Of a DNA stretch of 64,000 bases, positions 1-64,000 are shown in pieces. The notes below the pieces were generated by a model that saw nothing but the letters and a program-made list of their open reading frames with translations, had not been told where the DNA came from and made no database searches. Position 1 is the stretch's first letter, and each line of letters begins with the position of its first letter. Source of the DNA: Enterobacter sp. RHBSTW-00175 (GTDB lineage: Bacteria > Pseudomonadota > Gammaproteobacteria > Enterobacterales > Enterobacteriaceae); the NCBI RefSeq assembly GCF_013927005.1, contig NZ_CP055930.1, forward strand, positions 4,898,001 through 4,962,000. The letters are read 5' to 3'. The position numbers were made by a program, and so were the translations under genes.

Positions 1-1533
1 AACGTCGCGCTGGCCGGACACTGTATGATGGCGCGTGTAGAACAACATCTGCCGGAAGCAATTTATCCGCTAACCATGCTGGATGCCGTACTGGCGCAGT
101 TGCCCGCGGCTGAACGTGACAGTCTTCGCTGGAAAGCGGAAACGCTGCTGGCCGGCATGGGCTTTACACCGCAGGACACCGCCCTGCAATCGGCTACCCT
201 TAGCGGTGGGCAACATACCCGCCTGCTGCTGGCACGCGCGCTAATCAGCGAGCCGGATCTGCTGCTGCTGGATGAACCCAGTAACCACCTTGATCTGCCG
301 ACGATGCTCTGGCTGGAACAGTTTTTACAAAACTGGTCCGGTAGCTTTGTGCTGGTATCCCACGACCGACAATTGCTGGATGCCGTCACCAACGGAAGCT
401 GGATCCTGCGAGACAAAACGCTGCACTACTTTGCGCTCCCCTGTACTGCGGCACGCAAAGCGCTGGTCGCAAAGGATGAAAGCGATGCTCTGCGCCACAA
501 GGCAGAGCAAAAGGAGATCGACCGCGTCGCGGCCAGTGCTAAACGGCTGGCGACCTGGGGCAAGGTTTACGATAACGAAGATCTCGCCCGCAAAGCCAAG
601 CAAATGGAAAAACAGGTCGAACGGCTCAAAGAGAGCCAGACGGAAGTCACAGCCGGTAGTCAGTGGACGTTAACTCTGCGGGGTGATGCACTACGTGCCG
701 ACCGTCTGCTGGAGTTGGATAACCTCGACGTTCCACCGGCGCCGGGTTTACCTGCCCTGTTCAGGGTGGACATCGCACGGCTGAAAAGTGGTGATCGGGT
801 TGCCATAATCGGGCGTAACGGCTGCGGAAAATCATCCCTGATGAAGCTTATCTGGCAGCAATTTAGTGCTGAGCAATCAACGGATACGCTGAAACTCCAC
901 CCACGTGTTGCGCCGGGTTATTACGACCAGACGCTACACCAGCTACCGGACGATGCCCCTCTGCTGGACGCGCTGGAGCCCTTTGCGCCAAACCCACAGG
1001 ATCGCAAAATGGCGCTGATAAGTGCGGGTTTCCCGTGGGCGCGTCATGGGCAGCAGGTCAGCACACTCAGCGGAGGCGAGCGCTCTCGCCTGCTGTTTGT
1101 CGGGCTGACGCTCGCCCGCTATAGCCTTCTGATGCTCGATGAACCGACCAACCATCTGGACATGGAGGGCAAAGAGGCGCTGGCTGACACTCTGCAACAG
1201 TTTGAAGGCGGTGTACTACTGGTTAGCCACGACCGACAGCTGATTAGCCAGAGCTGCAATCGTTTCTGGCTGATTGAAAACGGTAAGCTCAGTGAATGGC
1301 ACGATGCCGACGCCGTGTTCGAACGTCTGCGTGAAAGCTCGGGGCTGACGAAACCGGTCGATACCGTGCAACCACGGGAGGAAGCCCCGTCGCCGTATGA
1401 CGATGTGCTGGAAAAACTGGTGGCGCTGGAGACACTGCTTGCAGATGACTTAGCACGCAAGCCGAAGCACCAAAAGCCGCAGTTGCAGGCGCAATGGCGT
1501 AAAGAAATTGAGGAGCTGGAAGCACAACTGTAA
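1..1533 (+). CDS. ABC-F family ATPase, 5' end outside window
   Basis: Soluble twin-ATPase of the ABC-F type, a family that acts on ribosomes rather than as a membrane pump. The reading frame is open from the first base, so the start lies upstream; the first ATG at 25 is internal. Visible are the first-domain signature (SGGQ) and Walker B (LLLLDEPSNHLD), a charged inter-domain linker of about 70 residues rich in K/R/E, then a complete second domain with Walker A (GRNGCGKSS), signature SGGERSR and Walker B LMLDEPTNHLD. The Walker A of domain 1 is not in the window. No membrane segments are seen. A short acidic/basic helical tail ends the protein. I cannot say which ABC-F subgroup it is; it does not look like a clear EttA, Uup or YheS orthologue. 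ABC-F assignment is secure, target and role are not. Confidence 0.9.
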   Translation, partial: NVALAGHCMMARVEQHLPEAIYPLTMLDAVLAQLPAAERDSLRWKAETLLAGMGFTPQDTALQSATLSGGQHTRLLLARALISEPDLLLLDEPSNHLDLPTMLWLEQFLQNWSGSFVLVSHDRQLLDAVTNGSWILRDKTLHYFALPCTAARKALVAKDESDALRHKAEQKEIDRVAASAKRLATWGKVYDNEDLARKAKQMEKQVERLKESQTEVTAGSQWTLTLRGDALRADRLLELDNLDVPPAPGLPALFRVDIARLKSGDRVAIIGRNGCGKSSLMKLIWQQFSAEQSTDTLKLHPRVAPGYYDQTLHQLPDDAPLLDALEPFAPNPQDRKMALISAGFPWARHGQQVSTLSGGERSRLLFVGLTLARYSLLMLDEPTNHLDMEGKEALADTLQQFEGGVLLVSHDRQLISQSCNRFWLIENGKLSEWHDADAVFERLRESSGLTKPVDTVQPREEAPSPYDDVLEKLVALETLLADDLARKPKHQKPQLQAQWRKEIEELEAQL

Positions 1534-1539
1534 GTCTGC

Positions 1540-1563
1540 GCCCGGCGGTTAACCCCGCCGGGC
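1540..1563. terminator. Hairpin between convergent genes
   Basis: A 9-bp GC stem (GCCCGGCGG / CCGCCGGGC) lies between the stop of the ABC-F gene and the stop of the pyrophosphatase gene on the other strand. There is no strong T-run on either side, so termination is plausible but weak. Confidence 0.5.
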
Positions 1564-1570
1564 CAGAGTA

Positions 1571-2170
1571 TTACTGCGGGTTTTTCTCTTTCCAGGCATC
1601 CCATGCCTGTTTAATTTCCTGCTTCGCGGTCGCCGCATCGTTAAAGCCGCTCAGCTCAACTTTTTTGCGCCCTTCTGGCAGCTGTTTGTAGACGCGGAAG
1701 AACGACTCCAGACGCTGCACTTCGATTTTCGGCAGGTCTTTCAGTTCTTTAATATCATCGTAAGTTGGGTCGATTTTACTCGCCGGAACCGCGACGATTT
1801 TATCGTCCTTCTCACCGCCATCCACCATCTTCAGCACGCCAATCGCACGCAGCTTAATGAGCGTACCCGGTGCCATTGGCGCACGGGTATAGAAAATCAC
1901 ATCCAGCGGATCACCATCACCGGCCAGAGATTGTGTCAGGGAACCATAGTTAGCCGGATAAGCCACAGGCATGGACTGGAAACGGTCAGCAACGATAAAA
2001 CCGGTCCTGGCGTCGGTTTCATATTTGATAATGCCGCCTGCGGGGATTTCCGTAACGGCATAGAACTCTTCCGGGTTGTTCTCCGGCTGAGGGAATTCAA
2101 GAATGTTTTGCGCCTGAACGGAAGCGGACAGGAGAACGCTGATTGCGATAAGTTTTTTCACCAGATGCAT
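1571..2170 (-). CDS. Exported inorganic pyrophosphatase (PPase family I)
   Basis: Hydrolyses pyrophosphate to two phosphates. The 199-residue protein carries the family I pyrophosphatase core, including the Mg-binding signature DGDPLDV near residue 86 and the YPANYG motif just before it. Unlike cytosolic Ppa (about 176 aa) it begins with a typical signal peptide (MHLVKK, a hydrophobic stretch, then SVQA-Q), so it should act in the periplasm. It reads toward the ABC-F gene and is divergent from adhP. Its promoter region contains three 7-bp repeats resembling PhoB boxes, suggesting induction by phosphate starvation. The family is clear; periplasmic location and Pho control are inferences from sequence. 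Confidence 0.9.
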   Translation of the reverse strand: MHLVKKLIAISVLLSASVQAQNILEFPQPENNPEEFYAVTEIPAGGIIKYETDARTGFIVADRFQSMPVAYPANYGSLTQSLAGDGDPLDVIFYTRAPMAPGTLIKLRAIGVLKMVDGGEKDDKIVAVPASKIDPTYDDIKELKDLPKIEVQRLESFFRVYKQLPEGRKKVELSGFNDAATAKQEIKQAWDAWKEKNPQ

Positions 2171-2220
2171 TGTCTTTTAACTCTTCGGTTATTAGGAAGA
2201 CAACACGTTACGTTTGGTTC

Positions 2221-2249
2221 ATGTCAGAACCATGACAGTTTTTTGTCAG
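2221..2249 (-). promoter_or_regulatory. Putative PhoB box (three direct repeats)
   Basis: Read on the minus strand, the heptamers CTGACAA, CTGTCAT and CTGACAT occur at a strict 11-bp period, each separated by an AT- or GT-rich 4-bp spacer. This matches the known Pho-box pattern (CTGTCAT repeated every 11 bp with A/T-rich spacers). About 10 bp downstream a weak -10-like TAACGT is present, and the start codon of the exported pyrophosphatase is about 50 bp from the last repeat. A PhoB-activated promoter replacing a -35 element fits this geometry. Confidence 0.6.
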
Positions 2250-2446
2250 TTTTTTACCGCCCCCCAGAATTGAGGGGAATGATGCTGCTTTGCCGCATTA
2301 ATGAACAAAAACTGAATAAAATGATGACATTATGTTGCTGCGGCCTTGCATAACACCGACAAAACTCTAATTCTTAAGGAGTAAGACGTATTCTCATATA
2401 CGCCGTACCTGCTATGCAGAATCTCATAATGAATAAGGAGAAACAT

Positions 2447-3457
2447 ATGAAGGCTGCTGTTGTCACCCACGATCATCACGTGGATATCGCTGAAAAAACC
2501 CTGCGTCCACTGCAACACGGCGAAGCCCTGCTGACGATGGAATGCTGTGGCGTTTGCCACACCGACCTGCATGTTAAGAACGGTGACTTCGGGGATAAGA
2601 CCGGGGTTATTCTGGGCCACGAAGGGATTGGCATCGTGAAAGAAATTGGGCCGGGCGTCACCTCACTGAAGGTTGGCGATCGGACAAGCGTGGCGTGGTT
2701 CTTCGAAGGCTGCGGACATTGTGAATACTGTAATACCGGTAACGAAACCCTGTGCCGTGATGTTAAAAACGCCGGTTATTCTGTAGACGGTGGCATGGCA
2801 CAAGAGTGCATCGTGACCGCCGATTACGCGGTAAAGGTCCCGGATGGCCTCGATTCTGCCGCCGCCAGCAGCATCACCTGTGCCGGGGTTACCACCTATA
2901 AAGCAGTGAAAATCTCCTATATCAAACCAGGCCAGTGGATTGCCATTTACGGCCTCGGCGGGCTGGGTAACCTTGCACTGCAATACGCCAAAAATGTGTT
3001 CAACGCCAAAGTCATCGCCATCGACGTTAATGATGAACAGCTGAAATTAGCCGCCAGCATGGGTGCTGATTTGACCGTGAACTCGCGAAGTGTTGATGCA
3101 GCAAAGGTTATCCAGGCGAAAACCGGTGGCGCACATGCGGCAGTGGTGACCGCAGTGGCAAAAGTGGCGTTCAACTCTGCAGTGGATGCGGTTCGCGCGG
3201 GTGGCCGCGTGGTCGCCGTCGGTCTGCCGCCTGAAGCGATGAGCCTGGATATTCCGCGCCTGGTGCTGGACGGCATTCAGGTTGTGGGATCGCTTGTGGG
3301 TACCCGTCAGGATCTGCTGGAAGCGTTCCAGTTCGCCGCTGAAGGTAAGGTTGTCCCGAAGGTGACGATGCGTCCGCTGGAAGATATCAACGCTATCTTC
3401 AAAGAGATGGAACAAGGGCAAATTCGTGGCCGTATGGTGATTGATTTACGTTCGTAA
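2447..3457 (+). CDS. adhP: Alcohol dehydrogenase AdhP (zinc, ethanol-active)
   Basis: Medium-chain zinc alcohol dehydrogenase, 336 aa, oxidising ethanol to acetaldehyde with NAD in the cytoplasm. Nearly every stretch matches E. coli AdhP. Catalytic zinc ligands Cys37, His58 and Cys145 and the four structural-zinc cysteines (Cys89, 92, 95, 103) are all present, followed by a Rossmann motif (GLGGLG, about residues 168-173). The start at 2447 is preceded by AAGGAG at good spacing; an upstream in-frame ATG at 2414 would add 11 residues not found in the family and is less likely. It stands alone, divergent from the pyrophosphatase gene and followed by a hairpin and a terminator. Confidence 0.97.
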
Positions 3458-3465
3458 TGTATATG

Positions 3466-3494
3466 CTTCCCTCTCCTCACTGGGGAGAGGGAAG
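3466..3494. repeat. Long perfect hairpin after adhP
   Basis: An 11-bp perfect stem (CTTCCCTCTCC / GGAGAGGGAAG) with a 7-base loop sits 8 bp after the adhP stop. It lacks a T-run and is followed by a separate, classical terminator. The sequence type resembles the short dispersed hairpins found many times in enterobacterial genomes, but only one copy was noticed here. Confidence 0.5.
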
Positions 3495-3518
3495 GCAAAA
3501 TTTGTGTAGCACGCTTTC

Positions 3519-3548
3519 AACGCCCCGCTGATGGGGCGTTTTCATTTT
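3519..3548 (+). terminator. Rho-independent terminator of adhP
   Basis: Stem AACGCCCC / GGGGCGTT with a 6-base loop followed by a T-rich run, 60 bp after the adhP stop. Confidence 0.85.
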
Positions 3549-3649
3549 CAGTTTCCGGCAAACCTTATCTCAATTCCTTTGTTCCCTTGTTTTCCCCCGC
3601 ACCCGATGATGAATCCGACGCTAACAAGAAGATAACAAAGGAATTCACC

Positions 3650-5269
3650 ATGCAAACCCCATTTCGCCTGCCGCTGCTGACAGCGCTGATTCTGGCTACC
3701 ACGGCGACTTACGCGGCTGATACGCCAGTTAAAGGCGGCACGCTTATCTACCTGGAACAACAGGCGCATACCAACCTTTATCCGCCCGCCGGGGGATTTT
3801 ACCCTAACGGCGGCATTCTGAATCAGATAACAGACAAACTGACCTGGCAGAACCCGCAGACGCTGGAGGTTGAACCCTGGGTAGCGGAAAGCTGGAGCAC
3901 AAACGCCGATAAAACCGAATACACCTTTAAGATCCGCCCGGGGATCACGTTCTCGGACGGCACTCCGCTTGACGCTAACGCCGTGGCGAAAAACTTCGAC
4001 ACCTATGGTCTGGGGAATAAGGCACAACGCCTGCCGGTTTCTGAGGTAATCAACAACTACGATCACAGCGAAGTGGTCGACCCGCTCACCGTGAAGTTCT
4101 TCTTTAAAAAGTCGTCACCGGGATTCTTACAGGGTACGGCCACCATCGGCTCGGGCCTGGTGTCGCTCAGTACGCTGAAGCGTAATTTCGAAGAACTGGG
4201 TGATGCCCGCCATATTATTGGTTCCGGGCCGTTCGTGGTGAAAGACGAAAAGCTGGGGCGCGAAGTGACGCTCGAGGCGCGTAAAGACTATCAATGGGGG
4301 CCAAAAAACCTGGCCCAACAAGGCCCGGCCAACCTCGATGGCATCAAGTTTATTGTCACCCAGGAAGACAGCGTTCGCATTGGCGCCTTGCTGGCAGGCC
4401 AGGCAGATTTGATTCGCCAGGTGCAGGCGTATGACGAAAAACAGACCACGGATCAGGGTTATCACATCTACGCCGCACCGACTCGAGGTGTGAACGACAG
4501 TATCAGTTTCCGCCCGGATAACCCGCTGGTTGCCGATGTTCGGGTCCGCCAGGCGCTGCTCCATGCCACAAACGCGAAACAGGTCGTCGACACCCTCTTC
4601 TCACCCAATTACCCGCAGGCAAAATCCGTTATTGCAGGTTCCGCCGCAGGCTTTGTTGATCTGAGCGACAAACTGACCTTCGATGCGGCCAAAGCCAACG
4701 CATTACTCGATGATGCTGGCTGGAAAACGGGCAGCGACGGGATCCGCGCCAAAGACGGGCAACGCCTGGCGCTGACCATTTATGAATCTCTGCCTCAGCC
4801 GCAAAACAAAGAGGTGTTACAGCTGGTAGCCCAGCAATGGCGTCAGGTTGGCGTGGTGCTGAACGTCAAAGCCGGTGACGCAGGAAGCCGCACGCTGGAT
4901 AACCTCGACCCGTTAAAAACACCGCTGACGGTATCTGAAGTGGGTCGCGCCGACCCGGACGTGGTGAAAAGCATGTTCTATCCCGCTAACCGCGATGCAC
5001 TGCTGCAAAAAGGCGGTTCCAGCGACAAGGTCAAAAGTTTCCGCGACGACAAGCTGAACGAACTGCTGGTAAATATTTCCGCAGAAGTGGACCCGCAAAA
5101 ACGACGTCAGCTGACAGGGGATGCACAGCGCTACCTGCTGGACAACGCCTATGTGATCCCGATCTTCGAAGAGCCGCAGGTCTTTGCCGGTGCGCCCTGG
5201 CTTAAAGGGGTGAACTTTGAAGCCGTTGGCCGCCCGTCGTTCTACGGCGCATGGATTGAGAAACATTAA
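3650..5269 (+). CDS. ABC importer solute-binding protein, KPN_01854-like
   Basis: Periplasmic binding protein of the peptide/nickel (SBP_bac_5, DppA/NikA) type, 539 aa. It starts with a cleavable signal peptide (to about TYAA, residue 22) and then shows the family pattern: an N-terminal anchor motif (GGTLIYLEQ), DTYGLGN and the FSDGTPLDANAVAKNFD block typical of OppA-like proteins. Start 3650 is chosen because AAAGGA precedes it and the signal peptide begins there; the frame is open further upstream. It is the first gene of an operon with two permeases, a double ATPase and two redox-type proteins (3650-10764). As I recall, NCBI curates a family around Klebsiella KPN_01854 with the same neighbours. 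The ligand is unknown; the oxidative partners argue against simple peptides. Confidence 0.88.
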   Translation: MQTPFRLPLLTALILATTATYAADTPVKGGTLIYLEQQAHTNLYPPAGGFYPNGGILNQITDKLTWQNPQTLEVEPWVAESWSTNADKTEYTFKIRPGITFSDGTPLDANAVAKNFDTYGLGNKAQRLPVSEVINNYDHSEVVDPLTVKFFFKKSSPGFLQGTATIGSGLVSLSTLKRNFEELGDARHIIGSGPFVVKDEKLGREVTLEARKDYQWGPKNLAQQGPANLDGIKFIVTQEDSVRIGALLAGQADLIRQVQAYDEKQTTDQGYHIYAAPTRGVNDSISFRPDNPLVADVRVRQALLHATNAKQVVDTLFSPNYPQAKSVIAGSAAGFVDLSDKLTFDAAKANALLDDAGWKTGSDGIRAKDGQRLALTIYESLPQPQNKEVLQLVAQQWRQVGVVLNVKAGDAGSRTLDNLDPLKTPLTVSEVGRADPDVVKSMFYPANRDALLQKGGSSDKVKSFRDDKLNELLVNISAEVDPQKRRQLTGDAQRYLLDNAYVIPIFEEPQVFAGAPWLKGVNFEAVGRPSFYGAWIEKH

Positions 5270-5279
5270 GGAGTCGAAC

Positions 5280-6224
5280 ATGAGCCACGCACTGCTTCGA
5301 CGTTCAGGCCATGGGCTGCTGGTGTTATGGGCCGCCTTTACCCTGTCGTTCGTGCTGCTTCAGGTGCTGCCGGGTGATGCGGTGCTGATCAAATTTCAGA
5401 ACCCTGATCTTGGTTTAAGCCCGGCGCAAATTCAGGAGATGCGCGTGGCTTACGGGGCAGACAGCCCACTGTGGCAGCAGTATGGCCATACGCTGTTTGC
5501 CATGTTACGCGGAGATTTCGGCTACTCGCTCCAGGCGGGTGTCCCGGTCAGCGAGCTGATTACCAGCAATCTGCCGGATACCCTGAGCCTGGCGCTCCCG
5601 GCGTTTGCGCTAGCGGTGTTGCTGGCTTTCGCACTGGCTTTTGCTTCGCGCCTGCCGGGTTTGCGCTGGCTCAGCAATACCATTCAGTCTTTGCCGGTGC
5701 TGTTTATCTCTCTGCCGACATTCTGGCTGGGTATCGCCTTAATCCAGCTCTTTTCGTTCCAGTTGAAGTGGATACCGGTCATTAACCCAACGCCCCTGCA
5801 AGGCCTGATCCTGCCGATCGTGACCGTCGCCATTCCGATCTCCGCCCCACTGGCACAGATTTTAATGCGCAGCCTGGACCAGGTGGCATCCCAGCCTTTT
5901 GTGGCCGTAGCGCGTGCCAAAGGCCTGAGCGAAACCGCCGTTCTGTGGCGCCACGTCACGGGTAACGCCCTGCTACCGGTGCTGAATATTGCCGGTTTAC
6001 TGCTGGGCGAACTGATTGCCGGGGCGCTTATCACTGAAACCGTCTTCGGGCGCAGCGGCCTGGGCCAGCTGACCCAGCAGGCGGTGAATAACCAGGATAT
6101 TGCCGTGCTCCAGGCGGTGGTGATGATTTCAGCCCTGGGGTTTGTCCTGATTAACCTGCTGGTGGATCTGCTGATGCCGCTGTTCGATCCTCGCCTGCAA
6201 ACCGTCACCGGAGGTGCCCAATGA
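5280..6224 (+). CDS. ABC importer permease 1 (DppB/OppB type)
   Basis: Integral membrane permease of the peptide/nickel ABC family, 314 aa, with the usual six hydrophobic segments: an N-terminal helix (LLVLWAAFTLSFVLLQVLPG), an extracytoplasmic loop, then a five-helix block. The cytoplasmic EAA loop that contacts the ATPase is visible (ARAKGLSETAVLWRHVTGNALLP, about residues 215-237). The start at 5280 has GGAG nearby and lies 10 bp after the binding-protein stop. It overlaps the next permease gene by ATGA, so translation of the two is probably coupled. Confidence 0.92.
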   Translation: MSHALLRRSGHGLLVLWAAFTLSFVLLQVLPGDAVLIKFQNPDLGLSPAQIQEMRVAYGADSPLWQQYGHTLFAMLRGDFGYSLQAGVPVSELITSNLPDTLSLALPAFALAVLLAFALAFASRLPGLRWLSNTIQSLPVLFISLPTFWLGIALIQLFSFQLKWIPVINPTPLQGLILPIVTVAIPISAPLAQILMRSLDQVASQPFVAVARAKGLSETAVLWRHVTGNALLPVLNIAGLLLGELIAGALITETVFGRSGLGQLTQQAVNNQDIAVLQAVVMISALGFVLINLLVDLLMPLFDPRLQTVTGGAQ

Positions 6225-7072
6225 GTCTTGTTGATTACGCCGCGGCCGCACGAAAACGCGTGCCCCGGTTGCCCGGTATTTCGTGGCAACCCGGATTATG
6301 GCTGGCATGGGCCGTAATTGTGCTTGCCGCATTTGCTGCCTTCGCGCCGGGCCTGCTCACCCACTACAGCCCGATTGAAGGCATCGCGGGTGCGCAACGT
6401 CTGGCGCCGCAGTCGGGCCACTGGCTCGGTACCGACCAGCTTGGCCGGGATGTGTATACGCGCATTATTTACGGTGCCTCACACTCCCTGAGCGCTGCGC
6501 TGGCTGCCGTTACCATGGGATTAGTCGCCGGAACAGGGCTTGGCGTCATTGCCGGCGCGTTTGCCGGGCGTGTTGAGTCGTTGCTGATGCGCTTTGTCGA
6601 TGTCCTGCTGTCTATTCCGTCTCTGCTGCTCTCGCTGACGGTCATTATTCTGCTCGGTTTTGGTACCGTAAACGCCGCCATTGCCGTCGGGGTGGCCTCC
6701 ATCGCCAGCTTCGCCCGGCTGGCGCGCGGTGAAGTGGTCCGTATTCGCCATACGGATTACGTCGAAGCGGCGTTTGGCAGCGGCGGCACATTCCTGGCCG
6801 TGCTGTGGCGACACATTCTTCCCAATTCACTCACTGCGGTACTGGCATTTGCCACCTTACAGTTTGGCCAGGCGATTCTGGCGCTCTCTACGCTGAGTTT
6901 TCTCGGCTATGGCACGCCGCCGCCCGTCCCGGAGTGGGGACTATTGATCGCTGAGGGACGTAACTATCTCTCCACCGCCTGGTGGTTAACCACCTTCCCG
7001 GGCATTGTCGTCATCGCGGTAGTGCTTGCCACCAACCGTATTAGCCAGCAGTTCAGCGGAGGCCGTATATGA
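6221..7072 (+). CDS. ABC importer permease 2 (DppC/OppC type)
   Basis: Second membrane subunit of the same importer, 283 aa. It has a cytoplasmic N-terminus, one helix, the DppC-type loop motif HWLGTDQLGRDVYTRIIYGA (about residues 67-86) and a C-terminal five-helix block with an EAA-type loop near ARLARGEVVRIRH and FGSGGTFLAVLWRHILPN. Overlaps of 4 bp with both neighbours mark one tightly coupled translation unit. Confidence 0.92.
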   Translation: MSLVDYAAAARKRVPRLPGISWQPGLWLAWAVIVLAAFAAFAPGLLTHYSPIEGIAGAQRLAPQSGHWLGTDQLGRDVYTRIIYGASHSLSAALAAVTMGLVAGTGLGVIAGAFAGRVESLLMRFVDVLLSIPSLLLSLTVIILLGFGTVNAAIAVGVASIASFARLARGEVVRIRHTDYVEAAFGSGGTFLAVLWRHILPNSLTAVLAFATLQFGQAILALSTLSFLGYGTPPPVPEWGLLIAEGRNYLSTAWWLTTFPGIVVIAVVLATNRISQQFSGGRI

Positions 7073-8676
7073 CCGTTCTCAGCGTGGAAAACCTCAGCCT
7101 CAGCTACCGCACCGGCCGCCAGTGGCGGGAAGTGGTCCATAACGTCAGCTTTAGCTTAAAACGGGGAGAAATGCTGGCGTTTGTAGGCGAGTCGGGGTCG
7201 GGCAAAACCACGACCGCACAGGCGATTATTGGCCTGTTGGCAGACAACGCCCGCCGCGATGGCGGTAGCATTCTGCTTAATGGTGAAGAGATCAGCCTCT
7301 GGTCTGCTAAACGGCTCGATGCCCTGCGCGGCACGCGGATTAGCCTTGTCCCGCAAGACCCCGGTAACTCACTGAACCCGGTTCAGACTATCGGCGCGCA
7401 GGTGGGGGAAATTATTCAGATCCATCAAAAAATCACTGCCGCCCAGCGGGATGAACAGGTGTTAGCCCTGTTAACCAAAGTGGGGTTAAGCCACCCGCAA
7501 CAACGCATGAAACAGTACCCGCATCAACTTTCCGGGGGAATGAAGCAACGCGTTCTGATTGCCATCGCCATTGCCCTGCGCCCCGATGTGATCATCGCCG
7601 ATGAACCGACCAGTGCGCTGGACGTCACGGTACAAAAGCGCATTCTTGATTTACTGGATGTGCTGCGTCGCGAGTCCGGTACGGCGGTGCTGTTTGTCAC
7701 GCACGACCTGGCGCTTGCCGCACAGCGCGCCGACAGACTGCTGGTGTTCCGTCACGGAGAGGTGCAGGAGCACGGTGCCACAGCAGATATCGTGCGTGCA
7801 CCGCAGCACGCCTACACTCGCCAGCTGTTAAGCGATCTCCTGGGACAACGGCTGACCATTGCCCCGGTGTCAGGTTTACCGCTGGCGTCGCCAGCCATAC
7901 GCGCGCAGGGGATCAGCAAACAATTTTCGCTGGGTAAAGGTCATCAGCTTCAGGCCCTGGATCAGGTTAGTTTCGACGTGACGCGCGGCAGTACGCACGC
8001 CCTGGTGGGCGAATCGGGTTCCGGGAAAACCACCCTCGCCCGCATTTTACTGGGATTCGAACAAGCCGACAGCGGTCGCGTGGTGATTGACGATATCGAC
8101 GCCACCACCTTAAGCAATGAGGCGCGCCGCCAGCTGCGACAGAAAATCCAGTTTGTGTACCAGAATCCGTTTGCTTCACTGGATCCGCGGCAAACCCTTT
8201 TTGAGATAATCGAAGAACCACTGAAAAACTTTGCCTGCCTCAGCAAAACGGAACGCAAGACGCGCGTCGAGAACGTTGCCCGGCGTGTCGCGTTGCCCGC
8301 AGAGCTTCTGAGCCGGACGGCACGCGAACTGTCCGGCGGGCAGCGTCAGCGCGTAGCCATTGCGCGGGCACTGATCCTTGAACCGACCATCCTGGTGCTG
8401 GACGAAGCCACCTCGGCGCTGGATGTCACGGTACAGGCGCAAATCCTGGCCCTGCTTCAGCAGTTACAGCAACAGCTGGGGCTGACCTATCTCTTTATCA
8501 CTCACGATCTGTCGACCGTTCGCCGCATTGCGCACAGCGTGACGGTGCTGCGTAGCGGCCAGGTTGTAGAGCATGGCGCGGTAGAAGCGCTGTTTGCCAC
8601 ACCGCAGAATAGCTACACCCGTGAACTGATTGACGCCATTCCCCATTTTTCACCCGTTACGGAGGAGTTCGCATGA
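7069..8676 (+). CDS. ABC importer ATPase with two fused nucleotide-binding domains
   Basis: Energises the importer. 535 aa, a fusion of a DppD-like and a DppF-like ATPase, a known arrangement (GsiA, YejF). Domain 1 shows Walker A GESGSGKTT (about residues 39-47), signature LSGGMKQRV and Walker B VIIADEPTSALD; domain 2 repeats Walker A GESGSGKTT (about 313-321), signature LSGGQRQRV and Walker B ILVLDEATSALD. Each domain also carries the oligopeptide-transporter extension ending in an AYTRQLL or SYTRELI-type motif. All catalytic motifs look intact. It overlaps its upstream and downstream genes by 4 bp. Confidence 0.94.
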   Translation: MTVLSVENLSLSYRTGRQWREVVHNVSFSLKRGEMLAFVGESGSGKTTTAQAIIGLLADNARRDGGSILLNGEEISLWSAKRLDALRGTRISLVPQDPGNSLNPVQTIGAQVGEIIQIHQKITAAQRDEQVLALLTKVGLSHPQQRMKQYPHQLSGGMKQRVLIAIAIALRPDVIIADEPTSALDVTVQKRILDLLDVLRRESGTAVLFVTHDLALAAQRADRLLVFRHGEVQEHGATADIVRAPQHAYTRQLLSDLLGQRLTIAPVSGLPLASPAIRAQGISKQFSLGKGHQLQALDQVSFDVTRGSTHALVGESGSGKTTLARILLGFEQADSGRVVIDDIDATTLSNEARRQLRQKIQFVYQNPFASLDPRQTLFEIIEEPLKNFACLSKTERKTRVENVARRVALPAELLSRTARELSGGQRQRVAIARALILEPTILVLDEATSALDVTVQAQILALLQQLQQQLGLTYLFITHDLSTVRRIAHSVTVLRSGQVVEHGAVEALFATPQNSYTRELIDAIPHFSPVTEEFA

Positions 8677-9662
8677 CGCGAAAACGCCTGGGATTTTTCA
8701 CCCGCCTGCTGGATGACGCCACGCCGAAAGAACGTTACCGCCTGGCAACAGAACAAATACAGCACGCGGAGCGCCACGGTTTCGACAGCGCCTGGATTGC
8801 GCAGCACCACTTTCATGAGCACGAAGGCGGGCTGCCCTCTCCGCTGTTATTCCTGGCACATGTGGCGGCGCATACGCGCAACATTCGTCTGGGAACCGCC
8901 ATCATCACGCTGCCGATGGAAAACCCGCTGCGAGTAGCGGAAGATGCCGCCGTGCTGGATCTGCTGGCGAATGGCCGCCTGGAAGTGGGCTTTGGCTCCG
9001 GGGGTACACCCACCTCATTCCTGCCGTTTGGCCTGACGTTCGAGGAACGTTCCGCCGTGTTTGCTGAACATCTGCATGTTATCCAGAGCGCCTGGGGCGG
9101 GGATTCGCTCACCCATCCCGACAACCATCTTTATCCACCCTCCCCACAGCTCAACCAGCGGGTATGGATTGCGACCTTTTCGGTGGAAGGAGCCATACGC
9201 GCGGCACAGGCCGGGCACGGTCTGATGCTCTCACGCACGCAACCCCGCCCGGCAGACAGGCTGGATTTAACGCTGGATGAAATCCAGAACCCTATTATTG
9301 ATGCCTATCTGGATGCCCTGCCTGCGGGCGTCGCGCCACGTATTCTGGCCTCGCGTACGGCATTCGTCGCCGACAGCGATGACTATGCGCTAGCGGTGGC
9401 AACCCCCGGGCTGACAAAACAGGCTCAGCAGCATCGCGCGACCGGGTATCAGGTAACAGGCGATAGCGTGGCGGATTATCGCCGTCAGTTTGACGCCCAT
9501 ATTGGCGCGCCTGAAACCGTTCTCGCCTCGCTGCAAGCCGATTCCGTCCTGGCGCGCGCGACGGATATTTCATTCCAGGTGCATTCGGTGGAACCCTCGC
9601 ACCCGGATACCCTGCGTTCGATTGAATTGATTGCAGCACATATCGCCCCCCACATTCTTTGA
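8673..9662 (+). CDS. LLM-class flavin-dependent monooxygenase, KPN_01858-like
   Basis: Luciferase-like TIM-barrel flavoprotein, 329 aa, expected to use reduced FMN and O2 to oxygenate an organic substrate. Typical features are the LATEQIQHAERHGFDSAWIAQHHF segment near residues 24-47, the internal IRLGTAIITLPMENPLRVAEDAAVLDLL block and GRLEVGFGSGG (about 104-114). It overlaps the ATPase gene by 4 bp and is followed within 10 bp by the CMD/peroxidase-type gene. No flavin reductase is encoded in this operon; one of a different type is at 41294. The substrate is unknown; genetic coupling to an importer suggests it acts on the imported compound. Confidence 0.88.
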   Translation: MTRKRLGFFTRLLDDATPKERYRLATEQIQHAERHGFDSAWIAQHHFHEHEGGLPSPLLFLAHVAAHTRNIRLGTAIITLPMENPLRVAEDAAVLDLLANGRLEVGFGSGGTPTSFLPFGLTFEERSAVFAEHLHVIQSAWGGDSLTHPDNHLYPPSPQLNQRVWIATFSVEGAIRAAQAGHGLMLSRTQPRPADRLDLTLDEIQNPIIDAYLDALPAGVAPRILASRTAFVADSDDYALAVATPGLTKQAQQHRATGYQVTGDSVADYRRQFDAHIGAPETVLASLQADSVLARATDISFQVHSVEPSHPDTLRSIELIAAHIAPHIL

Positions 9663-9672
9663 GGAGTCACAG

Positions 9673-10764
9673 ATGGCATTAAGTCAGGATATTCTCGCCG
9701 AACTGGCAGAGATCGCCCCAGGTTCCGCTCTGGCGCAGGCCCGCGCCACGCGTGATGCCGCAACGCGTCATGCCCAGGGGAGTTACGAAACGTTGTTCAG
9801 CCAGCAGGACACGGCATTTCCGCTGGATGAACGTTTTGCCGTGGCGGCAAAAGTCGCGAAATGGCATAACGCAGACGCACTTGCGGCGCACTACGCCGGA
9901 TTTGGGCTGGCTGACCCGACCTCTGCGCGTCTGACTCCGGCCCTTAATTTCGCCCGTTTGTTGACCTTTTCTCCGGTAGAAGCCACCCCGTCGACCCTGA
10001 AAACACTCACTCAGGCAGGCTGGAGCAAAGAAAGCATTGTGACGCTGGCGCAGCTTATCGCGTTTGTCAGCTTCCAGAGCCGGCTTATTACCGGGCTACG
10101 TTTGCTGAACGATAAACCGGTAACAGCCAGTGATACACCGGCTGTGGCGGGCATCTGGCACACAACAAACACCACCGCAACGGGCAAAGCCGCGCCAGTG
10201 GCCTTCACCCAGGCGGAACTCGGCTGGGAGCCGTGGATTGCGGCAAAACCGCTGGCCGATTTTACCGACGATGAGGTGGCAATCCTCGCGAAGTTTGGCC
10301 ACACCGACTCTGACTATTTCCGCCTGCTGGGGCGCAATTTGCCGGTACTGGAACAACGCACACTCACGGATAAAGGGATTTTTTATACGTCGGGCGGCCT
10401 TCCCCGCGCCGAACGCGAGCTTGCGGCAACGGTCACCAGCAAGGTTAACGGCTGCATTTACTGCGCATCTGTCCATGCGCGTAAAGCCAGTCAGTTATCT
10501 AAGGATGACAACGCCGTTGAAGCGCTGCTGGCCATCCGCCCCGGACAGTCGCTGAGTGAAGGGCAGTCTGCGCGCTGGCAGGCGGAAATTGAATTTGCGG
10601 CGGCGCTGTCCGTCACGCCACCGGCTGTGACGCCACATCACCTTGCGGCACTGGAAAAACAGTCGCTGGATACGCTGGAACAACTCGATTTGATTCAGTC
10701 TGCCGCCTTCTTCGCCTGGGCCAACCGGTTGATGTTGACCCTGGGCGAACCCTGGCTGTCCTGA
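9673..10764 (+). CDS. Two-domain CMD/alkylhydroperoxidase-like fusion
   Basis: 363 aa. The N-terminal half (to about residue 165) is a helical CMD-type domain of the Avi_7170 sort; the C-terminal half resembles the Avi_7169 alkylhydroperoxidase-type domain and contains the AhpD-like redox motif Cys261-x-x-Cys264 with His268 (GCIYCASVHAR). In some bacteria, as I recall, these are two separate genes next to the same importer and monooxygenase; here they are one chain. The first half lacks a CxxC. Start 9673 has GAGGAG at 5-6 bp spacing. Probably removes or reduces a peroxide-type product of the monooxygenase, or supplies a redox step; function unproven. Last gene of the operon. Confidence 0.82.
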   Translation: MALSQDILAELAEIAPGSALAQARATRDAATRHAQGSYETLFSQQDTAFPLDERFAVAAKVAKWHNADALAAHYAGFGLADPTSARLTPALNFARLLTFSPVEATPSTLKTLTQAGWSKESIVTLAQLIAFVSFQSRLITGLRLLNDKPVTASDTPAVAGIWHTTNTTATGKAAPVAFTQAELGWEPWIAAKPLADFTDDEVAILAKFGHTDSDYFRLLGRNLPVLEQRTLTDKGIFYTSGGLPRAERELAATVTSKVNGCIYCASVHARKASQLSKDDNAVEALLAIRPGQSLSEGQSARWQAEIEFAAALSVTPPAVTPHHLAALEKQSLDTLEQLDLIQSAAFFAWANRLMLTLGEPWLS

Positions 10765-10769
10765 TGGGT

Positions 10770-10803
10770 ATCAGGCTAACGCGTGTGTGTTAGCCTGATT
10801 TCG
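10770..10803. terminator. Bidirectional terminator between convergent genes
   Basis: An 11-bp stem (ATCAGGCTAAC / GTTAGCCTGAT) with an 8-base loop, followed by TTTCGTTT on the plus strand. It overlaps the last codons of the araJ-like gene on the minus strand, so it can serve both transcripts. Confidence 0.75.
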
Positions 10804-11946
10804 TTTGGCTTTCAGGTAGCCATACATCAGCAGAGACGTCATGGCGGAGAACGAAAGAATGGCCGCGGGCAAGGTGACGTAGCTCCAGCTAAAGCCAAGC
10901 GTTATCATCATCCCGCCAAAATAGGCACCAATTGCACTGCCCAGATTAAATGCCACCTGACCACCCGCAGCACCCAGCAGTTCCCCACCTTTTGCATTTT
11001 GCAGCAGCAGTATTTGCAGTGGTGCCGAGAGGGCAAACAGCCCAGCGCAGCAAATAAAGCCCATCACCAGAGAAGCTGTCTGGTGCTCCCCAAACGCAAA
11101 GAGCAGTAACAATGAGGCGACAATCACCATATCGGTCGTCGCCGCGATGCGCAGCGGGCTATAACGCCCGGATAATTTACCGCTCAGCATATTACCCAAC
11201 ACCATGCCCAGCCCCATCAGCATCATGATCACGGTCATCAGCCCTTCTGAAAAACCAGAGACATTTACCATAAACGGCTTAACAAAGCTGAACCAGGCAA
11301 ACACCCCGGCGTTGCCAAACATGGTGGCGGCAAAAATAAGCCAGGGTTCCGGTTTTTTCAGAAAATGAAACTGCTCGCTGAGCCGGGTTTCCGTTTTATC
11401 GTAGAGTGTTGGCACCCAGAAAATGACGGACAGGATCACCAGCGCATCGAACACGGCAATCAGTAAGAAGGTGTAGCGCCAGTTGTATTCATGCCCAAGC
11501 CACGTCCCTAGAGGGACACCCACCAGATTGGCGACCGTCATCCCGGCAATCATGCCTGCGACCGCAAGCGTTACCTTACCCGGAGGGGCGATTTTCGAGA
11601 GGATGATGGCACCCACGCCAAAAATGGCCCCGTGCGGAAAACCGGAAATCAGGCGCCCTATCGCCAGCCCGGTATAGGAGGTCGAAAAGGTAAAGATGGC
11701 ATTCCCGACCGCGCACATCGCCACTAAAAACAGCAGCGTTGATTTCAGCGAGAACTTACCGGAAAACAGCGCCACAATCGGCGCACCGATCACTACACCG
11801 AAGGCATAAAACGAAATCATATTGCCGGCGGAAGGAATTGAAATCCCCGTATCTTTCGCCAGCTCGGTTAACACACCCATAATGCCAAATTCAGCCATGC
11901 CAAGGCCGAATGTGCCAAGTGCTAACGAAAAAATAGTCTTTTTCAT
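10771..11946 (-). CDS. araJ: AraJ-like MFS sugar-efflux transporter
   Basis: Major facilitator with 12 predicted membrane helices, 391 aa, strongly similar along its whole length to E. coli AraJ, a DHA1-type inner-membrane exporter of the arabinose regulon with no firmly known substrate. Diagnostic stretches are the N-terminus (SLALGTFGLGMAEFGIMGVL), the motif IGRLISGFPHGAIFGVGAI, and LSAPLQILLLQNAKGGELLG in the second half. The gene is alone, convergent with the monooxygenase operon and divergent from ppk2. I see no AraC-type site in front of it, so arabinose control cannot be claimed. Name by similarity; orthology is likely but synteny differs from E. coli. Confidence 0.85.
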   Translation of the reverse strand: MKKTIFSLALGTFGLGMAEFGIMGVLTELAKDTGISIPSAGNMISFYAFGVVIGAPIVALFSGKFSLKSTLLFLVAMCAVGNAIFTFSTSYTGLAIGRLISGFPHGAIFGVGAIILSKIAPPGKVTLAVAGMIAGMTVANLVGVPLGTWLGHEYNWRYTFLLIAVFDALVILSVIFWVPTLYDKTETRLSEQFHFLKKPEPWLIFAATMFGNAGVFAWFSFVKPFMVNVSGFSEGLMTVIMMLMGLGMVLGNMLSGKLSGRYSPLRIAATTDMVIVASLLLLFAFGEHQTASLVMGFICCAGLFALSAPLQILLLQNAKGGELLGAAGGQVAFNLGSAIGAYFGGMMITLGFSWSYVTLPAAILSFSAMTSLLMYGYLKAKRNQANTHALA

Positions 11947-12107
11947 ACCGCAACCACTTGTTAAAAATTTGCAACAGCTATTATTAAATAATCTTGTATG
12001 GTGAGCCAGTTCAAAACGGCTCGCTGACAGGTTAATCCATTAATTCAGGTAGATTACACTTCAAAGCACGGCCCTTTATTCCGCGACCGGACAATAAGAG
12101 GATGACA

Positions 12108-12932
12108 ATGATGGTCAGTAAAAAAAAGAAAGCCAGTGTCGTTGTTGATGTCGTTAAAGATGCACCTCTCAAAACCAAAGAGTATGAAAAAGAGCTGCGC
12201 CGTCTCCATGTTGAGCTGGTTAAGCTCCAGCAATGGGTCGTCAGTAAAGGCTTGAAAGTGTGCATTGTCTTTGAAGGACGTGACGGCGCAGGTAAAGGCG
12301 GTACGATTAAAGCGATCACCGAGCGCGTCAGCCCGCGAGTGTTCCGGGTGATTGCTTTACCAGCCCCGACCGAGAAAGAAAAAAGTCAGCTCTACTTCCA
12401 GCGTTACGTGCCCCACCTGCCTGCAGCGGGTGAAATAGTTATCTTCGATCGCAGTTGGTACAACCGGGCAGGCGTTGAACGGGTGATGGGCTTTTGCACC
12501 CCGGAACAGGTAGAAAAGTTTCTGGATGGCACACCAGTGATGGAAAAAGCGATGGTGGATGCCGGGATCATCCTGGTGAAATACTGGCTGGAGGTGACAC
12601 CAAAAGAGCAGGAACGCCGTCTGCGCGATCGCATTAACGACGGGCGTAAGATCTGGAAATTATCCCCAATGGACATTAAGTCCTTCACTATGTGGGATGA
12701 TTATACCGTCGCACGCGATGCCATGTTTGCCGCTACCGACACCGCCTGGGCGCCCTGGTTTGTCGCCCGCTCTGAAGATAAGAAACGTGTTCGCCTGAAT
12801 ATTATTTCTCACCTGCTTACCCAGATCCCATATAAAGAACTGCACGTTGAGTCTGTTGAATTGCCGAAACGTAAAATCGGCAAAGTCAAACCGACAAAAT
12901 ACCCCTTCAGGTATGTCGCGGAACGCTTCTGA
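12108..12932 (+). CDS. ppk2: Polyphosphate kinase 2 (PPK2)
   Basis: Cytoplasmic P-loop kinase that transfers phosphate between polyphosphate and nucleotides; 274 aa, the size of a single-domain PPK2. Seen in order: a basic N-terminus, Walker A FEGRDGAGKGG (about residues 55-65), the lid-side motif DRSWYNRAGVERVMGFC, a Walker-like ILVKYWLEVT strand, and the C-terminal RSEDKKRVRLNIISHLL motif that defines the family. ATGs at 12102, 12108 and 12111 are in frame; AGAGG at 12097-12101 gives best spacing to 12108. Single-gene unit followed by a hairpin. A pyrophosphatase with a Pho-like box lies 10 kb away, but no Pho box was seen in front of this gene. Confidence 0.92.
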   Translation: MMVSKKKKASVVVDVVKDAPLKTKEYEKELRRLHVELVKLQQWVVSKGLKVCIVFEGRDGAGKGGTIKAITERVSPRVFRVIALPAPTEKEKSQLYFQRYVPHLPAAGEIVIFDRSWYNRAGVERVMGFCTPEQVEKFLDGTPVMEKAMVDAGIILVKYWLEVTPKEQERRLRDRINDGRKIWKLSPMDIKSFTMWDDYTVARDAMFAATDTAWAPWFVARSEDKKRVRLNIISHLLTQIPYKELHVESVELPKRKIGKVKPTKYPFRYVAERF

Positions 12933-12939
12933 TATTCCC

Positions 12940-12966
12940 GGCCTCTTTGTTGAATGCAAAGAGGCC
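12940..12966 (+). terminator. Hairpin terminator after ppk2
   Basis: Perfect 10-bp stem GGCCTCTTTG / CAAAGAGGCC with a 7-base loop, 7 bp after the ppk2 stop, followed by ATTTCATT. Confidence 0.75.
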
Positions 12967-13081
12967 ATTTCATTCACTGTTGTCTGGAATACTGCTCGCA
13001 ATATTAATATTGCCAGGGGAAACAGTATTGTTTTTGCGCGGCAGAGGTTGATAATGAGCGCACCCACACAGGAGGTGAAAA

Positions 13082-13270
13082 ATGAAAGATTCAGCAGCAG
13101 TACATGAACATCAATCCAGTCCGTCTCAAAGCCATGTAGCCCTTACTCACAGGCGCTCAAGCTCTCAGCGTAAGCTATCAGAGCATGACCGGCAGTTTAT
13201 TCAAGCAATGAATGATTTTGTCGAAAAGAACGGGACGATTACCGATGATGAATTTTTCAGGGTGCTTTAA
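13082..13270 (+). CDS. ccdA: CcdA-like antitoxin with atypical N-terminus
   Basis: 62-aa protein directly upstream of a CcdB-like toxin; its ATG has AGGAGGTGA in front at ideal spacing and its stop overlaps the toxin ATG (TAATG). The last 25-30 residues (RQFIQAMNDFVEKNGTITDDEF) follow the pattern of the toxin-binding tail of CcdA (ARFIEMNGSFADE), which wraps CcdB. The first half, however, is short, Ser/His/Gln-rich and low complexity, and does not show the ribbon-helix-helix pattern of CcdA that binds operator DNA. So it should neutralise CcdB, but its ability to autoregulate is doubtful. Assignment rests on position, overlap and the C-terminal pattern. GC content is lower than in the flanking core genes. 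Confidence 0.72.
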   Translation: MKDSAAVHEHQSSPSQSHVALTHRRSSSQRKLSEHDRQFIQAMNDFVEKNGTITDDEFFRVL

Positions 13271-13593
13271 TGCTTAAACAATTTAACGTTTATCGTAACC
13301 CCTCTACGATGACCCGGGATAAACTGCCTTATTACATGCTTATTCAGGATGATTGCTATGAGGATCTGGCAACACGTGTAATTTTGCCCTTAATGCGAAA
13401 TCATCAGTTACCCTTATGGCATAGCCCTCTTGCGCCAGGCATAAATATAGAATTCGAATCATTCCTTATTTATGCACCCATGATCACCAACATCAACACT
13501 AATAAAATTAACCGAAAAGACTTTATCTGTAATTTACGCGATTCACGTCATGATGTTATTTCAGCCATTGACAGGCTGTTAACCAATACCTGA
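13270..13593 (+). CDS. ccdB: CcdB-family toxin
   Basis: 107-aa protein with the CcdB fold pattern: N-terminal strand FNVYRNPS, YMLIQDD, RVILPLM, a central segment where the antitoxin binds, FLIYAPMITNI and a C-terminal helix (SRHDVISAIDRLL) corresponding to the gyrase-poisoning helix region of F-plasmid CcdB. CcdB toxins trap DNA gyrase in cleavage complexes. F CcdB ends in WGI; this one ends in TNT, so the terminal residues needed for killing by F CcdB are not conserved and activity is uncertain. The stop codon lies only 3 bp from the left end of IS1, yet the length fits a complete protein. AT-rich compared with neighbours. Confidence 0.82.
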   Translation: MLKQFNVYRNPSTMTRDKLPYYMLIQDDCYEDLATRVILPLMRNHQLPLWHSPLAPGINIEFESFLIYAPMITNINTNKINRKDFICNLRDSRHDVISAIDRLLTNT

Positions 13594-13651
13594 CCAGGTG
13601 ATGCTGCCAACTTACTGATTTAGTGTATGATGGTGTTTTTGAGGTGCTCCA

Positions 13652-13927
13652 GTGGCTTCTGTTTCTATCAGCTGTCCCTCCTGTTCAGCTACTGACGGGG
13701 TGGTGCGTAACGGCAAAAGCACCGCCGGACATCAGCGCTATCTCTGCTCTCACTGCCGTAAAACATGGCAACTGCAGTTCACTTACACCGCTTCTCAACC
13801 CGGTACGCACCAGAAAATCATTGATATGGCCATGAATGGCGTTGGATGCCGGGCAACCGCCCGCATTATGGGCGTTGGCCTCAACACGATTTTCCGCCAT
13901 TTAAAAAACTCAGGCCGCAGTCGGTAA
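13652..13927 (+). CDS. insA: IS1 protein InsA
   Basis: 91-aa zinc-finger/HTH protein of IS1 that binds the ends and represses transposition. The GTG start and the cysteine pattern ([18 protein letters not shown]) are those of classical InsA. Near its end the A-rich heptanucleotide permits a -1 ribosomal frameshift into insB, giving the InsAB' transposase. Confidence 0.95.
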
Positions 13928-14349
13928 CCTCGCGCATACAGCCGGGCAGTGACGTCATCGTCTGCGCGGAAATGGACGAACAGTGGGGATACGTCGGGGC
14001 TAAATCGCGCCAGCGCTGGCTGTTTTACGCGTATGACAGGCTCCGGAAGACGGTTGTTGCGCACGTATTCGGTGAACGCACTATGGCGACGCTGGGGCGT
14101 CTTATGAGCCTGCTGTCACCCTTTGACGTGGTGATATGGATGACGGATGGCTGGCCGCTGTATGAATCCCGCCTGAAGGGAAAGCTGCACGTAATCAGCA
14201 AGCGATATACGCAGCGAATTGAGCGGCATAACCTGAATCTGAGGCAGCACCTGGCACGGCTGGGACGGAAGTCGCTGTCGTTCTCAAAATCGGTGGAGCT
14301 GCATGACAAAGTCATCGGGCATTATCTGAACATAAAACACTATCAATAA
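13846..14349 (+). CDS. insB: IS1 protein InsB / transposase frame
   Basis: 167-aa frame overlapping insA in -1 phase. It carries the DDE-type catalytic domain ([28 protein letters not shown], and a late [11 protein letters not shown]lu region). Functional transposase is the InsA-InsB fusion made by frameshifting. No stop or frameshift mutations seen; the element should be active. Confidence 0.93.
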
Positions 14350-14365
14350 GTTGGAGTCATTACCA

Positions 14366-14530
14366 AATGTCACGGTACTTGCTGCGGTATCCTATTTTAC
14401 CCCCGTATTATCCGCCGCGCTGGCCGCCGCGCTACTCAACGCACCACTCTCTTTCGCCTTCTGGCAAGGCGCTCTGATGGTTTGCGCCGGTTCTCTGCTG
14501 TGCTGGTATGCCACGCAAAATAGAGCCTGA
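14366..14530 (+). pseudogene. yddG: 3' remnant of yddG (aromatic amino acid exporter)
   Basis: Immediately right of IS1 an open frame, without a start, encodes about 54 residues (NVTVLAAVSYFTPVLSAALA, then PLSFAFWQGALMVCAGSLLCW) that match the last helix pair of YddG, the EamA-family exporter of aromatic amino acids and paraquat. About four fifths of the gene is missing. It faces the OmpD porin gene, as in Salmonella, where yddG lies next to ompD. The loss is attributable to IS1. A GC hairpin at 14541-14563 (GCCGGGCA / TGCCCGGC) follows the stop and is probably the old terminator. Confidence 0.85.
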
Positions 14531-15157
14531 TGCCCCTTCTGCCGGGCAAACTCCCTGCCCGGCAAAATACCTGTGAAAATAAAACGTGATCGCACCTCAG
14601 AATATTTACACGACTCGTAGTTAAGAGGTTTAGATTCTGTTTATATTTATCTCCCTTCGTAAATTCCTCTTCGCACTTATTGACACAAATTGACAACGGC
14701 ATGTAACTAATTCCCTGCGAATATTCACATTGTATATAGCACTTATTGCAATAGTTTATTTCTGGATGTTTCATGGGTTTTTGCGCAATGATTATGCGAA
14801 CAATCTCATAACCCACTGTTTTACCGCCATCAATTACGCAGCGCATCTAATATCTATCGCGTCATCGCCATTAATTTCAGTGAAAAATAGAACCACAAAA
14901 CAACTATACCTATGACAATTATTTGCGGCTGTAAATAGTGTTTACCTGTGCATTAATTAGTCAAAACCGCGCTTTTAACGGCAATTTTTCAGATCAGGAT
15001 CACACTAATTGAAATTATCTCTAATATTTTGAAACTTATTATTGAAACGAAGCTACAAGATTTTTAAAAATAACGTGCCATTGACGAACAGCCTCGTTTA
15101 GAAATCGTTCAATTTGGCTCAGGATATACCTAAAGAAAATTATAAGGATTATTTGAG
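14531..15157. other. 627-bp AT-rich region upstream of the porin
   Basis: No convincing gene. It holds the hairpin 14541-14563 and then a strongly AT-rich stretch running to the porin start. Short ORFs inside (for example 14730-14915) lack a ribosome site and recognisable features. Long AT-rich leaders are normal for OmpC/OmpF-type porins, which bind OmpR and produce sRNA-targeted leaders, but I cannot place individual sites. Confidence 0.5.
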
Positions 15158-16240
15158 ATGAAACTTAAATTAGTTGCAGTGGCAGTGACTTCCATGTTGG
15201 CAGCGGGCGTTGTAAACGCGGCTGAAGTTTATAACAAAGACGGTAACAAACTGGATCTGTACGGTAAAGTAACAGGTCTGCACTATTTCTCTGATGATTC
15301 CAGCAACGACGGTGACAAAACCTACGTTCGTCTGGGCTTCAAAGGTGAAACTCAGATCAACGACCAGATGAGCGGTTACGGCCAGTGGGAATATGAGTTC
15401 AAGGGCAACCGCTCTGAATCTCAGGGTTCTGACGGCAACAAAACCCGTCTGGCATTCGCAGGTCTGAAATTCAACGAATTCGGTTCTTTCGACTACGGTC
15501 GTAACTACGGTGTTGCTTACGACATCGGCGCATGGACTGACGTTCTGCCAGAGTTCGGTGGCGATACCTGGACCCAGACTGATGGCTTTATGACTGGCCG
15601 TACCACTGGCGTTGCAACCTACCGTAACACCGACTTCTTCGGTCTGGTTGACGGTCTGAACTTCGCTGCTCAGTACCAGGGTAAAAACGACAACCGCGAC
15701 ATCACCGAAGCGAACGGTGACGGCTGGGGTCTGTCTTCTACCTACGAAATGAACGGTTTCGGCGTGGGTGCGACCTATGCGAAATCTGACCGTACTGACG
15801 ACCAGGTTCGTGCTGGCCGTGTAGCGGGCACCATCAATGCGGGCGGCGAGAACGCAGAAGTGTGGGCAACTGGCCTGAAATACGATGCGAACAACATCTA
15901 CCTGGCAACCACCTACTCCGAAACTCGCAACATGACCAACTTCGGTGACGGTTATATCGCGAACAAAGCACAGAACTTCGAAGTTGTTGCTCAGTACCAG
16001 TTCGATTTCGGTCTGCGTCCATCCATCGCATACCTGAAATCCAAAGGTAAAGACATCGGTTCTTACGGCGACCAGGATCTGGTTGAATACGTAGACCTGG
16101 GTGCGACCTACTACTTCAACAAAAACATGTCTACCTATGTTGATTACAAAATCAACCTGGTTGACGACAACAGCTTCACCAAAGCTGCTGGTGTTTCTAC
16201 CGACAACATCGTTGCACTGGGTCTGACCTACCAGTTCTAA
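15158..16240 (+). CDS. ompD: OmpD/NmpC-type trimeric porin
   Basis: Outer-membrane general diffusion porin, 360 aa. A 21-residue signal peptide ending VVNA is followed by the mature [17 protein letters not shown] start typical of OmpC/F/D. Sixteen-strand pattern, the loop-3 [12 protein letters not shown] motif and a C-terminal phenylalanine (LTYQF) for BAM recognition are all present. It matches Salmonella OmpD most closely among porins I know, particularly in [12 protein letters not shown] and [16 protein letters not shown]. Ribosome site AAGGATT lies before the ATG. Next to the yddG remnant, as in Salmonella. Strong codon bias indicates high expression. Confidence 0.92.
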
Positions 16241-16259
16241 GATTTGTCAGTATAAAAAG

Positions 16260-16286
16260 GCCAGCCCTTGTGGCTGGCTTTTTTTA
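16260..16286 (+). terminator. Terminator of the porin gene
   Basis: Stem GCCAGCC / GGCTGGC, 5-base loop, then seven T residues, about 20 bp after the porin stop. Confidence 0.9.
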
Positions 16287-16319
16287 TCCGGTTTTACTGG
16301 CGTGATAAAGGAGTACGCC

Positions 16320-16760
16320 ATGCACATATTCAAAGGACGCTGTTTGTGTGGGATGAGTCAGTTCAGTGTGAGTCTCACCAATTTCGACGTGTATGCCTGC
16401 CATTGTACGCTGTGCCAGAAATGGTCCGGCGGTATCGCCATGTATCTGGAAGCGCAAGGTCATCCTCTGGTCGAGGACGATTCCATCGCCCCTTCTCATT
16501 TTTCGTCCTCCCCGCGTGGTGAACGCTGGTTCTGCCCGGGTTGCGGCTGCCCACTATGGTTTGAGTTAACCTCATCAGCACGCTACTTAATTCCCTGGAC
16601 GCTGCTGGAGATGAGTGAAGACGAACGTCGTCGCCTGGTGCTGGCCGCCGAAATTTATACCGAAACCCAGCCCGCTTTCTGGGGGCTGACCGGGCAATAC
16701 GCACGCTATAGCGGGACGGAAATCGAAGCGCAGGATAAAAGCTGTCTGCTCACGCCGTAG
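16320..16760 (+). CDS. GFA/CENP-V family zinc protein
   Basis: 146-aa member of the GFA family (glutathione-dependent formaldehyde-activating enzyme fold). The zinc-binding cysteines are present: Cys8-x-Cys10, the cluster Cys27-His-Cys29-x-x-Cys32, and a later CPGCGC. True Gfa adds glutathione to formaldehyde, but most members of this family have no known reaction and genome context here does not link it to formaldehyde oxidation. Start 16320 is chosen because AAAGGAG precedes it; an ATG at 16302 is less well placed. Its 3' end overlaps the LysR gene on the other strand by 11 bp. Confidence 0.85.
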   Translation: MHIFKGRCLCGMSQFSVSLTNFDVYACHCTLCQKWSGGIAMYLEAQGHPLVEDDSIAPSHFSSSPRGERWFCPGCGCPLWFELTSSARYLIPWTLLEMSEDERRRLVLAAEIYTETQPAFWGLTGQYARYSGTEIEAQDKSCLLTP

Positions 16761-17694
16761 GCTGTTCACTGCCCGCAGCACGGCGCAGCCAGTTTTGCAG
16801 GAGCTTACCGTCCTCGGTCATTTCTGTATCTGAACGCACGCACAGGTAATAGTCGCGACCATCATCAATAGGCAAATCGAAAATTTTGACCAGTTCCCCA
16901 CTTTCAAGATACGGCGCGATAAGCGGTTCGCGCATCAGCGCACAGCCCAGCCCGGCCTGAACACCCGCCAGCGTCAGCAGGCCATCTTCAAACATCGGGC
17001 CGCTTTGTCGTGGCGGGCGCTTTACCCCTTGTAGCATAAACCACTGCTGCCAGGTACTGCGTTCCTCATCATGCAACAGCGGCATTTGCAGCAGCTGTTC
17101 CGGGGTGTCGATGTGCCCGTGAATGCGCAAAAAAGCCCGGCTGCATACCGGCACCATCTGCCCGGAAATCAGTTTTTCACTCTGATAGCCCGCCCACTGC
17201 CCATTGCCAAAACGAATCGACATATCTGAGGCATCACTCAGGTAGTTGCGGTGGTTGGCATACACCACATTGATTTCAGTCTGTGGGTTAGCCCGCATAA
17301 AAGCAGGCAGACGCGGGATAAACCAGCCCATGCCAAACAGCGGGATCAGGCTGATGGTGACCTGCCGCGTTTGTGATTGTTCTACCAGATGTTCCGTGGC
17401 CTGGCGCAGCACGTTAAATGCTGCCCGGATCGAGCGGTAGTAATCGCGCCCTTGCTGGCTCAGCACCAGCCTGCGTCCCTGACGCTCTGTAAGCGGCATT
17501 TGCAGATACCCTTCCAGTACACGGAGCTGGTGACTCACGGCGGATGGTGAAATCGCCAGCTCCTGCGCGGCCAGCGTCACGCTGCCGAGCCTGGCAATGG
17601 CTTCAAACGCGCGTACGGCCCGCAGGGGTGGATCGTTAGCAAGACGGGTTTCAGCAAAGAGAGGCTGGCCTTTCAATTGTTCTGTTTTATTCAT
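16750..17694 (-). CDS. LysR-type regulator (GcvA-like), probable regulator of the liv-type operon
   Basis: 314 aa with an N-terminal winged HTH (PPLRAVRAFEAIARLGSVTLAAQELAIS-type helix pair, about residues 22-80) and a LysR effector-binding domain of the GcvA subgroup. It is divergent from the ABC importer genes starting at 17866 with 130-170 bp between them, the classical layout for a LysR regulator and its target. I infer it responds to the imported compound or to a product such as cysteine. No clear T-N11-A box was pinned down. Confidence 0.88.
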   Translation of the reverse strand: MNKTEQLKGQPLFAETRLANDPPLRAVRAFEAIARLGSVTLAAQELAISPSAVSHQLRVLEGYLQMPLTERQGRRLVLSQQGRDYYRSIRAAFNVLRQATEHLVEQSQTRQVTISLIPLFGMGWFIPRLPAFMRANPQTEINVVYANHRNYLSDASDMSIRFGNGQWAGYQSEKLISGQMVPVCSRAFLRIHGHIDTPEQLLQMPLLHDEERSTWQQWFMLQGVKRPPRQSGPMFEDGLLTLAGVQAGLGCALMREPLIAPYLESGELVKIFDLPIDDGRDYYLCVRSDTEMTEDGKLLQNWLRRAAGSEQPTA

Positions 17695-17865
17695 ATGTTG
17701 ACTTCTTTAGACCATTTACCCGATCAGGTAAGTTTATTAAAACCATATAAATCATAAAGATAAAACGATACCGGTTTTTCATAAGAAATAATATATGCGT
17801 ATTTTACAATTTAATTCAATTATTAGATGGTAGCCGCTGAAAGAGCAATTTGTCGGGTACGAACG

Positions 17866-18816
17866 TTGGACACACTCATACAACAACTGATCAACGGTGT
17901 GATGCTGGGAAGCATCTACGCGCTGATCGCGCTGGGCTATACCATGGTGTATGGCATCTTGCGCATTATTAACTTTGCCCACGGCGATATTCTGATGGTT
18001 GGCGCGCTTACCACGCTTTCTGCCATTAATGTCCTGAATAATACCTTTCCGCATCTGCCGCTGCTGCTTCAGCTGGGCTGCGCGCTGGTGATTGCAATGG
18101 GCGTCTGCGCCCTGCTGGCAATGGCGGTTGAACGCTTTGCGTATCGCCGCCTGCGCAACGCGCCACGTCTGGCGCCGCTGATCTCCGGGATTGGCGTTTC
18201 GGTATTGCTGCAGACCGTGGCGATGATCGTCTGGACACGAAATCCGCTGATGTTCCCGCAGATCTTGCCAATGGACCCGATTGCCGTCACCGCAGGCAGT
18301 GAAGCCCACCCTCCAGCCATTGTCACCGTCACCGGTATTGTGACCGTGGTGCTGGCGCTGGTCGTCATGACCGCGCTGTGGCTGCTGGTTGAATACACCC
18401 GCCTTGGAAGAGGAATGCGTGCGGTTGCCGAAAATCCCCGTGTCGCCACGTTGATGGGCGTTAACCCTAACGCCATTATCACCCTGACCTTCGCTATCGG
18501 CGGTGTGTTTGCCGCGCTGGCGGGCGTGATGATGGCCAGCAACTACGGCAACGCCAGTTTCTCGATGGGCTTTTTACCGGGGATCAAAGCCTTCACGGCG
18601 GCTGTTCTGGGCGGTATCGGCAATATCCGTGGCGCGATGGTAGGCGGGATTTTACTCGGCATCATCGAAGCACTGGGCGCGGGCTATCTCGGTGAACTCA
18701 CCAACGGCGTATTCGGCAGTAACTACCAGGACGTGTTTGCGTTCATGGTGCTGATCCTGGTGCTGGTCTTCCGTCCGGCGGGCCTGCTCGGCGAACGTGT
18801 GGCACACAGGGCGTAA
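17866..18816 (+). CDS. LivH-type ABC permease
   Basis: Inner-membrane permease of the hydrophobic/branched-chain amino acid ABC family, about 316 aa with eight or so hydrophobic segments. The hallmark N-terminus (QQLINGVMLGSIYALIALGY) and FAHGDILMVGA are clear, as is the late GGIGNIRGAMVGGILLG motif. The start is uncertain: I prefer TTG 17866, which gives the usual LivH start (DTLIQQLING); ATG 17827 would add 13 unusual residues and has no ribosome site. First gene of a seven-gene operon running to 24315. Confidence 0.88.
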   Translation: MDTLIQQLINGVMLGSIYALIALGYTMVYGILRIINFAHGDILMVGALTTLSAINVLNNTFPHLPLLLQLGCALVIAMGVCALLAMAVERFAYRRLRNAPRLAPLISGIGVSVLLQTVAMIVWTRNPLMFPQILPMDPIAVTAGSEAHPPAIVTVTGIVTVVLALVVMTALWLLVEYTRLGRGMRAVAENPRVATLMGVNPNAIITLTFAIGGVFAALAGVMMASNYGNASFSMGFLPGIKAFTAAVLGGIGNIRGAMVGGILLGIIEALGAGYLGELTNGVFGSNYQDVFAFMVLILVLVFRPAGLLGERVAHRA

Positions 18817-18824
18817 GGAACACT

Positions 18825-19931
18825 ATGACAACCGTACAATTACAGACTCCTGTCGCCCCCCGTAAATTCTGGTCAGGAATGACCCTGTTTTGCCTCGCCC
18901 TGTTGCTTGCACCTATTATTGCCAGCCAGCTTGGCGGCAACTACTGGGTGCGGGTAATCGACTTTGCTCTGCTCTACATCATGCTGGCGCTGGGACTGAA
19001 CATCGTGGTCGGCTACACCGGGCTGCTGGATATGGGCTTTATCGCCTTTTACGCCGTGGGGGCTTATCTGGCCGCCCTGCTGGCCTCACCGCATCTGCTT
19101 GAGGTTTTCCCAATCCTCGCCGTGTGGTTCCCCGACGGACTGCATACATCCTATCTGCTGATTATTCCGGTCGCGGCCCTCGTCGCCGCGGTGTGCGGCA
19201 TCGTGCTCGGCGCACCGACGCTTAAGCTGCGCGGGGATTATCTGGCGATCGTAACGCTGGGCTTTGGCGAGATTATCCGCATCCTGATGCGTAACCTCGA
19301 CCGCCCGGTCAATATCACCAACGGCGCGAAAGGCATTACCGGCGTGGATACGCTGAACCTTTTCGGCCTGAAGTTCAGCGGTGTGTACCACTGGTTCGGC
19401 GTTAAAGTACCTGCGCTCTGGCTGTGGTACTACCTGCTGATGCTGGTAATTGTGGCGATCATTTTTGTCTGCGTGCGCCTGCAACACTCACGTATTGGCC
19501 GCGCCTGGCACGCCATCCGTGAAGATGAAGACGTGGCCCGCGCGATGGGGATCAACGTGCGCAACTATAAACTGCTGGCCTTTGCCATGGGCGCCTCTTT
19601 TGGCGGCGTGGCGGGCGCGCTGTTTGGTGCGTTTCAGGGCTTTGTCTCGCCAGAATCCTTCACGTTGCAGGAGTCTATCGCCGTACTGGCGATGGTGGTG
19701 CTGGGCGGTATGGGGCACATCCCCGGCGTTATCCTCGGCGCTGTGCTACTGACCGCACTACCGGAGCTGTTGCGCAGCCAGGCTGCCCCTGTACAGCAGG
19801 CGTTGTTCGGAACGGTGCTGATTGACCCGGAAATTCTCCGTCAGCTGTTTTACGGCCTGGCGCTGGTGCTGGTGATGCTCCTTCGTCCATCCGGGATCTG
19901 GCCGGTGCGTCACAAGGAGGTAAAAGCATGA
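18825..19931 (+). CDS. LivM-type ABC permease
   Basis: Second permease subunit, 368 aa, with the LivM signature (LGLNIVVGYTGLLDMGFIAFYAVGAY) and the cytoplasmic coupling segment RIGRAWHAIREDEDVARAMGIN. A long hydrophilic stretch between helices (about 155-190, GVDTLNLFGLKFSGVYHW) is normal for LivM. It begins 8 bp after LivH with AAGGA ahead and overlaps the next gene by 4 bp. Confidence 0.92.
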   Translation: MTTVQLQTPVAPRKFWSGMTLFCLALLLAPIIASQLGGNYWVRVIDFALLYIMLALGLNIVVGYTGLLDMGFIAFYAVGAYLAALLASPHLLEVFPILAVWFPDGLHTSYLLIIPVAALVAAVCGIVLGAPTLKLRGDYLAIVTLGFGEIIRILMRNLDRPVNITNGAKGITGVDTLNLFGLKFSGVYHWFGVKVPALWLWYYLLMLVIVAIIFVCVRLQHSRIGRAWHAIREDEDVARAMGINVRNYKLLAFAMGASFGGVAGALFGAFQGFVSPESFTLQESIAVLAMVVLGGMGHIPGVILGAVLLTALPELLRSQAAPVQQALFGTVLIDPEILRQLFYGLALVLVMLLRPSGIWPVRHKEVKA

Positions 19932-20695
19932 GTCTGCTCACCGTTCGCAACATGTCCAAACGCTTCGGCGGCCTGACCGCCGTGGACGATGTTTCACTCT
20001 CAATCAACAAGGGTGAAATCTACGGCCTGATTGGCCCTAACGGCGCGGGTAAAACCACCTGTTTTAACCTGATAACCGGGTTATACCCGGCCGACAGCGG
20101 CGAATTTCTGATTGCCGATAAACCCTATTACCCGAAGCAGATTGAGAAAGTCACTGCTGCCGGGATCGCGCGCACCTTCCAGAACGTGCGCCTGTTTAAC
20201 CAGATGTCGGTGCTGGAAAACGTGATGGTCGGCCGCCATGTACGCACCCGCAACGGGCTGTGGGCTGCACTCAGTCGCCACAAGCGCGCACGGGCGGAAG
20301 AAACCGACACCCGCGAACAAGCCTGGCACTGGCTGGAATATACCGGCATTGCAAAATTCGCCCACTACCGCGCCTGCGATCTGGCTTACGGCCACCAGCG
20401 TCGGCTGGAGATTGCCCGCGCGCTGGCAACCGATCCGCTGCTACTGGCGCTCGACGAACCGGCCGCCGGTATGAACGCGGCAGAGAAAGTGGCACTCGGC
20501 GAACTGCTTACCCGCATTCGTGACGACGGTAAAACCCTGCTGATGATCGAACATGACGTCAAGCTGGTGATGGGCATCTGCGACCGTCTGACGGTTCTTG
20601 ATTATGGCAAAACGCTCGCCAGCGGCACGCCGGACAGCGTACGCCGCGACCCGGCCGTGATTGCCGCCTGGTTAGGAGGCAATGCGCATGTCTGA
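19928..20695 (+). CDS. LivG-type ABC ATPase
   Basis: 255-aa ATPase of the branched-chain-type importer. Walker A is GPNGAGKTT (about 36-44), followed by the LivG-specific insertion with GIARTFQNVRLF, a signature region in which LAYGHQRRLEIARAL replaces LSGGQ as usual for LivG, Walker B LLALDEPAAGMN and the H-loop IEHDVKLVM. All catalytic residues look intact. ATGA overlaps on the 5' side. Confidence 0.93.
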   Translation: MSLLTVRNMSKRFGGLTAVDDVSLSINKGEIYGLIGPNGAGKTTCFNLITGLYPADSGEFLIADKPYYPKQIEKVTAAGIARTFQNVRLFNQMSVLENVMVGRHVRTRNGLWAALSRHKRARAEETDTREQAWHWLEYTGIAKFAHYRACDLAYGHQRRLEIARALATDPLLLALDEPAAGMNAAEKVALGELLTRIRDDGKTLLMIEHDVKLVMGICDRLTVLDYGKTLASGTPDSVRRDPAVIAAWLGGNAHV

Positions 20696-21407
20696 GTTAT
20701 TAAAGGTTGAGCGTCTTGACGTGCATTACGGCGGCATTCAGGCCGTGCGCGATGTCTCCTTTACCCTGCATGAAGGCGAACAAGCAACGCTGATCGGCGC
20801 CAACGGCGCAGGGAAAAGCTCCACCGTGCGGGCCATTACCGGGCTGGAAAGTTTCACCGGCAGCATCACCTTCAGCGGCAAAAATGTGCGTAAACACAAG
20901 CCGGAAGCCCTGCTGCGTGACGGGCTGGTGATGGTGCCCGAAGGTCGTGGCATCTTTGCCCGCATGACGGTACTGGAAAACTTGCAGATGGGAGCCTGGC
21001 TAAGACGTGACGCCGTCACAGTAAAACATGAAATGAATGCGATATTTGAACGCTTCCCGCGCCTCGGCGAGCGCCAGCACCAGCTGGCGGGGCTTCTTTC
21101 CGGCGGTGAACAACAGCTGCTGGCGCTTAACCGCGCTCTACTAAGCCGCCCGCGTTTGCTGATCCTCGATGAACCGTCGATGGGGCTGGCACCGAAAATG
21201 GTAGAGAACATTTTTGCCGTCATTTCCGGGCTGCGTGAACGCGGCGTGGCCCTGCTGCTGATTGAACAAAACGCGCGCCTGGCACTGGAAGTGACCGACA
21301 ACGCGTGGGTGATGGACAGCGGCAGCATCGTTCATCACGGCGCGTCGAAAGCCATGCTGGACGACGACCAGATAGCACAGATTTATTTGGGCGAAATGCC
21401 CCTTTAA
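20688..21407 (+). CDS. LivF-type ABC ATPase
   Basis: 239-aa second ATPase. Walker A GANGAGKSS, the LivF-type MVPEGRGIFARMTVLENL block, signature LSGGEQQLLALNRALL and Walker B LLILDEPSMGLAP are present. Start 20688 is preferred because AGGAGG at 20673-20678 is too close to the ATG at 20682 but well spaced for 20688; it overlaps the end of LivG by 8 bp. Confidence 0.93.
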   Translation: MSELLKVERLDVHYGGIQAVRDVSFTLHEGEQATLIGANGAGKSSTVRAITGLESFTGSITFSGKNVRKHKPEALLRDGLVMVPEGRGIFARMTVLENLQMGAWLRRDAVTVKHEMNAIFERFPRLGERQHQLAGLLSGGEQQLLALNRALLSRPRLLILDEPSMGLAPKMVENIFAVISGLRERGVALLLIEQNARLALEVTDNAWVMDSGSIVHHGASKAMLDDDQIAQIYLGEMPL

Positions 21408-21434
21408 CCACACCAACCAACATCAGGGAAAACA

Positions 21435-22592
21435 ATGAAAACAGTAAAAATCAGTGCGCTCAGCGCCGCCATTCTGCTCAGTGGTTTTGCCTCAACGGGC
21501 GCATGGTCAGCAGATAGCGAAACCGTTGTTATCGGCCTGGCGGGCCCGTTAACCGGCCCGTCTGCCCGTATCGGTAAGGATCTGGAAAATGGCGCTCAAC
21601 TGGCCATCGACGATATCAACAAACAGCATCCGACCATCGGCGGCAAAGCCGTTACCTTCAAACTGCAATCCGAAGACGATCAGTCTGACCCACGCACCGC
21701 TGTAGCGGTTGCGCAGCGTCTGGTCGACAGCGGCGTGGCTGGTGTGGTGGGCCACTGGAACACCGGCACCAGTATTCCGGCCGCGCGCGTGTATCACGAT
21801 GCCGGTATCGCTCAGGTTGCCCCTGTCGCCACCGGTCACGCCTATACCAAACAGGGCTTCGACACCAGCTTCCGCGTGATGGGCCATGACGATGACGGTG
21901 GCCAGTTTGCCGGGCAGTACGCGGTAAACACCCTGAAAGCAAAACGCATTGCGGTGATCGACGACCGTACCGCATTTGGTCAGGGTCTGGCCGACGAATT
22001 TATCAAATCGCTGGAAGCCCAGGGCGTGAAGATTGTTGACCGCCAGTACGTTGATGACAAAACCGTGGATTTCAGCGCCGTTCTGACGGCCATCCGCAGC
22101 AAAAATGCTGACCTGATCTTCTTCGGCGGCGTAGACAGCCAGGCCGCACCGCTGGCGCGCCGTATCAAACAGCTCGGCATGAACGCCACACTGATGGGCG
22201 CAGGCGGATTCGTCAGCCAGACCTTCCTGCAACTGGCGCAGAAAGAAGGCGAAGGTGTTGTGGCGCTGGAGCCAGGTCTGCCGGTTGATCAGATGCCGGG
22301 CGGTAAAGCCTTCGAGCAGGCGTATCAGTCCCGTTATCACACCCATATCGAATTACACGCGCCGTTCGCCTATGACGCCACCCGTGTACTGGTTGCCGCG
22401 ATGGAAAAAGCCAACTCCGTTGACCCGTCTGAATACCTGCCCGCCCTGCGCGCCATTAACTACTCTGGCGTCACCGGACAGATTGCGTTTGATAAAGAAG
22501 GCAACCTGAAAGCGCCGTCCTTCACCGTGTACAAAGTGGTGGATGGCAAATGGCAGCCGCAGACCATACTGGGCGGCACCAAAGCGAAGTAA
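21435..22592 (+). CDS. Liv-type periplasmic binding protein
   Basis: 385 aa with a cleavable signal peptide (to about SWS-A, residue 26) and a type I periplasmic binding fold of the Leu/Ile/Val class (Peripla_BP_6): VVIGLAGPLTGPSARIGKDLENGAQLAIDDIN, then VAGVVGHWNTGTSIPAARVYHDAGI. It delivers the ligand to the permeases. Unlike in the classical E. coli liv cluster, the binding protein is last in the transporter set and is followed directly by two catabolic genes, which suggests the ligand is not simply leucine. GGGAAAA ribosome site is weak. Confidence 0.9.
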   Translation: MKTVKISALSAAILLSGFASTGAWSADSETVVIGLAGPLTGPSARIGKDLENGAQLAIDDINKQHPTIGGKAVTFKLQSEDDQSDPRTAVAVAQRLVDSGVAGVVGHWNTGTSIPAARVYHDAGIAQVAPVATGHAYTKQGFDTSFRVMGHDDDGGQFAGQYAVNTLKAKRIAVIDDRTAFGQGLADEFIKSLEAQGVKIVDRQYVDDKTVDFSAVLTAIRSKNADLIFFGGVDSQAAPLARRIKQLGMNATLMGAGGFVSQTFLQLAQKEGEGVVALEPGLPVDQMPGGKAFEQAYQSRYHTHIELHAPFAYDATRVLVAAMEKANSVDPSEYLPALRAINYSGVTGQIAFDKEGNLKAPSFTVYKVVDGKWQPQTILGGTKAK

Positions 22593-22609
22593 CGCAGTGA
22601 GGCAATGTG

Positions 22610-23092
22610 ATGAGTGATAATAATGAGCTGGGCATTCTCGCCCGCCGCAAAATTGAAGCAGAAATTATTAAGCCAATTTATGAAATCCTGGTGCGCGAGA
22701 TAGGGAAAACCCGCGCCCAGGCGGTGATTGGCGAGGCCATTGAACAGGCCGCTATCGATGCGGGCAAAGAATTTGCCAGCAAAGAGCCCAACGGCGCGGA
22801 TGTGAAGAGCTTTATCGCCCTGCAATATCTGTGGGAGAAAGACAACGCACTGGACGTCAAAGTGATCGACGCCGACGAGCAGCAGTACAACTACAACGTG
22901 ACCCGCTGCCGCTACGCCGAGATGTATCACGAGATGGGGCTTGGCGAAATCGGGCATCTGCTCTCCTGCGCCCGCGATGAAAAATTCATTGTCGGTTATG
23001 CACCGGATGTGGAGCTGACCCGCACATCCACCATCATGCAGGGTGGTTCATGCTGCGACTTCCGCTATCGCAGCACAAAGGACAAAGCATGA
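22610..23092 (+). CDS. L-2-amino-thiazoline-4-carboxylate hydrolase family protein
   Basis: 160-aa cytoplasmic protein resembling the ATC hydrolase family (AtcB of Pseudomonas), which opens L-2-amino-delta2-thiazoline-4-carboxylate to N-carbamoyl-L-cysteine. Seen: the N-terminal LGILARRKIEAEIIKPIYE helix, a CRYAEMYHEMGLGEIGHLLSC segment (Cys100 and Cys120) and a terminal GGSCCDFRY motif (Cys148, Cys149). No membrane or signal sequence. A GTG at 22607 is an alternative start one codon upstream. Its stop overlaps the start of the amidohydrolase gene (ATGA), so the two enzymes are translationally coupled, exactly what a two-step conversion would need. Family call from pattern memory; a search should confirm it. 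Confidence 0.75.
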   Translation: MSDNNELGILARRKIEAEIIKPIYEILVREIGKTRAQAVIGEAIEQAAIDAGKEFASKEPNGADVKSFIALQYLWEKDNALDVKVIDADEQQYNYNVTRCRYAEMYHEMGLGEIGHLLSCARDEKFIVGYAPDVELTRTSTIMQGGSCCDFRYRSTKDKA

Positions 23093-24315
23093 TGCGCGTA
23101 AACGCACAGCGCCTGTGGGCTACGCTGGAAATGATGGCACAAATCGGCGGCACGCCCGCCGGTGGCGTTACCCGTCTGGCGTTAAGCGAAGAAGACCGGA
23201 TAGCACGCAACCTGCTGCGCGACTGGGCGCTTGACGCCGGTTTTACCTGTGATGTGGACAGCATGGGCAACATGTTTATCCGCCGCGCCGGGAAAAACCG
23301 GGCTCTGGCTCCGGTGATGACCGGATCGCACGTTGATTCCCAGCCGCTTGGCGGAAACTACGACGGGATTTACGGCGTGATGGCCGGGCTTGAGCTGCTG
23401 CGTACCCTGAACGATAACCAGCTGGAAACCGAGCGCGATATCGTGCTGGTAAACTGGACCAACGAAGAAGGCGCGCGCTTTGCTCCGGCGATGCTCTCTT
23501 CCGGGGTCTGGACCGGGCAGTTTAGCGAAGCCTATGCCCACGCCCGGGCCGATAACGCGGGGATCACCGTTGGTGAAGCGCTTGACGCTATCGGCTATCG
23601 CGGTGAACAACCGGCACAGGCATTTCCGGTTCACGCCTGTTACGAACTGCACATCGAACAGGGGCCGATTCTGGAAGATGAAGCCATTGATATCGGGCTG
23701 GTGCGGGCCGCAATGGGCCAGCGCTGGTTTACGATAACCCTTGACGGCTTTGCCGCTCATGCGGGTACGACCCCAATGCACAGCCGACGCGATGCATTAA
23801 CCGCCTTTGCCGAACTGGCATTAAAGGTGGAAGAGATTGGCTATCAGCATCAGCCGGATGGCCGTGCCACTATCGGCATGGCGCAGGTCACGCCGAACTC
23901 GCGCAACGTGGTGCCGTCTCGCGTGGTGTGCAGTGTGGAGTTTCGCCACCCGGCGCAGGATGCGCTTGAAGCGATGGAGTCGGCACTGCATCAGGCGGCG
24001 GAATCACTCGCTGCACGCGGCGTCACCGCCATTGTTGAGCGCATTTTTGACTACGCGCCGATCGCATTTAACCCGCAGTGTCTGGCCCGTACCGAGCAGG
24101 CCGTGGCGGCACTGGGTTATTCATCAAAACCGATGGTATCCGGCGCGGGGCATGACACCTGTTATGTCAGCAAAATTGCCCCGGCGAGTATGATTTTCAT
24201 TCCGTGCGTGAAAGGCATCAGCCATAACGAAGCAGAAAAGATCCTGCCGGAATGGTCAGAGAAAGGGGCGAATGTGCTGCTGCACAGCGTGCTGGCGGCG
24301 GCTCAGGAGCAATAA
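23089..24315 (+). CDS. M20 N-carbamoyl-L-amino acid amidohydrolase (carbamoylase)
   Basis: Metallo-amidohydrolase of the M20 beta-ureidopropionase/allantoate amidohydrolase/hydantoinase-carbamoylase group, 408 aa. Metal ligands are visible: His81 and Asp83 (GSHVDSQP), Asp92 (NYDGIYG), Glu126/Glu127 (WTNEEGARF), His188 (ELHIEQGP) and a late His in KGISHNEAE; His224 (GFAAHAGTTPM) is the oxyanion-hole histidine. It removes a carbamoyl group, giving CO2, NH3 and an amino acid. Coupled to the ATC-hydrolase-like gene, its natural substrate is probably N-carbamoyl-L-cysteine (AtcC role). A frame extension upstream to 23050 overlaps the previous gene and is rejected. Confidence 0.87.
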   Translation: MMRVNAQRLWATLEMMAQIGGTPAGGVTRLALSEEDRIARNLLRDWALDAGFTCDVDSMGNMFIRRAGKNRALAPVMTGSHVDSQPLGGNYDGIYGVMAGLELLRTLNDNQLETERDIVLVNWTNEEGARFAPAMLSSGVWTGQFSEAYAHARADNAGITVGEALDAIGYRGEQPAQAFPVHACYELHIEQGPILEDEAIDIGLVRAAMGQRWFTITLDGFAAHAGTTPMHSRRDALTAFAELALKVEEIGYQHQPDGRATIGMAQVTPNSRNVVPSRVVCSVEFRHPAQDALEAMESALHQAAESLAARGVTAIVERIFDYAPIAFNPQCLARTEQAVAALGYSSKPMVSGAGHDTCYVSKIAPASMIFIPCVKGISHNEAEKILPEWSEKGANVLLHSVLAAAQEQ

Positions 24316-24321
24316 CACTGT

Positions 24322-24348
24322 GCGAAAGCAGATGTGCTCTGCTTTCGC
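24322..24348. terminator. Hairpin between convergent genes
   Basis: Perfect 10-bp stem GCGAAAGCAG / CTGCTTTCGC with a 7-base loop between the carbamoylase stop and the kup-like stop; T-runs are poor on both sides. Confidence 0.6.
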
Positions 24349-24354
24349 CAGAAC

Positions 24355-26238
24355 CTATATCGCAACGCGTCGGCTGATTTCGACCACCCTGTCGCTGGGC
24401 AGATGGTAGTGATTGATAACATGCGTACAGTTGCGCTTCATAAAGGCAAAGATGTGGCGCTGCCAGACCGCCATCCCCGCAGTGCCTTCACCCGCGACAA
24501 TGGTTTCATGCCCGACGTACCAGGTTGCATCATCGGTCGCAAATATCGCGTTGATTTCACTTACCCCTTGCAGCAAATGCGGGATGTCCGGGTGCTCCAT
24601 AAAACCGTATTGCGCGATGCCATGCCAGTATCCCGGGGCGCGTTGGATCACTTCGATTCGCTGTTCATCATCCACGTAAGGCACGTTGAGAATATCAATC
24701 GTCAGGGAGAGCACTTCGCGCTGTAAGGCGCGGTTTCGTGCCACATGCCAGCGCATCACGGGCGGGATGTTATCCCGGGTGCGCGTCAAAAAGATGGCCG
24801 AGCCCGCCACTCTGGGCACCTCTTTTTGCGAAAGTGCCGAAAAGAAACCATCGACACTGATCCCTTTCTCGCCAATCGTCTTTGCTACCGCCTTAATCCC
24901 GCGATTCCAGATCAACATAACGGTGCAGATGGCAGCGGCCAGCAACAGCGGGATGTACCCCCCTTCAAGGACTTTAATCATATTGGCGAATAAGAAACTG
25001 GTATCGATGACGAAAAACAGCATGGCTATCAATGCACTGCTGAACAGGCTCCAGCGCCAAATTTCACGCATGGCGACAAACAGCAAGCCGGTTGTCATCA
25101 GCATGGTTAACGACACGGCGATACCATAAGCGGCAGCAAGTTTATCGGACGATTTAAAGAACACGACCAGCCCGATGGTCACCACCATCAGCAGCCAGTT
25201 GATCGCACCGATATAAATCTGCCCGTAGCTTTCAGCGGCAGTCTGCTTGATCCGCAAGCGCGGCAGCCAGCCAAGTTGGATCGCCTGTCGGGTCATCGAG
25301 AAAGCGCCGGTGATAATCGCCTGGCTGGCAATAATGGTCGCCAGTGCGGCAAGAACAATCAGCGGAACCTGGAGTGCGCCGGGACACAGCATAAAGAAGA
25401 CGTTTTTAGTGCTGTCTGCACCCGCCAGTATCAACGCCGATTGCCCGGCGTAATTGAGCAGCAGCGCGGGAAAGACCACCCCATACCAGGCCAGCCAGAT
25501 AGGTTTTTTACCAAAATGACCCATATCCGCGTACAGGGCTTCCGCGCCGGTGACGCAAAGGAAAACCCCGCCTAACACCAGAAAACTGGTAAAACCATTT
25601 GAGAGCAAAAAAGTGATGCCGTAGTACGGATTCAGGGCCAGCAGTACCGCCGGGTGCTGCGTTATACCCCATACGCCCAGCGCGGCGATGGTGAAAAACC
25701 ACAACGCCATGATCGGGCCAAAAATTTTGCCAATTCTGGCGGTGCCAAAAGGCTGAATAAAAAAGAGTGCCAGTAAAATGGCAACCGTTGCAGGCAGGAT
25801 GAAGGGTTTAGACGCCGGGATAACAATTTCCAGGCCTTCTAACGCTGAGAGCACGGAGATGGCCGGGGTGATTGCCCCGTCACCGTAAATTAATGCCGCG
25901 CCAACCAGCGCCGCGAATATCACCCAGCGCCCGCCTTTCCCCTTTTCAACCAGCAATGACATTAATGCCATGATGCCACCCTCGCCGTGGTTATCAATGC
26001 GCATGGCGAACGCGGCATATTTAACTGAAGTGACCAGGATAAGCGTCCAGGTAATCAGCGAGAGCAGGCCTAAAATGACCGCGGGCGTCGGGTCATGCCC
26101 GGACAACGACAGCACCGTTTTGAAGGTATAAAGAGGGCTGGTGCCGATATCACCGAACACCACACCAAGCGCACTACCTGCCAGCAAGACTCCCCGAGGG
26201 GATGCGGACGATGTTTCACTGCTGTTGAGCAGGTTCAT
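24355..26238 (-). CDS. KUP-family potassium transporter (Kup paralogue)
   Basis: Inner-membrane K+/H+ symporter family protein, 627 aa, with about 12 helices in the first 440 residues and a soluble C-terminal domain. The KUP signatures GVVFGDIGTSPLYTFKTV, YADMGHFGKKPI, LNYAGQSAL and AAAYGIAVSLTMLMTT are present. It differs from E. coli Kup throughout (different N-terminus and C-terminal domain), so I regard it as a second Kup-type gene of the genome rather than kup itself. It stands alone between the thiazoline operon (convergent) and smvA (same strand, 70 bp upstream). Confidence 0.9.
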   Translation of the reverse strand: MNLLNSSETSSASPRGVLLAGSALGVVFGDIGTSPLYTFKTVLSLSGHDPTPAVILGLLSLITWTLILVTSVKYAAFAMRIDNHGEGGIMALMSLLVEKGKGGRWVIFAALVGAALIYGDGAITPAISVLSALEGLEIVIPASKPFILPATVAILLALFFIQPFGTARIGKIFGPIMALWFFTIAALGVWGITQHPAVLLALNPYYGITFLLSNGFTSFLVLGGVFLCVTGAEALYADMGHFGKKPIWLAWYGVVFPALLLNYAGQSALILAGADSTKNVFFMLCPGALQVPLIVLAALATIIASQAIITGAFSMTRQAIQLGWLPRLRIKQTAAESYGQIYIGAINWLLMVVTIGLVVFFKSSDKLAAAYGIAVSLTMLMTTGLLFVAMREIWRWSLFSSALIAMLFFVIDTSFLFANMIKVLEGGYIPLLLAAAICTVMLIWNRGIKAVAKTIGEKGISVDGFFSALSQKEVPRVAGSAIFLTRTRDNIPPVMRWHVARNRALQREVLSLTIDILNVPYVDDEQRIEVIQRAPGYWHGIAQYGFMEHPDIPHLLQGVSEINAIFATDDATWYVGHETIVAGEGTAGMAVWQRHIFAFMKRNCTHVINHYHLPSDRVVEISRRVAI

Positions 26239-26308
26239 AAAATCCAGCTTGAGTCTAATAATCCTTTAAAAATCATAGCCCACATCCCTTTTTCACGCCA
26301 ACACGCTG

Positions 26309-27796
26309 CTAGCTTTGATTCACCTTTGAGAGGCTGAACCAGATCCCGATGGCAAGCAGCAGCAACATGCCGCCAGCACTGCCCAGCGCCACGCTGTGTG
26401 ACGTAATAAACGCCGTTTTCGCCGCGGTGATCACGGAATCTCCCAGCGCTGGCGTCAACTCCTGGGCGACTTTCACCGCTTCACCAATTGACGATGAGGC
26501 TTTGTCGGTCAGCGCCGGGGTTAACCCTTCCGGCAGAGTTATCGATGCCGAAAAACTGCGGGTTAACAGCAGGCCAAAAATGGCAATCCCCAGCCCGGCC
26601 CCCAGTTCATAGGACATGGTTTCGATGGCCCCTGCGGCAGCGGCTTTCTCTTTCGGCGCGGCAGCCATAATGGCGGACGTAGACGCCAGCAGCGCGCTGG
26701 CGGCGCTAAACCCCAGCAACACCATCAGGCTCCACGCTTGCCACTGCTGGGTACTGAAATCAAGCAACGACAGGCCAATAAAACTTATCGCGCTCAGCCC
26801 CATGCCCCCAGCGGCCACAATCCGCAGCCCCAGACGCCCGACCAGCACCCCGGCAACAGGGCCGCTGAACCCGCTGGCAACCATCAGCGGCAGCATAAAC
26901 ATCCCGGCCTCAAATGGCGTAAAACCGTGAACGAACTGGAGCTCCTGGGCCATCAGCAACTCGAATCCCACCAGCGCAATCATAGCAGTCATTGCCATCA
27001 CCACACCGCTTAAGATGATGCGATGGCAGAACAAGCGCATGTCAATCATCGGTACACGGGCGCGCAACTGAATGCGCACAAAAACAAACAACATCACCGC
27101 GCCGGTAAGCAGCGTACACGCCACCATCCACGGGGCAAGCGCGCCTTTCAGCGCAGTTTTGGCGCTATACACCAGCAGTAAGATGGCGACAATCAACATG
27201 ATGGCATGGCTGATATTCAGCGGCTGCTCCGGTCGCCCTTGTTGTGCCGGGACAAATCGCGCCGCCAGTGAAACCACCACCACCACGATCGGTACGTTGA
27301 TCAAAAAGACCGAGCCCCAGTAAAAATGCTCAAGCAGCATCCCGCCAATAAGCGGCCCAAACGCGGCACCGCCTGAACCGACGGCGGCCCATACCCCCAG
27401 CGCGATATTGCGATGCCGGGCATCGATAAACAGCGTGCGGATCCCGGCAAGCGTGGCCGGAATGATCATCGCCGCCCCAATCGCCAGAGAAGCCCGCGCG
27501 GCAATCAGCCAGCCCGCAGAGGGCGCAAACGCCGCAGCCAGCGACGAGAGGCCAAACAGCGTACTGCCGATCATCAGCAGGCGCTTAAAGCCGATGCGGT
27601 CACCCAGTGCGCCCATCGGCAGCACCATCCCCGCCATCACCAGCGAGTAAATATCAATAATCCACAGCAATTCATTGCCGCTTGCGCCAAGCGTCATGCT
27701 CAATGTCGGTGCCGCCACGTGCAGCACCGTTGCGTCAATCGCCACCGGAATATAGACCAGCACGATAATCACTAACGCTAACCACTGACGAAACAT
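26309..27796 (-). CDS. smvA: SmvA, MFS efflux pump for cationic biocides and dyes
   Basis: DHA2-type, 14-helix proton antiporter, 495 aa, near-collinear with Salmonella SmvA (methyl viologen, acriflavine, quaternary ammonium and, in Klebsiella, chlorhexidine efflux). Hallmarks: VYIPVAIDATVLHVAAPTL in helix 1 with the membrane-embedded Asp, LPMGALGDRIGFKRLL (motif A) and GPLIGGMLLEHFYWGSVFLIN (motif C-like). I start at MFRQW (27796); the ATG at 27811 is also possible, and the longer frame to 28084 runs back through smvR and is rejected. Divergent from smvR, with two operator-like palindromes between. Confidence 0.95.
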   Translation of the reverse strand: MFRQWLALVIIVLVYIPVAIDATVLHVAAPTLSMTLGASGNELLWIIDIYSLVMAGMVLPMGALGDRIGFKRLLMIGSTLFGLSSLAAAFAPSAGWLIAARASLAIGAAMIIPATLAGIRTLFIDARHRNIALGVWAAVGSGGAAFGPLIGGMLLEHFYWGSVFLINVPIVVVVVSLAARFVPAQQGRPEQPLNISHAIMLIVAILLLVYSAKTALKGALAPWMVACTLLTGAVMLFVFVRIQLRARVPMIDMRLFCHRIILSGVVMAMTAMIALVGFELLMAQELQFVHGFTPFEAGMFMLPLMVASGFSGPVAGVLVGRLGLRIVAAGGMGLSAISFIGLSLLDFSTQQWQAWSLMVLLGFSAASALLASTSAIMAAAPKEKAAAAGAIETMSYELGAGLGIAIFGLLLTRSFSASITLPEGLTPALTDKASSSIGEAVKVAQELTPALGDSVITAAKTAFITSHSVALGSAGGMLLLLAIGIWFSLSKVNQS

Positions 27797-27818
27797 AAAT
27801 GTCCTTTTCATTTTAAAC

Positions 27819-27834
27819 CTGGACACATGTCCAG
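27819..27834. promoter_or_regulatory. SmvR operator candidate 1
   Basis: Palindrome CTGGACACATGTCCAG (7-bp arms CTGGACA/TGTCCAG around CA) 22 bp upstream of the smvA start. The same 16-bp pattern recurs 35 bp away. This is typical of a TetR-family operator in a divergent promoter. Confidence 0.75.
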
Positions 27835-27853
27835 AATGCGATCCTACGTAAAG

Positions 27854-27869
27854 TTGAACGCATGTCCAG
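27854..27869. promoter_or_regulatory. SmvR operator candidate 2
   Basis: TTGAACGCATGTCCAG matches candidate 1 at 13 of 16 positions with one perfect half-site (ATGTCCAG) and one degenerate half. It lies 43 bp from the smvR start, and could mediate autoregulation or cooperative binding. Confidence 0.6.
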
Positions 27870-27912
27870 CTCTTTGTTACACTCGTTTCATCCCCATTAA
27901 GAGTGAGTAAAA

Positions 27913-28488
27913 ATGCGTTATCTGAGCAAGGACGAACGGCGGGAAGATATTCTTCAGGCGGCAATGCGCGTGGCGCTAGCCGAAGGGCTGTCCGCGATGA
28001 CGGTAAGGCGCATCGCCGCCGAAGCGGGCGTTGCCACCGGGCAGGTTCACCACCATTTTGCCTCTGGCGGCGAATTAAAATCATTAGCCTTTGTCCGGCT
28101 TATCCGCGCCTTGCTGGATGCCGATGTGGTCGCTGAAAACGCCAGCTGGCGGGAGCGCCTGCACGGGATGCTGGGCAGCGATGACGGCGGATTTGAACCC
28201 TACATCAGGCTATGGCGGGAAGCGCAAATCCTCGCAAGCCGTGACCCGGAAATCAAAAGTGCGTACATCATGACGATGGAAATGTGGCACCAGGAAACGA
28301 TGGCCATTATCCGGGGCGGCGCGGAATCAAAAGAATTTACCCTGACAGATCGGGCAGAAAATATTGCCTGGCGTTTGATTGGGCTGGTCTGCGGCCTGGA
28401 CGGTATATACGTTTTAAATATGCCTGAAATGGACAATGCCGCATTTAATAAACATCTTGATAAATTAATCACTCTGGAATTGTTTTAA
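27913..28488 (+). CDS. smvR: SmvR, TetR-family repressor of smvA
   Basis: 191-aa TetR regulator. The N-terminal HTH is clear (ILQAAMRVALAEGLSAMTVRRIAAEAGVATGQVHHHF, residues 14-50, in segments), with a helical ligand-binding domain after it. Position divergent to smvA and sequence fit SmvR, which represses smvA and is inactivated in chlorhexidine- or octenidine-adapted Klebsiella. The reading frame is intact here, so efflux should be under control. A terminator follows at 28540. Confidence 0.92.
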   Translation: MRYLSKDERREDILQAAMRVALAEGLSAMTVRRIAAEAGVATGQVHHHFASGGELKSLAFVRLIRALLDADVVAENASWRERLHGMLGSDDGGFEPYIRLWREAQILASRDPEIKSAYIMTMEMWHQETMAIIRGGAESKEFTLTDRAENIAWRLIGLVCGLDGIYVLNMPEMDNAAFNKHLDKLITLELF

Positions 28489-28539
28489 TACCCACTATGG
28501 AGTATTAAATCCAGCAAAGGTTACAATTAGTAACACATA

Positions 28540-28584
28540 AAGCGAATCCACTATTCCATTCCCGGGTCGTGGGTTCGCTTTTTT
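28540..28584 (+). terminator. Terminator of smvR
   Basis: Interrupted stem AAGCGAA...CCAC / GTGG...TTCGCTT followed by TTTTTTATC, 50 bp after the smvR stop. Confidence 0.8.
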
Positions 28585-28699
28585 ATCTATCCTTTCAACT
28601 GCATCCCAATAATTCCAATAACCCCACACAACGCACCACAAGATATCTGTTTGTTTTCAATTCACTTTTCCATTCATTGTGCGTAAGCAAGAGGGCGAT

Positions 28700-30085
28700 A
28701 TGTCACAACAAAGTGAGAAAAATAATCATTATCTACTTAGTAACTGGAAACCAGAAAACAGCGATTTTTGGGAGAACAAAGGAAAAGGGATTGCCCGAAG
28801 AAACCTTGTTATATCTGTCGCTTGTCTGCTTTTAGCTTTTTGCGTATGGATGTTATTTAGCGCCATTACGGTGAATCTTAATAAAGTCGGATTTAATTTC
28901 ACCACCGACCAGTTGTTCATGTTAACCGCATTACCTTCGCTTTCGGGTGCCATATTACGCGTTCCCTACTCCTTTATGGTGCCGATATTTGGCGGCCGTT
29001 ACTGGACGATATTAAGCACCGTAATTTTGATTGTTCCCTGCGTCTGGCTGGGCATCGCCGTGCAGAACACGGCCACCCCCTACTGGATCTTTATTGTAAT
29101 CGCCCTGCTGTGCGGCTTTGCCGGGGCAAACTTTGCTTCCAGCATGGGTAACATCAGCTTCTTCTTTCCGAAAGCAAAACAGGGCAGCGCGCTGGGTATC
29201 AACGGCGGGCTGGGGAATCTGGGCGTCAGCGTGATGCAACTGGTCGCACCGCTGGTCATTTTCCTGCCAATGTACACATTTCTCGGCGTGGATGGCGTGC
29301 CTCAGGATGATGGCTCGACTCTGTGGCTGGCCAATGCCGCCTGGATATGGGCGCCGCTTCTGCTGCTGGCTACCATCGCCGCCTTCTTTGGTATGAACGA
29401 TATCGCCAGTTCTAAGGCCTCTATCGCCAGCCAGCTTCCGGTGCTGAAACGCTTTCACCTCTGGCTGTTAAGCCTGCTTTACCTGGCAACGTTCGGATCG
29501 TTTATCGGTTTCTCCGCAGGCTTTGCCATGCTGTCGAAAACTCAGTTCCCGGATGTGAACATCCTGCACCTCGCCTTCTTTGGCCCCTTAATTGGTGCGC
29601 TGGCCCGTTCTGCCGGCGGGATGATATCTGACCGGCTTGGCGGCGTGCGCGTTACGCTGATTAACTTCGTGTTTATGGCGATTTTCAGCGCCCTGCTGTT
29701 CCTGACGCTGCCCGGTTCAGGTTCCGGCAGCTTTGTCGCGTTCTATCTGGTGTTTATGGGCCTGTTCCTGACCGCCGGACTGGGCAGTGGCTCAACCTTC
29801 CAGATGATTGCCGTCATCTTTCGCCAGATAACCATTACCCGCGTGAAGCAACAAGGTGGCACTGACGAACAGGCCCAGCATGAAGCCGTCACCGAAACGG
29901 CGGCCGCGCTGGGCTTTATTTCGGCCATTGGCGCGGTGGGCGGGTTCTTTATCCCTAAAGCCTTTGGCACTTCGCTTGCCATGACCGGCTCGCCGGTTGG
30001 CGCCATGAAAGTTTTCCTCGTGTTTTACATCGTCTGCGTATTCGTCACCTGGCTGGTTTATGGCCGTAAATCCTCACAAAAATAA
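28700..30085 (+). CDS. narU: NarU nitrate/nitrite transporter
   Basis: 12-helix MFS transporter, 461 aa, close to E. coli NarU (462 aa); moves nitrate in and nitrite out. The nitrate signatures are present (GFAGANFASSMGNISFFFPK and LGFISAIGAVGGFFIP with Gly-rich helices), together with the conserved arginines of the binding site. I start at ATG 28700, where GAGGG precedes; an ATG at 28679 would extend beyond the family's N-terminus. The NarU-type N-terminus (YLLSNWKPENSDFWENKGK) separates it from NarK. It heads narZYWV, 67 bp away, as in E. coli and Salmonella. Confidence 0.96.
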   Translation: MSQQSEKNNHYLLSNWKPENSDFWENKGKGIARRNLVISVACLLLAFCVWMLFSAITVNLNKVGFNFTTDQLFMLTALPSLSGAILRVPYSFMVPIFGGRYWTILSTVILIVPCVWLGIAVQNTATPYWIFIVIALLCGFAGANFASSMGNISFFFPKAKQGSALGINGGLGNLGVSVMQLVAPLVIFLPMYTFLGVDGVPQDDGSTLWLANAAWIWAPLLLLATIAAFFGMNDIASSKASIASQLPVLKRFHLWLLSLLYLATFGSFIGFSAGFAMLSKTQFPDVNILHLAFFGPLIGALARSAGGMISDRLGGVRVTLINFVFMAIFSALLFLTLPGSGSGSFVAFYLVFMGLFLTAGLGSGSTFQMIAVIFRQITITRVKQQGGTDEQAQHEAVTETAAALGFISAIGAVGGFFIPKAFGTSLAMTGSPVGAMKVFLVFYIVCVFVTWLVYGRKSSQK

Positions 30086-30152
30086 CTAATAGCCTTTCGC
30101 CGGCGAGCGGTGCAGTGCTTTCCGGCAATGTTATCGGAGCAGGAGAAATGTC

Positions 30153-33100
30153 ATGAGTAAACTGTTGGATCGCTTTCGTTATTTCAAACAAAAAGGCGAT
30201 ACGTTCGCCGATGGACACGGGCAGGTGTACAACACCAACCGTGACTGGGAGGACAGCTACCGCCAGCGCTGGCAGTTCGACAAAATTGTGCGATCCACCC
30301 ACGGCGTGAACTGTACCGGCTCCTGTAGCTGGAAAATCTATGTCAAAAACGGGTTAGTGACCTGGGAAACGCAGCAAACCGACTACCCCCGCACCCGCCC
30401 GGATTTACCGAACCACGAACCACGCGGCTGCCCGCGTGGCGCAAGCTACTCCTGGTATCTGTACAGCGCCAACCGCCTGAAATACCCGCTGGTGCGCCGT
30501 AAGCTGATTGAACTGTGGCGCGACGCGCTGGCGCAGCATAACGATCCGGTGCTGGCGTGGGATGCCATCCAGCGTGACCCGCAAAAGAGCCAAAGCTATA
30601 AACAGGCGCGCGGGCGCGGCGGGTTTATCCGCTCGAACTGGAAAGAACTGAACCAGCTGATCGCCGCCGCCAACGTCTGGACTATCAAGAATTTTGGCCC
30701 GGATCGCGTGGCCGGTTTCTCACCTATTCCGGCGATGTCGATGGTTTCTTACGCTGCCGGGACACGCTATCTCTCGCTGTTAGGCGGAACCTGCCTGAGC
30801 TTCTATGACTGGTACTGCGATTTACCGCCCGCATCGCCGATGACCTGGGGCGAGCAGACCGACGTACCGGAATCTGCCGACTGGTACAACTCCAGCTATA
30901 TCATCGCCTGGGGCTCTAACGTGCCGCAGACCCGCACGCCCGATGCCCACTTCTTTACCGAAGTCCGCTACAAAGGCACCAAAACCGTTGCCATTACCCC
31001 GGATTTCTCCGAAGTTGCGAAACTCAGTGACCAGTGGCTGGCGCCAAAACAAGGCACCGACAGCGCCCTGGCCATGGCGATGGGGCATGTGATCCTCAAA
31101 GAATTCCACCTGAATAACCCAAGCGACTATTTTCTGAACTACTGCCGCCGTTACACGGACATGCCGATGCTGGTTATGCTGGATGAGCGGGACGATGGCT
31201 ATGTGGTTCCTGGCCGAATGTTGCGCGCATCAGACCTGGCTGACGGGCTTGGTGAAGCCAATAACCCGGAATGGAAAACCATCGCCTTTGATATCGCCGG
31301 TAACCTGGTCGCACCGAATGGCTCAATTGGTTTTCGCTGGGGCGAAAAAGGCAAATGGAACCTCGAGCCGCTGGCGGCCGGTCATGAAACGGAGCTTACG
31401 CTCTCTTTGCTGATCACCCACGACAGTATCGCCGATGTCGCCTTCCCCTACTTCGGTGGCAACGAGAACCCGCATTTCCGCAGCGTGAAACAAGAGCCGG
31501 TCCTGGTTCGCCGCGTGCCCAGCAAAACCCTGATGCTGGCCGATGGCAGCCAGAAACGCGTGGTCAGCGTGTATGATCTGGTGCTGGCAAACTACGGTCT
31601 TGATCGCGGTCTGGAAGATACCAATGCCGCGAAAGAATACGCTGAAATCAAAGCCTACACCCCTGCCTGGGGCGCGCAGATTACCGGCGTACCGGCGTAT
31701 CTGATTGAAAAAATTGCCCGCGAGTTTGCCGATACCGCGAACAAAACCCATGGCCGCTCCATGATTATTCTCGGGGCTGGGGTGAACCACTGGTATCACA
31801 TGGACATGAATTACCGTGGGATGATCAACATGCTGGTCTTCTGCGGCTGTGTCGGGCAAAGCGGCGGCGGCTGGTCGCACTATGTCGGCCAGGAAAAGCT
31901 GCGCCCACAAACCGGCTGGCTGCCGCTGGCCTTCGCGCTGGACTGGAACCGTCCGCCGCGTCAGATGAACAGCACCTCATATTTCTACAACCATGCGAGC
32001 CAGTGGCGCTACGAAAAACTGACCGCGCAGGAACTGCTCTCTCCGCTGGCGGATGCCTCTAAATTCACCGGGCATCTGATCGACTTTAACGTGCGCGCTG
32101 AACGCATGGGCTGGCTGCCGTCTGCACCGCAGCTTAACCTCAACCCGCTGCACATCAAGGCCCGCTCGGATGCTGCCGGAATGACACCGCAGGAGTACAC
32201 CGTCCAGGCGTTAAAATCGGGTGATATCCGCTTTGCCTGTGAACAACCAGACAACGGCAAAAACCATCCGCGTAACCTGTTTGTCTGGCGCTCTAACCTG
32301 CTTGGCTCGTCCGGTAAAGGCCACGAGTACATGCTCAAATATTTGCTCGGTACCGAAAGCGGAATTCAGGGCGAGGATTTAGGCTCAACGGATGATGTCA
32401 AACCCGAAGAGGTGGAATGGCAGACGAAAGCCATCGAAGGCAAGCTTGACCTGCTGGTGACGCTTGATTTCCGTATGTCGAGTACCTGCCTGTTCTCGGA
32501 TATCGTCCTGCCAACCGCCACCTGGTATGAAAAAGACGACATGAATACCTCGGATATGCATCCGTTTATTCACCCACTTTCAGCCGCCGTTGACCCGGCG
32601 TGGGAATCCCGTAGCGACTGGGAGATCTACAAAGGCATCGCCAAAGTTTTCTCTGAAGTATGTGTCGGCCATCTGGGCAGCGAAACGGACGTGGTGCTAC
32701 AACCGCTACAGCATGACTCCCCGGCGGAGCTGTCGCAGCCGTTTGATATCCAGGACTGGCGCAAAGGGGAATGTGACCTTATCCCCGGTAAAACTGCTCC
32801 GAGTATTGCGGTGGTGGAACGTAACTACCCGGATACCTATGAACGCTTCACTTCCCTCGGCCCACTGCTGGATAAGCTTGGCAACGGCGGGAAAGGCATT
32901 TCGTGGAACACGCAAAACGAGGTCGATTTCCTCGGCAAGCTGAACTACGTCAAACTCGACGGCCCGGCAAAAGGTCGCCCACTGATTGAAACGGCGATTG
33001 ATGCCTCTGAGGTGATCCTCGCCCTGGCACCAGAAACCAACGGCCAGGTGGCGGTAAAAGCCTGGGAAGCGCTCGGGCAACTGACCGGACGCGATCACAC

Positions 33101-33893
33101 GCACCTGGCAATCAACAAAGAAGACGAGAAAATCCGCTTCCGTGATATCCAGGCCCAGCCGCGCAAAATCATCTCCAGCCCGACATGGTCTGGTCTTGAG
33201 AGCGAGCATGTTTCTTATAACGCCGGGTACACCAACGTACACGAACTGATCCCGTGGCGGACGATTTCCGGGCGTCAGCAGCTGTATCAGGATCACACCT
33301 GGATGCGCGCATTCGGGGAGAGCCTGGTGGCCTATCGTCCGCCAATTGATACCCGCAGCGTCACCCACATGCGCGAGATCCCACCGAACGGCTTCCCGGA
33401 GAAAGCGCTGAACTTCCTGACGCCGCACCAGAAATGGGGCATTCACTCCACCTACAGCGAAAACCTGCTGATGCAGACCCTGTCTCGCGGCGGGCCGATT
33501 GTCTGGATAAGCGAGATGGACGCCAAAGAGTTAGGCATTGAGGATAACGACTGGATCGAAGCTTTCAACGCCAACGGCGCCCTCACCGCCCGCGCAGTGG
33601 TCAGCCAGCGCGTGCCGCCAGGCATGACCATGATGTACCACGCTCAGGAGCGCATTCTGAACATTCCGGGTTCAGAAGTGACCGGCCGTCGTGGCGGTAT
33701 TCACAACTCGGTGACGCGCGTCTGCCCGAAACCGACGCACATGATCGGCGGTTACGCGCAGCTGGCGTACAGCTTCAACTACTACGGTACCGTCGGCTCC
33801 AACCGCGACGAATTCATCATGATCCGCAAAATGAAAAACATTAACTGGCTGGACGGCGAAGGTCGGGATCAGGTTCAGGAGGCGAAAAAATGA
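30153..33893 (+). CDS. narZ: Nitrate reductase Z, alpha subunit NarZ
   Basis: Catalytic Mo-bis-MGD subunit, 1246 aa, the exact length of E. coli NarZ; reduces nitrate to nitrite at the cytoplasmic face. The FS0 iron-sulphur cluster ligands His50, Cys54, Cys58 and Cys93 are visible, followed by YDWYCDLPPASPMTWGEQTD, the segment holding the molybdenum-ligating Asp. No twin-arginine signal is expected or seen. In the RpoS-linked second nitrate reductase operon rather than narGHJI: this rests on the narU neighbour and the NarZ-like sequence. Overlaps narY by 4 bp. Confidence 0.97.
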   Translation: MSKLLDRFRYFKQKGDTFADGHGQVYNTNRDWEDSYRQRWQFDKIVRSTHGVNCTGSCSWKIYVKNGLVTWETQQTDYPRTRPDLPNHEPRGCPRGASYSWYLYSANRLKYPLVRRKLIELWRDALAQHNDPVLAWDAIQRDPQKSQSYKQARGRGGFIRSNWKELNQLIAAANVWTIKNFGPDRVAGFSPIPAMSMVSYAAGTRYLSLLGGTCLSFYDWYCDLPPASPMTWGEQTDVPESADWYNSSYIIAWGSNVPQTRTPDAHFFTEVRYKGTKTVAITPDFSEVAKLSDQWLAPKQGTDSALAMAMGHVILKEFHLNNPSDYFLNYCRRYTDMPMLVMLDERDDGYVVPGRMLRASDLADGLGEANNPEWKTIAFDIAGNLVAPNGSIGFRWGEKGKWNLEPLAAGHETELTLSLLITHDSIADVAFPYFGGNENPHFRSVKQEPVLVRRVPSKTLMLADGSQKRVVSVYDLVLANYGLDRGLEDTNAAKEYAEIKAYTPAWGAQITGVPAYLIEKIAREFADTANKTHGRSMIILGAGVNHWYHMDMNYRGMINMLVFCGCVGQSGGGWSHYVGQEKLRPQTGWLPLAFALDWNRPPRQMNSTSYFYNHASQWRYEKLTAQELLSPLADASKFTGHLIDFNVRAERMGWLPSAPQLNLNPLHIKARSDAAGMTPQEYTVQALKSGDIRFACEQPDNGKNHPRNLFVWRSNLLGSSGKGHEYMLKYLLGTESGIQGEDLGSTDDVKPEEVEWQTKAIEGKLDLLVTLDFRMSSTCLFSDIVLPTATWYEKDDMNTSDMHPFIHPLSAAVDPAWESRSDWEIYKGIAKVFSEVCVGHLGSETDVVLQPLQHDSPAELSQPFDIQDWRKGECDLIPGKTAPSIAVVERNYPDTYERFTSLGPLLDKLGNGGKGISWNTQNEVDFLGKLNYVKLDGPAKGRPLIETAIDASEVILALAPETNGQVAVKAWEALGQLTGRDHTHLAINKEDEKIRFRDIQAQPRKIISSPTWSGLESEHVSYNAGYTNVHELIPWRTISGRQQLYQDHTWMRAFGESLVAYRPPIDTRSVTHMREIPPNGFPEKALNFLTPHQKWGIHSTYSENLLMQTLSRGGPIVWISEMDAKELGIEDNDWIEAFNANGALTARAVVSQRVPPGMTMMYHAQERILNIPGSEVTGRRGGIHNSVTRVCPKPTHMIGGYAQLAYSFNYYGTVGSNRDEFIMIRKMKNINWLDGEGRDQVQEAKK

Positions 33894-35434
33894 AAATACG
33901 CTCACAGGTTGGAATGGTACTGAATCTCGATAAATGCATTGGCTGCCACACCTGCTCGGTCACCTGTAAAAACGTCTGGACCGGGCGTGAAGGCATGGAA
34001 TATGCGTGGTTCAACAACGTCGAAACCAAGCCGGGTATCGGCTACCCGAAAAACTGGGAAGATCAGGAGGAGTGGCAAGGCGGCTGGGTACGCGGTATTA
34101 CCGGCAAACTGACGCCACGCCTCGGTAGCCGCGTGGGCGTTCTGTCGAAAATCTTCGCTAACCCGTCCCTGCCGGGCATTGACGATTACTACGAACCCTT
34201 CACCTTCGACTACCAGGATCTGCACCGCGCACCGGAGGGAGACCACCTGCCCACCGCCCGCCCGCGCTCGCTGATTAGCGGCAAACGGATGGACAAAATC
34301 GTCGGCGGCCCGAACTGGGAAGAGCTGCTGGGCGGTGAGTTCGAAAAACGCGCCCGCGACCGCAACTTCCAGAAGATCCAGAAAGAGATGTACGGCCAGT
34401 TTGAAAACACCTTCATGATGTACCTGCCGCGCCTGTGCGAACACTGCCTCAACCCGAGCTGTGTCGCCACCTGCCCGAGCGGCGCTATCTACAAGCGTGA
34501 AGAAGACGGCATTGTGCTGATAGACCAGGACAAGTGCCGCGGCTGGCGCATGTGTATCAGCGGCTGCCCGTACAAAAAAATCTACTTCAACTGGAAGAGC
34601 GGCAAGTCAGAAAAATGCATCTTCTGCTATCCGCGCATTGAATCAGGCCAGCCGACCGTCTGCTCGGAAACCTGCGTCGGGCGTATTCGTTACCTCGGCG
34701 TACTGCTGTATGACGCAGACCGCATCGAAGAAGCGGCGAGCACCGAGCATGAAACCGATCTCTACGAGCGTCAGTGCGATGTGTTCCTCGACCCGCACGA
34801 TCCCGCAGTGATTGAAGAAGCGGTGAAACAAGGCATTCCGCAGAACGTGATTGATGCCGCCCAGCGTTCACCGGTTTATAAAATGGCGATGGACTGGAAG
34901 CTGGCCCTGCCGCTGCATCCGGAATACCGTACCCTGCCGATGGTCTGGTATGTGCCGCCGCTGTCGCCGATTCAGTCTTACGCTGACGCGGGGGGCCTGC
35001 CGATGAACGACGGCGTGCTCCCTGCCGTAGAAAACCTGCGTATTCCGGTGCAGTACCTGGCGAACATGCTCAGCGCAGGCGATACCGGGCCGGTGCTGCG
35101 CGCCCTGAAACGCATGATGGCGATGCGCCATTACAAACGCTCCCAGACCGTTGAGGGCGTGACCGATACCCGCGCCATCGAGGAAGTGGGCCTGAGCGTG
35201 GAACAGGTTGAGGAGATGTACCGTTATCTGGCGATTGCCAACTATGAAGACCGCTTTGTGATCCCAACCAGCCACCGCGAAATGGCGCAGGACGCCTTCC
35301 CGGAGAAAAACGGCTGCGGCTTTACCTTTGGCGACGGCTGCCACGGCTCCGACACCAAATTTAACCTCTTCAACAGCCATCGCATTGATGCCATCAACAT
35401 CTCCGAGGTGCGCGAACATGGGGAGGGAGAATAA
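33890..35434 (+). CDS. narY: Nitrate reductase Z, beta subunit NarY
   Basis: Electron-transfer subunit, 514 aa, with four cysteine groups: LDKCIGCHTCSVTCKN, CEHCLNPSCVATCPSG, DKCRGWRMCISGCPYKK and KCIFCYPRIESG...CSETCVGR. The Trp in CRGW replaces a cysteine, which gives the [3Fe-4S] centre typical of NarH/NarY. Three [4Fe-4S] clusters complete the wire from haem to the Mo site. Overlaps its neighbours at both ends. Confidence 0.97.
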   Translation: MKIRSQVGMVLNLDKCIGCHTCSVTCKNVWTGREGMEYAWFNNVETKPGIGYPKNWEDQEEWQGGWVRGITGKLTPRLGSRVGVLSKIFANPSLPGIDDYYEPFTFDYQDLHRAPEGDHLPTARPRSLISGKRMDKIVGGPNWEELLGGEFEKRARDRNFQKIQKEMYGQFENTFMMYLPRLCEHCLNPSCVATCPSGAIYKREEDGIVLIDQDKCRGWRMCISGCPYKKIYFNWKSGKSEKCIFCYPRIESGQPTVCSETCVGRIRYLGVLLYDADRIEEAASTEHETDLYERQCDVFLDPHDPAVIEEAVKQGIPQNVIDAAQRSPVYKMAMDWKLALPLHPEYRTLPMVWYVPPLSPIQSYADAGGLPMNDGVLPAVENLRIPVQYLANMLSAGDTGPVLRALKRMMAMRHYKRSQTVEGVTDTRAIEEVGLSVEQVEEMYRYLAIANYEDRFVIPTSHREMAQDAFPEKNGCGFTFGDGCHGSDTKFNLFNSHRIDAINISEVREHGEGE

Positions 35435-36129
35435 TGCAAATCCTTAAAATCATCGCGCTGCTGATTGAGTATCCCGATGAAACACTGTGGGAAAGCCGTG
35501 ACGAAGCGCTTTCGCTTATTGCGCAGGATGCGCCCGTGCTGCTGCCGTTTGCCCGGCAGCACCTGGGCGCAAACCTGCTGGATAAACAGGCTGAGTGGTG
35601 TGAAGTGTTTGAGCGTGGCCGCGCAACCTCACTGCTGCTGTTTGAACATGTTCATGCGGAATCCCGCGATCGCGGACAGGCAATGGTTGATCTCATGGGG
35701 CAATATGAGAAAGCCGGGCTTCAGCTGGACTGCCGCGAGCTGCCGGACTATCTGCCGCTGTATCTGGAATACCTCAGTATCGTCACCAATGACGAGGCGA
35801 GCGAAGGGCTGCAAAACGTGGCGCCGATCCTGGCGCTGATTGGCGGTCGCCTGAAACAACGCGGTGTGGCGCATTATCAGCTGTTTGATGCCCTGCTGTC
35901 GCTTGCCGGCAGCCGCCTTACCAGCGACAGCGTGGCAAAACAGGTTTCAGGTGAAAAACGGGATGATACCCGTCAGGCGCTGGACGCGGTCTGGGAAGAG
36001 GAACAGGTTAAGTTTATTGAGGACAACGCCACATCGTGCGACAGCTCGCCGATGCAGCAATATCAACGACGCTTTAGCCAGGACGTCGCCCCGCAGTACG
36101 TCGACGTCAGCGCCGGAGGCCCAAAATGA
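35434..36129 (+). CDS. narW: Nitrate reductase Z assembly chaperone NarW
   Basis: 231-aa cytoplasmic TorD/NarJ-type helical chaperone needed for cofactor insertion into NarZ; not part of the final enzyme. Family pattern seen in [17 protein letters not shown] near the N-terminus and [14 protein letters not shown] in the middle. Stop and start overlap by one base with narY and by 4 bp with narV. Confidence 0.95.
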
Positions 36130-36806
36130 TCCAGTATCTGAACGTCTTTTTCTATGATATCTACCCCTACCTGTGCGGCACGGTTTTCCTGGTGGGAAGC
36201 TGGCTGCGCTACGACTACGGGCAGTACACCTGGAGAGCCTCATCAAGTCAGATGCTGGATAAACGCGGGATGGTGCTGTGGTCGAACTTGTTCCATATCG
36301 GCATTCTGGGGATCTTCTTCGGCCACCTGTTCGGGATGCTGACACCGCACTGGGTTTATTCGTGGTTCCTGCCGATGTCGCAAAAACAGCTGATGGCGAT
36401 GATTGCCGGTGGCGTGTGCGGTGTACTGACGCTGGTGGGCGGTGCGGGTCTGCTGGTGCGCCGGCTGACCAACCCGCGGATTCGGGCGACCTCATCAACC
36501 GCCGATATCCTGATCCTCTGCGTGCTGCTGGTGCAGTGTATTCTCGGTCTGACCACGATCCCGTTTTCAGCTCAACACCCGGACGGCAGTGAAATGCTGA
36601 AACTGGTGGACTGGGCGCAGGCGGTCGTCACCTTCCGCGGTGGGGCGTCAGCGCATCTGGACGGTGTGGCGTTTATCTTCCGCGTTCACCTGGTGCTGGG
36701 GATGACCATCTTCCTGCTGTTCCCGTTCACACGTCTGGTGCACGTGTGGAGCGCGCCGGTGGAGTATCTGACGCGCAGGTATCAGGTGGTCCGATCGCGC
36801 CGCTGA
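36126..36806 (+). CDS. narV: Nitrate reductase Z, gamma subunit NarV (cytochrome b)
   Basis: 226-aa membrane subunit with five helices that binds two b haems and oxidises quinol. Conserved haem-ligand histidines occur in [19 protein letters not shown] (two) and in the late [24 protein letters not shown] segment (two). It closes the operon; a REP pair lies just downstream. Confidence 0.96.
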
Positions 36807-36810
36807 TGGT

Positions 36811-36886
36811 GCCGGGTGGCGGCTGCGCCTTACCCGGCCTACGTTCGGGGATTTTGTAGGCCCGGTAAGCGCTAGCGCCACCGGGC
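36811..36886. repeat. Inverted pair of REP elements
   Basis: Two copies of the enterobacterial REP unit in opposite orientation: one starts GCCGGGTGGCGGCTGCGCCT (36811-36842), the other starts GTAGGCCCGGTAAGCGCTAG (36856-36886). They form a BIME-like structure between the convergent narV and nhoA genes and touch the nhoA stop codon. Typical role: transcript stabilisation or gyrase binding. Confidence 0.88.
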
Positions 36887-37731
36887 TATTTTCCGGCCTG
36901 TGGATGTGTTTCAAACCCGGCCATTACCGCCGTCAGTTCTGCCAGCGAAAAACCGTGTTTTGGGTCGTCCACACCCAGCCCAAACCGTTCTGTCATCAAC
37001 GCATACAGCGCTTCTGCATCCGCCAGATGGACTTGCTCTTCCACATGCCCGCTCTGCCAGTGGGTAAAGTTAAAGTTGGTCAGGGTCAGTTTGCCGCCCT
37101 CCGGCAGATGGCGACACATCAGCAAATGATGGCGGAAATGCGATTGCGGCCAGTGCGCCGACCAGAAATTCCCCATCACGTAATCACTGAAATACTGCGC
37201 CGTCAGGTCAAAATGGTACATCGACTGCCAGTGTTCGTGATGGCGGAACTGGAGCACCCAGTCGTTGCCTTCGCTAAGCAGGCGATACAGCCCGTGCGGC
37301 GTGGCTTGCTCTTCATTGGCGATTAAGCGAATCGGTGCCGTCAGCGTCTGCCCGCCAAAACCTACGTCAGCAATCCAGCGCTCACCGTTCAGCTCAACCA
37401 GCAGCAGGCGGTGCGTGCGCGGCGGCATTTGTGGCGGATTAGATAACACCACGCGCCCCAGCACGCTGCGTACCGTAAAGCCGATTTCACGCAGTACGCG
37501 TTCGAACAGGCCATTTTGCTCAAAGCAATAACCGCCGCGGCGCGCCGTCACCAGTTTGTCGACCAGACTCTGGTCCTCAAGATGGATTTCGCGCGGCAAC
37601 ACGACGTCGATATTTTCAAAGGGGATGGTGCAGTTATGCTGCAAATGCAGCGCACGGAGGGTGTCGATATCAACCGATACAGGCTGTTGCCAGCCTGTTC
37701 GCGCAAAATACGCACTCAGAAATGGAGACAT
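36886..37731 (-). CDS. nhoA: Arylamine N-acetyltransferase NhoA
   Basis: 281 aa, the length of E. coli NhoA; transfers acetyl from acetyl-CoA to arylamines and O-acetylates N-hydroxyarylamines. The catalytic triad Cys69 (RRGGYCFEQNG), His107 (PPRTHRLLLV) and Asp122 (IADVGFGG) is intact. The frame is open to 37842 but the family starts at MSPFL, 37731. Follows the nar operon convergently, as in Salmonella. Confidence 0.96.
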   Translation of the reverse strand: MSPFLSAYFARTGWQQPVSVDIDTLRALHLQHNCTIPFENIDVVLPREIHLEDQSLVDKLVTARRGGYCFEQNGLFERVLREIGFTVRSVLGRVVLSNPPQMPPRTHRLLLVELNGERWIADVGFGGQTLTAPIRLIANEEQATPHGLYRLLSEGNDWVLQFRHHEHWQSMYHFDLTAQYFSDYVMGNFWSAHWPQSHFRHHLLMCRHLPEGGKLTLTNFNFTHWQSGHVEEQVHLADAEALYALMTERFGLGVDDPKHGFSLAELTAVMAGFETHPQAGK

Positions 37732-37804
37732 GTCAGGGGTTCCTTGTTCAGTGATTCCCTGTTTATAAACTATTTTTGTCTGCCCACTGGTGCAAAAGTG
37801 CTTT

Positions 37805-39460
37805 TTATCTTTGGGTATTGCGCTGCATGATGCCAAGCGCAACCAGCATCAAAATCAGCCCGGTGATGAGTGTCAGGGTTGCCATCGCCATCCCTTGTCC
37901 GACTGAACCTTGTTCAAACTGCCGCCAGATAAAGACCGAGACGGTCTGCGTTCCCGTTGGCGCAAGTAATAACGATGTCACCAGCTCACGCGAGGCGATA
38001 GCAAACACCATCAGCATCGCCGCCAGCAGTGCAGGCGACACCAGCGGCATCACAATAAAACGTAACGCCTGAAACGCCGACGCCCCGTGAACCCGCGCGG
38101 CAGGCTCCAGATTACCGCCAAGCTGGCGTAAGGCACTGCCCACATAACGCACCGGCCGCGGCAGGAGCAAACAACAGTACGACAGCAGTAAAATGACCCA
38201 GGTGTTATAGGGCGAAACGGGCCAGAAGCGCTGATTCCACAGCAGGATCAGCCCCACACCCACCACAATTCCTGGCAGCGCGGCAGGCATCAGCGACAGC
38301 GCATCCAGCGCCGCGCGCCCTTTTATCTTCTGCACAACCACCAGCCAGGACGCCAGCAGCCCCAACATCCCGGTGATACACGCGGCACCCAACGCCAGCG
38401 ACAGACTGGTGCCCAGCGCAGAAAGCGCGTCACCCTGCTGGCTAAACAGCGCCACATAATGTGACATTGTCACGTTAGACAGCGTCACCCCACCGGATAA
38501 GGTTCCTAACACCCCGGATAACGCCATCGACGCGCCCGGCAGGATCACCGCAATACCGCCCACAAGTGCCATCAACACCACTATCGGCAGTGTGAATACG
38601 CCCGCATTCGCCCCGCTATTTTCCGTTGGTTTACCGGTCACGCTGGTGACATCATGATGTCCGGTCAGCTTTTTCTGTAAACCCCACGCCGACAGCGCGA
38701 TAACCACCAGCACGACAGAAAGCATCGACGCCCCGGAAAGATCCACCGGCCAATCTGCCAGTTTCTTTTCGATATCCGTGGTTAGCATCAGCACGCCCGC
38801 ACGGGTGCCAAGCGCCGCTGGCACGCCAAACTCCTCAATGGCCAGGGTAAATGCAAGCAGCATTCCTGCCGCCAGCGCCGGTGACAACATCGGCAAGGTG
38901 ATATGCCAGAAAGCCCTGGCTGCACTCGCGCCGTGGACACGAGCCACCAGCGCCAGACGCTGCCCACTCGCCAGCAGGCTGCGCGACACAGCAAAATAGA
39001 CCACCGGGAAAATATTCAGCGCCATCACCAGCACAATACCGGTTTTACTGAACAGCACATCGTTGAGATTGATGCCGGTTATTTGCTGGAGATAGCCGTT
39101 AGTTTGCAACACCAGCATCCACGACAACGCCGCAATATAGGGCGGCGTCAGGAACGGGATCAAGAAAAGCAAATCCCACAGACGCGGTGCAGGCAGGTTC
39201 AACAGCCCTCTCGCAACGCCAGGCGGAAAACCGATTAAGGCACTCACCAGCGCAACGCCGATGGCGATCTGAATCGTTCCACCAAGCATCGCGGGTAGTT
39301 GTGGCTCAGCCAGTAGCGTGCGAACGCCGCTAAAGGCACCACCAAAGTCACCTGCGTTAAATTGCGGGAACACCGCCTGTAAGGCGATAAACGACAACGG
39401 AAACGCCACCAGGATAACCAGCAGCATCAGCGTCATCGCGGACAAGAGTCGTTGATTCAC
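37805..39460 (-). CDS. ABC importer permease, fused two-domain (FbpB type)
   Basis: 551-aa permease with two homologous membrane halves, each ending in an EAA loop (ARVHGASAARAFWHITLPML at about 190 and ARVHGASAFQALRFIVMPLV at about 465), as in iron(III) importer FbpB/AfuB. About 12 hydrophobic segments. It is the last gene of a three-gene minus-strand operon (ATPase, binding protein, permease). Similar permeases also serve thiamine, phosphonate or sulphate systems; the iron assignment is the commonest for this arrangement but not proven here. Confidence 0.88.
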   Translation of the reverse strand: MNQRLLSAMTLMLLVILVAFPLSFIALQAVFPQFNAGDFGGAFSGVRTLLAEPQLPAMLGGTIQIAIGVALVSALIGFPPGVARGLLNLPAPRLWDLLFLIPFLTPPYIAALSWMLVLQTNGYLQQITGINLNDVLFSKTGIVLVMALNIFPVVYFAVSRSLLASGQRLALVARVHGASAARAFWHITLPMLSPALAAGMLLAFTLAIEEFGVPAALGTRAGVLMLTTDIEKKLADWPVDLSGASMLSVVLVVIALSAWGLQKKLTGHHDVTSVTGKPTENSGANAGVFTLPIVVLMALVGGIAVILPGASMALSGVLGTLSGGVTLSNVTMSHYVALFSQQGDALSALGTSLSLALGAACITGMLGLLASWLVVVQKIKGRAALDALSLMPAALPGIVVGVGLILLWNQRFWPVSPYNTWVILLLSYCCLLLPRPVRYVGSALRQLGGNLEPAARVHGASAFQALRFIVMPLVSPALLAAMLMVFAIASRELVTSLLLAPTGTQTVSVFIWRQFEQGSVGQGMAMATLTLITGLILMLVALGIMQRNTQR

Positions 39461-39499
39461 AAGAGGTTCCTGAAGACGGGGTTGCCCCCGTCAGATGGA

Positions 39500-40468
39500 T
39501 TACAGAGCGAAAATCGCGTTGAAACGCTTGAGAATATCGCCACGCGCGCGGGTTCCATCGCTTTTGGTTGGCAGCACTTTCAGCTCGCCTAACAGCGGAC
39601 GTTTCGCTTTCACATCATCGCGGGCAGGCATCAGCCAGGCGTCGGCCACCATCGCCTGACCTTCTGGCGACAGCACGTAATCCACAAAGGCTTTCGCATC
39701 GTCGGCATGTTGCGTCGATTTAAGGATCATCATCGGACGCGGCGCAATCACCGTACCGCTGGCCGGGAAGATGACCTTCAGGGATTCCCCCTGGTTGATG
39801 TTGCCATAAGAGACATAATCCACTGCGCCGAACACGGCCGCCTTCGCGCCCTGCATCACCGGCGTGACGGCCTGTGCGTTCGGGCCGCTTACCACCATGC
39901 CGTTCTTTTTCAGCTCATCAAACAGCGCCCAGGCTTTATCGCCCATCCCGTTTTGCAGACCGATCAGCAAATCCAGCGATGCACCGGACAGCGCCGGGTC
40001 TGGCGTGGTGACTTTGTCTTTAAAGGCGTCGGTCGTCAGGTCTTGCCACTCTTTCGGCTCTGGCGTCCCGCTTTTGGTGTTCCAGACGATCCCGAGCGCC
40101 GACACCCCTTGCGCGACGAAGTCGGTAGATTTGAGGTCCGCCGGGACTTTTTCCGCATTGGTGCTCTGGTACGGCAGCAACCAGCCACGGGTATGCAGAT
40201 CTTCTGCGGTATCCCAGGATGCGGAGATCAAAATATCCGCCTGCGGGTTAGCTTGTTCTGCTTCCAGACGTGCCATCACCTTGCCGGTCGTGGCCTGGAA
40301 GATATCCACTTTCACGCCAGTTTTCTTTTCAAATCCCGTTGCCAGATTTTTAGCAAGCGATCCCGGGCCTGCGGTATAGACAGTCAGCGCGTGGGCGCTG
40401 GACATCATGACGGACGATAACGCCATTGCGAGCAGAACTCCTTTTTTCACGGACATTGTGGCTTTCAT
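39500..40468 (-). CDS. ABC importer solute-binding protein (FutA/AfuA-like)
   Basis: 322 aa with a signal peptide ending SAHA-L (about residue 27) and a type II periplasmic binding fold (LTVYTAGPGSLAKNLATGFEKKTGVKVDIFQATTGKVMARLEAE, residues about 28-70, read in segments). The DILISASWDTAEDL and VDYVSYGNINQGESL segments fit the ferric/phosphonate-binding class. FbpA-type iron ligands (paired tyrosines near residues 195-196 in FbpA) are not evident; only single Tyr residues are seen, so a non-iron ligand is possible. Its start overlaps the ATPase stop by 4 bp. Confidence 0.86.
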   Translation of the reverse strand: MKATMSVKKGVLLAMALSSVMMSSAHALTVYTAGPGSLAKNLATGFEKKTGVKVDIFQATTGKVMARLEAEQANPQADILISASWDTAEDLHTRGWLLPYQSTNAEKVPADLKSTDFVAQGVSALGIVWNTKSGTPEPKEWQDLTTDAFKDKVTTPDPALSGASLDLLIGLQNGMGDKAWALFDELKKNGMVVSGPNAQAVTPVMQGAKAAVFGAVDYVSYGNINQGESLKVIFPASGTVIAPRPMMILKSTQHADDAKAFVDYVLSPEGQAMVADAWLMPARDDVKAKRPLLGELKVLPTKSDGTRARGDILKRFNAIFAL

Positions 40469-41157
40469 GCAAACTCCCCTGAGGATGAAATCAAACGATC
40501 GGCAGCAACGCTGCCAGCAGATAAATGCACGATGCGATCGGCCAGGATTTCAGCCTCCCGACGGTCGTGGGTAACGTACACGGCAGTCGTCCCGAGCTGG
40601 CGCAGCAGTGCGGCCATCTCCTGACACAGTGATTCACGCAGTTCGCTATCGAGGTTGGAGAGCGGCTCATCAAAGAGCAGCACACGGGGTTCGGCGACAA
40701 TGGCGCGAGCAAGCGCCACGCGCTGCTGCTGGCCACCAGATAACCCGGCCGGTTTACGCCCGGCAAAATCCCCCAGCCCCACGCGCGACAAAGCCTTCGC
40801 TACGCGGGATTCACATTCCGGGCGAGGGATATTACGCATCTTTAACGGGAAGGCGACATTCTGCGCCACGGTCATGTGCGGCCACAGGGCATAGTCCTGA
40901 AAGACCATACCGATATCGCGCGCGTCAGGCGGTAATGACCACCCTGCTTTCGCGACCAGGCGTTCACCAAACCAGAGTTCGCCCGAGGCAGGCTGTGTCA
41001 GCCCGGCGAGCAGACGGAGCAATGTACTTTTGCCGCACCCTGATGGCCCTAACAGCGCAACCACACTGCCAGCCTCAATGTGCAGATCTATCTGATTCAA
41101 TACAGTATTCGCGCCAAAAGCGTACGACACGCTTTTGAGCGTTATGGAAGTGAGCAT
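40465..41157 (-). CDS. ABC importer ATPase, short form
   Basis: 230-aa ATPase with Walker A LGPSGCGKSTLL (about 34-45), signature LSGGQQQRVALARAI, Walker B VLLFDEPLSNLD and the H-loop YVTHDRREAEILADRI. FbpC/PotA-type ATPases usually run to about 350 aa with a C-terminal TOBE/regulatory domain; that domain is absent, so inhibition through it cannot occur. First gene of the operon with the binding protein and permease. Confidence 0.9.
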   Translation of the reverse strand: MLTSITLKSVSYAFGANTVLNQIDLHIEAGSVVALLGPSGCGKSTLLRLLAGLTQPASGELWFGERLVAKAGWSLPPDARDIGMVFQDYALWPHMTVAQNVAFPLKMRNIPRPECESRVAKALSRVGLGDFAGRKPAGLSGGQQQRVALARAIVAEPRVLLFDEPLSNLDSELRESLCQEMAALLRQLGTTAVYVTHDRREAEILADRIVHLSAGSVAADRLISSSGEFA

Positions 41158-41293
41158 ATTGTTATCCTCTTTGGGATTTACTGTCGGCCACTGTAGGGAG
41201 CGAGTGTGACGAAAACATGACGATCATGTTGCGTCTTGATTTCTTATGCGCTTCAGTCGTTTAATGCCGATAGCCACGTTGAGAGGAATATCT

Positions 41294-41866
41294 ATGAGCG
41301 CGTTTCGCCCTGTTGAGTTAAAGCACGCCAGCCGTCTGCTGAATCACGGCCCTACGGTGTTGATCACCAGCCGTGATGAATCGATCGGTCGCCGCAACGT
41401 GATGGCCGCGGCCTGGTCGATGCCCGTCGAGTTTGAACCGCCGCGCATTGCCATCGTGGTGGATAAAAGCGCCTGGTCGCGTGAATTAATTGAGCGCAGC
41501 GGTAAATTTGGCATCGTGATCCCGGGCGTGGCGGCAGCAAACTGGACTTATGCGGTCGGCAGCGTAAGCGGGCGCGATGAAGATAAATTCAACTGCTATG
41601 GCATCCCGACGATCAACGGCCCGGTGCTTGGTCTGCCGGTAATTGAAGAGAAGTGTCTGGCGTGGATGGAGTGCCGGTTATTGCCGGTAACCTCCGCCGC
41701 AGAAAAATACGACACCTTGTTTGGAGAAGTGGTTTCCGCTGCAGCGGATGAACGCGCATTTGTGGCCGGTCGCTGGCAGTTTGACGGGGATAAGCTGAAT
41801 ACACTGCACCACCTCGGCGCCGGAACGTTTGTAACCAGTGGGAAGATGGTGAAGGCACCGGATTGA
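41294..41866 (+). CDS. Flavin reductase-like domain protein
   Basis: 190-aa protein with the FMN-binding split-barrel of the flavin reductase-like/DIM6-NTAB group (ITSRDESIGRRNVMAAAWSMPVEFEPPRIAIVVD; read in segments). It may supply reduced FMN to an oxygenase or act alone; no partner gene is adjacent, the nearest luciferase-like monooxygenase being 32 kb away. Start 41294 is supported by GAGAGGA; ATG 41246 lies further upstream without a site. Divergent from the ABC operon. Confidence 0.85.
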   Translation: MSAFRPVELKHASRLLNHGPTVLITSRDESIGRRNVMAAAWSMPVEFEPPRIAIVVDKSAWSRELIERSGKFGIVIPGVAAANWTYAVGSVSGRDEDKFNCYGIPTINGPVLGLPVIEEKCLAWMECRLLPVTSAAEKYDTLFGEVVSAAADERAFVAGRWQFDGDKLNTLHHLGAGTFVTSGKMVKAPD

Positions 41867-41992
41867 TTTAATTAATCATATCATGATGAATTATATCGAT
41901 TTTTGATGACATTTTATGCTTAGCATCTTATCGCGAAAGGGAGGATATTTCTGACGCTGTTGCAATAACAGCCTCTCGATAAGGAAATATCT

Positions 41993-42355
41993 ATGTCATG
42001 GAATAAGCATGAAGCAGTGTCATATGCGCGAAGTCACGCGAGTCTTCGTAGTGGTGGTTATTGTGCCCGTGCTGTAGCAGCAGCTATACGAGCGGGCGGA
42101 TTGAAAATTGAAGGTGCTGATGCCAATGACTTCTGGCGTTCGCTTGAAAAAGCCGGATTTTCAAAAGTGTACGGTAACCCGATTGAAGGTGATGTGGCTG
42201 TTATAGATGCGTTACCTGGTCCACATCAGCATGGGCACGTATGTATTTACGATGGCTCCGGTACCTGGTATTCCGATTTCAAACAGAACAGTCTTTACCC
42301 GGGGCCAACATATCGAAAGATCCAGCCTAAAATCACTATTTACAGGCACCACTAA
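41993..42355 (+). CDS. Tae2-like peptidoglycan amidase (BPSL0067 family), putative T6SS effector
   Basis: 120-aa protein without a signal peptide. It shows the NlpC/P60-like pattern of small T6SS amidases: a cysteine in GGYCARAV (Cys24), preceded by an N-terminal helix, and a histidine in HQHGHVCIYDG (His82) after a GDVAVID strand. This matches my memory of the BPSL0067 family, which contains Tae2 effectors of Burkholderia, cutting peptide stems in peptidoglycan. The next gene, 1 bp away, encodes an exported protein suited to be its immunity factor. GC is lower than in neighbours. No T6SS structural gene is in the window, so it would be an orphan module. RBS: AAGGAAAT before the ATG. Confidence 0.72.
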   Translation: MSWNKHEAVSYARSHASLRSGGYCARAVAAAIRAGGLKIEGADANDFWRSLEKAGFSKVYGNPIEGDVAVIDALPGPHQHGHVCIYDGSGTWYSDFKQNSLYPGPTYRKIQPKITIYRHH

Positions 42356-42356
42356 T

Positions 42357-42815
42357 ATGAGAAATATCTTTCTACTTTTACTGTTGTCTTCTTGCGCTGC
42401 TATGTCAGCTCAGAACGATCCGGTTAAGCAAGCAGTTGAATTCAACAATTGGTATATAAACCAAATCAGCAAGGATGTATTTCCCATTACTGCCGGAAAC
42501 GAAATCGACAAGTACGTTACAGCTTCAACAATGAAGAAGTTGCGGCATACACAGGATCCTGATTACGGTGAAAACGGAGAAGACTTTTACGACGCGGATA
42601 TTTTTCTAAAGGCTCAGGATATTGGTGATGACTGGCCCGGTAATGTAAAAGCCATTGCTGGAGATACCGACCCTGTCTGTGTGAACGTATACATCGCATT
42701 CGGAAAAAAACAGGATCATATAGTCATTGACTGTATGGTAAAAGAAAATGAAATCTGGAAGGTGCAGTCAGTCGCCAGTGTTGAATTTTTAAGAAATCTA
42801 GATGTTCCGAAATGA
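42357..42815 (+). CDS. Putative periplasmic immunity protein (Tai2-like, DUF3828 type)
   Basis: 152 aa starting with a lipoprotein-type or ordinary signal sequence (FLLLLLSSC, Cys13; alternative cleavage after MSA). The mature part is acidic and reminiscent of DUF3828-type proteins (DADIFLKAQDIGDDWPGN, then VCVNVYIAFGKK). Exported location is what is needed to neutralise a peptidoglycan-cutting effector in the periplasm. It follows the effector-like gene by one base. Identification as immunity protein rests mainly on this arrangement. Low GC, as for its partner. Confidence 0.66.
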   Translation: MRNIFLLLLLSSCAAMSAQNDPVKQAVEFNNWYINQISKDVFPITAGNEIDKYVTASTMKKLRHTQDPDYGENGEDFYDADIFLKAQDIGDDWPGNVKAIAGDTDPVCVNVYIAFGKKQDHIVIDCMVKENEIWKVQSVASVEFLRNLDVPK

Positions 42816-42881
42816 CCCAATCGACGATATGGCGGGAATGCTGATGCAATTCATTTTTTGCGAATCTCCTGTCGTAGCAAT

Positions 42882-42917
42882 AATGCACACGGCAACCATT
42901 TAGCTGCCGTGTGCATT
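42882..42917. terminator. Bidirectional terminator
   Basis: Perfect 13-bp stem (AATGCACACGGCA / TGCCGTGTGCATT) with a 10-base loop, between the convergent immunity-type gene and EF-G gene. TTAATT on one side and ATTATTG on the other; strong hairpin, moderate T-runs. Confidence 0.75.
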
Positions 42918-42925
42918 TAATTATC

Positions 42926-45025
42926 TTACTTCGTACGCCCTGCTATGATTTCATCCGCCACATTACGCGGTGCTTCAGCATAATGATGGAACTCCATCGT
43001 GTAGGTCGCGCGACCCTGCGACATCGAACGCAGCGTGGTGGCATAGCCAAACATCTCAGCGAGCGGCACGTCAGCTCGAATAATCTGGCTACCGTACTGT
43101 TCTTCCATGCCCTGCACCATACCGCGGCGGGAAGATAAATCCCCCATGATATTCCCGGCGTAGTCTTCCGGCGTTTCCACTTCGACGTGCATCACCGGCT
43201 CAAGAATGACCGGATCCGCTTTTCGCACTCCATCTTTAAAACCGAGGATTGCCGCCATACGGAATGCCATCTCCGAGGAATCGACATCGTGATACGAACC
43301 AAACGTCAGGGTCGCTTTCACATCCACCACCGGATAACCCGCCAGCACACCGGTGTTCATGGCTTCGCGCAGTCCTTTTTCCACTGAAGGAATGTACTCG
43401 CGCGGCACCACGCCGCCTTTAGTGGCATCTTCAAATTTGAAACCACTTCCCGGCGCTAATGGTTCAAGGCTCAGCACCACATGGCCGTACTGACCTTTAC
43501 CACCAGACTGGCGCACAAACTTGCCTTCGATATCTTTCACCGCTTTGCGCAGGGTTTCGCGGTACGTTACCTGCGGCCGACCGATGTTCGCCTCTACGCC
43601 AAACTCACGCTTCATACGGTCGACGATAATTTCCAGATGCAACTCACCCATCCCGGAGATAATCGTCTGCCCGGACTCTTCGTCTGTGTGCAGACGGAAC
43701 GACGGATCTTCCGCCGCCAGACGCTGCAACGCGATACCCATTTTTTCCTGGTCCGCTTTGGTTTTCGGCTCGATCGCAAGGGAGATCACCGGGTCCGGGA
43801 ACTCCATACGTTCAAGCGTGATCACCGCATTCGGGTCAGTCAGCGTGTCGCCGGTCGTGACATCTTTCAGGCCGACACAGGCTGCGATGTCACCCGTTCG
43901 CAGTTCATCCACTTCGTGCCGGTCATTGGCGTGCATCAACACAATACGCCCGATGCGCTCTTTTTTGCCTTTCACCGGGTTGTAGACCGCATCGCCTTTC
44001 CTCAGCACGCCAGAGTAAACGCGGATAAAGGTCAACTGCCCGACATACGGGTCGCTCATCAGTTTGAACGCCAGCGCTGAGAACGGTTCTTCATCGCTTG
44101 GGTGGCGTTCTGCGTGTTGCCCTTTTTCATCCACCCCATCAATGGCCGGAACGTCCAGCGGCGATGGCATCAGCTCGACAATGGCATCAAGCATTCGCTG
44201 CACCCCTTTATTTTTAAAGGCGCTGCCACATAGCATCGGCTGGATCTCCCCTGAAATGGTGCGTTTGCGCAGGCCACGGATAATATCGGCCTCATCAAGC
44301 TCACCTGTTTCAAGGTATTTATCCATCAGCTCATCGCTGGCTTCCGCCGCCGCCGACACCATTTTTTCCCGCCATTCCTGTGCAGTACTCAGCAACTCTT
44401 CAGGCACTGGTGCATAGGTAAACACCATGCCCTGAGTGGCGTCGTCCCAGACGATAGTGCGCATCTTGATGAGATCGACCACTCCGCTGAAATGATCTTC
44501 TGCGCCAACCGGGATCACAATCGGCACCGGATTGGCTTTCAGGCGATCGTGCATCATCTGCACAACGCGGAAGAAATCAGCCCCCGGGCGGTCCATTTTG
44601 TTGACGAACGCCAGGCGCGGCACATGGTATTTATTCGCCTGGCGCCAGACAGTTTCCGACTGCGGCTGTACACCACCTACGGAGTCATACACCATCACCG
44701 CGCCGTCGAGCACACGCATGGATCGTTCCACTTCAATGGTGAAATCCACGTGCCCGGGGGTGTCGATGATATTGATCCGGTGCGGCTCAAACCCTCTGTC
44801 CATACCCGGCCAGAAGCAGCTAACGGCTGCGGACGTAATGGTAATTCCGCGCTCTTGCTCCTGCGCCATCCAGTCAGTGGTTGCCGCGCCATCGTGTACT
44901 TCACCCAGTTTATGACTCATCCCGGTGTAAAACAGGATGCGTTCAGTAGTGGTCGTTTTACCGGCATCGATATGCGCGGAGATACCGATGTTGCGATAAC
45001 GTTCGAGAGGGATGGGTCGGGGCAT
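42926..45025 (-). CDS. Second elongation factor G (FusA paralogue)
   Basis: Complete EF-G, 699 aa (housekeeping E. coli FusA is 704). GTPase motifs are intact: [21 protein letters not shown] and [10 protein letters not shown]; domains II-V follow, including [17 protein letters not shown] and [15 protein letters not shown]. It differs from E. coli FusA at very many positions, and it is not in the rpsL-rpsG-fusA-tuf operon, so it is an additional copy. Upstream lies a divergent ArsR-family regulator with a palindrome overlapping the promoter. Ribosome site AAGGAAAT is good. Possible roles: a translocase resistant to an EF-G inhibitor, or one used under stress. It may have come from another proteobacterial group. 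Confidence 0.93.
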
Positions 45026-45094
45026 GATATTTCCTTAAGTCTCAAAGACTGTGTTGTGAAGGCCAGGATGGCCGCTTATTCATTCGTTTGCTAT

Positions 45095-45128
45095 AATAGT
45101 CCTATTGTACGAGTATTATCGAACTATT
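45095..45128. promoter_or_regulatory. Palindromic operator candidate between EF-G paralogue and ArsR gene
   Basis: A 34-bp imperfect palindrome with outer arms AATAGT / ACTATT and inner matches (12 of 17 positions symmetric). It includes a TATAAT-like element at 45092-45097 on the plus strand and its mirror ATTATA on the minus strand, so binding would block either promoter. Length and placement fit an ArsR-family dimer site. Confidence 0.6.
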
Positions 45129-45186
45129 TTTTCGTGATTGACCTATTGTTGATATAGCTCAATCTGATGACTGACGCAGGAAAACT

Positions 45187-45486
45187 ATGATCCCAAACCA
45201 CCCGGAACCTGAACAAATACTGCTGGAAAATGTGTTGTTTGCCCTCGGCAACCCGCTACGCTTATCGATAATCCGCCGTCTTGCCGATGGCGAAGAGCTG
45301 AGCTGTAATGCTCTGCGACCAGAAGACGTGGTGAAGTCCACCATGACCCATCACTGGCGCGTTTTACGCGACAGCGGCGTGATCTGGCAGCGCCCCCAGG
45401 GGCGAGAAAACATGATTTCACTGCGAAGAGACGATCTTGACGCCCGCTTTCCGGGGCTGATGGCAATACTGTTGCAGGTGAAGTGA
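45187..45486 (+). CDS. ArsR-family winged-helix regulator
   Basis: 99-aa DNA-binding protein with the ArsR wHTH layout: FALGNPLRLSIIRRLADGEELSCNAL, then KSTMTHHWRVLRDSGVIWQRPQGREN. The classical ELCVCDLC metal-binding motif is not present and only one cysteine (in SCNAL) is visible, so a metal sensor role is doubtful; a small-molecule or unliganded repressor is more likely. Divergent from the EF-G paralogue, which is its probable target. Confidence 0.88.
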   Translation: MIPNHPEPEQILLENVLFALGNPLRLSIIRRLADGEELSCNALRPEDVVKSTMTHHWRVLRDSGVIWQRPQGRENMISLRRDDLDARFPGLMAILLQVK

Positions 45487-45521
45487 ACCACGTGTAGCCA
45501 TTTGTCGATAAGGAGCCCAGT

Positions 45522-45932
45522 TTGCCCGTTGAAACGAAACGCCTGTACCTTCGCCCCGTTGTGGCATCCGATGCAGACGCCCTGTTCCGCATTTACGGCG
45601 ATCCGGCCACCAACACCTTTAGCCCTTCCGGCCCCTATCCTGACCTTCATTATGCGAAAACGGTGCTGGAACGCTGGATACGCCACCGTGAACAGCACGG
45701 ATTTGGCAACTGGGCCATTTCACTTCTCGATACCCCTGCAAGCATTATCGGCTTCGGTGGCCTGAGCATTCTTAGCTATGACGGCATCACGATTAATAAT
45801 CTCGGATACCGTTTCGCCACCGAAGCATGGGGAAAAGGGCTGGCCACCGAATTTGCTGAAGGCGCGCTGAAATACGGATTTGACGTGCTCTATCGCGCAT
45901 CACTCAGGATGCTTTTTCATTTACCGTCATGA
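45522..45932 (+). pseudogene. GNAT acetyltransferase, C-terminally truncated
   Basis: Begins with TTG at 45522 after AAGGAG. The N-terminal 110 residues or so follow the RimJ-type GNAT fold (TKRLYLRPVVASDADALFRIYGD; GFGGLSIL; GYRFATEAWGKGLATEF with the acetyl-CoA loop). After residue ~125 (FDVLYRA) the usual NxxS and GF motifs of the last strands are absent, and the frame ends within 9 residues of unrelated sequence that overlaps the 3' end of the convergent XRE gene. The junction near 45895 therefore looks like a recombination break. Probably non-functional. Confidence 0.75.
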
Positions 45933-46506
45933 TGAATATCAATGTGTGCTCGGCCCGGTTCTCATAGAAATGAGGGACATCGGTCCTGGCGGTTGCCGAA
46001 CAACCGGTATTCACCGTGTACAGATGATCCAGTACCCCAAGCGTAAGCGCCCCGGATTGCACGTAGAACAGTTCGAGGGTTCCTTCAGGGTGCCCGGGTG
46101 AGGCGAACTTTTCTCCCGGCTGCATTTCCCACATCCAGAGTTCCGTCATATCGGGGCCACCGGACCCCGCCAGAAGCCGCGCCCGTCCACCGTTATCACC
46201 TTTCCATAGCTCAGGGATTTCATCTTCCGCGATAAGATGCACCGTCGGTTTTGAACTGACATCAACAAAATCAGCCACTGAAACACCCATCGCCGCAGCC
46301 AGGCGGCATAACAGCGCAATACTCGGGTTTGCCTTACACCCTTCGATCTCAACCAGTGCGCCTTTGCTGACCCCGGCCCTGCGGGAGAGCTCATCGAGTG
46401 ACATTTTCTTTTGCTTGCGATACAGCTTAATCCGCTGAGATACGGCTTCATTCACAGAGCTGGCAATGGAATTTGCATCGGTCACTAAATTGACTTTTTT
46501 GGTCAT
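45904..46506 (-). CDS. XRE-family regulator with cupin domain
   Basis: 200 aa: an N-terminal HTH_XRE (LYRKQKKMSLDELSRRAGVSKGALVEIE, about 28-56) and a C-terminal cupin (GHPEGTLELFYVQSGALTLGV). Such proteins sense a small molecule and repress nearby catabolic genes. It is divergent from the B3/4 gene (46550) and three GGTCAT repeats lie at 46501-46535 in the shared region. Its stop overlaps the truncated GNAT gene. Confidence 0.88.
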   Translation of the reverse strand: MTKKVNLVTDANSIASSVNEAVSQRIKLYRKQKKMSLDELSRRAGVSKGALVEIEGCKANPSIALLCRLAAAMGVSVADFVDVSSKPTVHLIAEDEIPELWKGDNGGRARLLAGSGGPDMTELWMWEMQPGEKFASPGHPEGTLELFYVQSGALTLGVLDHLYTVNTGCSATARTDVPHFYENRAEHTLIFIMTVNEKAS

Positions 46507-46549
46507 AGGTCATTATCATGAAATAAATTGGTCATTACAGGATTATCCC

Positions 46550-47236
46550 GTGCTAACAGTATCTCCGTCAATTGCCCCTGAAATTTATCGTATTGCGCCT
46601 GGTTTTCGGGCACTGAGTATCCACGTAAAAGCCGCGCCGGTATTAAACCCTGGTGCTGGAGAACTAGCACTACGAGAAGCCTGCGAGGCCGTTCTGGCAG
46701 GCGGGCCTGCGTGGGCAGAATCTCATCTGGCGGCATGGGCCGATGTTTTTCAGAAGTTTGGTGCCAAACCCAAGCGTACCCCGTGTTCCGCTGAGGCATT
46801 GCGCAAGCGCGTACTGCGTGATGGAATGATGCCGGCACTCGATCCTGTTGTTGATCTGTATAACGCCGTGAGCCTCCGGTACGCCATTCCCGTTGGCGGC
46901 GAGAATATTGCGGCTTACCAGGGTGCCCCGTGCCTGACGATTTCAGAAGGCACAGAACCTTTTGATACGGTGAAAGACGGCGAGACTGCAATTGAGTACC
47001 CTTCCCCCGGAGAAATTATCTGGCGGGACAACACTGGCGTGACCTGTCGCCGCTGGAACTGGAGACAGGGAATAAGAACGCGTCTGGATGTGCAAGCCCG
47101 GCAGATGTGGTTCATTCTGGAAAGCTTGCCACAAATGCCACTGGAACAACTTCATGAAGCCGGAAGAATGCTGACGGATGGCCTTGAAAATATGATGCCC
47201 GGCCTGTGGTTTGACGTGGCGCTTCTTACGGAATAA
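46550..47236 (+). CDS. B3/4-domain protein (tRNA-synthetase editing-type domain)
   Basis: 228-aa protein resembling the free-standing B3/B4 domain of phenylalanyl-tRNA synthetase beta (aminoacyl-tRNA editing or amino acid-binding fold): AIPVGGENIAAYQGAPCLTIS, then YPSPGEIIWRD and a late conserved GLWFDVALL-like segment. GTG 46550 is preferred, with AGGA at 8-9 bp; upstream in-frame ATG 46466 falls inside the divergent XRE gene. Often found beside XRE-cupin regulators. Substrate unknown. Confidence 0.8.
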   Translation: MLTVSPSIAPEIYRIAPGFRALSIHVKAAPVLNPGAGELALREACEAVLAGGPAWAESHLAAWADVFQKFGAKPKRTPCSAEALRKRVLRDGMMPALDPVVDLYNAVSLRYAIPVGGENIAAYQGAPCLTISEGTEPFDTVKDGETAIEYPSPGEIIWRDNTGVTCRRWNWRQGIRTRLDVQARQMWFILESLPQMPLEQLHEAGRMLTDGLENMMPGLWFDVALLTE

Positions 47237-47263
47237 CACCCGATATTTTACAGGAGAAACAAC

Positions 47264-48157
47264 ATGTTTACTGGTTTGTGCGCTTTCCCGTTAACCCCAG
47301 TCACCCGCAACGGTGTCGATGAAGCAAGCTTCATGAAGATCATGTCGCGTCTCACTGACGCGAGGGTCGATTCCCTGGGGATTTTGGGCTCGACAGGAAG
47401 TTATGCCTACCTGACACGGGAACAACGCAAACGCGTCGCTCTCCTTGCTCGCGAACTGGCCGGGGACATTCCGATGATGGTCTGTGTCGGCGCCGTCAGT
47501 ACCGATGCCATTCTGCGTCTTACGGAAGATGCCCAGCAGGCAGGTGCTGATGCCTTACTCCTGCCCGCAGTCAGCTACCAGTCGCTCAGAAATGAGGAAG
47601 TGTTCAGCCTCTTTGAAACGGTGAACCGACATACGTCACTGCCGATATGCGTGTATGACAATCCTGGTACAACGCATTTTACGTTTTCTGATGAGCTGCA
47701 TGGTCGTTTGTCATCGCTGGATGCCGTTGGTTCGGTCAAAATTCCAGGCGTACCTGATACAGCGCAAGCGGCCGCTGAACGCGTCAGGAACTTACGTAAT
47801 CAACTCAAGCCTGGTGTGACCATAGGAATCAGTGGTGATGCTTTTGCTGGCCTGGGGCTTAATGCGGGGTGCGAGATTTGGTATTCCGTCTGCGGTGGAC
47901 TATTCCCGGAAACCGCAAAACAAATCACCCAGGCGGCGGCGATGAAAGATCATGCCCGGGTTACCGCCCTGGTTGCGCGCCTGGAGCCCTTGTGGGCGCT
48001 TTATCGCAAACATGGCGGCAGTATCCGCGTGGTAGCCGCTGCGGCGGGTGTTCTGGGGCTGGCTGACATTGACTGCCTGCCTCACCCGCTTCATTCATTA
48101 CCCGCGGGCGATATTGCAGAGATTGCCAGCGTAATCACGTTGTTAGATCTGAAATAA
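47264..48157 (+). CDS. DapA-like (dihydrodipicolinate synthase/NAL) lyase
   Basis: 297-aa class I aldolase-type TIM barrel. Seen: SLGILGSTGSYAYL (GSTGS where DapA has GTTGE), Tyr131 in CVYDNPGTT and the Schiff-base lysine Lys159 in GSVKIPG. The altered 2-oxo-acid binding motif argues that it is not the biosynthetic DapA but an aldolase or lyase on another keto acid. 27 bp after the B3/4 gene with AGGAGA in front, so co-transcribed. Confidence 0.88.
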   Translation: MFTGLCAFPLTPVTRNGVDEASFMKIMSRLTDARVDSLGILGSTGSYAYLTREQRKRVALLARELAGDIPMMVCVGAVSTDAILRLTEDAQQAGADALLLPAVSYQSLRNEEVFSLFETVNRHTSLPICVYDNPGTTHFTFSDELHGRLSSLDAVGSVKIPGVPDTAQAAAERVRNLRNQLKPGVTIGISGDAFAGLGLNAGCEIWYSVCGGLFPETAKQITQAAAMKDHARVTALVARLEPLWALYRKHGGSIRVVAAAAGVLGLADIDCLPHPLHSLPAGDIAEIASVITLLDLK

Positions 48158-48167
48158 TCTGTTTGGG

Positions 48168-49061
48168 TCAGAGGCTAAATGTGCCTTCCATGGTAATTAC
48201 GCTCTTGCCCCCCACGCTGACCAGCGGCTCACCGGACGTCGCATCGTAGTGGGTATATAGCGAGCTTGCGCGCCCCATATCCACGCCCTGACGGATGTGC
48301 AGAGCAAGCGTCGTTTTATCCCAAAGCGTTGCCAGCAGGGCCGTAACGGCGGCGGTTGCGCTGCCCGTTGCCGGGTCTTCGGTCATACGCGGCGTAAACA
48401 TCCGCGCGTGAAGATCGCATGGCGCGTCGGGATCGGTTTCTGCGGCCCAGGCATAAACAGAGACCGCCCCATCAAGCGGCAGGAGATCCCGGAATCCCTG
48501 TAAATTTGGCACACACTTACGCAACGCATCGTGTGATGCCAGCTCCACCACCAGGAATGGCAGCCCCACCGAGGCGACAAGCGGCTTATGCGTTTTGGTG
48601 CTGATCTCCTCTACGCCCAGAGACAGGCAGGCGGCGACTTTTGCAGGACTCACCTCAGAGCGGCAGGATAATGCTTCGGGTACAAGCAGTTGGGCACCCG
48701 CAATCTTGCCGTCTTCTTTCAGGATCGTAATCGGGACCAGTCCGGCAGTTTCTTCGAACCGCAGGGTTTCAGGCACCACGTCACCTCCCAGAGCGGCATA
48801 CTGCGCCAGTACATAGGCAGTGCCTATATTGGGATGCCCGGCGAAAGGAATTTCACGCGAGGGGGTAAAAATCCTGACTCGCGCAGTGTTTACCTCCTTA
48901 TCAGGAGGCAGAACGAACGTTGTTTCGCTGTAGCCGAACTCAACCGCAATCCGTTGCATCTGTTCGGTGCTCATACCTTCAGCATCTAAAACAACGGCAA
49001 CGGGATTGCCGAGAAAAGGGGTATCGGTAAAAACATCAGCAATGGCATAACGTCTTTTCAT
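48168..49061 (-). CDS. PhzF-family isomerase/epimerase-like protein
   Basis: 297 aa; two-lobed PhzF fold with the catalytic glutamate at Glu46 (GYSETTFV), the GNPVAVVLDAE N-terminal block, GHPNIGTAYVL and a late DPATGSATAAVTALLA motif. Substrate unknown for most members. Start at 49061 rather than 49079, because AGGA lies just upstream. Convergent with the DapA-like gene, 10 bp apart. Confidence 0.92.
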   Translation of the reverse strand: MKRRYAIADVFTDTPFLGNPVAVVLDAEGMSTEQMQRIAVEFGYSETTFVLPPDKEVNTARVRIFTPSREIPFAGHPNIGTAYVLAQYAALGGDVVPETLRFEETAGLVPITILKEDGKIAGAQLLVPEALSCRSEVSPAKVAACLSLGVEEISTKTHKPLVASVGLPFLVVELASHDALRKCVPNLQGFRDLLPLDGAVSVYAWAAETDPDAPCDLHARMFTPRMTEDPATGSATAAVTALLATLWDKTTLALHIRQGVDMGRASSLYTHYDATSGEPLVSVGGKSVITMEGTFSL

Positions 49062-49315
49062 TATTGGTCCTGAAGTCAATGAGGCAGCGCCACTTCATCA
49101 TTACACAGTCAAACCCCGGAAAGGTATTTTTTACTCAAAGCAGGCAGTTACGGAATTCCGATATGTGGTGGATTTACGAATCATTAAAATCATTCTATTT
49201 TTTTGAACGATGCAAGCAAATTGTTTCGATTTTAATCACTTCATGTTCGTCCTATTATTTATCACATCAGGGCAACACAGCCCCATACAGAACAAAATAA
49301 CTTAGGAATACGACC

Positions 49316-49525
49316 ATGAAAACCATCAAAACTTTAGTTGTAGTTTCCGCTCTTTCTCTGATGTCTTTCGGTGCTTTCGCACAGAGCATTAGCGCTAACG
49401 CATCAACCCTGGATCGTGCAGAAGCCAAAATTGCCGCACAAGCAGCTGAACAGGGTGCGTCATACAAAATTACCAGCGCTCAGTTTAATAACCGCGTTCA
49501 TATGACAGCTGAACTGACCAAATAA
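49316..49525 (+). CDS. DUF1471 (BhsA/McbA-type) stress peptide
   Basis: 69 aa with a clear signal peptide (to FGAFA-Q, residue 22) and a short mature part matching DUF1471: ISANASTLDRAEAKIAAQAAEQGASYKITSAQ, read in segments, ending in a HMTAELTK strand. Family members are small periplasmic proteins involved in biofilm, multiple stress and surface behaviour. Monocistronic, with AGGAA before the ATG and a strong terminator after it. Confidence 0.85.
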   Translation: MKTIKTLVVVSALSLMSFGAFAQSISANASTLDRAEAKIAAQAAEQGASYKITSAQFNNRVHMTAELTK

Positions 49526-49582
49526 GAGGATCAGGGGTTGCCGAAATATCGCCCCTTTCATCTCTTTGTAGCAAAACCCTTT

Positions 49583-49604
49583 AGCCCCCTCGGGGGCTTT
49601 TTTG
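49583..49604 (+). terminator. Terminator of the DUF1471 gene
   Basis: Stem AGCCCCC / GGGGGCT with 2-base loop followed by six T residues; 57 bp after the stop. Confidence 0.9.
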
Positions 49605-49644
49605 CGTTTATTATCAGGTTCTCTCCTGAGAATTAAACGGGTTT

Positions 49645-50334
49645 TTAAAGCAACGCGCGTCCGGCGAGATGCCCAACCCCCATCGACAAAACCATTGCCA
49701 TAGTGCTCCAGAAAGTAATTCTGATGATCGCCCTGACAGGAGACGCTTTGCTGACAACTGAAGAGATATACCCCAGCGCAGCCAGCGAACAAAGGGTAGA
49801 CAGGATAATAAACACAGAAACCCGCGTTGCTGGTGCTAGCCAGGCAACCAATAAAGGTAACACCGCACCGGCAGAAAAACTCAGTGCTGAAAAGAGGGCT
49901 GCCTGTAGCGGCCGCGCAGAATTCGTGCCTGTTAGCCCGAGCTCTTCCCGGGCATGAGCATCCAGTGCATCCTTCACCATTAATTGCTCTGCAACCTGGT
50001 GAGCGAGTGCCGGCTCTACCCCACGTTGTATATACAGTGTCGTAAGCTCCCGCACCTCGCCCTGATAATCTGTTTCCAGTTCCTTTTGTTCCTGCGCCAG
50101 AGCGGCGTTTTCTGTATCCGCCTGTGATGAAACAGAAACATACTCCCCTGTCGCCATCGACATCGCTCCCGCAACCAGGCCAGCAACCCCCGCCAGTAAA
50201 ACGCCAGAGGGACCTGTATTTGCCGACGCGACGCCAAGGACAAGGCTTGCTGTCGACACAATACCGTCATTTGCCCCCAGCACGGCGGCCCTTAGCCATC
50301 CAACGCTTTCAATACTGTGTCGTTCAAGATGCAT
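49645..50334 (-). CDS. VIT1/CCC1-family metal transporter
   Basis: 229-aa membrane protein of the VIT1/CCC1 group, which exports or sequesters Fe2+ or Mn2+. Characteristic pieces are GANDGIVSTASLVLGV in helix 1 (Asp-containing metal path), AGAMSMATGEYVSVSSQ, then a hydrophilic glutamate-rich metal-binding helix (about 75-135: ALAQEQKELE, VREL, HAREELG), then three C-terminal helices. Divergent from a CDF transporter gene at 50492, which suggests a metal-export pair. Confidence 0.9.
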   Translation of the reverse strand: MHLERHSIESVGWLRAAVLGANDGIVSTASLVLGVASANTGPSGVLLAGVAGLVAGAMSMATGEYVSVSSQADTENAALAQEQKELETDYQGEVRELTTLYIQRGVEPALAHQVAEQLMVKDALDAHAREELGLTGTNSARPLQAALFSALSFSAGAVLPLLVAWLAPATRVSVFIILSTLCSLAALGYISSVVSKASPVRAIIRITFWSTMAMVLSMGVGHLAGRALL

Positions 50335-50491
50335 GTTTCTGTTTTCCTGTGAATTAGATAATGAATATCACTGGCATTGCGGATATATAAAAACTGCATT
50401 AACAGATATTGTATTTATTTGTTCTTTCCATTGCATTAATATTGAATAAGTTTAGCCCATAATTTGGTTTTTTGTTTATTCGGAATATTTT

Positions 50492-51400
50492 ATGCGAAAT
50501 GATAATAAATATCATGAACGTTCAGTTGCTGCGAAAAAAAGCACGTTAATTAGCGTCGTTGTAAATTTCTTCTTATCCTTTACACAGATCCTGACGGGTT
50601 TATTTTCAGGTTCACAAGGGTTAATTGCTGATGGGATTCATTCTCTTTCCGATTTAATAGCTGATTTTGTTGTGTTGTTTGCCAATAAAAAAAGCCGTAA
50701 ACCTTCAGACAATGATCACCATTATGGGCACTGGCGCTACGAAAACGGCGCGTCGATGATTCTGGGAATGCTGCTGGTGGCCGTGGGTGCCGGAATGTTG
50801 TGGTCTGCAATCGGGAAATTGATGCATCCTGAGCAGCTTACTGAAGTTCATTCAGCCGCGCTCTGGGTGGCACTAACAGCGCTCATAGTAAAAGAATCGC
50901 TTTTCAGGTACATGCTCAGTGTTGCCAACCGTGTTCAGTCCTCACTCCTTGTGGCAAATGCATGGCATGCCCGTTCTGACGCAGCATCATCGGTCGTTGT
51001 AGCGATTGGCATTATCGGGACTCTGGCTGGATATCCCTGGTTTGATCCTGTTGCTGCGTTTGTGGTCGGGGTCCTGATATTACGTATGGGTTACTCATTT
51101 GCTTCTGATGCATTGCACGACCTGATGGACCGCTCTGCCGATCAGGAAAAAGAGCATGAAATAAAAGCTATTCTTCTCTCAACGCCTGGTGTTGCCGGGC
51201 TCCATGACCTTAAAACGCGTAAGGCGGGAGATCTGATCCTGGTCGACGTTCATCTGGAAGTTCCGGAAAACTTATCCGTCAGGGATGGACATGATATTGC
51301 GATTGCTGCACGGGAACGGGTGTTAAAAAATAACGATGTCCTGAATGTTATGGTGCATATCGATCCATTTTCCGTAAAAGAACCGGATTTTGGTATTTAG
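50492..51400 (+). CDS. Cation diffusion facilitator (CDF) transporter
   Basis: 302-aa proton-coupled divalent cation exporter with six helices and a cytosolic C-terminal domain. Metal-site motifs are in helix 2 (GLIADGIHSLSDLIADF, HxxxD-like) and helix 5 (ARSDAASSVVVAIGI, Asp), and a His-rich stretch NDHHYGHWRYENG lies between. C-terminal alpha-beta domain ends VMVHIDPF. Metal choice (Fe, Mn, Zn) cannot be told from sequence. Upstream DNA is very AT-rich. Confidence 0.92.
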   Translation: MRNDNKYHERSVAAKKSTLISVVVNFFLSFTQILTGLFSGSQGLIADGIHSLSDLIADFVVLFANKKSRKPSDNDHHYGHWRYENGASMILGMLLVAVGAGMLWSAIGKLMHPEQLTEVHSAALWVALTALIVKESLFRYMLSVANRVQSSLLVANAWHARSDAASSVVVAIGIIGTLAGYPWFDPVAAFVVGVLILRMGYSFASDALHDLMDRSADQEKEHEIKAILLSTPGVAGLHDLKTRKAGDLILVDVHLEVPENLSVRDGHDIAIAARERVLKNNDVLNVMVHIDPFSVKEPDFGI

Positions 51401-51419
51401 GATACTGGCCGTAGTTAAT

Positions 51420-51439
51420 GGAGGGTTATTCTTCCCTCC
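51420..51439 (+). terminator. Weak hairpin after the CDF gene
   Basis: Stem GGAGGG / CCCTCC with an 8-base loop followed by TTTGG, 20 bp after the stop. Confidence 0.4.
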
Positions 51440-51548
51440 TTTGGAACAACGCGGCCGATTGATACATTCTGGCACCCAATAATAACGCTGTAGAAGTCAG
51501 TTTAGCCCGCCACTACAGCGTACCTTTTTCATAATCATCTCAACCGTT

Positions 51549-52133
51549 TTACTCGGTAACGGGATTTTTCCTTTGGCTGCGGGCGGTGAGGAATATATGA
51601 AGCAAACCCATCGCCCCATGAGCCCAGAAATAAGTCTCAATAAATACCGTCAGAAACTTATGTAAATGCAGCACACTTTCTGCCAGCGCAGATGATGGCC
51701 CGTAAAGGGTATTTAGTGCGAACCACGCCCCACCGCACGCTGCAACGCCCAACAATGCCAGCACGCCAAGCCCCTGGATCAATGCCGCTATTCCACCAGC
51801 ATGGGCTTCAGGTAGACGGAATGAAAATAGCATTTTAACGTCTTCAATCACCCCCCGAAAATCAAGGGTCAGCCAGGCAAAATAGTAACGAAATCCTCGT
51901 TGCTTCAGCATCCATCCAAGCATGACAAGACCAAGAACAATCAGTGCTAATCCGGAGATAACATGGAACCATGTGACGAAACCGGTCAGTGATAAATCGC
52001 TAAGCGCCTCGCTTTCTGTAAGATTAGAATTGATGATCTGCAATAAAACCAGTACAGCTACGATAATATGCAGCACACGGAGAAAGGGAGTGTCTTTGTG
52101 AGGAAGTGCATTTCGTAATTGTTCGTTCATCAT
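51549..52133 (-). CDS. Cytochrome b561-type membrane protein
   Basis: 194 aa with four hydrophobic helices (VLHIIVAVLVLLQII; FHVISGLALIVLGLVMLG; LIQGLGVLALLGVAACGG; WAHGAMGLLHIFL). Histidines in helix 1 (RVLHII), helix 2 (TWFHVISG), HLHKF and AHGAMGLLH fit two b-type haems, as in the cytochrome b/b6 or YceJ-type family. Probably quinone-linked electron transfer in the inner membrane; no partner enzyme is next to it. Start could also be 52130. Confidence 0.8.
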   Translation of the reverse strand: MMNEQLRNALPHKDTPFLRVLHIIVAVLVLLQIINSNLTESEALSDLSLTGFVTWFHVISGLALIVLGLVMLGWMLKQRGFRYYFAWLTLDFRGVIEDVKMLFSFRLPEAHAGGIAALIQGLGVLALLGVAACGGAWFALNTLYGPSSALAESVLHLHKFLTVFIETYFWAHGAMGLLHIFLTARSQRKNPVTE

Positions 52134-52334
52134 TTGACCATTCGGTTAGTGGATTTGACCTTATTAGTATCATGTCTATTAATTAACGAAACCTTAACGT
52201 CTCACAGAGATGTATTCTGCTTTAAACATTGGAACAATCGCCAACAGCGTCTCCCTGTCAGTTCCCTCTTTTGCCCTGACTCGCACTTTTCGGCTCATGG
52301 CATTTCACTTACTTTATCCCTGTGCTTTAATAAG

Positions 52335-52348
52335 CTAAACCGGTTTAA
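52335..52348. promoter_or_regulatory. ScrR operator upstream of scrK
   Basis: CTAAACCGGTTTAA, a palindrome with the central LacI-family CG step (AAACCGGTTT), 33 bp before the scrK start. The same core occurs twice in front of scrY. Confidence 0.85.
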
Positions 52349-52380
52349 TTTAGTTTAGCAATGAGAGGGGAAATACCAAC

Positions 52381-53298
52381 ATGAATGCAAAAATCTGGGT
52401 TCTGGGCGACGCGGTGGTAGACCTGTTGCCGGAAAGCGAGGGCCGCCTGCTACAGTGTCCCGGCGGTGCACCGGCTAACGTAGCGGTAGGCGTTGCTCGC
52501 CTTGGCGGTAACAGCGGGTTTATCGGACGCGTGGGCGACGATCCGTTTGGTCGTTTTATGCGCAACACCCTGCAACAGGAGCAGGTTGATGTCAGCCATA
52601 TGCGCCTTGACGGTCAGCATCGCACCTCCACTGTGGTTGTCGACCTTGACGAACAGGGAGAACGAAATTTTACCTTTATGGTGCGTCCCAGCGCGGATCT
52701 GTTCCTGGCAGAAGAAGACCTGCCGGAGTTTAGCGCCAACCAGTGGCTGCACGTCTGCTCTATTGCCCTTAGCGCAGAACCCAGCCGCAGCACCACTTTT
52801 ACCGCGATGGAAAAAATCAAACGTGCCGGTGGCCGGGTGAGTTTTGACCCTAATATCCGCCTGGATCTCTGGCAGGATCAGGACCTGCTGCACAGCTGTC
52901 TCGATCGCGCCCTGCGTCTGGCAAACGTGGTGAAGCTGTCTGAAGAAGAGCTGATATTCATCAGTGGCAGTGATGATATCGCACTGGGGATCGCCAGCGT
53001 TACCGAGCGCTATCAGCCTGAATTACTGCTGGTGACCCAGGGCAAAGCGGGCGTTATCGCCGCATTCCAGCAGCAGTTTACCCATCTCAGCGCTAAGCCG
53101 GTTGTCAGCGTGGATACCACCGGCGCGGGCGATGCTTTTGTAGCCGGCCTGCTCGCAAGCCTTGCTGCCAACGGAATGCCGACGAATATCAATGCGCTGG
53201 AACCAACACTTACTCTCGCGCAAACCTGCGGCGCCCTGGCAACAATGGCGAAAGGCGCGATGACTGCCCTGCCATACCAGCGCGATCTACATCGCTAG
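52381..53298 (+). CDS. scrK: Fructokinase ScrK
   Basis: 305-aa PfkB-family kinase phosphorylating fructose released from sucrose-6-phosphate. Sugar-binding N-terminus GDAVVDLLPE, GGAPANVAVGVARLGG, GRVGDDPFG and the ATP/catalytic motif DTTGAGDAFVAGLLA (Asp base) are present. Very close to Klebsiella/pUR400 ScrK throughout. It has its own ScrR operator; GAGGGG is the ribosome site. Confidence 0.96.
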   Translation: MNAKIWVLGDAVVDLLPESEGRLLQCPGGAPANVAVGVARLGGNSGFIGRVGDDPFGRFMRNTLQQEQVDVSHMRLDGQHRTSTVVVDLDEQGERNFTFMVRPSADLFLAEEDLPEFSANQWLHVCSIALSAEPSRSTTFTAMEKIKRAGGRVSFDPNIRLDLWQDQDLLHSCLDRALRLANVVKLSEEELIFISGSDDIALGIASVTERYQPELLLVTQGKAGVIAAFQQQFTHLSAKPVVSVDTTGAGDAFVAGLLASLAANGMPTNINALEPTLTLAQTCGALATMAKGAMTALPYQRDLHR

Positions 53299-53353
53299 TT
53301 TTGATCCTAAAGGCCGCCACGCGCGGTCCACTTTGTTGCATCCATCACACTTA

Positions 53354-53367
53354 TTAAACCGGTTTAG
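53354..53367. promoter_or_regulatory. ScrR operator 1 upstream of scrY
   Basis: TTAAACCGGTTTAG, same AAACCGGTTT core as the scrK site; 103 bp before scrY. Confidence 0.85.
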
Positions 53368-53411
53368 CAAAATAAATTTCAAAATGTTAAATGTCATGCT
53401 TAACATAGCAA

Positions 53412-54987
<1,576 letters not shown>

Positions 54988-55124
54988 CGGTTAACACCTG
55001 ATAACAGTAACCGCCGGGGCGACAAAGTATGCTTCGTCGCCCCGGACACAATAACAACGAAGAGAATGCGCCCCGGCTACCACGAGGCGACAACTCGAAA
55101 ATCAACACGCATTCAGAGGGTACT

Positions 55125-56495
55125 ATGGATTTTGAACAGATTTCCCACTCGCTGCTTCCGCTTCTGGGAGGCAAGGACAATATTGCCAGCGCCGCGCACT
55201 GCGCCACACGCCTGCGCCTGGTGCTGGCCGATGATTCACTGGCAGATCAGCAGGCCATTGGCAAAATTGATGGTGTTAAGGGCTGTTTCCGTAACGCCGG
55301 ACAGATGCAGATTATCTTCGGCACCGGGGTGGTGAATAAAGTCTACGCCGCCTTTATCCAGGCGGCAGGGATTGGCGAGTCCAGCAAATCAGAAGCTGCC
55401 GACATTGCGGCGAAAAAACTGAATCCTTTCCAGCGCATCGCCCGCCTGCTGTCGAATATCTTTGTGCCGATCATCCCGGCTATTGTCGCCTCCGGTCTGT
55501 TGATGGGCCTTCTGGGGATGGTCAAAACTTACGGCTGGGTCGACCCGGGCAACGCTATCTACATCATGCTGGATATGTGCAGCTCGGCGGCGTTTATTAT
55601 TCTGCCGATCCTGATTGGCTTCACCGCCGCCCGCGAATTCGGCGGTAACCCCTATCTTGGTGCGACGCTTGGCGGCATTCTGACTCACCCGGCGCTCACC
55701 AACGCCTGGGGTGTGGCCGCGGGTTTCCACACCATGAACTTCTTCGGCCTTGAGATTGCCATGATTGGCTATCAGGGAACGGTGTTCCCGGTGCTGCTGG
55801 CAGTGTGGTTTATGAGCATGGTTGAGAAACAGCTGCGTCGCGTTATCCCGGATGCACTGGATCTGATCCTGACGCCGTTCCTGACGGTGATCATTTCCGG
55901 TTTTATCGCTCTGCTGATTATTGGCCCGGCCGGTCGCGCGCTCGGCGACGGTATTTCGTTAGTCCTCAGCACCCTGATTACCCATGCAGGGTGGCTGGCC
56001 GGACTGCTGTTTGGCGGTCTCTATTCGGTTATTGTTATTACCGGTATTCACCACAGCTTCCATGCCATCGAAGCCGGGCTGCTGGGCAACCCGTCCATTG
56101 GCGTCAACTTCCTGCTGCCGATTTGGGCGATGGCCAACGTCGCTCAGGGCGGAGCTTGTCTGGCGGTATGGTTTAAAACTAAAGATGCAAAAATCAAAGC
56201 CATTACCCTGCCCTCGGCGTTTTCTGCCATGCTCGGCATCACCGAAGCGGCGATTTTTGGTATTAACTTACGCTTTGTAAAACCGTTTATCGCAGCCCTG
56301 ATCGGCGGCGCGGTGGGCGGCGCGTGGGTGGTATCCATGCATGTTTACATGACCGCGGTAGGCCTGACGGCTATCCCTGGCATGGCTATCGTGCAGGCCA
56401 GCTCACTGCTGAACTACATTATCGGGATGGTTATCGCCTTTGGCGTCGCCTTTGTCGTCTCCCTGGTACTGAAATACAAAACGGACGCTGAATAA
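55125..56495 (+). CDS. scrA: Sucrose-specific PTS enzyme IIBC, ScrA
   Basis: 456 aa. IIB domain with phosphorylation site Cys26 (AAHCATRLRL), then a linker and IIC domain with about ten helices (GFTAAREFGGNPYLGATLGGILTHPAL region). No IIA domain, so phosphate must come from the glucose IIA (Crr), as in known scr systems. It imports sucrose as sucrose-6-phosphate. Start 55125 follows GAGGGT; the frame opens earlier at 55029 but without family similarity. The scrB ATG overlaps the stop by one base. Confidence 0.95.
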   Translation: MDFEQISHSLLPLLGGKDNIASAAHCATRLRLVLADDSLADQQAIGKIDGVKGCFRNAGQMQIIFGTGVVNKVYAAFIQAAGIGESSKSEAADIAAKKLNPFQRIARLLSNIFVPIIPAIVASGLLMGLLGMVKTYGWVDPGNAIYIMLDMCSSAAFIILPILIGFTAAREFGGNPYLGATLGGILTHPALTNAWGVAAGFHTMNFFGLEIAMIGYQGTVFPVLLAVWFMSMVEKQLRRVIPDALDLILTPFLTVIISGFIALLIIGPAGRALGDGISLVLSTLITHAGWLAGLLFGGLYSVIVITGIHHSFHAIEAGLLGNPSIGVNFLLPIWAMANVAQGGACLAVWFKTKDAKIKAITLPSAFSAMLGITEAAIFGINLRFVKPFIAALIGGAVGGAWVVSMHVYMTAVGLTAIPGMAIVQASSLLNYIIGMVIAFGVAFVVSLVLKYKTDAE

Positions 56496-57895
56496 TGTCA
56501 CTTCCATCACGCCAGCCTGCGATTTTGCAGGCTGTTATGCAGGGCCAGCCGCGCGCGCTGGCCGACAGCCACTATCCCCGCTGGCACCATGCGCCGGTGA
56601 CCGGGCTGATGAACGATCCCAACGGCTTTGTTGAATTTGCCGGACGTTATCACCTGTTCTATCAGTGGAACCCGCTCGCCTGCGATCATAAGTTCAAGTG
56701 CTGGGGGCACTGGAGCTCTGCCGATCTGCTGCACTGGCAACATGAGCCAATCGCACTAATGCCCGATGAAGAGTATGACCGTAACGGCTGCTACTCCGGC
56801 AGCGCAGTGGTAAACCTGGGTACCCTCACCCTGTGCTATACCGGCAACGTCAAATTTGACGACGGCAGCCGAACCGCGTGGCAGTGTCTGGCGACGGAAA
56901 ATGCCAACGGCACGTTTACTAAGCTCGGCCCGGCATTACCGCTACCGGAGGGCTATACCGGCCATGTGCGCGACCCAAAAGTCTGGCAGCATGAAGGTCG
57001 CTGGTACATGGTGCTGGGCGCACAGGATCTGCAAAAGCGCGGCAAGGTGCTGTTGTTCAGCTCCGCGAACCTGCATCAGTGGAATAATGAAGGCGAAATC
57101 GCCGGTTACGCTATCAATGGCCTGGACGACGCAGGCTATATGTGGGAGTGCCCGGACCTGTTTGCGCTTGGCGACCAGCATGTCCTGATTTGCTGCCCGC
57201 AAGGGATTACCCGCGAGAAAGAGCGCTATCTCAACACCTACCCGGCAGTGTGGATGAGCGGCGATTTCGACTACGACCGCGCTGCTTTCAAACACGGCGA
57301 ACTGCACGAGCTGGACGCCGGGTTCGAGTTCTACGCCCCACAAACCATGCAGGCCAGCGATGGCCGCCGTCTGTTAGTCGGCTGGATGGGGGTCCCCGAC
57401 GGCGAAGAAATGCTTCAGCCGACGCTGGCTAACGGTTGGATCCATCAGATGACCTGCCTGCGCGAGCTGGAGTTTATCGACGGTCAGCTCTGTCAGCGCC
57501 CGCTGCGCGAACTCACTGCCCTGCGTGGCGAAGCACGCGGCTGGCAGGACAGCGCCCTGCCGCTGGAGCCGATGGAAATATCCCTGGAAACCGCCCGTGA
57601 CGATGCGTTACACATCGATTTTGGTGGCGCGTTAACCCTCGAGCGCGATGCCAGCGGTATCCGTCTGGCGCGACGCAGCCTCGCCAGTGATGAAACCCAC
57701 TATCGCTACTGGCGCGGCGAAGTTCGCTCGCTGCGGATTTTTATCGACCAGTCGAGCGTAGAAATCTTCATCAACGACGGTGAAGGCGTCATGAGCAGCC
57801 GGTATTTCCCGGACTATCCGGCGCAGCTAATGTTCTCCGGCATCACACCTGAAGCATTCTGCTACTGGCCGCTGCGACGATGCATGGTAGAATAA
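56495..57895 (+). CDS. scrB: Sucrose-6-phosphate hydrolase ScrB
   Basis: 466-aa GH32 invertase that splits sucrose-6-phosphate into glucose-6-phosphate and fructose. Nucleophile Asp41 in MNDPNGF, the RDP motif (GHVRDPKVW) and acid/base Glu in MWECPDLF (about residue 215) are all present; a C-terminal beta-sandwich follows. Coupled to scrA. Confidence 0.96.
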   Translation: MSLPSRQPAILQAVMQGQPRALADSHYPRWHHAPVTGLMNDPNGFVEFAGRYHLFYQWNPLACDHKFKCWGHWSSADLLHWQHEPIALMPDEEYDRNGCYSGSAVVNLGTLTLCYTGNVKFDDGSRTAWQCLATENANGTFTKLGPALPLPEGYTGHVRDPKVWQHEGRWYMVLGAQDLQKRGKVLLFSSANLHQWNNEGEIAGYAINGLDDAGYMWECPDLFALGDQHVLICCPQGITREKERYLNTYPAVWMSGDFDYDRAAFKHGELHELDAGFEFYAPQTMQASDGRRLLVGWMGVPDGEEMLQPTLANGWIHQMTCLRELEFIDGQLCQRPLRELTALRGEARGWQDSALPLEPMEISLETARDDALHIDFGGALTLERDASGIRLARRSLASDETHYRYWRGEVRSLRIFIDQSSVEIFINDGEGVMSSRYFPDYPAQLMFSGITPEAFCYWPLRRCMVE

Positions 57896-57925
57896 GCGTT
57901 TTGCTTTCAGGCTCATGGCGTCGTA

Positions 57926-58930
57926 ATGAAAACCAAACGCGTAACCATTAAAGATATCGCCGAACTGGCTGGCGTTTCCAAAGCAACCGCCAGCCTGGTG
58001 ATGAGCGGGCGTGGCAAGGAGCTGCGCGTGGCGCAGGAAACTCGCGAGCGTGTGCAGGCGATTGCCCGCGAGCATCATTATCAGCCGAGCATTCATGCCC
58101 GCTCGTTACGTGATAACCGCAGCCACACCATTGGGCTGGTGGTGCCGGAGATCACCAACTACGGTTTTGCGGTCTTTTCCCACGAGCTTGAGACGCTGTG
58201 CCGCGAGGCAGGCGTTCAGCTGCTTATCTCCTGTACTGATGAAAATCCCGCTCAGGAGAGCATGGTGGTGAACAATATGATTGCCCGTCAGGTTGACGGG
58301 CTGATCGTCGCCTCCTGTATGCATAATGACGCCGATTATCTGAAGCTCAGCAACCAGCTGCCGGTGGTTCTGTTTGACCGCTGCCCCAATGAAAGCGCCC
58401 TGCCACTGGTCATGACCGATTCGATTACCCCGACAGCAGATCTGATTTCCCGTATCGCACCTCAGCATAGTGATGAATTCTGGTTTTTAGGTGGCCAGCC
58501 GCGGCTATCGCCGTCACGCGACCGACTGGCGGGCTTTACGCAGGGTCTGGCCCAGGCGGGTATCGAACTGCGCCCGGAATGGGTGATCAACGGCAACTAT
58601 CATCCCAGCTCCGGCTACGAGATGTTCGCCGCCCTTTGCGCCCGTCTCGGTCGGCCGCCAAAGGCGCTGTTTACCGCTGCCTGCGGACTACTGGAAGGGG
58701 TGCTGCGCTATATGAGTCAGCACAATTTGCTCGATTCCGATATCCATCTGGCGAGCTTTGACGATCACTATCTCTACGATTCGCTGTCGCTGCGTATTGA
58801 TACCGTGCAGCAGGACAACCGTCAGTTGGCCTGGCACTGCTACGACCTGATAAGCCAGCTGATTGATGGCAATACGCCCGAGCCGCTTCAGCGCTACCTG
58901 CCTGCGACACTGCAAATCCGCCATCGGTGA
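57926..58930 (+). CDS. scrR: Sucrose operon repressor ScrR
   Basis: 334-aa LacI-family repressor. HTH is at the N-terminus ([21 protein letters not shown]) followed by the hinge and a sugar-binding core ([21 protein letters not shown]). It binds the three CTAAACCGGTTTAG-like sites, released by fructose or fructose-1-phosphate in studied systems. 30 bp after scrB, last gene of the regulon; it can be read from the scrY promoter. Confidence 0.95.
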
Positions 58931-59544
58931 TTGCCAAACGTTTTTAAATCAAGGGTTCTGTTGAGATTCATAAAATAAAAATGCGGCCAGTCAAGCGGTA
59001 ACCCTGGCGGGTGAAGCAGTCGTTATTCAAAGGTTATCTCGAGTCAGGCATTTACCAATTGCCCATTAAAGGCTCTGAATCGCCACGGGTTTAACAGACA
59101 CCTCAGAGTCATTTTGGCTTTGGTCACCTGCCTTCAGTTTTCCTGCGTATACAAAGTTATCAAGCAGGGATATAGGGCTAGTCGCCGATTTTAACCGCAA
59201 TGAAATCAACTATTCAGAAAGCGGCCCGGCAAGCAGAGTAAGCTGGCACTGATCTCCATGGTAATTTCAGAAGTCTCCTTCGATTCCGCGGAGTGGTGCT
59301 CAAGTTTAAATTGATGCTAACCAATAGTCTTATAATAGTGATTATAATGTAATTAATTAGCTTTACTCCTCTCTTGCTGAACTGACGAAATTGACACAGA
59401 ACAATATCCAGGCAGATCCTCCCCATTTTAAATGTATACAAACTGCAAATGCAGACCAGAAAGCCTACGATGTTTCGACTCCTGAACGGGTAATAGCCCG
59501 GTCTTACTCATTTAACCGAAAGTGCTCAACCGCGAGATAAAGTG
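58931..59544. other. 614-bp gene-poor stretch after scrR
   Basis: No convincing gene on either strand; ORF fragments here (for example 59214-59441 minus) lack start context. Around 59077-59115 the run TGAATCGCCACGGGTTTAAC followed by AGACACCTCAGAG looks like the terminal repeat of an IS3-family element, but no transposase remains. The rest is moderately AT-rich. Looks like a decayed junction between the scr regulon and the following small genes. Confidence 0.45.
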
Positions 59545-59823
59545 ATGATGTATTGCATTGAAGAGATTTGGAACAAAACCACCGAAACAGCCGCAGAGCT
59601 GGTAGAAGACGTTATGGCAGGCGCAGCCAGTGCTGGGGTACCTGTAGCGGCGGTAGCCCTCGCGGGTGAAACGGGCGTATCTGCTGTGGGGATGACTACT
59701 GGACTCGCCGCCCTGGGTTGTGGCTCGATGCTGGCTGGAGTAGCCGTTGTCGGCGGTCTGGGCGTTGTTTCGTATCTGGGTGTGAAATATGCGTTCAACG
59801 CCCTCAACAAAGAGAGCGAATAA
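59545..59823 (+). CDS. Small glycine/alanine-rich membrane protein, unknown
   Basis: About 92 aa. A short amphipathic N-terminus (YCIEEIWNKTTETAAELVED) is followed by about 55 residues of Gly/Ala/Val with GxxxG-like repeats (VMAGAASAGVPVAAVALAGE, GLAALGCGSMLAGVAVVGGL) and a polar KYAFNALNKESE tail. This suits one or two packed membrane helices, and resembles glycine-zipper or bacteriocin-like proteins, but I recognise no family. Three starts (GTG 59542, ATG 59545, ATG 59548) are possible and none has a strong ribosome site. 50 bp upstream of a small lipoprotein gene. Confidence 0.6.
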   Translation: MMYCIEEIWNKTTETAAELVEDVMAGAASAGVPVAAVALAGETGVSAVGMTTGLAALGCGSMLAGVAVVGGLGVVSYLGVKYAFNALNKESE

Positions 59824-59872
59824 AGCAAGTCACGCTTGAATAACGATACCAACAAAACTGTCTGAGAAATTA

Positions 59873-60115
59873 ATGATGAATGCACCAAATAAACTGCTGG
59901 CACTAGCAGGTACACTGCTGCTTGCGGCCTGTTCAACTTCGCAGGAAATCAAACGTCCTGACGGCTCCAGTGAATACGATATTCAGTGCGGAGCGGCAAC
60001 CGGCTGGGATATTTGCTACTCAAAAGCCAATGAGGTTTGCCCTGGCGGATACCAGGACTTATCTAAAGACGGTGGATTTAACCGTAAAGAGTTGCATATT
60101 CTGTGCAAGCGATAG
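59873..60115 (+). CDS. Small Cys-rich lipoprotein, unknown function
   Basis: 80 aa with a lipoprotein signal (LLALAGTLLLAAC, lipobox Cys20) and then four further cysteines (IQCGAATGWDICYSKANEVC, LHILC), likely forming two disulphides in the periplasm. ATG 59873 and 59876 are adjacent options. Position after the glycine-rich protein suggests an operon, with a hairpin at 60173-60194 as terminator. I know no reaction or partner. Possibly a protective or structural envelope protein. Confidence 0.7.
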   Translation: MMNAPNKLLALAGTLLLAACSTSQEIKRPDGSSEYDIQCGAATGWDICYSKANEVCPGGYQDLSKDGGFNRKELHILCKR

Positions 60116-60172
60116 CATGTCTGCTTATTTCACAGTCTCCAGTCTATTCGAAAGCGGTGAATGCCATTCAGC

Positions 60173-60194
60173 AAGCCGGGCGTATACCCGGCTT
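60173..60194. terminator. Hairpin between lipoprotein and transporter genes
   Basis: Stem AAGCCGGG / CCCGGCTT with a 6-base loop, between convergent genes (lipoprotein and 2HCT transporter). Short T-run on the plus strand only. Confidence 0.6.
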
Positions 60195-60207
60195 ACCTTC
60201 GTCAGCA

Positions 60208-61533
60208 CTACATTATCCATCCCAGCAGCAGCGTGGCGAAAATCACCGTCGATGCGCCGCCAATACGGGTGGCAATCTGCGCGAACGGCATAAGCGACAT
60301 ACGGTTAGAGGCGGACAAAATCGCCACATCCCCTGTTCCGCCCAGGCCGCTGTGACAGCAGGTCACAATTGCCGCTTCAACCGGGTACATGTTCAGCCGA
60401 GAAGCAATAAAATACCCGCTTAACGCCATCGTAATCACAATCGAGCCGCAAACGACCACGTATCCCACAGAAAAGACCGACACCACGCTTTCCAGTGGTA
60501 CATACAACATGCCCAGGCCAATCATCAGCGGCCACACCAGCGCTGCGGACACAAACTTATAGCAACTGTGCGCCCCCTGCTCCATTGAGTCCGGGATCAG
60601 CCGGAAGTACTTGCACAGCACGGCAATCAGGATCATCAGCACCGGGCCTGGGATATGCACCAGCTTTTCAAACAATCCCCCCACAATGAAGAACGCGCAC
60701 ACCATCAGCAGGCCGCCGCCCATCAGGTGAAAATCGGTCGGCTGCACATGCTGTGCGCCAGCGAACAGGTTATCCTCGCTTTTGCCACGGGTTAACATGC
60801 CATTCCCTGAAAGTGAGGGCCGTTTCGCCCCCAGGCGCGCAAAGACGCCAGCGCAGATAATCGCGAAGATATTCCCCACCACCGCGGCCGGTGCCAGCTG
60901 CGCCACATAGACGTCCGGTGTTTGCCCCAGTATTGCTGAATACGCCAGCGACAGCGGTAAAATCCCCTCGCCAATCCCGCCCCCGATAATCGGAACGATA
61001 ATGAAAAAGAACGTGTGATACGGCGTAAAGCCGAACAGTGAACCGACGATTAACCCGCTCAGCACGGCCATCAGCGTGCCGACCACCAGCGGAACAAACA
61101 TGCGGATCATCCCCTGGATCAGCAGAATGCGGTTCATCCCCAGAATGCTACCCACCACCAGACAGGCGATAACAAAATAGAGCAGGTTCGCCTCTTTCAT
61201 CAGCAGGTGAACGGTATCAAGCGTATGTTTCTGGAACACCCCGAAATAAACCAGTATCGATGGCACCATCAGGCACAGGATCGCCGGGCCACCGATATCT
61301 TTCAGAACCGGGATTTGTCGGCCAATTTTGGCAAACGCAAAACCGAGCGTCATGATCACCGCCAGCCCGCCAATCATATTTTTCGGCAGCAGACCCGCCC
61401 ACGCGGAAATGGCCACGATAGAGGCAATGCCCACAAACAAGATCAACGGCACAGCCCCAACCTCGGCATTGTTCAGGCTGAAGGTAAAACGGGGTGATGC
61501 CGCTGGAGAAGGATGTACAGGATTATCTTTCAT
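60208..61533 (-). CDS. 2-hydroxycarboxylate transporter (CitS/MleP family)
   Basis: 441-aa inner-membrane protein with about 11 helices and the two re-entrant-loop signatures of the 2HCT family: GGGIGEG in the first half and GLGGTGD in the second. Members import malate, citrate or lactate, coupled to Na+ or H+, or exchange malate for lactate. Because the divergent genes encode an AEC transporter and an NAD-malic enzyme, malate is the likely substrate; citrate is possible. No citrate lyase genes are in the window. Confidence 0.9.
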   Translation of the reverse strand: MKDNPVHPSPAASPRFTFSLNNAEVGAVPLILFVGIASIVAISAWAGLLPKNMIGGLAVIMTLGFAFAKIGRQIPVLKDIGGPAILCLMVPSILVYFGVFQKHTLDTVHLLMKEANLLYFVIACLVVGSILGMNRILLIQGMIRMFVPLVVGTLMAVLSGLIVGSLFGFTPYHTFFFIIVPIIGGGIGEGILPLSLAYSAILGQTPDVYVAQLAPAAVVGNIFAIICAGVFARLGAKRPSLSGNGMLTRGKSEDNLFAGAQHVQPTDFHLMGGGLLMVCAFFIVGGLFEKLVHIPGPVLMILIAVLCKYFRLIPDSMEQGAHSCYKFVSAALVWPLMIGLGMLYVPLESVVSVFSVGYVVVCGSIVITMALSGYFIASRLNMYPVEAAIVTCCHSGLGGTGDVAILSASNRMSLMPFAQIATRIGGASTVIFATLLLGWIM

Positions 61534-61985
61534 ATAATCACCTGATTAGTCAGTTCGGGTAAACAGAGAAAAAAGAATAACTTGGTGTTATTCATGAGAT
61601 TTAAAACGTTCTAAAAAGAAAAATAAAATTCAATAAGGCCATTTGTAAAACTGGCTTAGGGTGAAAATATCATGGTCAAATTCAGTAAGACAGACCACTC
61701 ATCAACATGGTTGATGGAAATGTGAGCAGCACGATAATTCCATTTTAAATAACTTAAATCATCATTATGTAACTAAAGTTACTGGCAATTCTGTTTTTTA
61801 TAAATTACTGCATTTTTCTTGTCATTCATCAATATATGAATACATGAAGCCTTATCAAACTAAAACAACCATTTTGAAATTAATAAAACCAGATAGAGTG
61901 TGACCGTTATCACTCCTGCCCTGTTTGCTAACCGCTAGATTAGCGCATCAACAAAACCCATAAAATGTACTCGACAGGATATCTT
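61534..61985. promoter_or_regulatory. Divergent promoter region of the malate locus
   Basis: 452-bp AT-rich spacer between the divergent 2HCT and AEC genes. Besides the CRP-like site at 61899 it holds a dyad GTAAC-TAAA-GTTAC (61769-61782), a possible regulator site. Nothing coding was seen. Confidence 0.55.
61899..61914. promoter_or_regulatory. CRP-binding site
   Basis: TGTGACCGTTATCACT has both half-sites of the CRP consensus (TGTGA-N6-TCACA) with one mismatch, 72 bp before the AEC start. This suggests glucose repression of the AEC/malic enzyme genes. Confidence 0.75.
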
Positions 61986-62933
61986 ATGCCCTCATTATTA
62001 TTACAGTCCCTGTTTCCACTCGTCTTTATTATGCTATTAGGGTGGTTAAGCGGAAAACTCGGTTATACCCGGCGTGAAGATGCAAACGTTCTGGCAACGG
62101 TAGTCATCCGCTTCGCCCTTCCTTTTCATCTTTTTATTGGTGCATTAAATACTGACCCCAATAAAATTAAGAACCTGACATTTATGGCCGTACTGGTTGT
62201 TGGTCTGATGGGGTCTTATTTACTGACGCTATTTATTTCACGCTTTGTTTTCCGTCATGATATTAAAACCAGCGCCATTCAGTCACTGGTGTGCGCCTTC
62301 CCGGATATGGCCTATTTTGGTGCCCCAGTTCTGGCGGTATTGATTGGCCCGGAAGGATTTATCGGCGTCCTGATCGGTAACATCATTACCAGCGTCATTA
62401 TGATTCCATTGACTATCGTATTGATTCGCATGGGAGATAAGAGTGGTGATGAGAGCCTCAACGCGCTGCATCCGGGTGCGATGGTGCTGCAAAACCTGAT
62501 CAAAGCAGCCCGCAACCCCATCGTCTGGATCCCAGTTTCGGGCGTGTTGTTAAGCCTGGCCGGTGTGCAAATTCCGCATATTCTCAGTATGCCGATTGAA
62601 ATGGTTGGCAAAGTGTCTGGCGGGCTTTCTCTGTTTGCCCTTGGGCTGCTTTTCTACGGTGAACGTCCAAGACTTAACGTGCAGACATTTACCAACATCA
62701 GCATTAAAAATCTTATTCAGCCAGCAATGATGGCAGCCGCCGGCCTGGCATTTGGGCTCAGCCATACGTTATTGCAGCAGGTTGTTATTATTGGCGCAAC
62801 CCCTTCCGCCATTGCCGCAGGAATGTTTGCGCTGCGCAGCGACACCTATATTGATACGGCCTCATCATCGATTTTGATTGGTACTGCCGTGGGTGTGCTG
62901 ACTGAAGGCATTATGATTTATTTAATTTCTTAA
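61986..62933 (+). CDS. AEC-family transporter (auxin efflux/malonate-type)
   Basis: 315 aa with about ten helices. The AEC pattern is evident: an N-terminal PLVFIMLLGWLSGKLGY-type helix, then VIRFALPFHLF, and C-terminal VIIGATPSAIAAGMFALRS. Members carry organic anions such as malonate or malate. Starts at 61986, with ACAGGA ahead; the ATG at 61965 is less likely. 34 bp before the malic enzyme gene, so co-transcribed. Direction (uptake or export) cannot be told. Confidence 0.87.
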   Translation: MPSLLLQSLFPLVFIMLLGWLSGKLGYTRREDANVLATVVIRFALPFHLFIGALNTDPNKIKNLTFMAVLVVGLMGSYLLTLFISRFVFRHDIKTSAIQSLVCAFPDMAYFGAPVLAVLIGPEGFIGVLIGNIITSVIMIPLTIVLIRMGDKSGDESLNALHPGAMVLQNLIKAARNPIVWIPVSGVLLSLAGVQIPHILSMPIEMVGKVSGGLSLFALGLLFYGERPRLNVQTFTNISIKNLIQPAMMAAAGLAFGLSHTLLQQVVIIGATPSAIAAGMFALRSDTYIDTASSSILIGTAVGVLTEGIMIYLIS

Positions 62934-62967
62934 TCTGTTTTAATTCAAATTCGCTCAGGAGTTACCC

Positions 62968-64000
62968 ATGTCTCGCAAAGAAGTGCTTTATACACCGTAT
63001 AACGGAGCTGTTTTGCTGGAAAACCCACTGTTAAACAAGGGGCTGGCATTTATTAAAGAAGAACGTGACAATTTTAATTTGCACGGCTTATTACCTCACA
63101 ATGTAGAAACTATCGAAGAACAGACCGAACGCGCCTGGGTGCAATTCTGTCATTTCAAGAGTGATATTTCCCGCCACGTGTATCTGAGAAATATCCAGGA
63201 CACTAACGAGACATTATTTTACAACCTGTTACGCTCGCACCTTAAAGAAACCTTACCCATTATCTATACGCCAACCGTAGGTGAAGCGTGCGAACACTTC
63301 TCTACCATTTATCGCCGTGCGCGTGGTTTATTTATTTCATGGCCTAACCGCCACCGTATTGACGAGATGCTCCAGAGTTTTTCCCGCAATGATATCCGCG
63401 TCATTGTGGTCACCGATGGCGAACGTATCCTGGGGCTTGGGGATCAGGGGATCGGCGGTATGGGGATCCCGATTGGTAAGCTGTCGTTGTATACCGCCTG
63501 TGGCGGTGTGCACCCGGCCTCTACGTTACCGATTATGCTGGATGTTGGTACCAACAATCAGCAGCACCTGGACGACCCGATGTATATGGGCTGGCGTCAC
63601 CCACGTATCAGCGATGACCAATACGCCGAGTTTATGGACATGTTTATCAACACCGTTAAAGCGCGCTGGCCGGATGTTCTGCTCCAGTTCGAAGATTTTG
63701 CGCAAAAGAACGCGACCAAACTGCTCCAGCGCTATCGTGACCAGCTTTGCTGTTTCAATGACGACATTCAGGGCACGGCGGCAGTCACCTCCGGCACGCT
63801 GATTGCCGCCGCTCACGCTGCGGGAACTCGCATTCGCGACCAGCGTGTCGTCTTTTTAGGCAGCGGCTCGGCGGGATGTGGCATCGCGGAAAAAATCGTG
63901 GCGCTGATGGTGGAAGACGGACTGACCGAGGCGGAAGCCCGCAGCAGGATCTTCATGGTCGATCGCTTTGGTCTGTTGACGGATGACATGACCAACCTGC
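62968..64000 (+). CDS. NAD-dependent malic enzyme, 3' end outside window
   Basis: Starts at ATG 62968 (TCAGGAG ahead) and is open to the window's end, 344 residues, of a normal length near 565. Converts malate to pyruvate plus CO2, or possibly lactate if malolactic type. Malic enzyme signatures present: YTPTVGEAC near residue 98, [48 protein letters not shown] and the NAD fold start [15 protein letters not shown]. Its N-terminus and many residues differ from E. coli MaeA, so I regard it as a paralogue dedicated to this locus. Confidence 0.93.

What the first reader, a model, noticed from the sequence alone, without database searches (positions are those of the whole stretch)
17866..24315. Liv-type importer operon ending in a likely aminothiazoline-carboxylate to L-cysteine pathway
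Seen: permeases, ATPases and binding protein followed by an ATC-hydrolase-like gene and an M20 carbamoylase with ATGA overlap, opposite a LysR regulator. Known: in Pseudomonas ATC is opened to N-carbamoyl-L-cysteine and decarbamoylated to L-cysteine. Inference: this is an uptake-plus-conversion system for ATC or another carbamoyl/thiazoline sulphur compound in an enterobacterium, with the LysR as sensor. A dedicated importer for ATC is, to my knowledge, not well described.
Basis: partly seen in the sequence, partly recalled or inferred. Interest (0 to 1): 0.78.

Follow-up and report, generated by a model that had tools for sequence, protein, structure and literature searches.

The report
Importer operon for aminothiazoline-to-cysteine salvage
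An Enterobacter gene cluster looks built to import a small sulphur ring compound (probably the one that forms when cyanide meets cystine) and cut it open to release the amino acid cysteine; the two cutting enzymes are of a known kind, while the dedicated importer is new to us and still unproven.

Summary
In detail: a divergent LysR gene, five Liv-like importer genes, an ATC_hydrolase (PF14196) gene and an M20 carbamoylase gene overlapping by ATGA. It is a conserved unit: 70 of 80 named relatives carry all eight genes, 80 of 80 the enzyme pair. The 160-aa protein passes the Pfam cut-off and the M20 keeps the four ligand residues named for a solved relative. In 5 of 21 loci with more distant hydrolases a CdsH/Cds1-type L-cysteine desulfhydrase lies in the cluster, which points to cysteine as product; none of the 80 close loci shows this. 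The binding protein has an invariant Gly where LivK has Glu226, so an ordinary alpha-amino acid is an unlikely ligand. Substrate and transport are not shown; Burkholderiaceae clusters lack permeases and some Pseudomonas clusters lack the importer. Best reading, about 0.7: uptake and conversion of L-2-aminothiazoline-4-carboxylate (the cyanide-cystine adduct) to cysteine. The atcB/atcC chemistry is known; the importer coupling, a candidate ATC racemase and an oxidase/aminoacylase variant are new leads.

The parts
16750..17694 (-). LysR-type regulator (GcvA-like), divergent
   Evidence: HTH_1 and LysR_substrate; GcvA subfamily 253.9 bits, below its cut-off of 288; a homologue of 50% or more identity lies in 76 of 80 named loci (L078 is cut short upstream)
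17781..17818 (.). Conserved intergenic block, possible operator/promoter of the operon (function inferred)
   Evidence: consensus of 54 aligned intergenic regions, the window and loci numbered up to L055
17866..18816 (+). LivH-like permease (TTG start; the ORF tool starts at 17827)
   Evidence: BPD_transp_2 2.9e-48; LivH model 230.5 bits, cut-off 379; start codon
18825..19931 (+). LivM-like permease
   Evidence: BPD_transp_2 5.7e-51; LivM model 265.7 bits, cut-off 366
19928..20695 (+). LivG-like ATPase
   Evidence: ABC_tran and BCA_ABC_TP_C; LivG 279.3 bits, cut-off 362
20682..21407 (+). LivF-like ATPase
   Evidence: ABC_tran; LivF 225.8 bits, cut-off 441
21435..22592 (+). HAAT-type periplasmic binding protein; T110, T133 and G257 at the places of LivK S79, T102 and E226
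   Evidence: Peripla_BP_6 1.1e-60; alignments with 3ip5, 3ipc, 4n0q and 1usg; column counts
22610..23092 (+). L-2-amino-thiazoline-4-carboxylate hydrolase family protein (AtcB-like), 160 aa
   Evidence: PF14196 146.3 bits, cut-off 28.1; AlphaFold2 model pLDDT 92.0, fold comparison
23089..24315 (+). M20 hydantoinase/carbamoylase-family amidohydrolase (AtcC-like), 408 aa, ATGA overlap with the gene before
   Evidence: TIGR01879 388 bits, cut-off 204; ligand residues E126, Q191, R286, H379

Best explanation
The operon is an uptake-plus-conversion system for L-2-aminothiazoline-4-carboxylic acid (ATC; tautomer ITCA), the ring compound that forms when cyanide reacts with cystine. The HAAT importer brings ATC in (inferred). 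The PF14196 protein hydrolyses the thiazoline ring to N-carbamoyl-L-cysteine (inferred from the family; published for a Pseudomonas enzyme). The M20 enzyme removes the carbamoyl group to give L-cysteine, ammonia and CO2 (inferred from family and residues; published for a Pseudomonas enzyme). The LysR protein probably senses substrate or intermediate and controls the operon (inferred). Cysteine then feeds sulphur metabolism, or is broken down by the CdsH/Cds1-like desulfhydrase encoded elsewhere in the same genome.
For: Family match of the 160-aa protein. TIGR01879 match of the M20, with the four ligand residues named for RrCbetaAA (Glu131, Gln196, Arg291, His385; PMC10952681, passages) present as E126, Q191, R286, H379 and invariant in 115 of 115 orthologues, 107 distinct. 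Pair in 80 of 80 and whole operon in 70 of 80 named loci. Of 21 fetched loci with more distant hydrolases, five carry a Cds1/CdsH-type L-cysteine desulfhydrase: Pseudomonas L140, Shinella L148 and L153, Agrobacterium L150, Azospirillum L154. The four scored give 532.5-569.3 bits for NF052478 (cut-off 600; cysteine-synthase models at most 153.4, and in L140 diaminopropionate ammonia-lyase 29.4). A Rid protein is in L140 and L154. The binding protein has G257 in 109 of 109 orthologues (101 distinct) where the four shown solved chains, three different proteins, have Glu or Asp. A fused importer of another type lies directly upstream of the pair in L068, L079 and L081, and a second HAAT importer lies among ATC hydrolases in Azospirillum. 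Cyanide and cystine give ATC/ITCA (PMC9291117, passages).
Against: No biochemistry for any of these proteins. The review seen describes an S-carbamoyl as well as an N-carbamoyl route from ATC (PMC10821248, passages). 21 of 21 Burkholderiaceae loci have the binding protein but no permease or ATPase beside it; L046, L058, L059, L071, L074 and L131 lack the HAAT importer. The desulfhydrase clusters are distant (hydrolase 46-54% identical); in L154 the gene touches a PF14196 copy of only 14% identity and the closer copy lies about 5 kb away. None of the 80 named loci has such a desulfhydrase nearby (only a 25% hit in L058). Of the 21 distant loci 10 show no M20 of either type beside the hydrolase. 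In Enterobacteriaceae the desulfhydrase is common anyway (9 of 9 with ATC hydrolase, 94 of 189 without).
Confidence: 0.7

Rival explanations
1. Same chemistry, other ring: the natural substrate is another 2-amino (amidine) heterocycle, such as an iminoimidazolidine- or aminooxazoline-carboxylate, giving N-carbamoyl-diaminopropionate or N-carbamoyl-serine rather than carbamoyl-cysteine.
For: PF14196 is broad, with members of 14-16% identity in other contexts. A xanthine-dehydrogenase-type cluster sits beside the pair in S. meliloti. None of the 80 close loci carries a Cds1-like cysteine desulfhydrase beside the pair.
Against: Desulfhydrase neighbours in distant clusters score 532-569 bits for Cds1, against 29 for diaminopropionate ammonia-lyase in L140. 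An importer downstream in L095 has a binding protein whose best model is the cystine one (221.8 bits, cut-off 312).
Confidence: 0.18
2. The Liv genes are an ordinary branched-chain or small amino-acid importer and the two enzymes are passengers.
For: Best solved relatives are amino-acid binders: the 3ip5 protein and LivK/LivJ.
Against: All five scores fall below the Liv cut-offs; no acid at the place of LivK E226 in 109 of 109; the whole block keeps together, also on two plasmids.
Confidence: 0.07
3. The importer takes up N-carbamoyl amino acids or hydantoins in general and the PF14196 protein acts on those.
For: The M20 belongs to a family with wide carbamoylase specificity (breadth seen for one member in PMC10952681, passages); HyuA/HyuB-like genes lie downstream in Pantoea L146 and L077.
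Against: No hydantoinase gene in the window operon; PF14196 accompanies the M20 in all 80 named loci, though these were found by the PF14196 protein.
Confidence: 0.05

Closest known systems
atcB/atcC of Pseudomonas sp. BS and ON-4a (L-ATC hydrolase and N-carbamoyl-L-cysteine amidohydrolase)
   Same: Same two enzyme families and similar sizes (18.0 and 44.1 kDa here; 19.5 and 44.7 kDa recalled for strain BS)
   Different: Here with a divergent LysR and five importer genes; whether the published clones had such neighbours could not be checked (papers not held)
LivKHMGF / HAAT branched-chain amino-acid importer
   Same: Five-gene architecture and families
   Different: Gly at the place of LivK Glu226, Val/Leu/Ile at Tyr202, invariant Asp234; below all Liv cut-offs
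Ergothioneine catabolism ErtE (N-carbamyl-L-glutamate amidohydrolase)
   Same: M20 carbamoylase family; acting after ring opening is recalled
   Different: 330.9 bits, below the cut-off of 520
CyuPA of E. coli (importer plus desulfidase for cysteine)
   Same: Importer joined to a cysteine enzyme (PMC9040844, start of abstract in the search listing only)
   Different: Substrate there is cysteine itself; the families differ (recalled)

Membership tests
ATC hydrolase (PF14196, AtcB-like) | Matches the curated profile over its whole length | tested here: met
   146.3 bits against 28.1, profile 1-145 of 145
ATC hydrolase (PF14196, AtcB-like) | Three conserved cysteines of the family (PMC5847659, passage) | tested here: met
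   C100, C120, C149 invariant in 23 aligned sequences, with G32, E104 and T141; that these are the paper's three is inferred
ATC hydrolase (PF14196, AtcB-like) | Opens L-ATC to N-carbamoyl-L-cysteine | not testable with these tools
   needs an enzyme assay
ATC hydrolase (PF14196, AtcB-like) | Close sequence relation to the tested Pseudomonas AtcB | not tested
   no entry named for strain BS, ON-4a or TS1138 among the 120 listed in each; papers not held
ATC hydrolase (PF14196, AtcB-like) | V4R/H-NOX-type fold | tested here: inconclusive
M20 N-carbamoyl-L-amino acid hydrolase (AtcC-like) | TIGR01879 hydantoinase/carbamoylase profile | tested here: met
   388 bits against 204
M20 N-carbamoyl-L-amino acid hydrolase (AtcC-like) | Ligand residues Glu131, Gln196, Arg291, His385 of RrCbetaAA | tested here: met
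   E126, Q191, R286, H379; 115 of 115 orthologues; positions in chain 8c46 were shifted by 6 to fit the paper's numbers
M20 N-carbamoyl-L-amino acid hydrolase (AtcC-like) | Activity on N-carbamoyl-L-cysteine | not testable with these tools
   needs an enzyme assay
Liv branched-chain amino-acid importer | Liv equivalog/subfamily cut-offs | tested here: not met
   LivH 230.5/379, LivM 265.7/366, LivG 279.3/362, LivF 225.8/441, binding protein 224.3/477 bits
Liv branched-chain amino-acid importer | Acidic residue at LivK 226 (binding role recalled) | tested here: not met
   G257 in the window and in 109 of 109 orthologues
HAAT (Liv-like) ABC importer, wide sense | Two BPD_transp_2 permeases, two ATPases, Peripla_BP_6 binding protein | tested here: met

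The most novel reading that the evidence does not exclude
PF14196 is a general thiazoline-4-carboxylate ring-opening family at the heart of modular cysteine-salvage clusters. Where the C2 group is amino (the cyanide adduct ATC) its partner is an M20 carbamoylase; where cysteine was trapped by an aldehyde (thiazolidine-4-carboxylates) an L-pipecolate-oxidase-like flavoenzyme first makes the thiazoline and an M20 aminoacylase finishes the job; a CdsH-like desulfhydrase plus Rid then burn the cysteine, and importers of several types plus an EutA/AMDase-like protein (candidate ATC racemase) are bolted on. The window operon is the enterobacterial, LysR-controlled version for the cyanide adduct.
Probability: 0.3. 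Interest if true: 0.75.

Novelty: new variant of a known kind. Interest (0 to 1): 0.5.

Why it matters
ATC/ITCA forms when cyanide meets cystine, is found in human and animal blood and tissue, and is used as a cyanide-exposure marker (PMC9291117, passages and cited titles). A conserved bacterial import-and-conversion system would give this compound a biological fate, and would give cysteine-production work a transporter and perhaps the racemase gene. It also gives the small PF14196 family, for which no solved relative was found by sequence, a wider chemical hypothesis that simple assays can test.

Tried and rejected
Co-occurrence of the CdsH/Cds1-like gene with ATC hydrolase in Enterobacteriaceae: 9 of 9 against 94 of 189 (Fisher p 0.0023, taking the two samples of 198 to be the same). 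Dropped as evidence: 14 of the 20 negatives listed are genomes of 2 Mb or less, and the gene is common in the rest.

The published AtcB among database names: three protein searches (one listed each of 3671, 7986 and 3499) showed no entry named for strain BS, ON-4a or TS1138. Size hints (recalled 19.5 kDa for AtcB of strain BS; 18.0 kDa here, 19.3 kDa for L140) leave open that the tested enzyme is nearer to the L140 lineage.

Literature: none of the papers listed by searches had a title or abstract start on an ATC importer or a gene for ATC racemase; one search found no paper, and 11, 12 and 92 were capped (30 of 4,802, 40 of 979, 8 of 14,107). The library is open-licence only, so this is no proof of absence. 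One search for LivK residues found nothing of use, so the binding roles of LivK S79, T102, Y202 and E226 are recalled. Of listings 71 and 91 only PMC7767077 was opened (passages).

MetNIQ-like genes downstream in L068, L078 and L081 (names partly recalled) and the HyuAB genes of Pantoea were considered as part of the system and left as loose neighbours. A megablast search of E. coli genomes with the operon found no match.
Full report
What is there. The window (probably an Enterobacter: the nearest named relative is Enterobacter soli, hydrolase 99% identical) holds a divergent LysR gene and a seven-gene block in one direction: two BPD_transp_2 permeases, two ABC ATPases, a Peripla_BP_6 binding protein, a PF14196 protein and an M20 carbamoylase. 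The last two genes share ATGA at 23089-23092.

It is a real unit. A scan of species genomes for the 160-aa protein gave 96 relatives, of which the best 80 were kept. In 80 of 80 an M20 homologue is present and in 70 of 80 all eight genes are, in the same order in the listing. The ten exceptions are informative. L046, L058, L059, L071 (a 4-kb contig) and L074 lack the HAAT importer; L068, L079 and L081 (Neisseriaceae and Orbaceae) have a fused importer protein directly upstream (L078 is cut there); L080 has the binding protein only. Pfam finds SBP_bac_3, BPD_transp_1 and ABC_tran in the fused proteins of L068 and L081. In 21 of 21 Burkholderiaceae loci from the genome searches the genes are LysR, binding protein, hydrolase and M20 with no permease or ATPase beside them (L124 repeats L080). 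Matches at E 1e-8 or better are patchy, the window's own genome counted in the first three and the centre genomes in the last two: 13 of 398 genomes across the phylum, 9 of 198 in the family, 3 of 369 in a class sample, 21 of 180 in the family of G324, 18 of 179 in the genus of G344. All eight genes also lie together on plasmids of Kosakonia cowanii and Pantoea dispersa. A megablast search of complete E. coli genomes found no match.

The M20. It is a hydantoinase/carbamoylase-family amidohydrolase (TIGR01879 388 bits, cut-off 204); ErtE (330.9, cut-off 520) and AllC (235.5, cut-off 597.75) are not reached. The ligand residues described for the Rhizobium enzyme (PMC10952681, passages) map to E126, Q191, R286 and H379, each invariant in 115 of 115 orthologues (107 distinct).

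The importer. All five parts resemble Liv but fall below each Liv cut-off. In the binding protein, hydroxyls line up with LivK S79 and T102 (T110 and T133), while the place of LivK E226, which binds the alpha-ammonium group (recalled), is Gly in 109 of 109 orthologues (101 distinct), against Glu or Asp in the four solved chains shown. Y202 becomes Val, Leu or Ile, and Asp234 is invariant. The two Azospirillum binding proteins near ATC hydrolases also lack the acid (Ser). This fits a ligand with a carboxylate but no free alpha-ammonium group, as in ATC. It is an inference from alignment, not a binding test.

The product. The best clue comes from more distant clusters. Of the 21 loci fetched with distant hydrolases (L098-L104, L140-L145, L147-L154), five carry a PLP enzyme like L-cysteine desulfhydrase Cds1: Pseudomonas L140, Shinella L148 and L153, Agrobacterium L150 and Azospirillum L154. 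The four scored reach 532.5-569.3 bits, just under the cut-off of 600, far above cysteine synthases; L153 is 99% identical to L148. In L140 and L154 a Rid protein is there too. In four loci the gene follows the M20; in L154 it touches a very divergent PF14196 copy and lies about 5 kb from the nearer one. None of the 80 close loci has it nearby. The window's own genome has one such gene elsewhere (C1:3278723-3279754), next to a gene that I read by eye as an Lrp-type regulator, an arrangement I recall for Salmonella cdsH-ybaO; CdsH makes pyruvate, sulphide and ammonia from cysteine (PMC7767077, passages). Five loci from four genera are few, so this is support, not proof.

Partners outside the clade. 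Of those 21 loci, six show a carbamoylase-type M20 (L140, L143 in part, L144, L148, L149, L153), five an M20 aminoacylase (L145, L150, L151, L152, L154) and ten neither.

Why ATC. Ring opening by this family followed by a carbamoylase implies a C2-amino ring; the product clue implies sulphur in the ring; and ATC/ITCA forms from cyanide and cystine (PMC9291117, passages). Conversion of ATC to cysteine by Pseudomonas is described with two routes, through N-carbamoyl- or S-carbamoyl-cysteine (PMC10821248, passages); the M20 family here favours the N-carbamoyl one. Shiba 2002 on atcB and atcC is recalled, not held.

New leads. (a) An EutA/AMDase-like protein of the Asp/Glu racemase superfamily (EutA model 177-200 bits in the three scored, cut-off 318) lies beside the pair in Pantoea coffeiphila L046 and S. 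meliloti L143, close by in Pseudomonas L140, and a 50% identical one about 6 kb away in L051; another Asp/Glu racemase-family gene lies beside the hydrolase in L098. ATC racemase is a known activity (PMC10821248, passage), so these are candidates. (b) In L145, L150, L151, L152 and L154 the hydrolase keeps company with an M20 aminoacylase and a flavoenzyme like L-pipecolate oxidase (248 bits in L150 and 302 in L154, cut-off 600; the others 43-46% identical to that of L154), which suggests thiazolidine-4-carboxylates as substrates. (c) A tree of 55 hydrolases puts the window in a clade of 34 rows (support 100/98) of Enterobacterales, Pseudomonas, Burkholderiales, Orbaceae and Neisseriaceae, all with the carbamoylase; deeper rows are on long branches and are not firmly placed.

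Verdict. The gene observation is confirmed. The ATC-to-cysteine reading is the best explanation at about 0.7. The enzyme chemistry is known; the importer with its altered pocket, the regulator and the modular relatives are what is new. No step is shown by experiment here.

Noticed in passing
L046:10895-11662, L140:10608-11396, L143:8094-8921, L051:16882-17694: EutA/AMDase-like protein of the Asp/Glu racemase superfamily beside or near ATC hydrolase-M20 pairs: candidate ATC racemase.
   Followed up: partly
L145, L150, L151, L152, L154: ATC hydrolase with M20 aminoacylase and L-pipecolate-oxidase-like flavoenzyme, in L150 and L154 also with a CdsH/Cds1-like desulfhydrase: possible thiazolidine-4-carboxylate pathway.
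   Followed up: partly
L095, L096, L106-L124: Burkholderiaceae keep a HAAT binding protein in the cluster with no permease or ATPase beside it, 21 of 21.
   Followed up: partly
L068:6511-8955, L081:6565-8946: Single-chain ABC importer: solute-binding, permease and ATPase domains in one protein of about 800 aa.
   Followed up: no
L143:2580-9486: S. meliloti pSymA: xanthine-dehydrogenase-family subunits and a MoaD/ThiS-family gene upstream of a racemase-family gene and ATC hydrolase.
   Followed up: no
window 16302-16760: Small protein with a GFA-like start (recalled resemblance; no NCBIfam match at 1e-15) between an OmpC-type porin and the LysR gene.
   Followed up: no
window 13652-14349: Two overlapping reading frames that look like an IS1 element (recalled) between a PPK2 gene and the porin gene.
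   Followed up: no
window 26309-28488: SmvA-family efflux transporter gene with a divergent TetR-family gene, beside a Kup-like gene.
   Followed up: no
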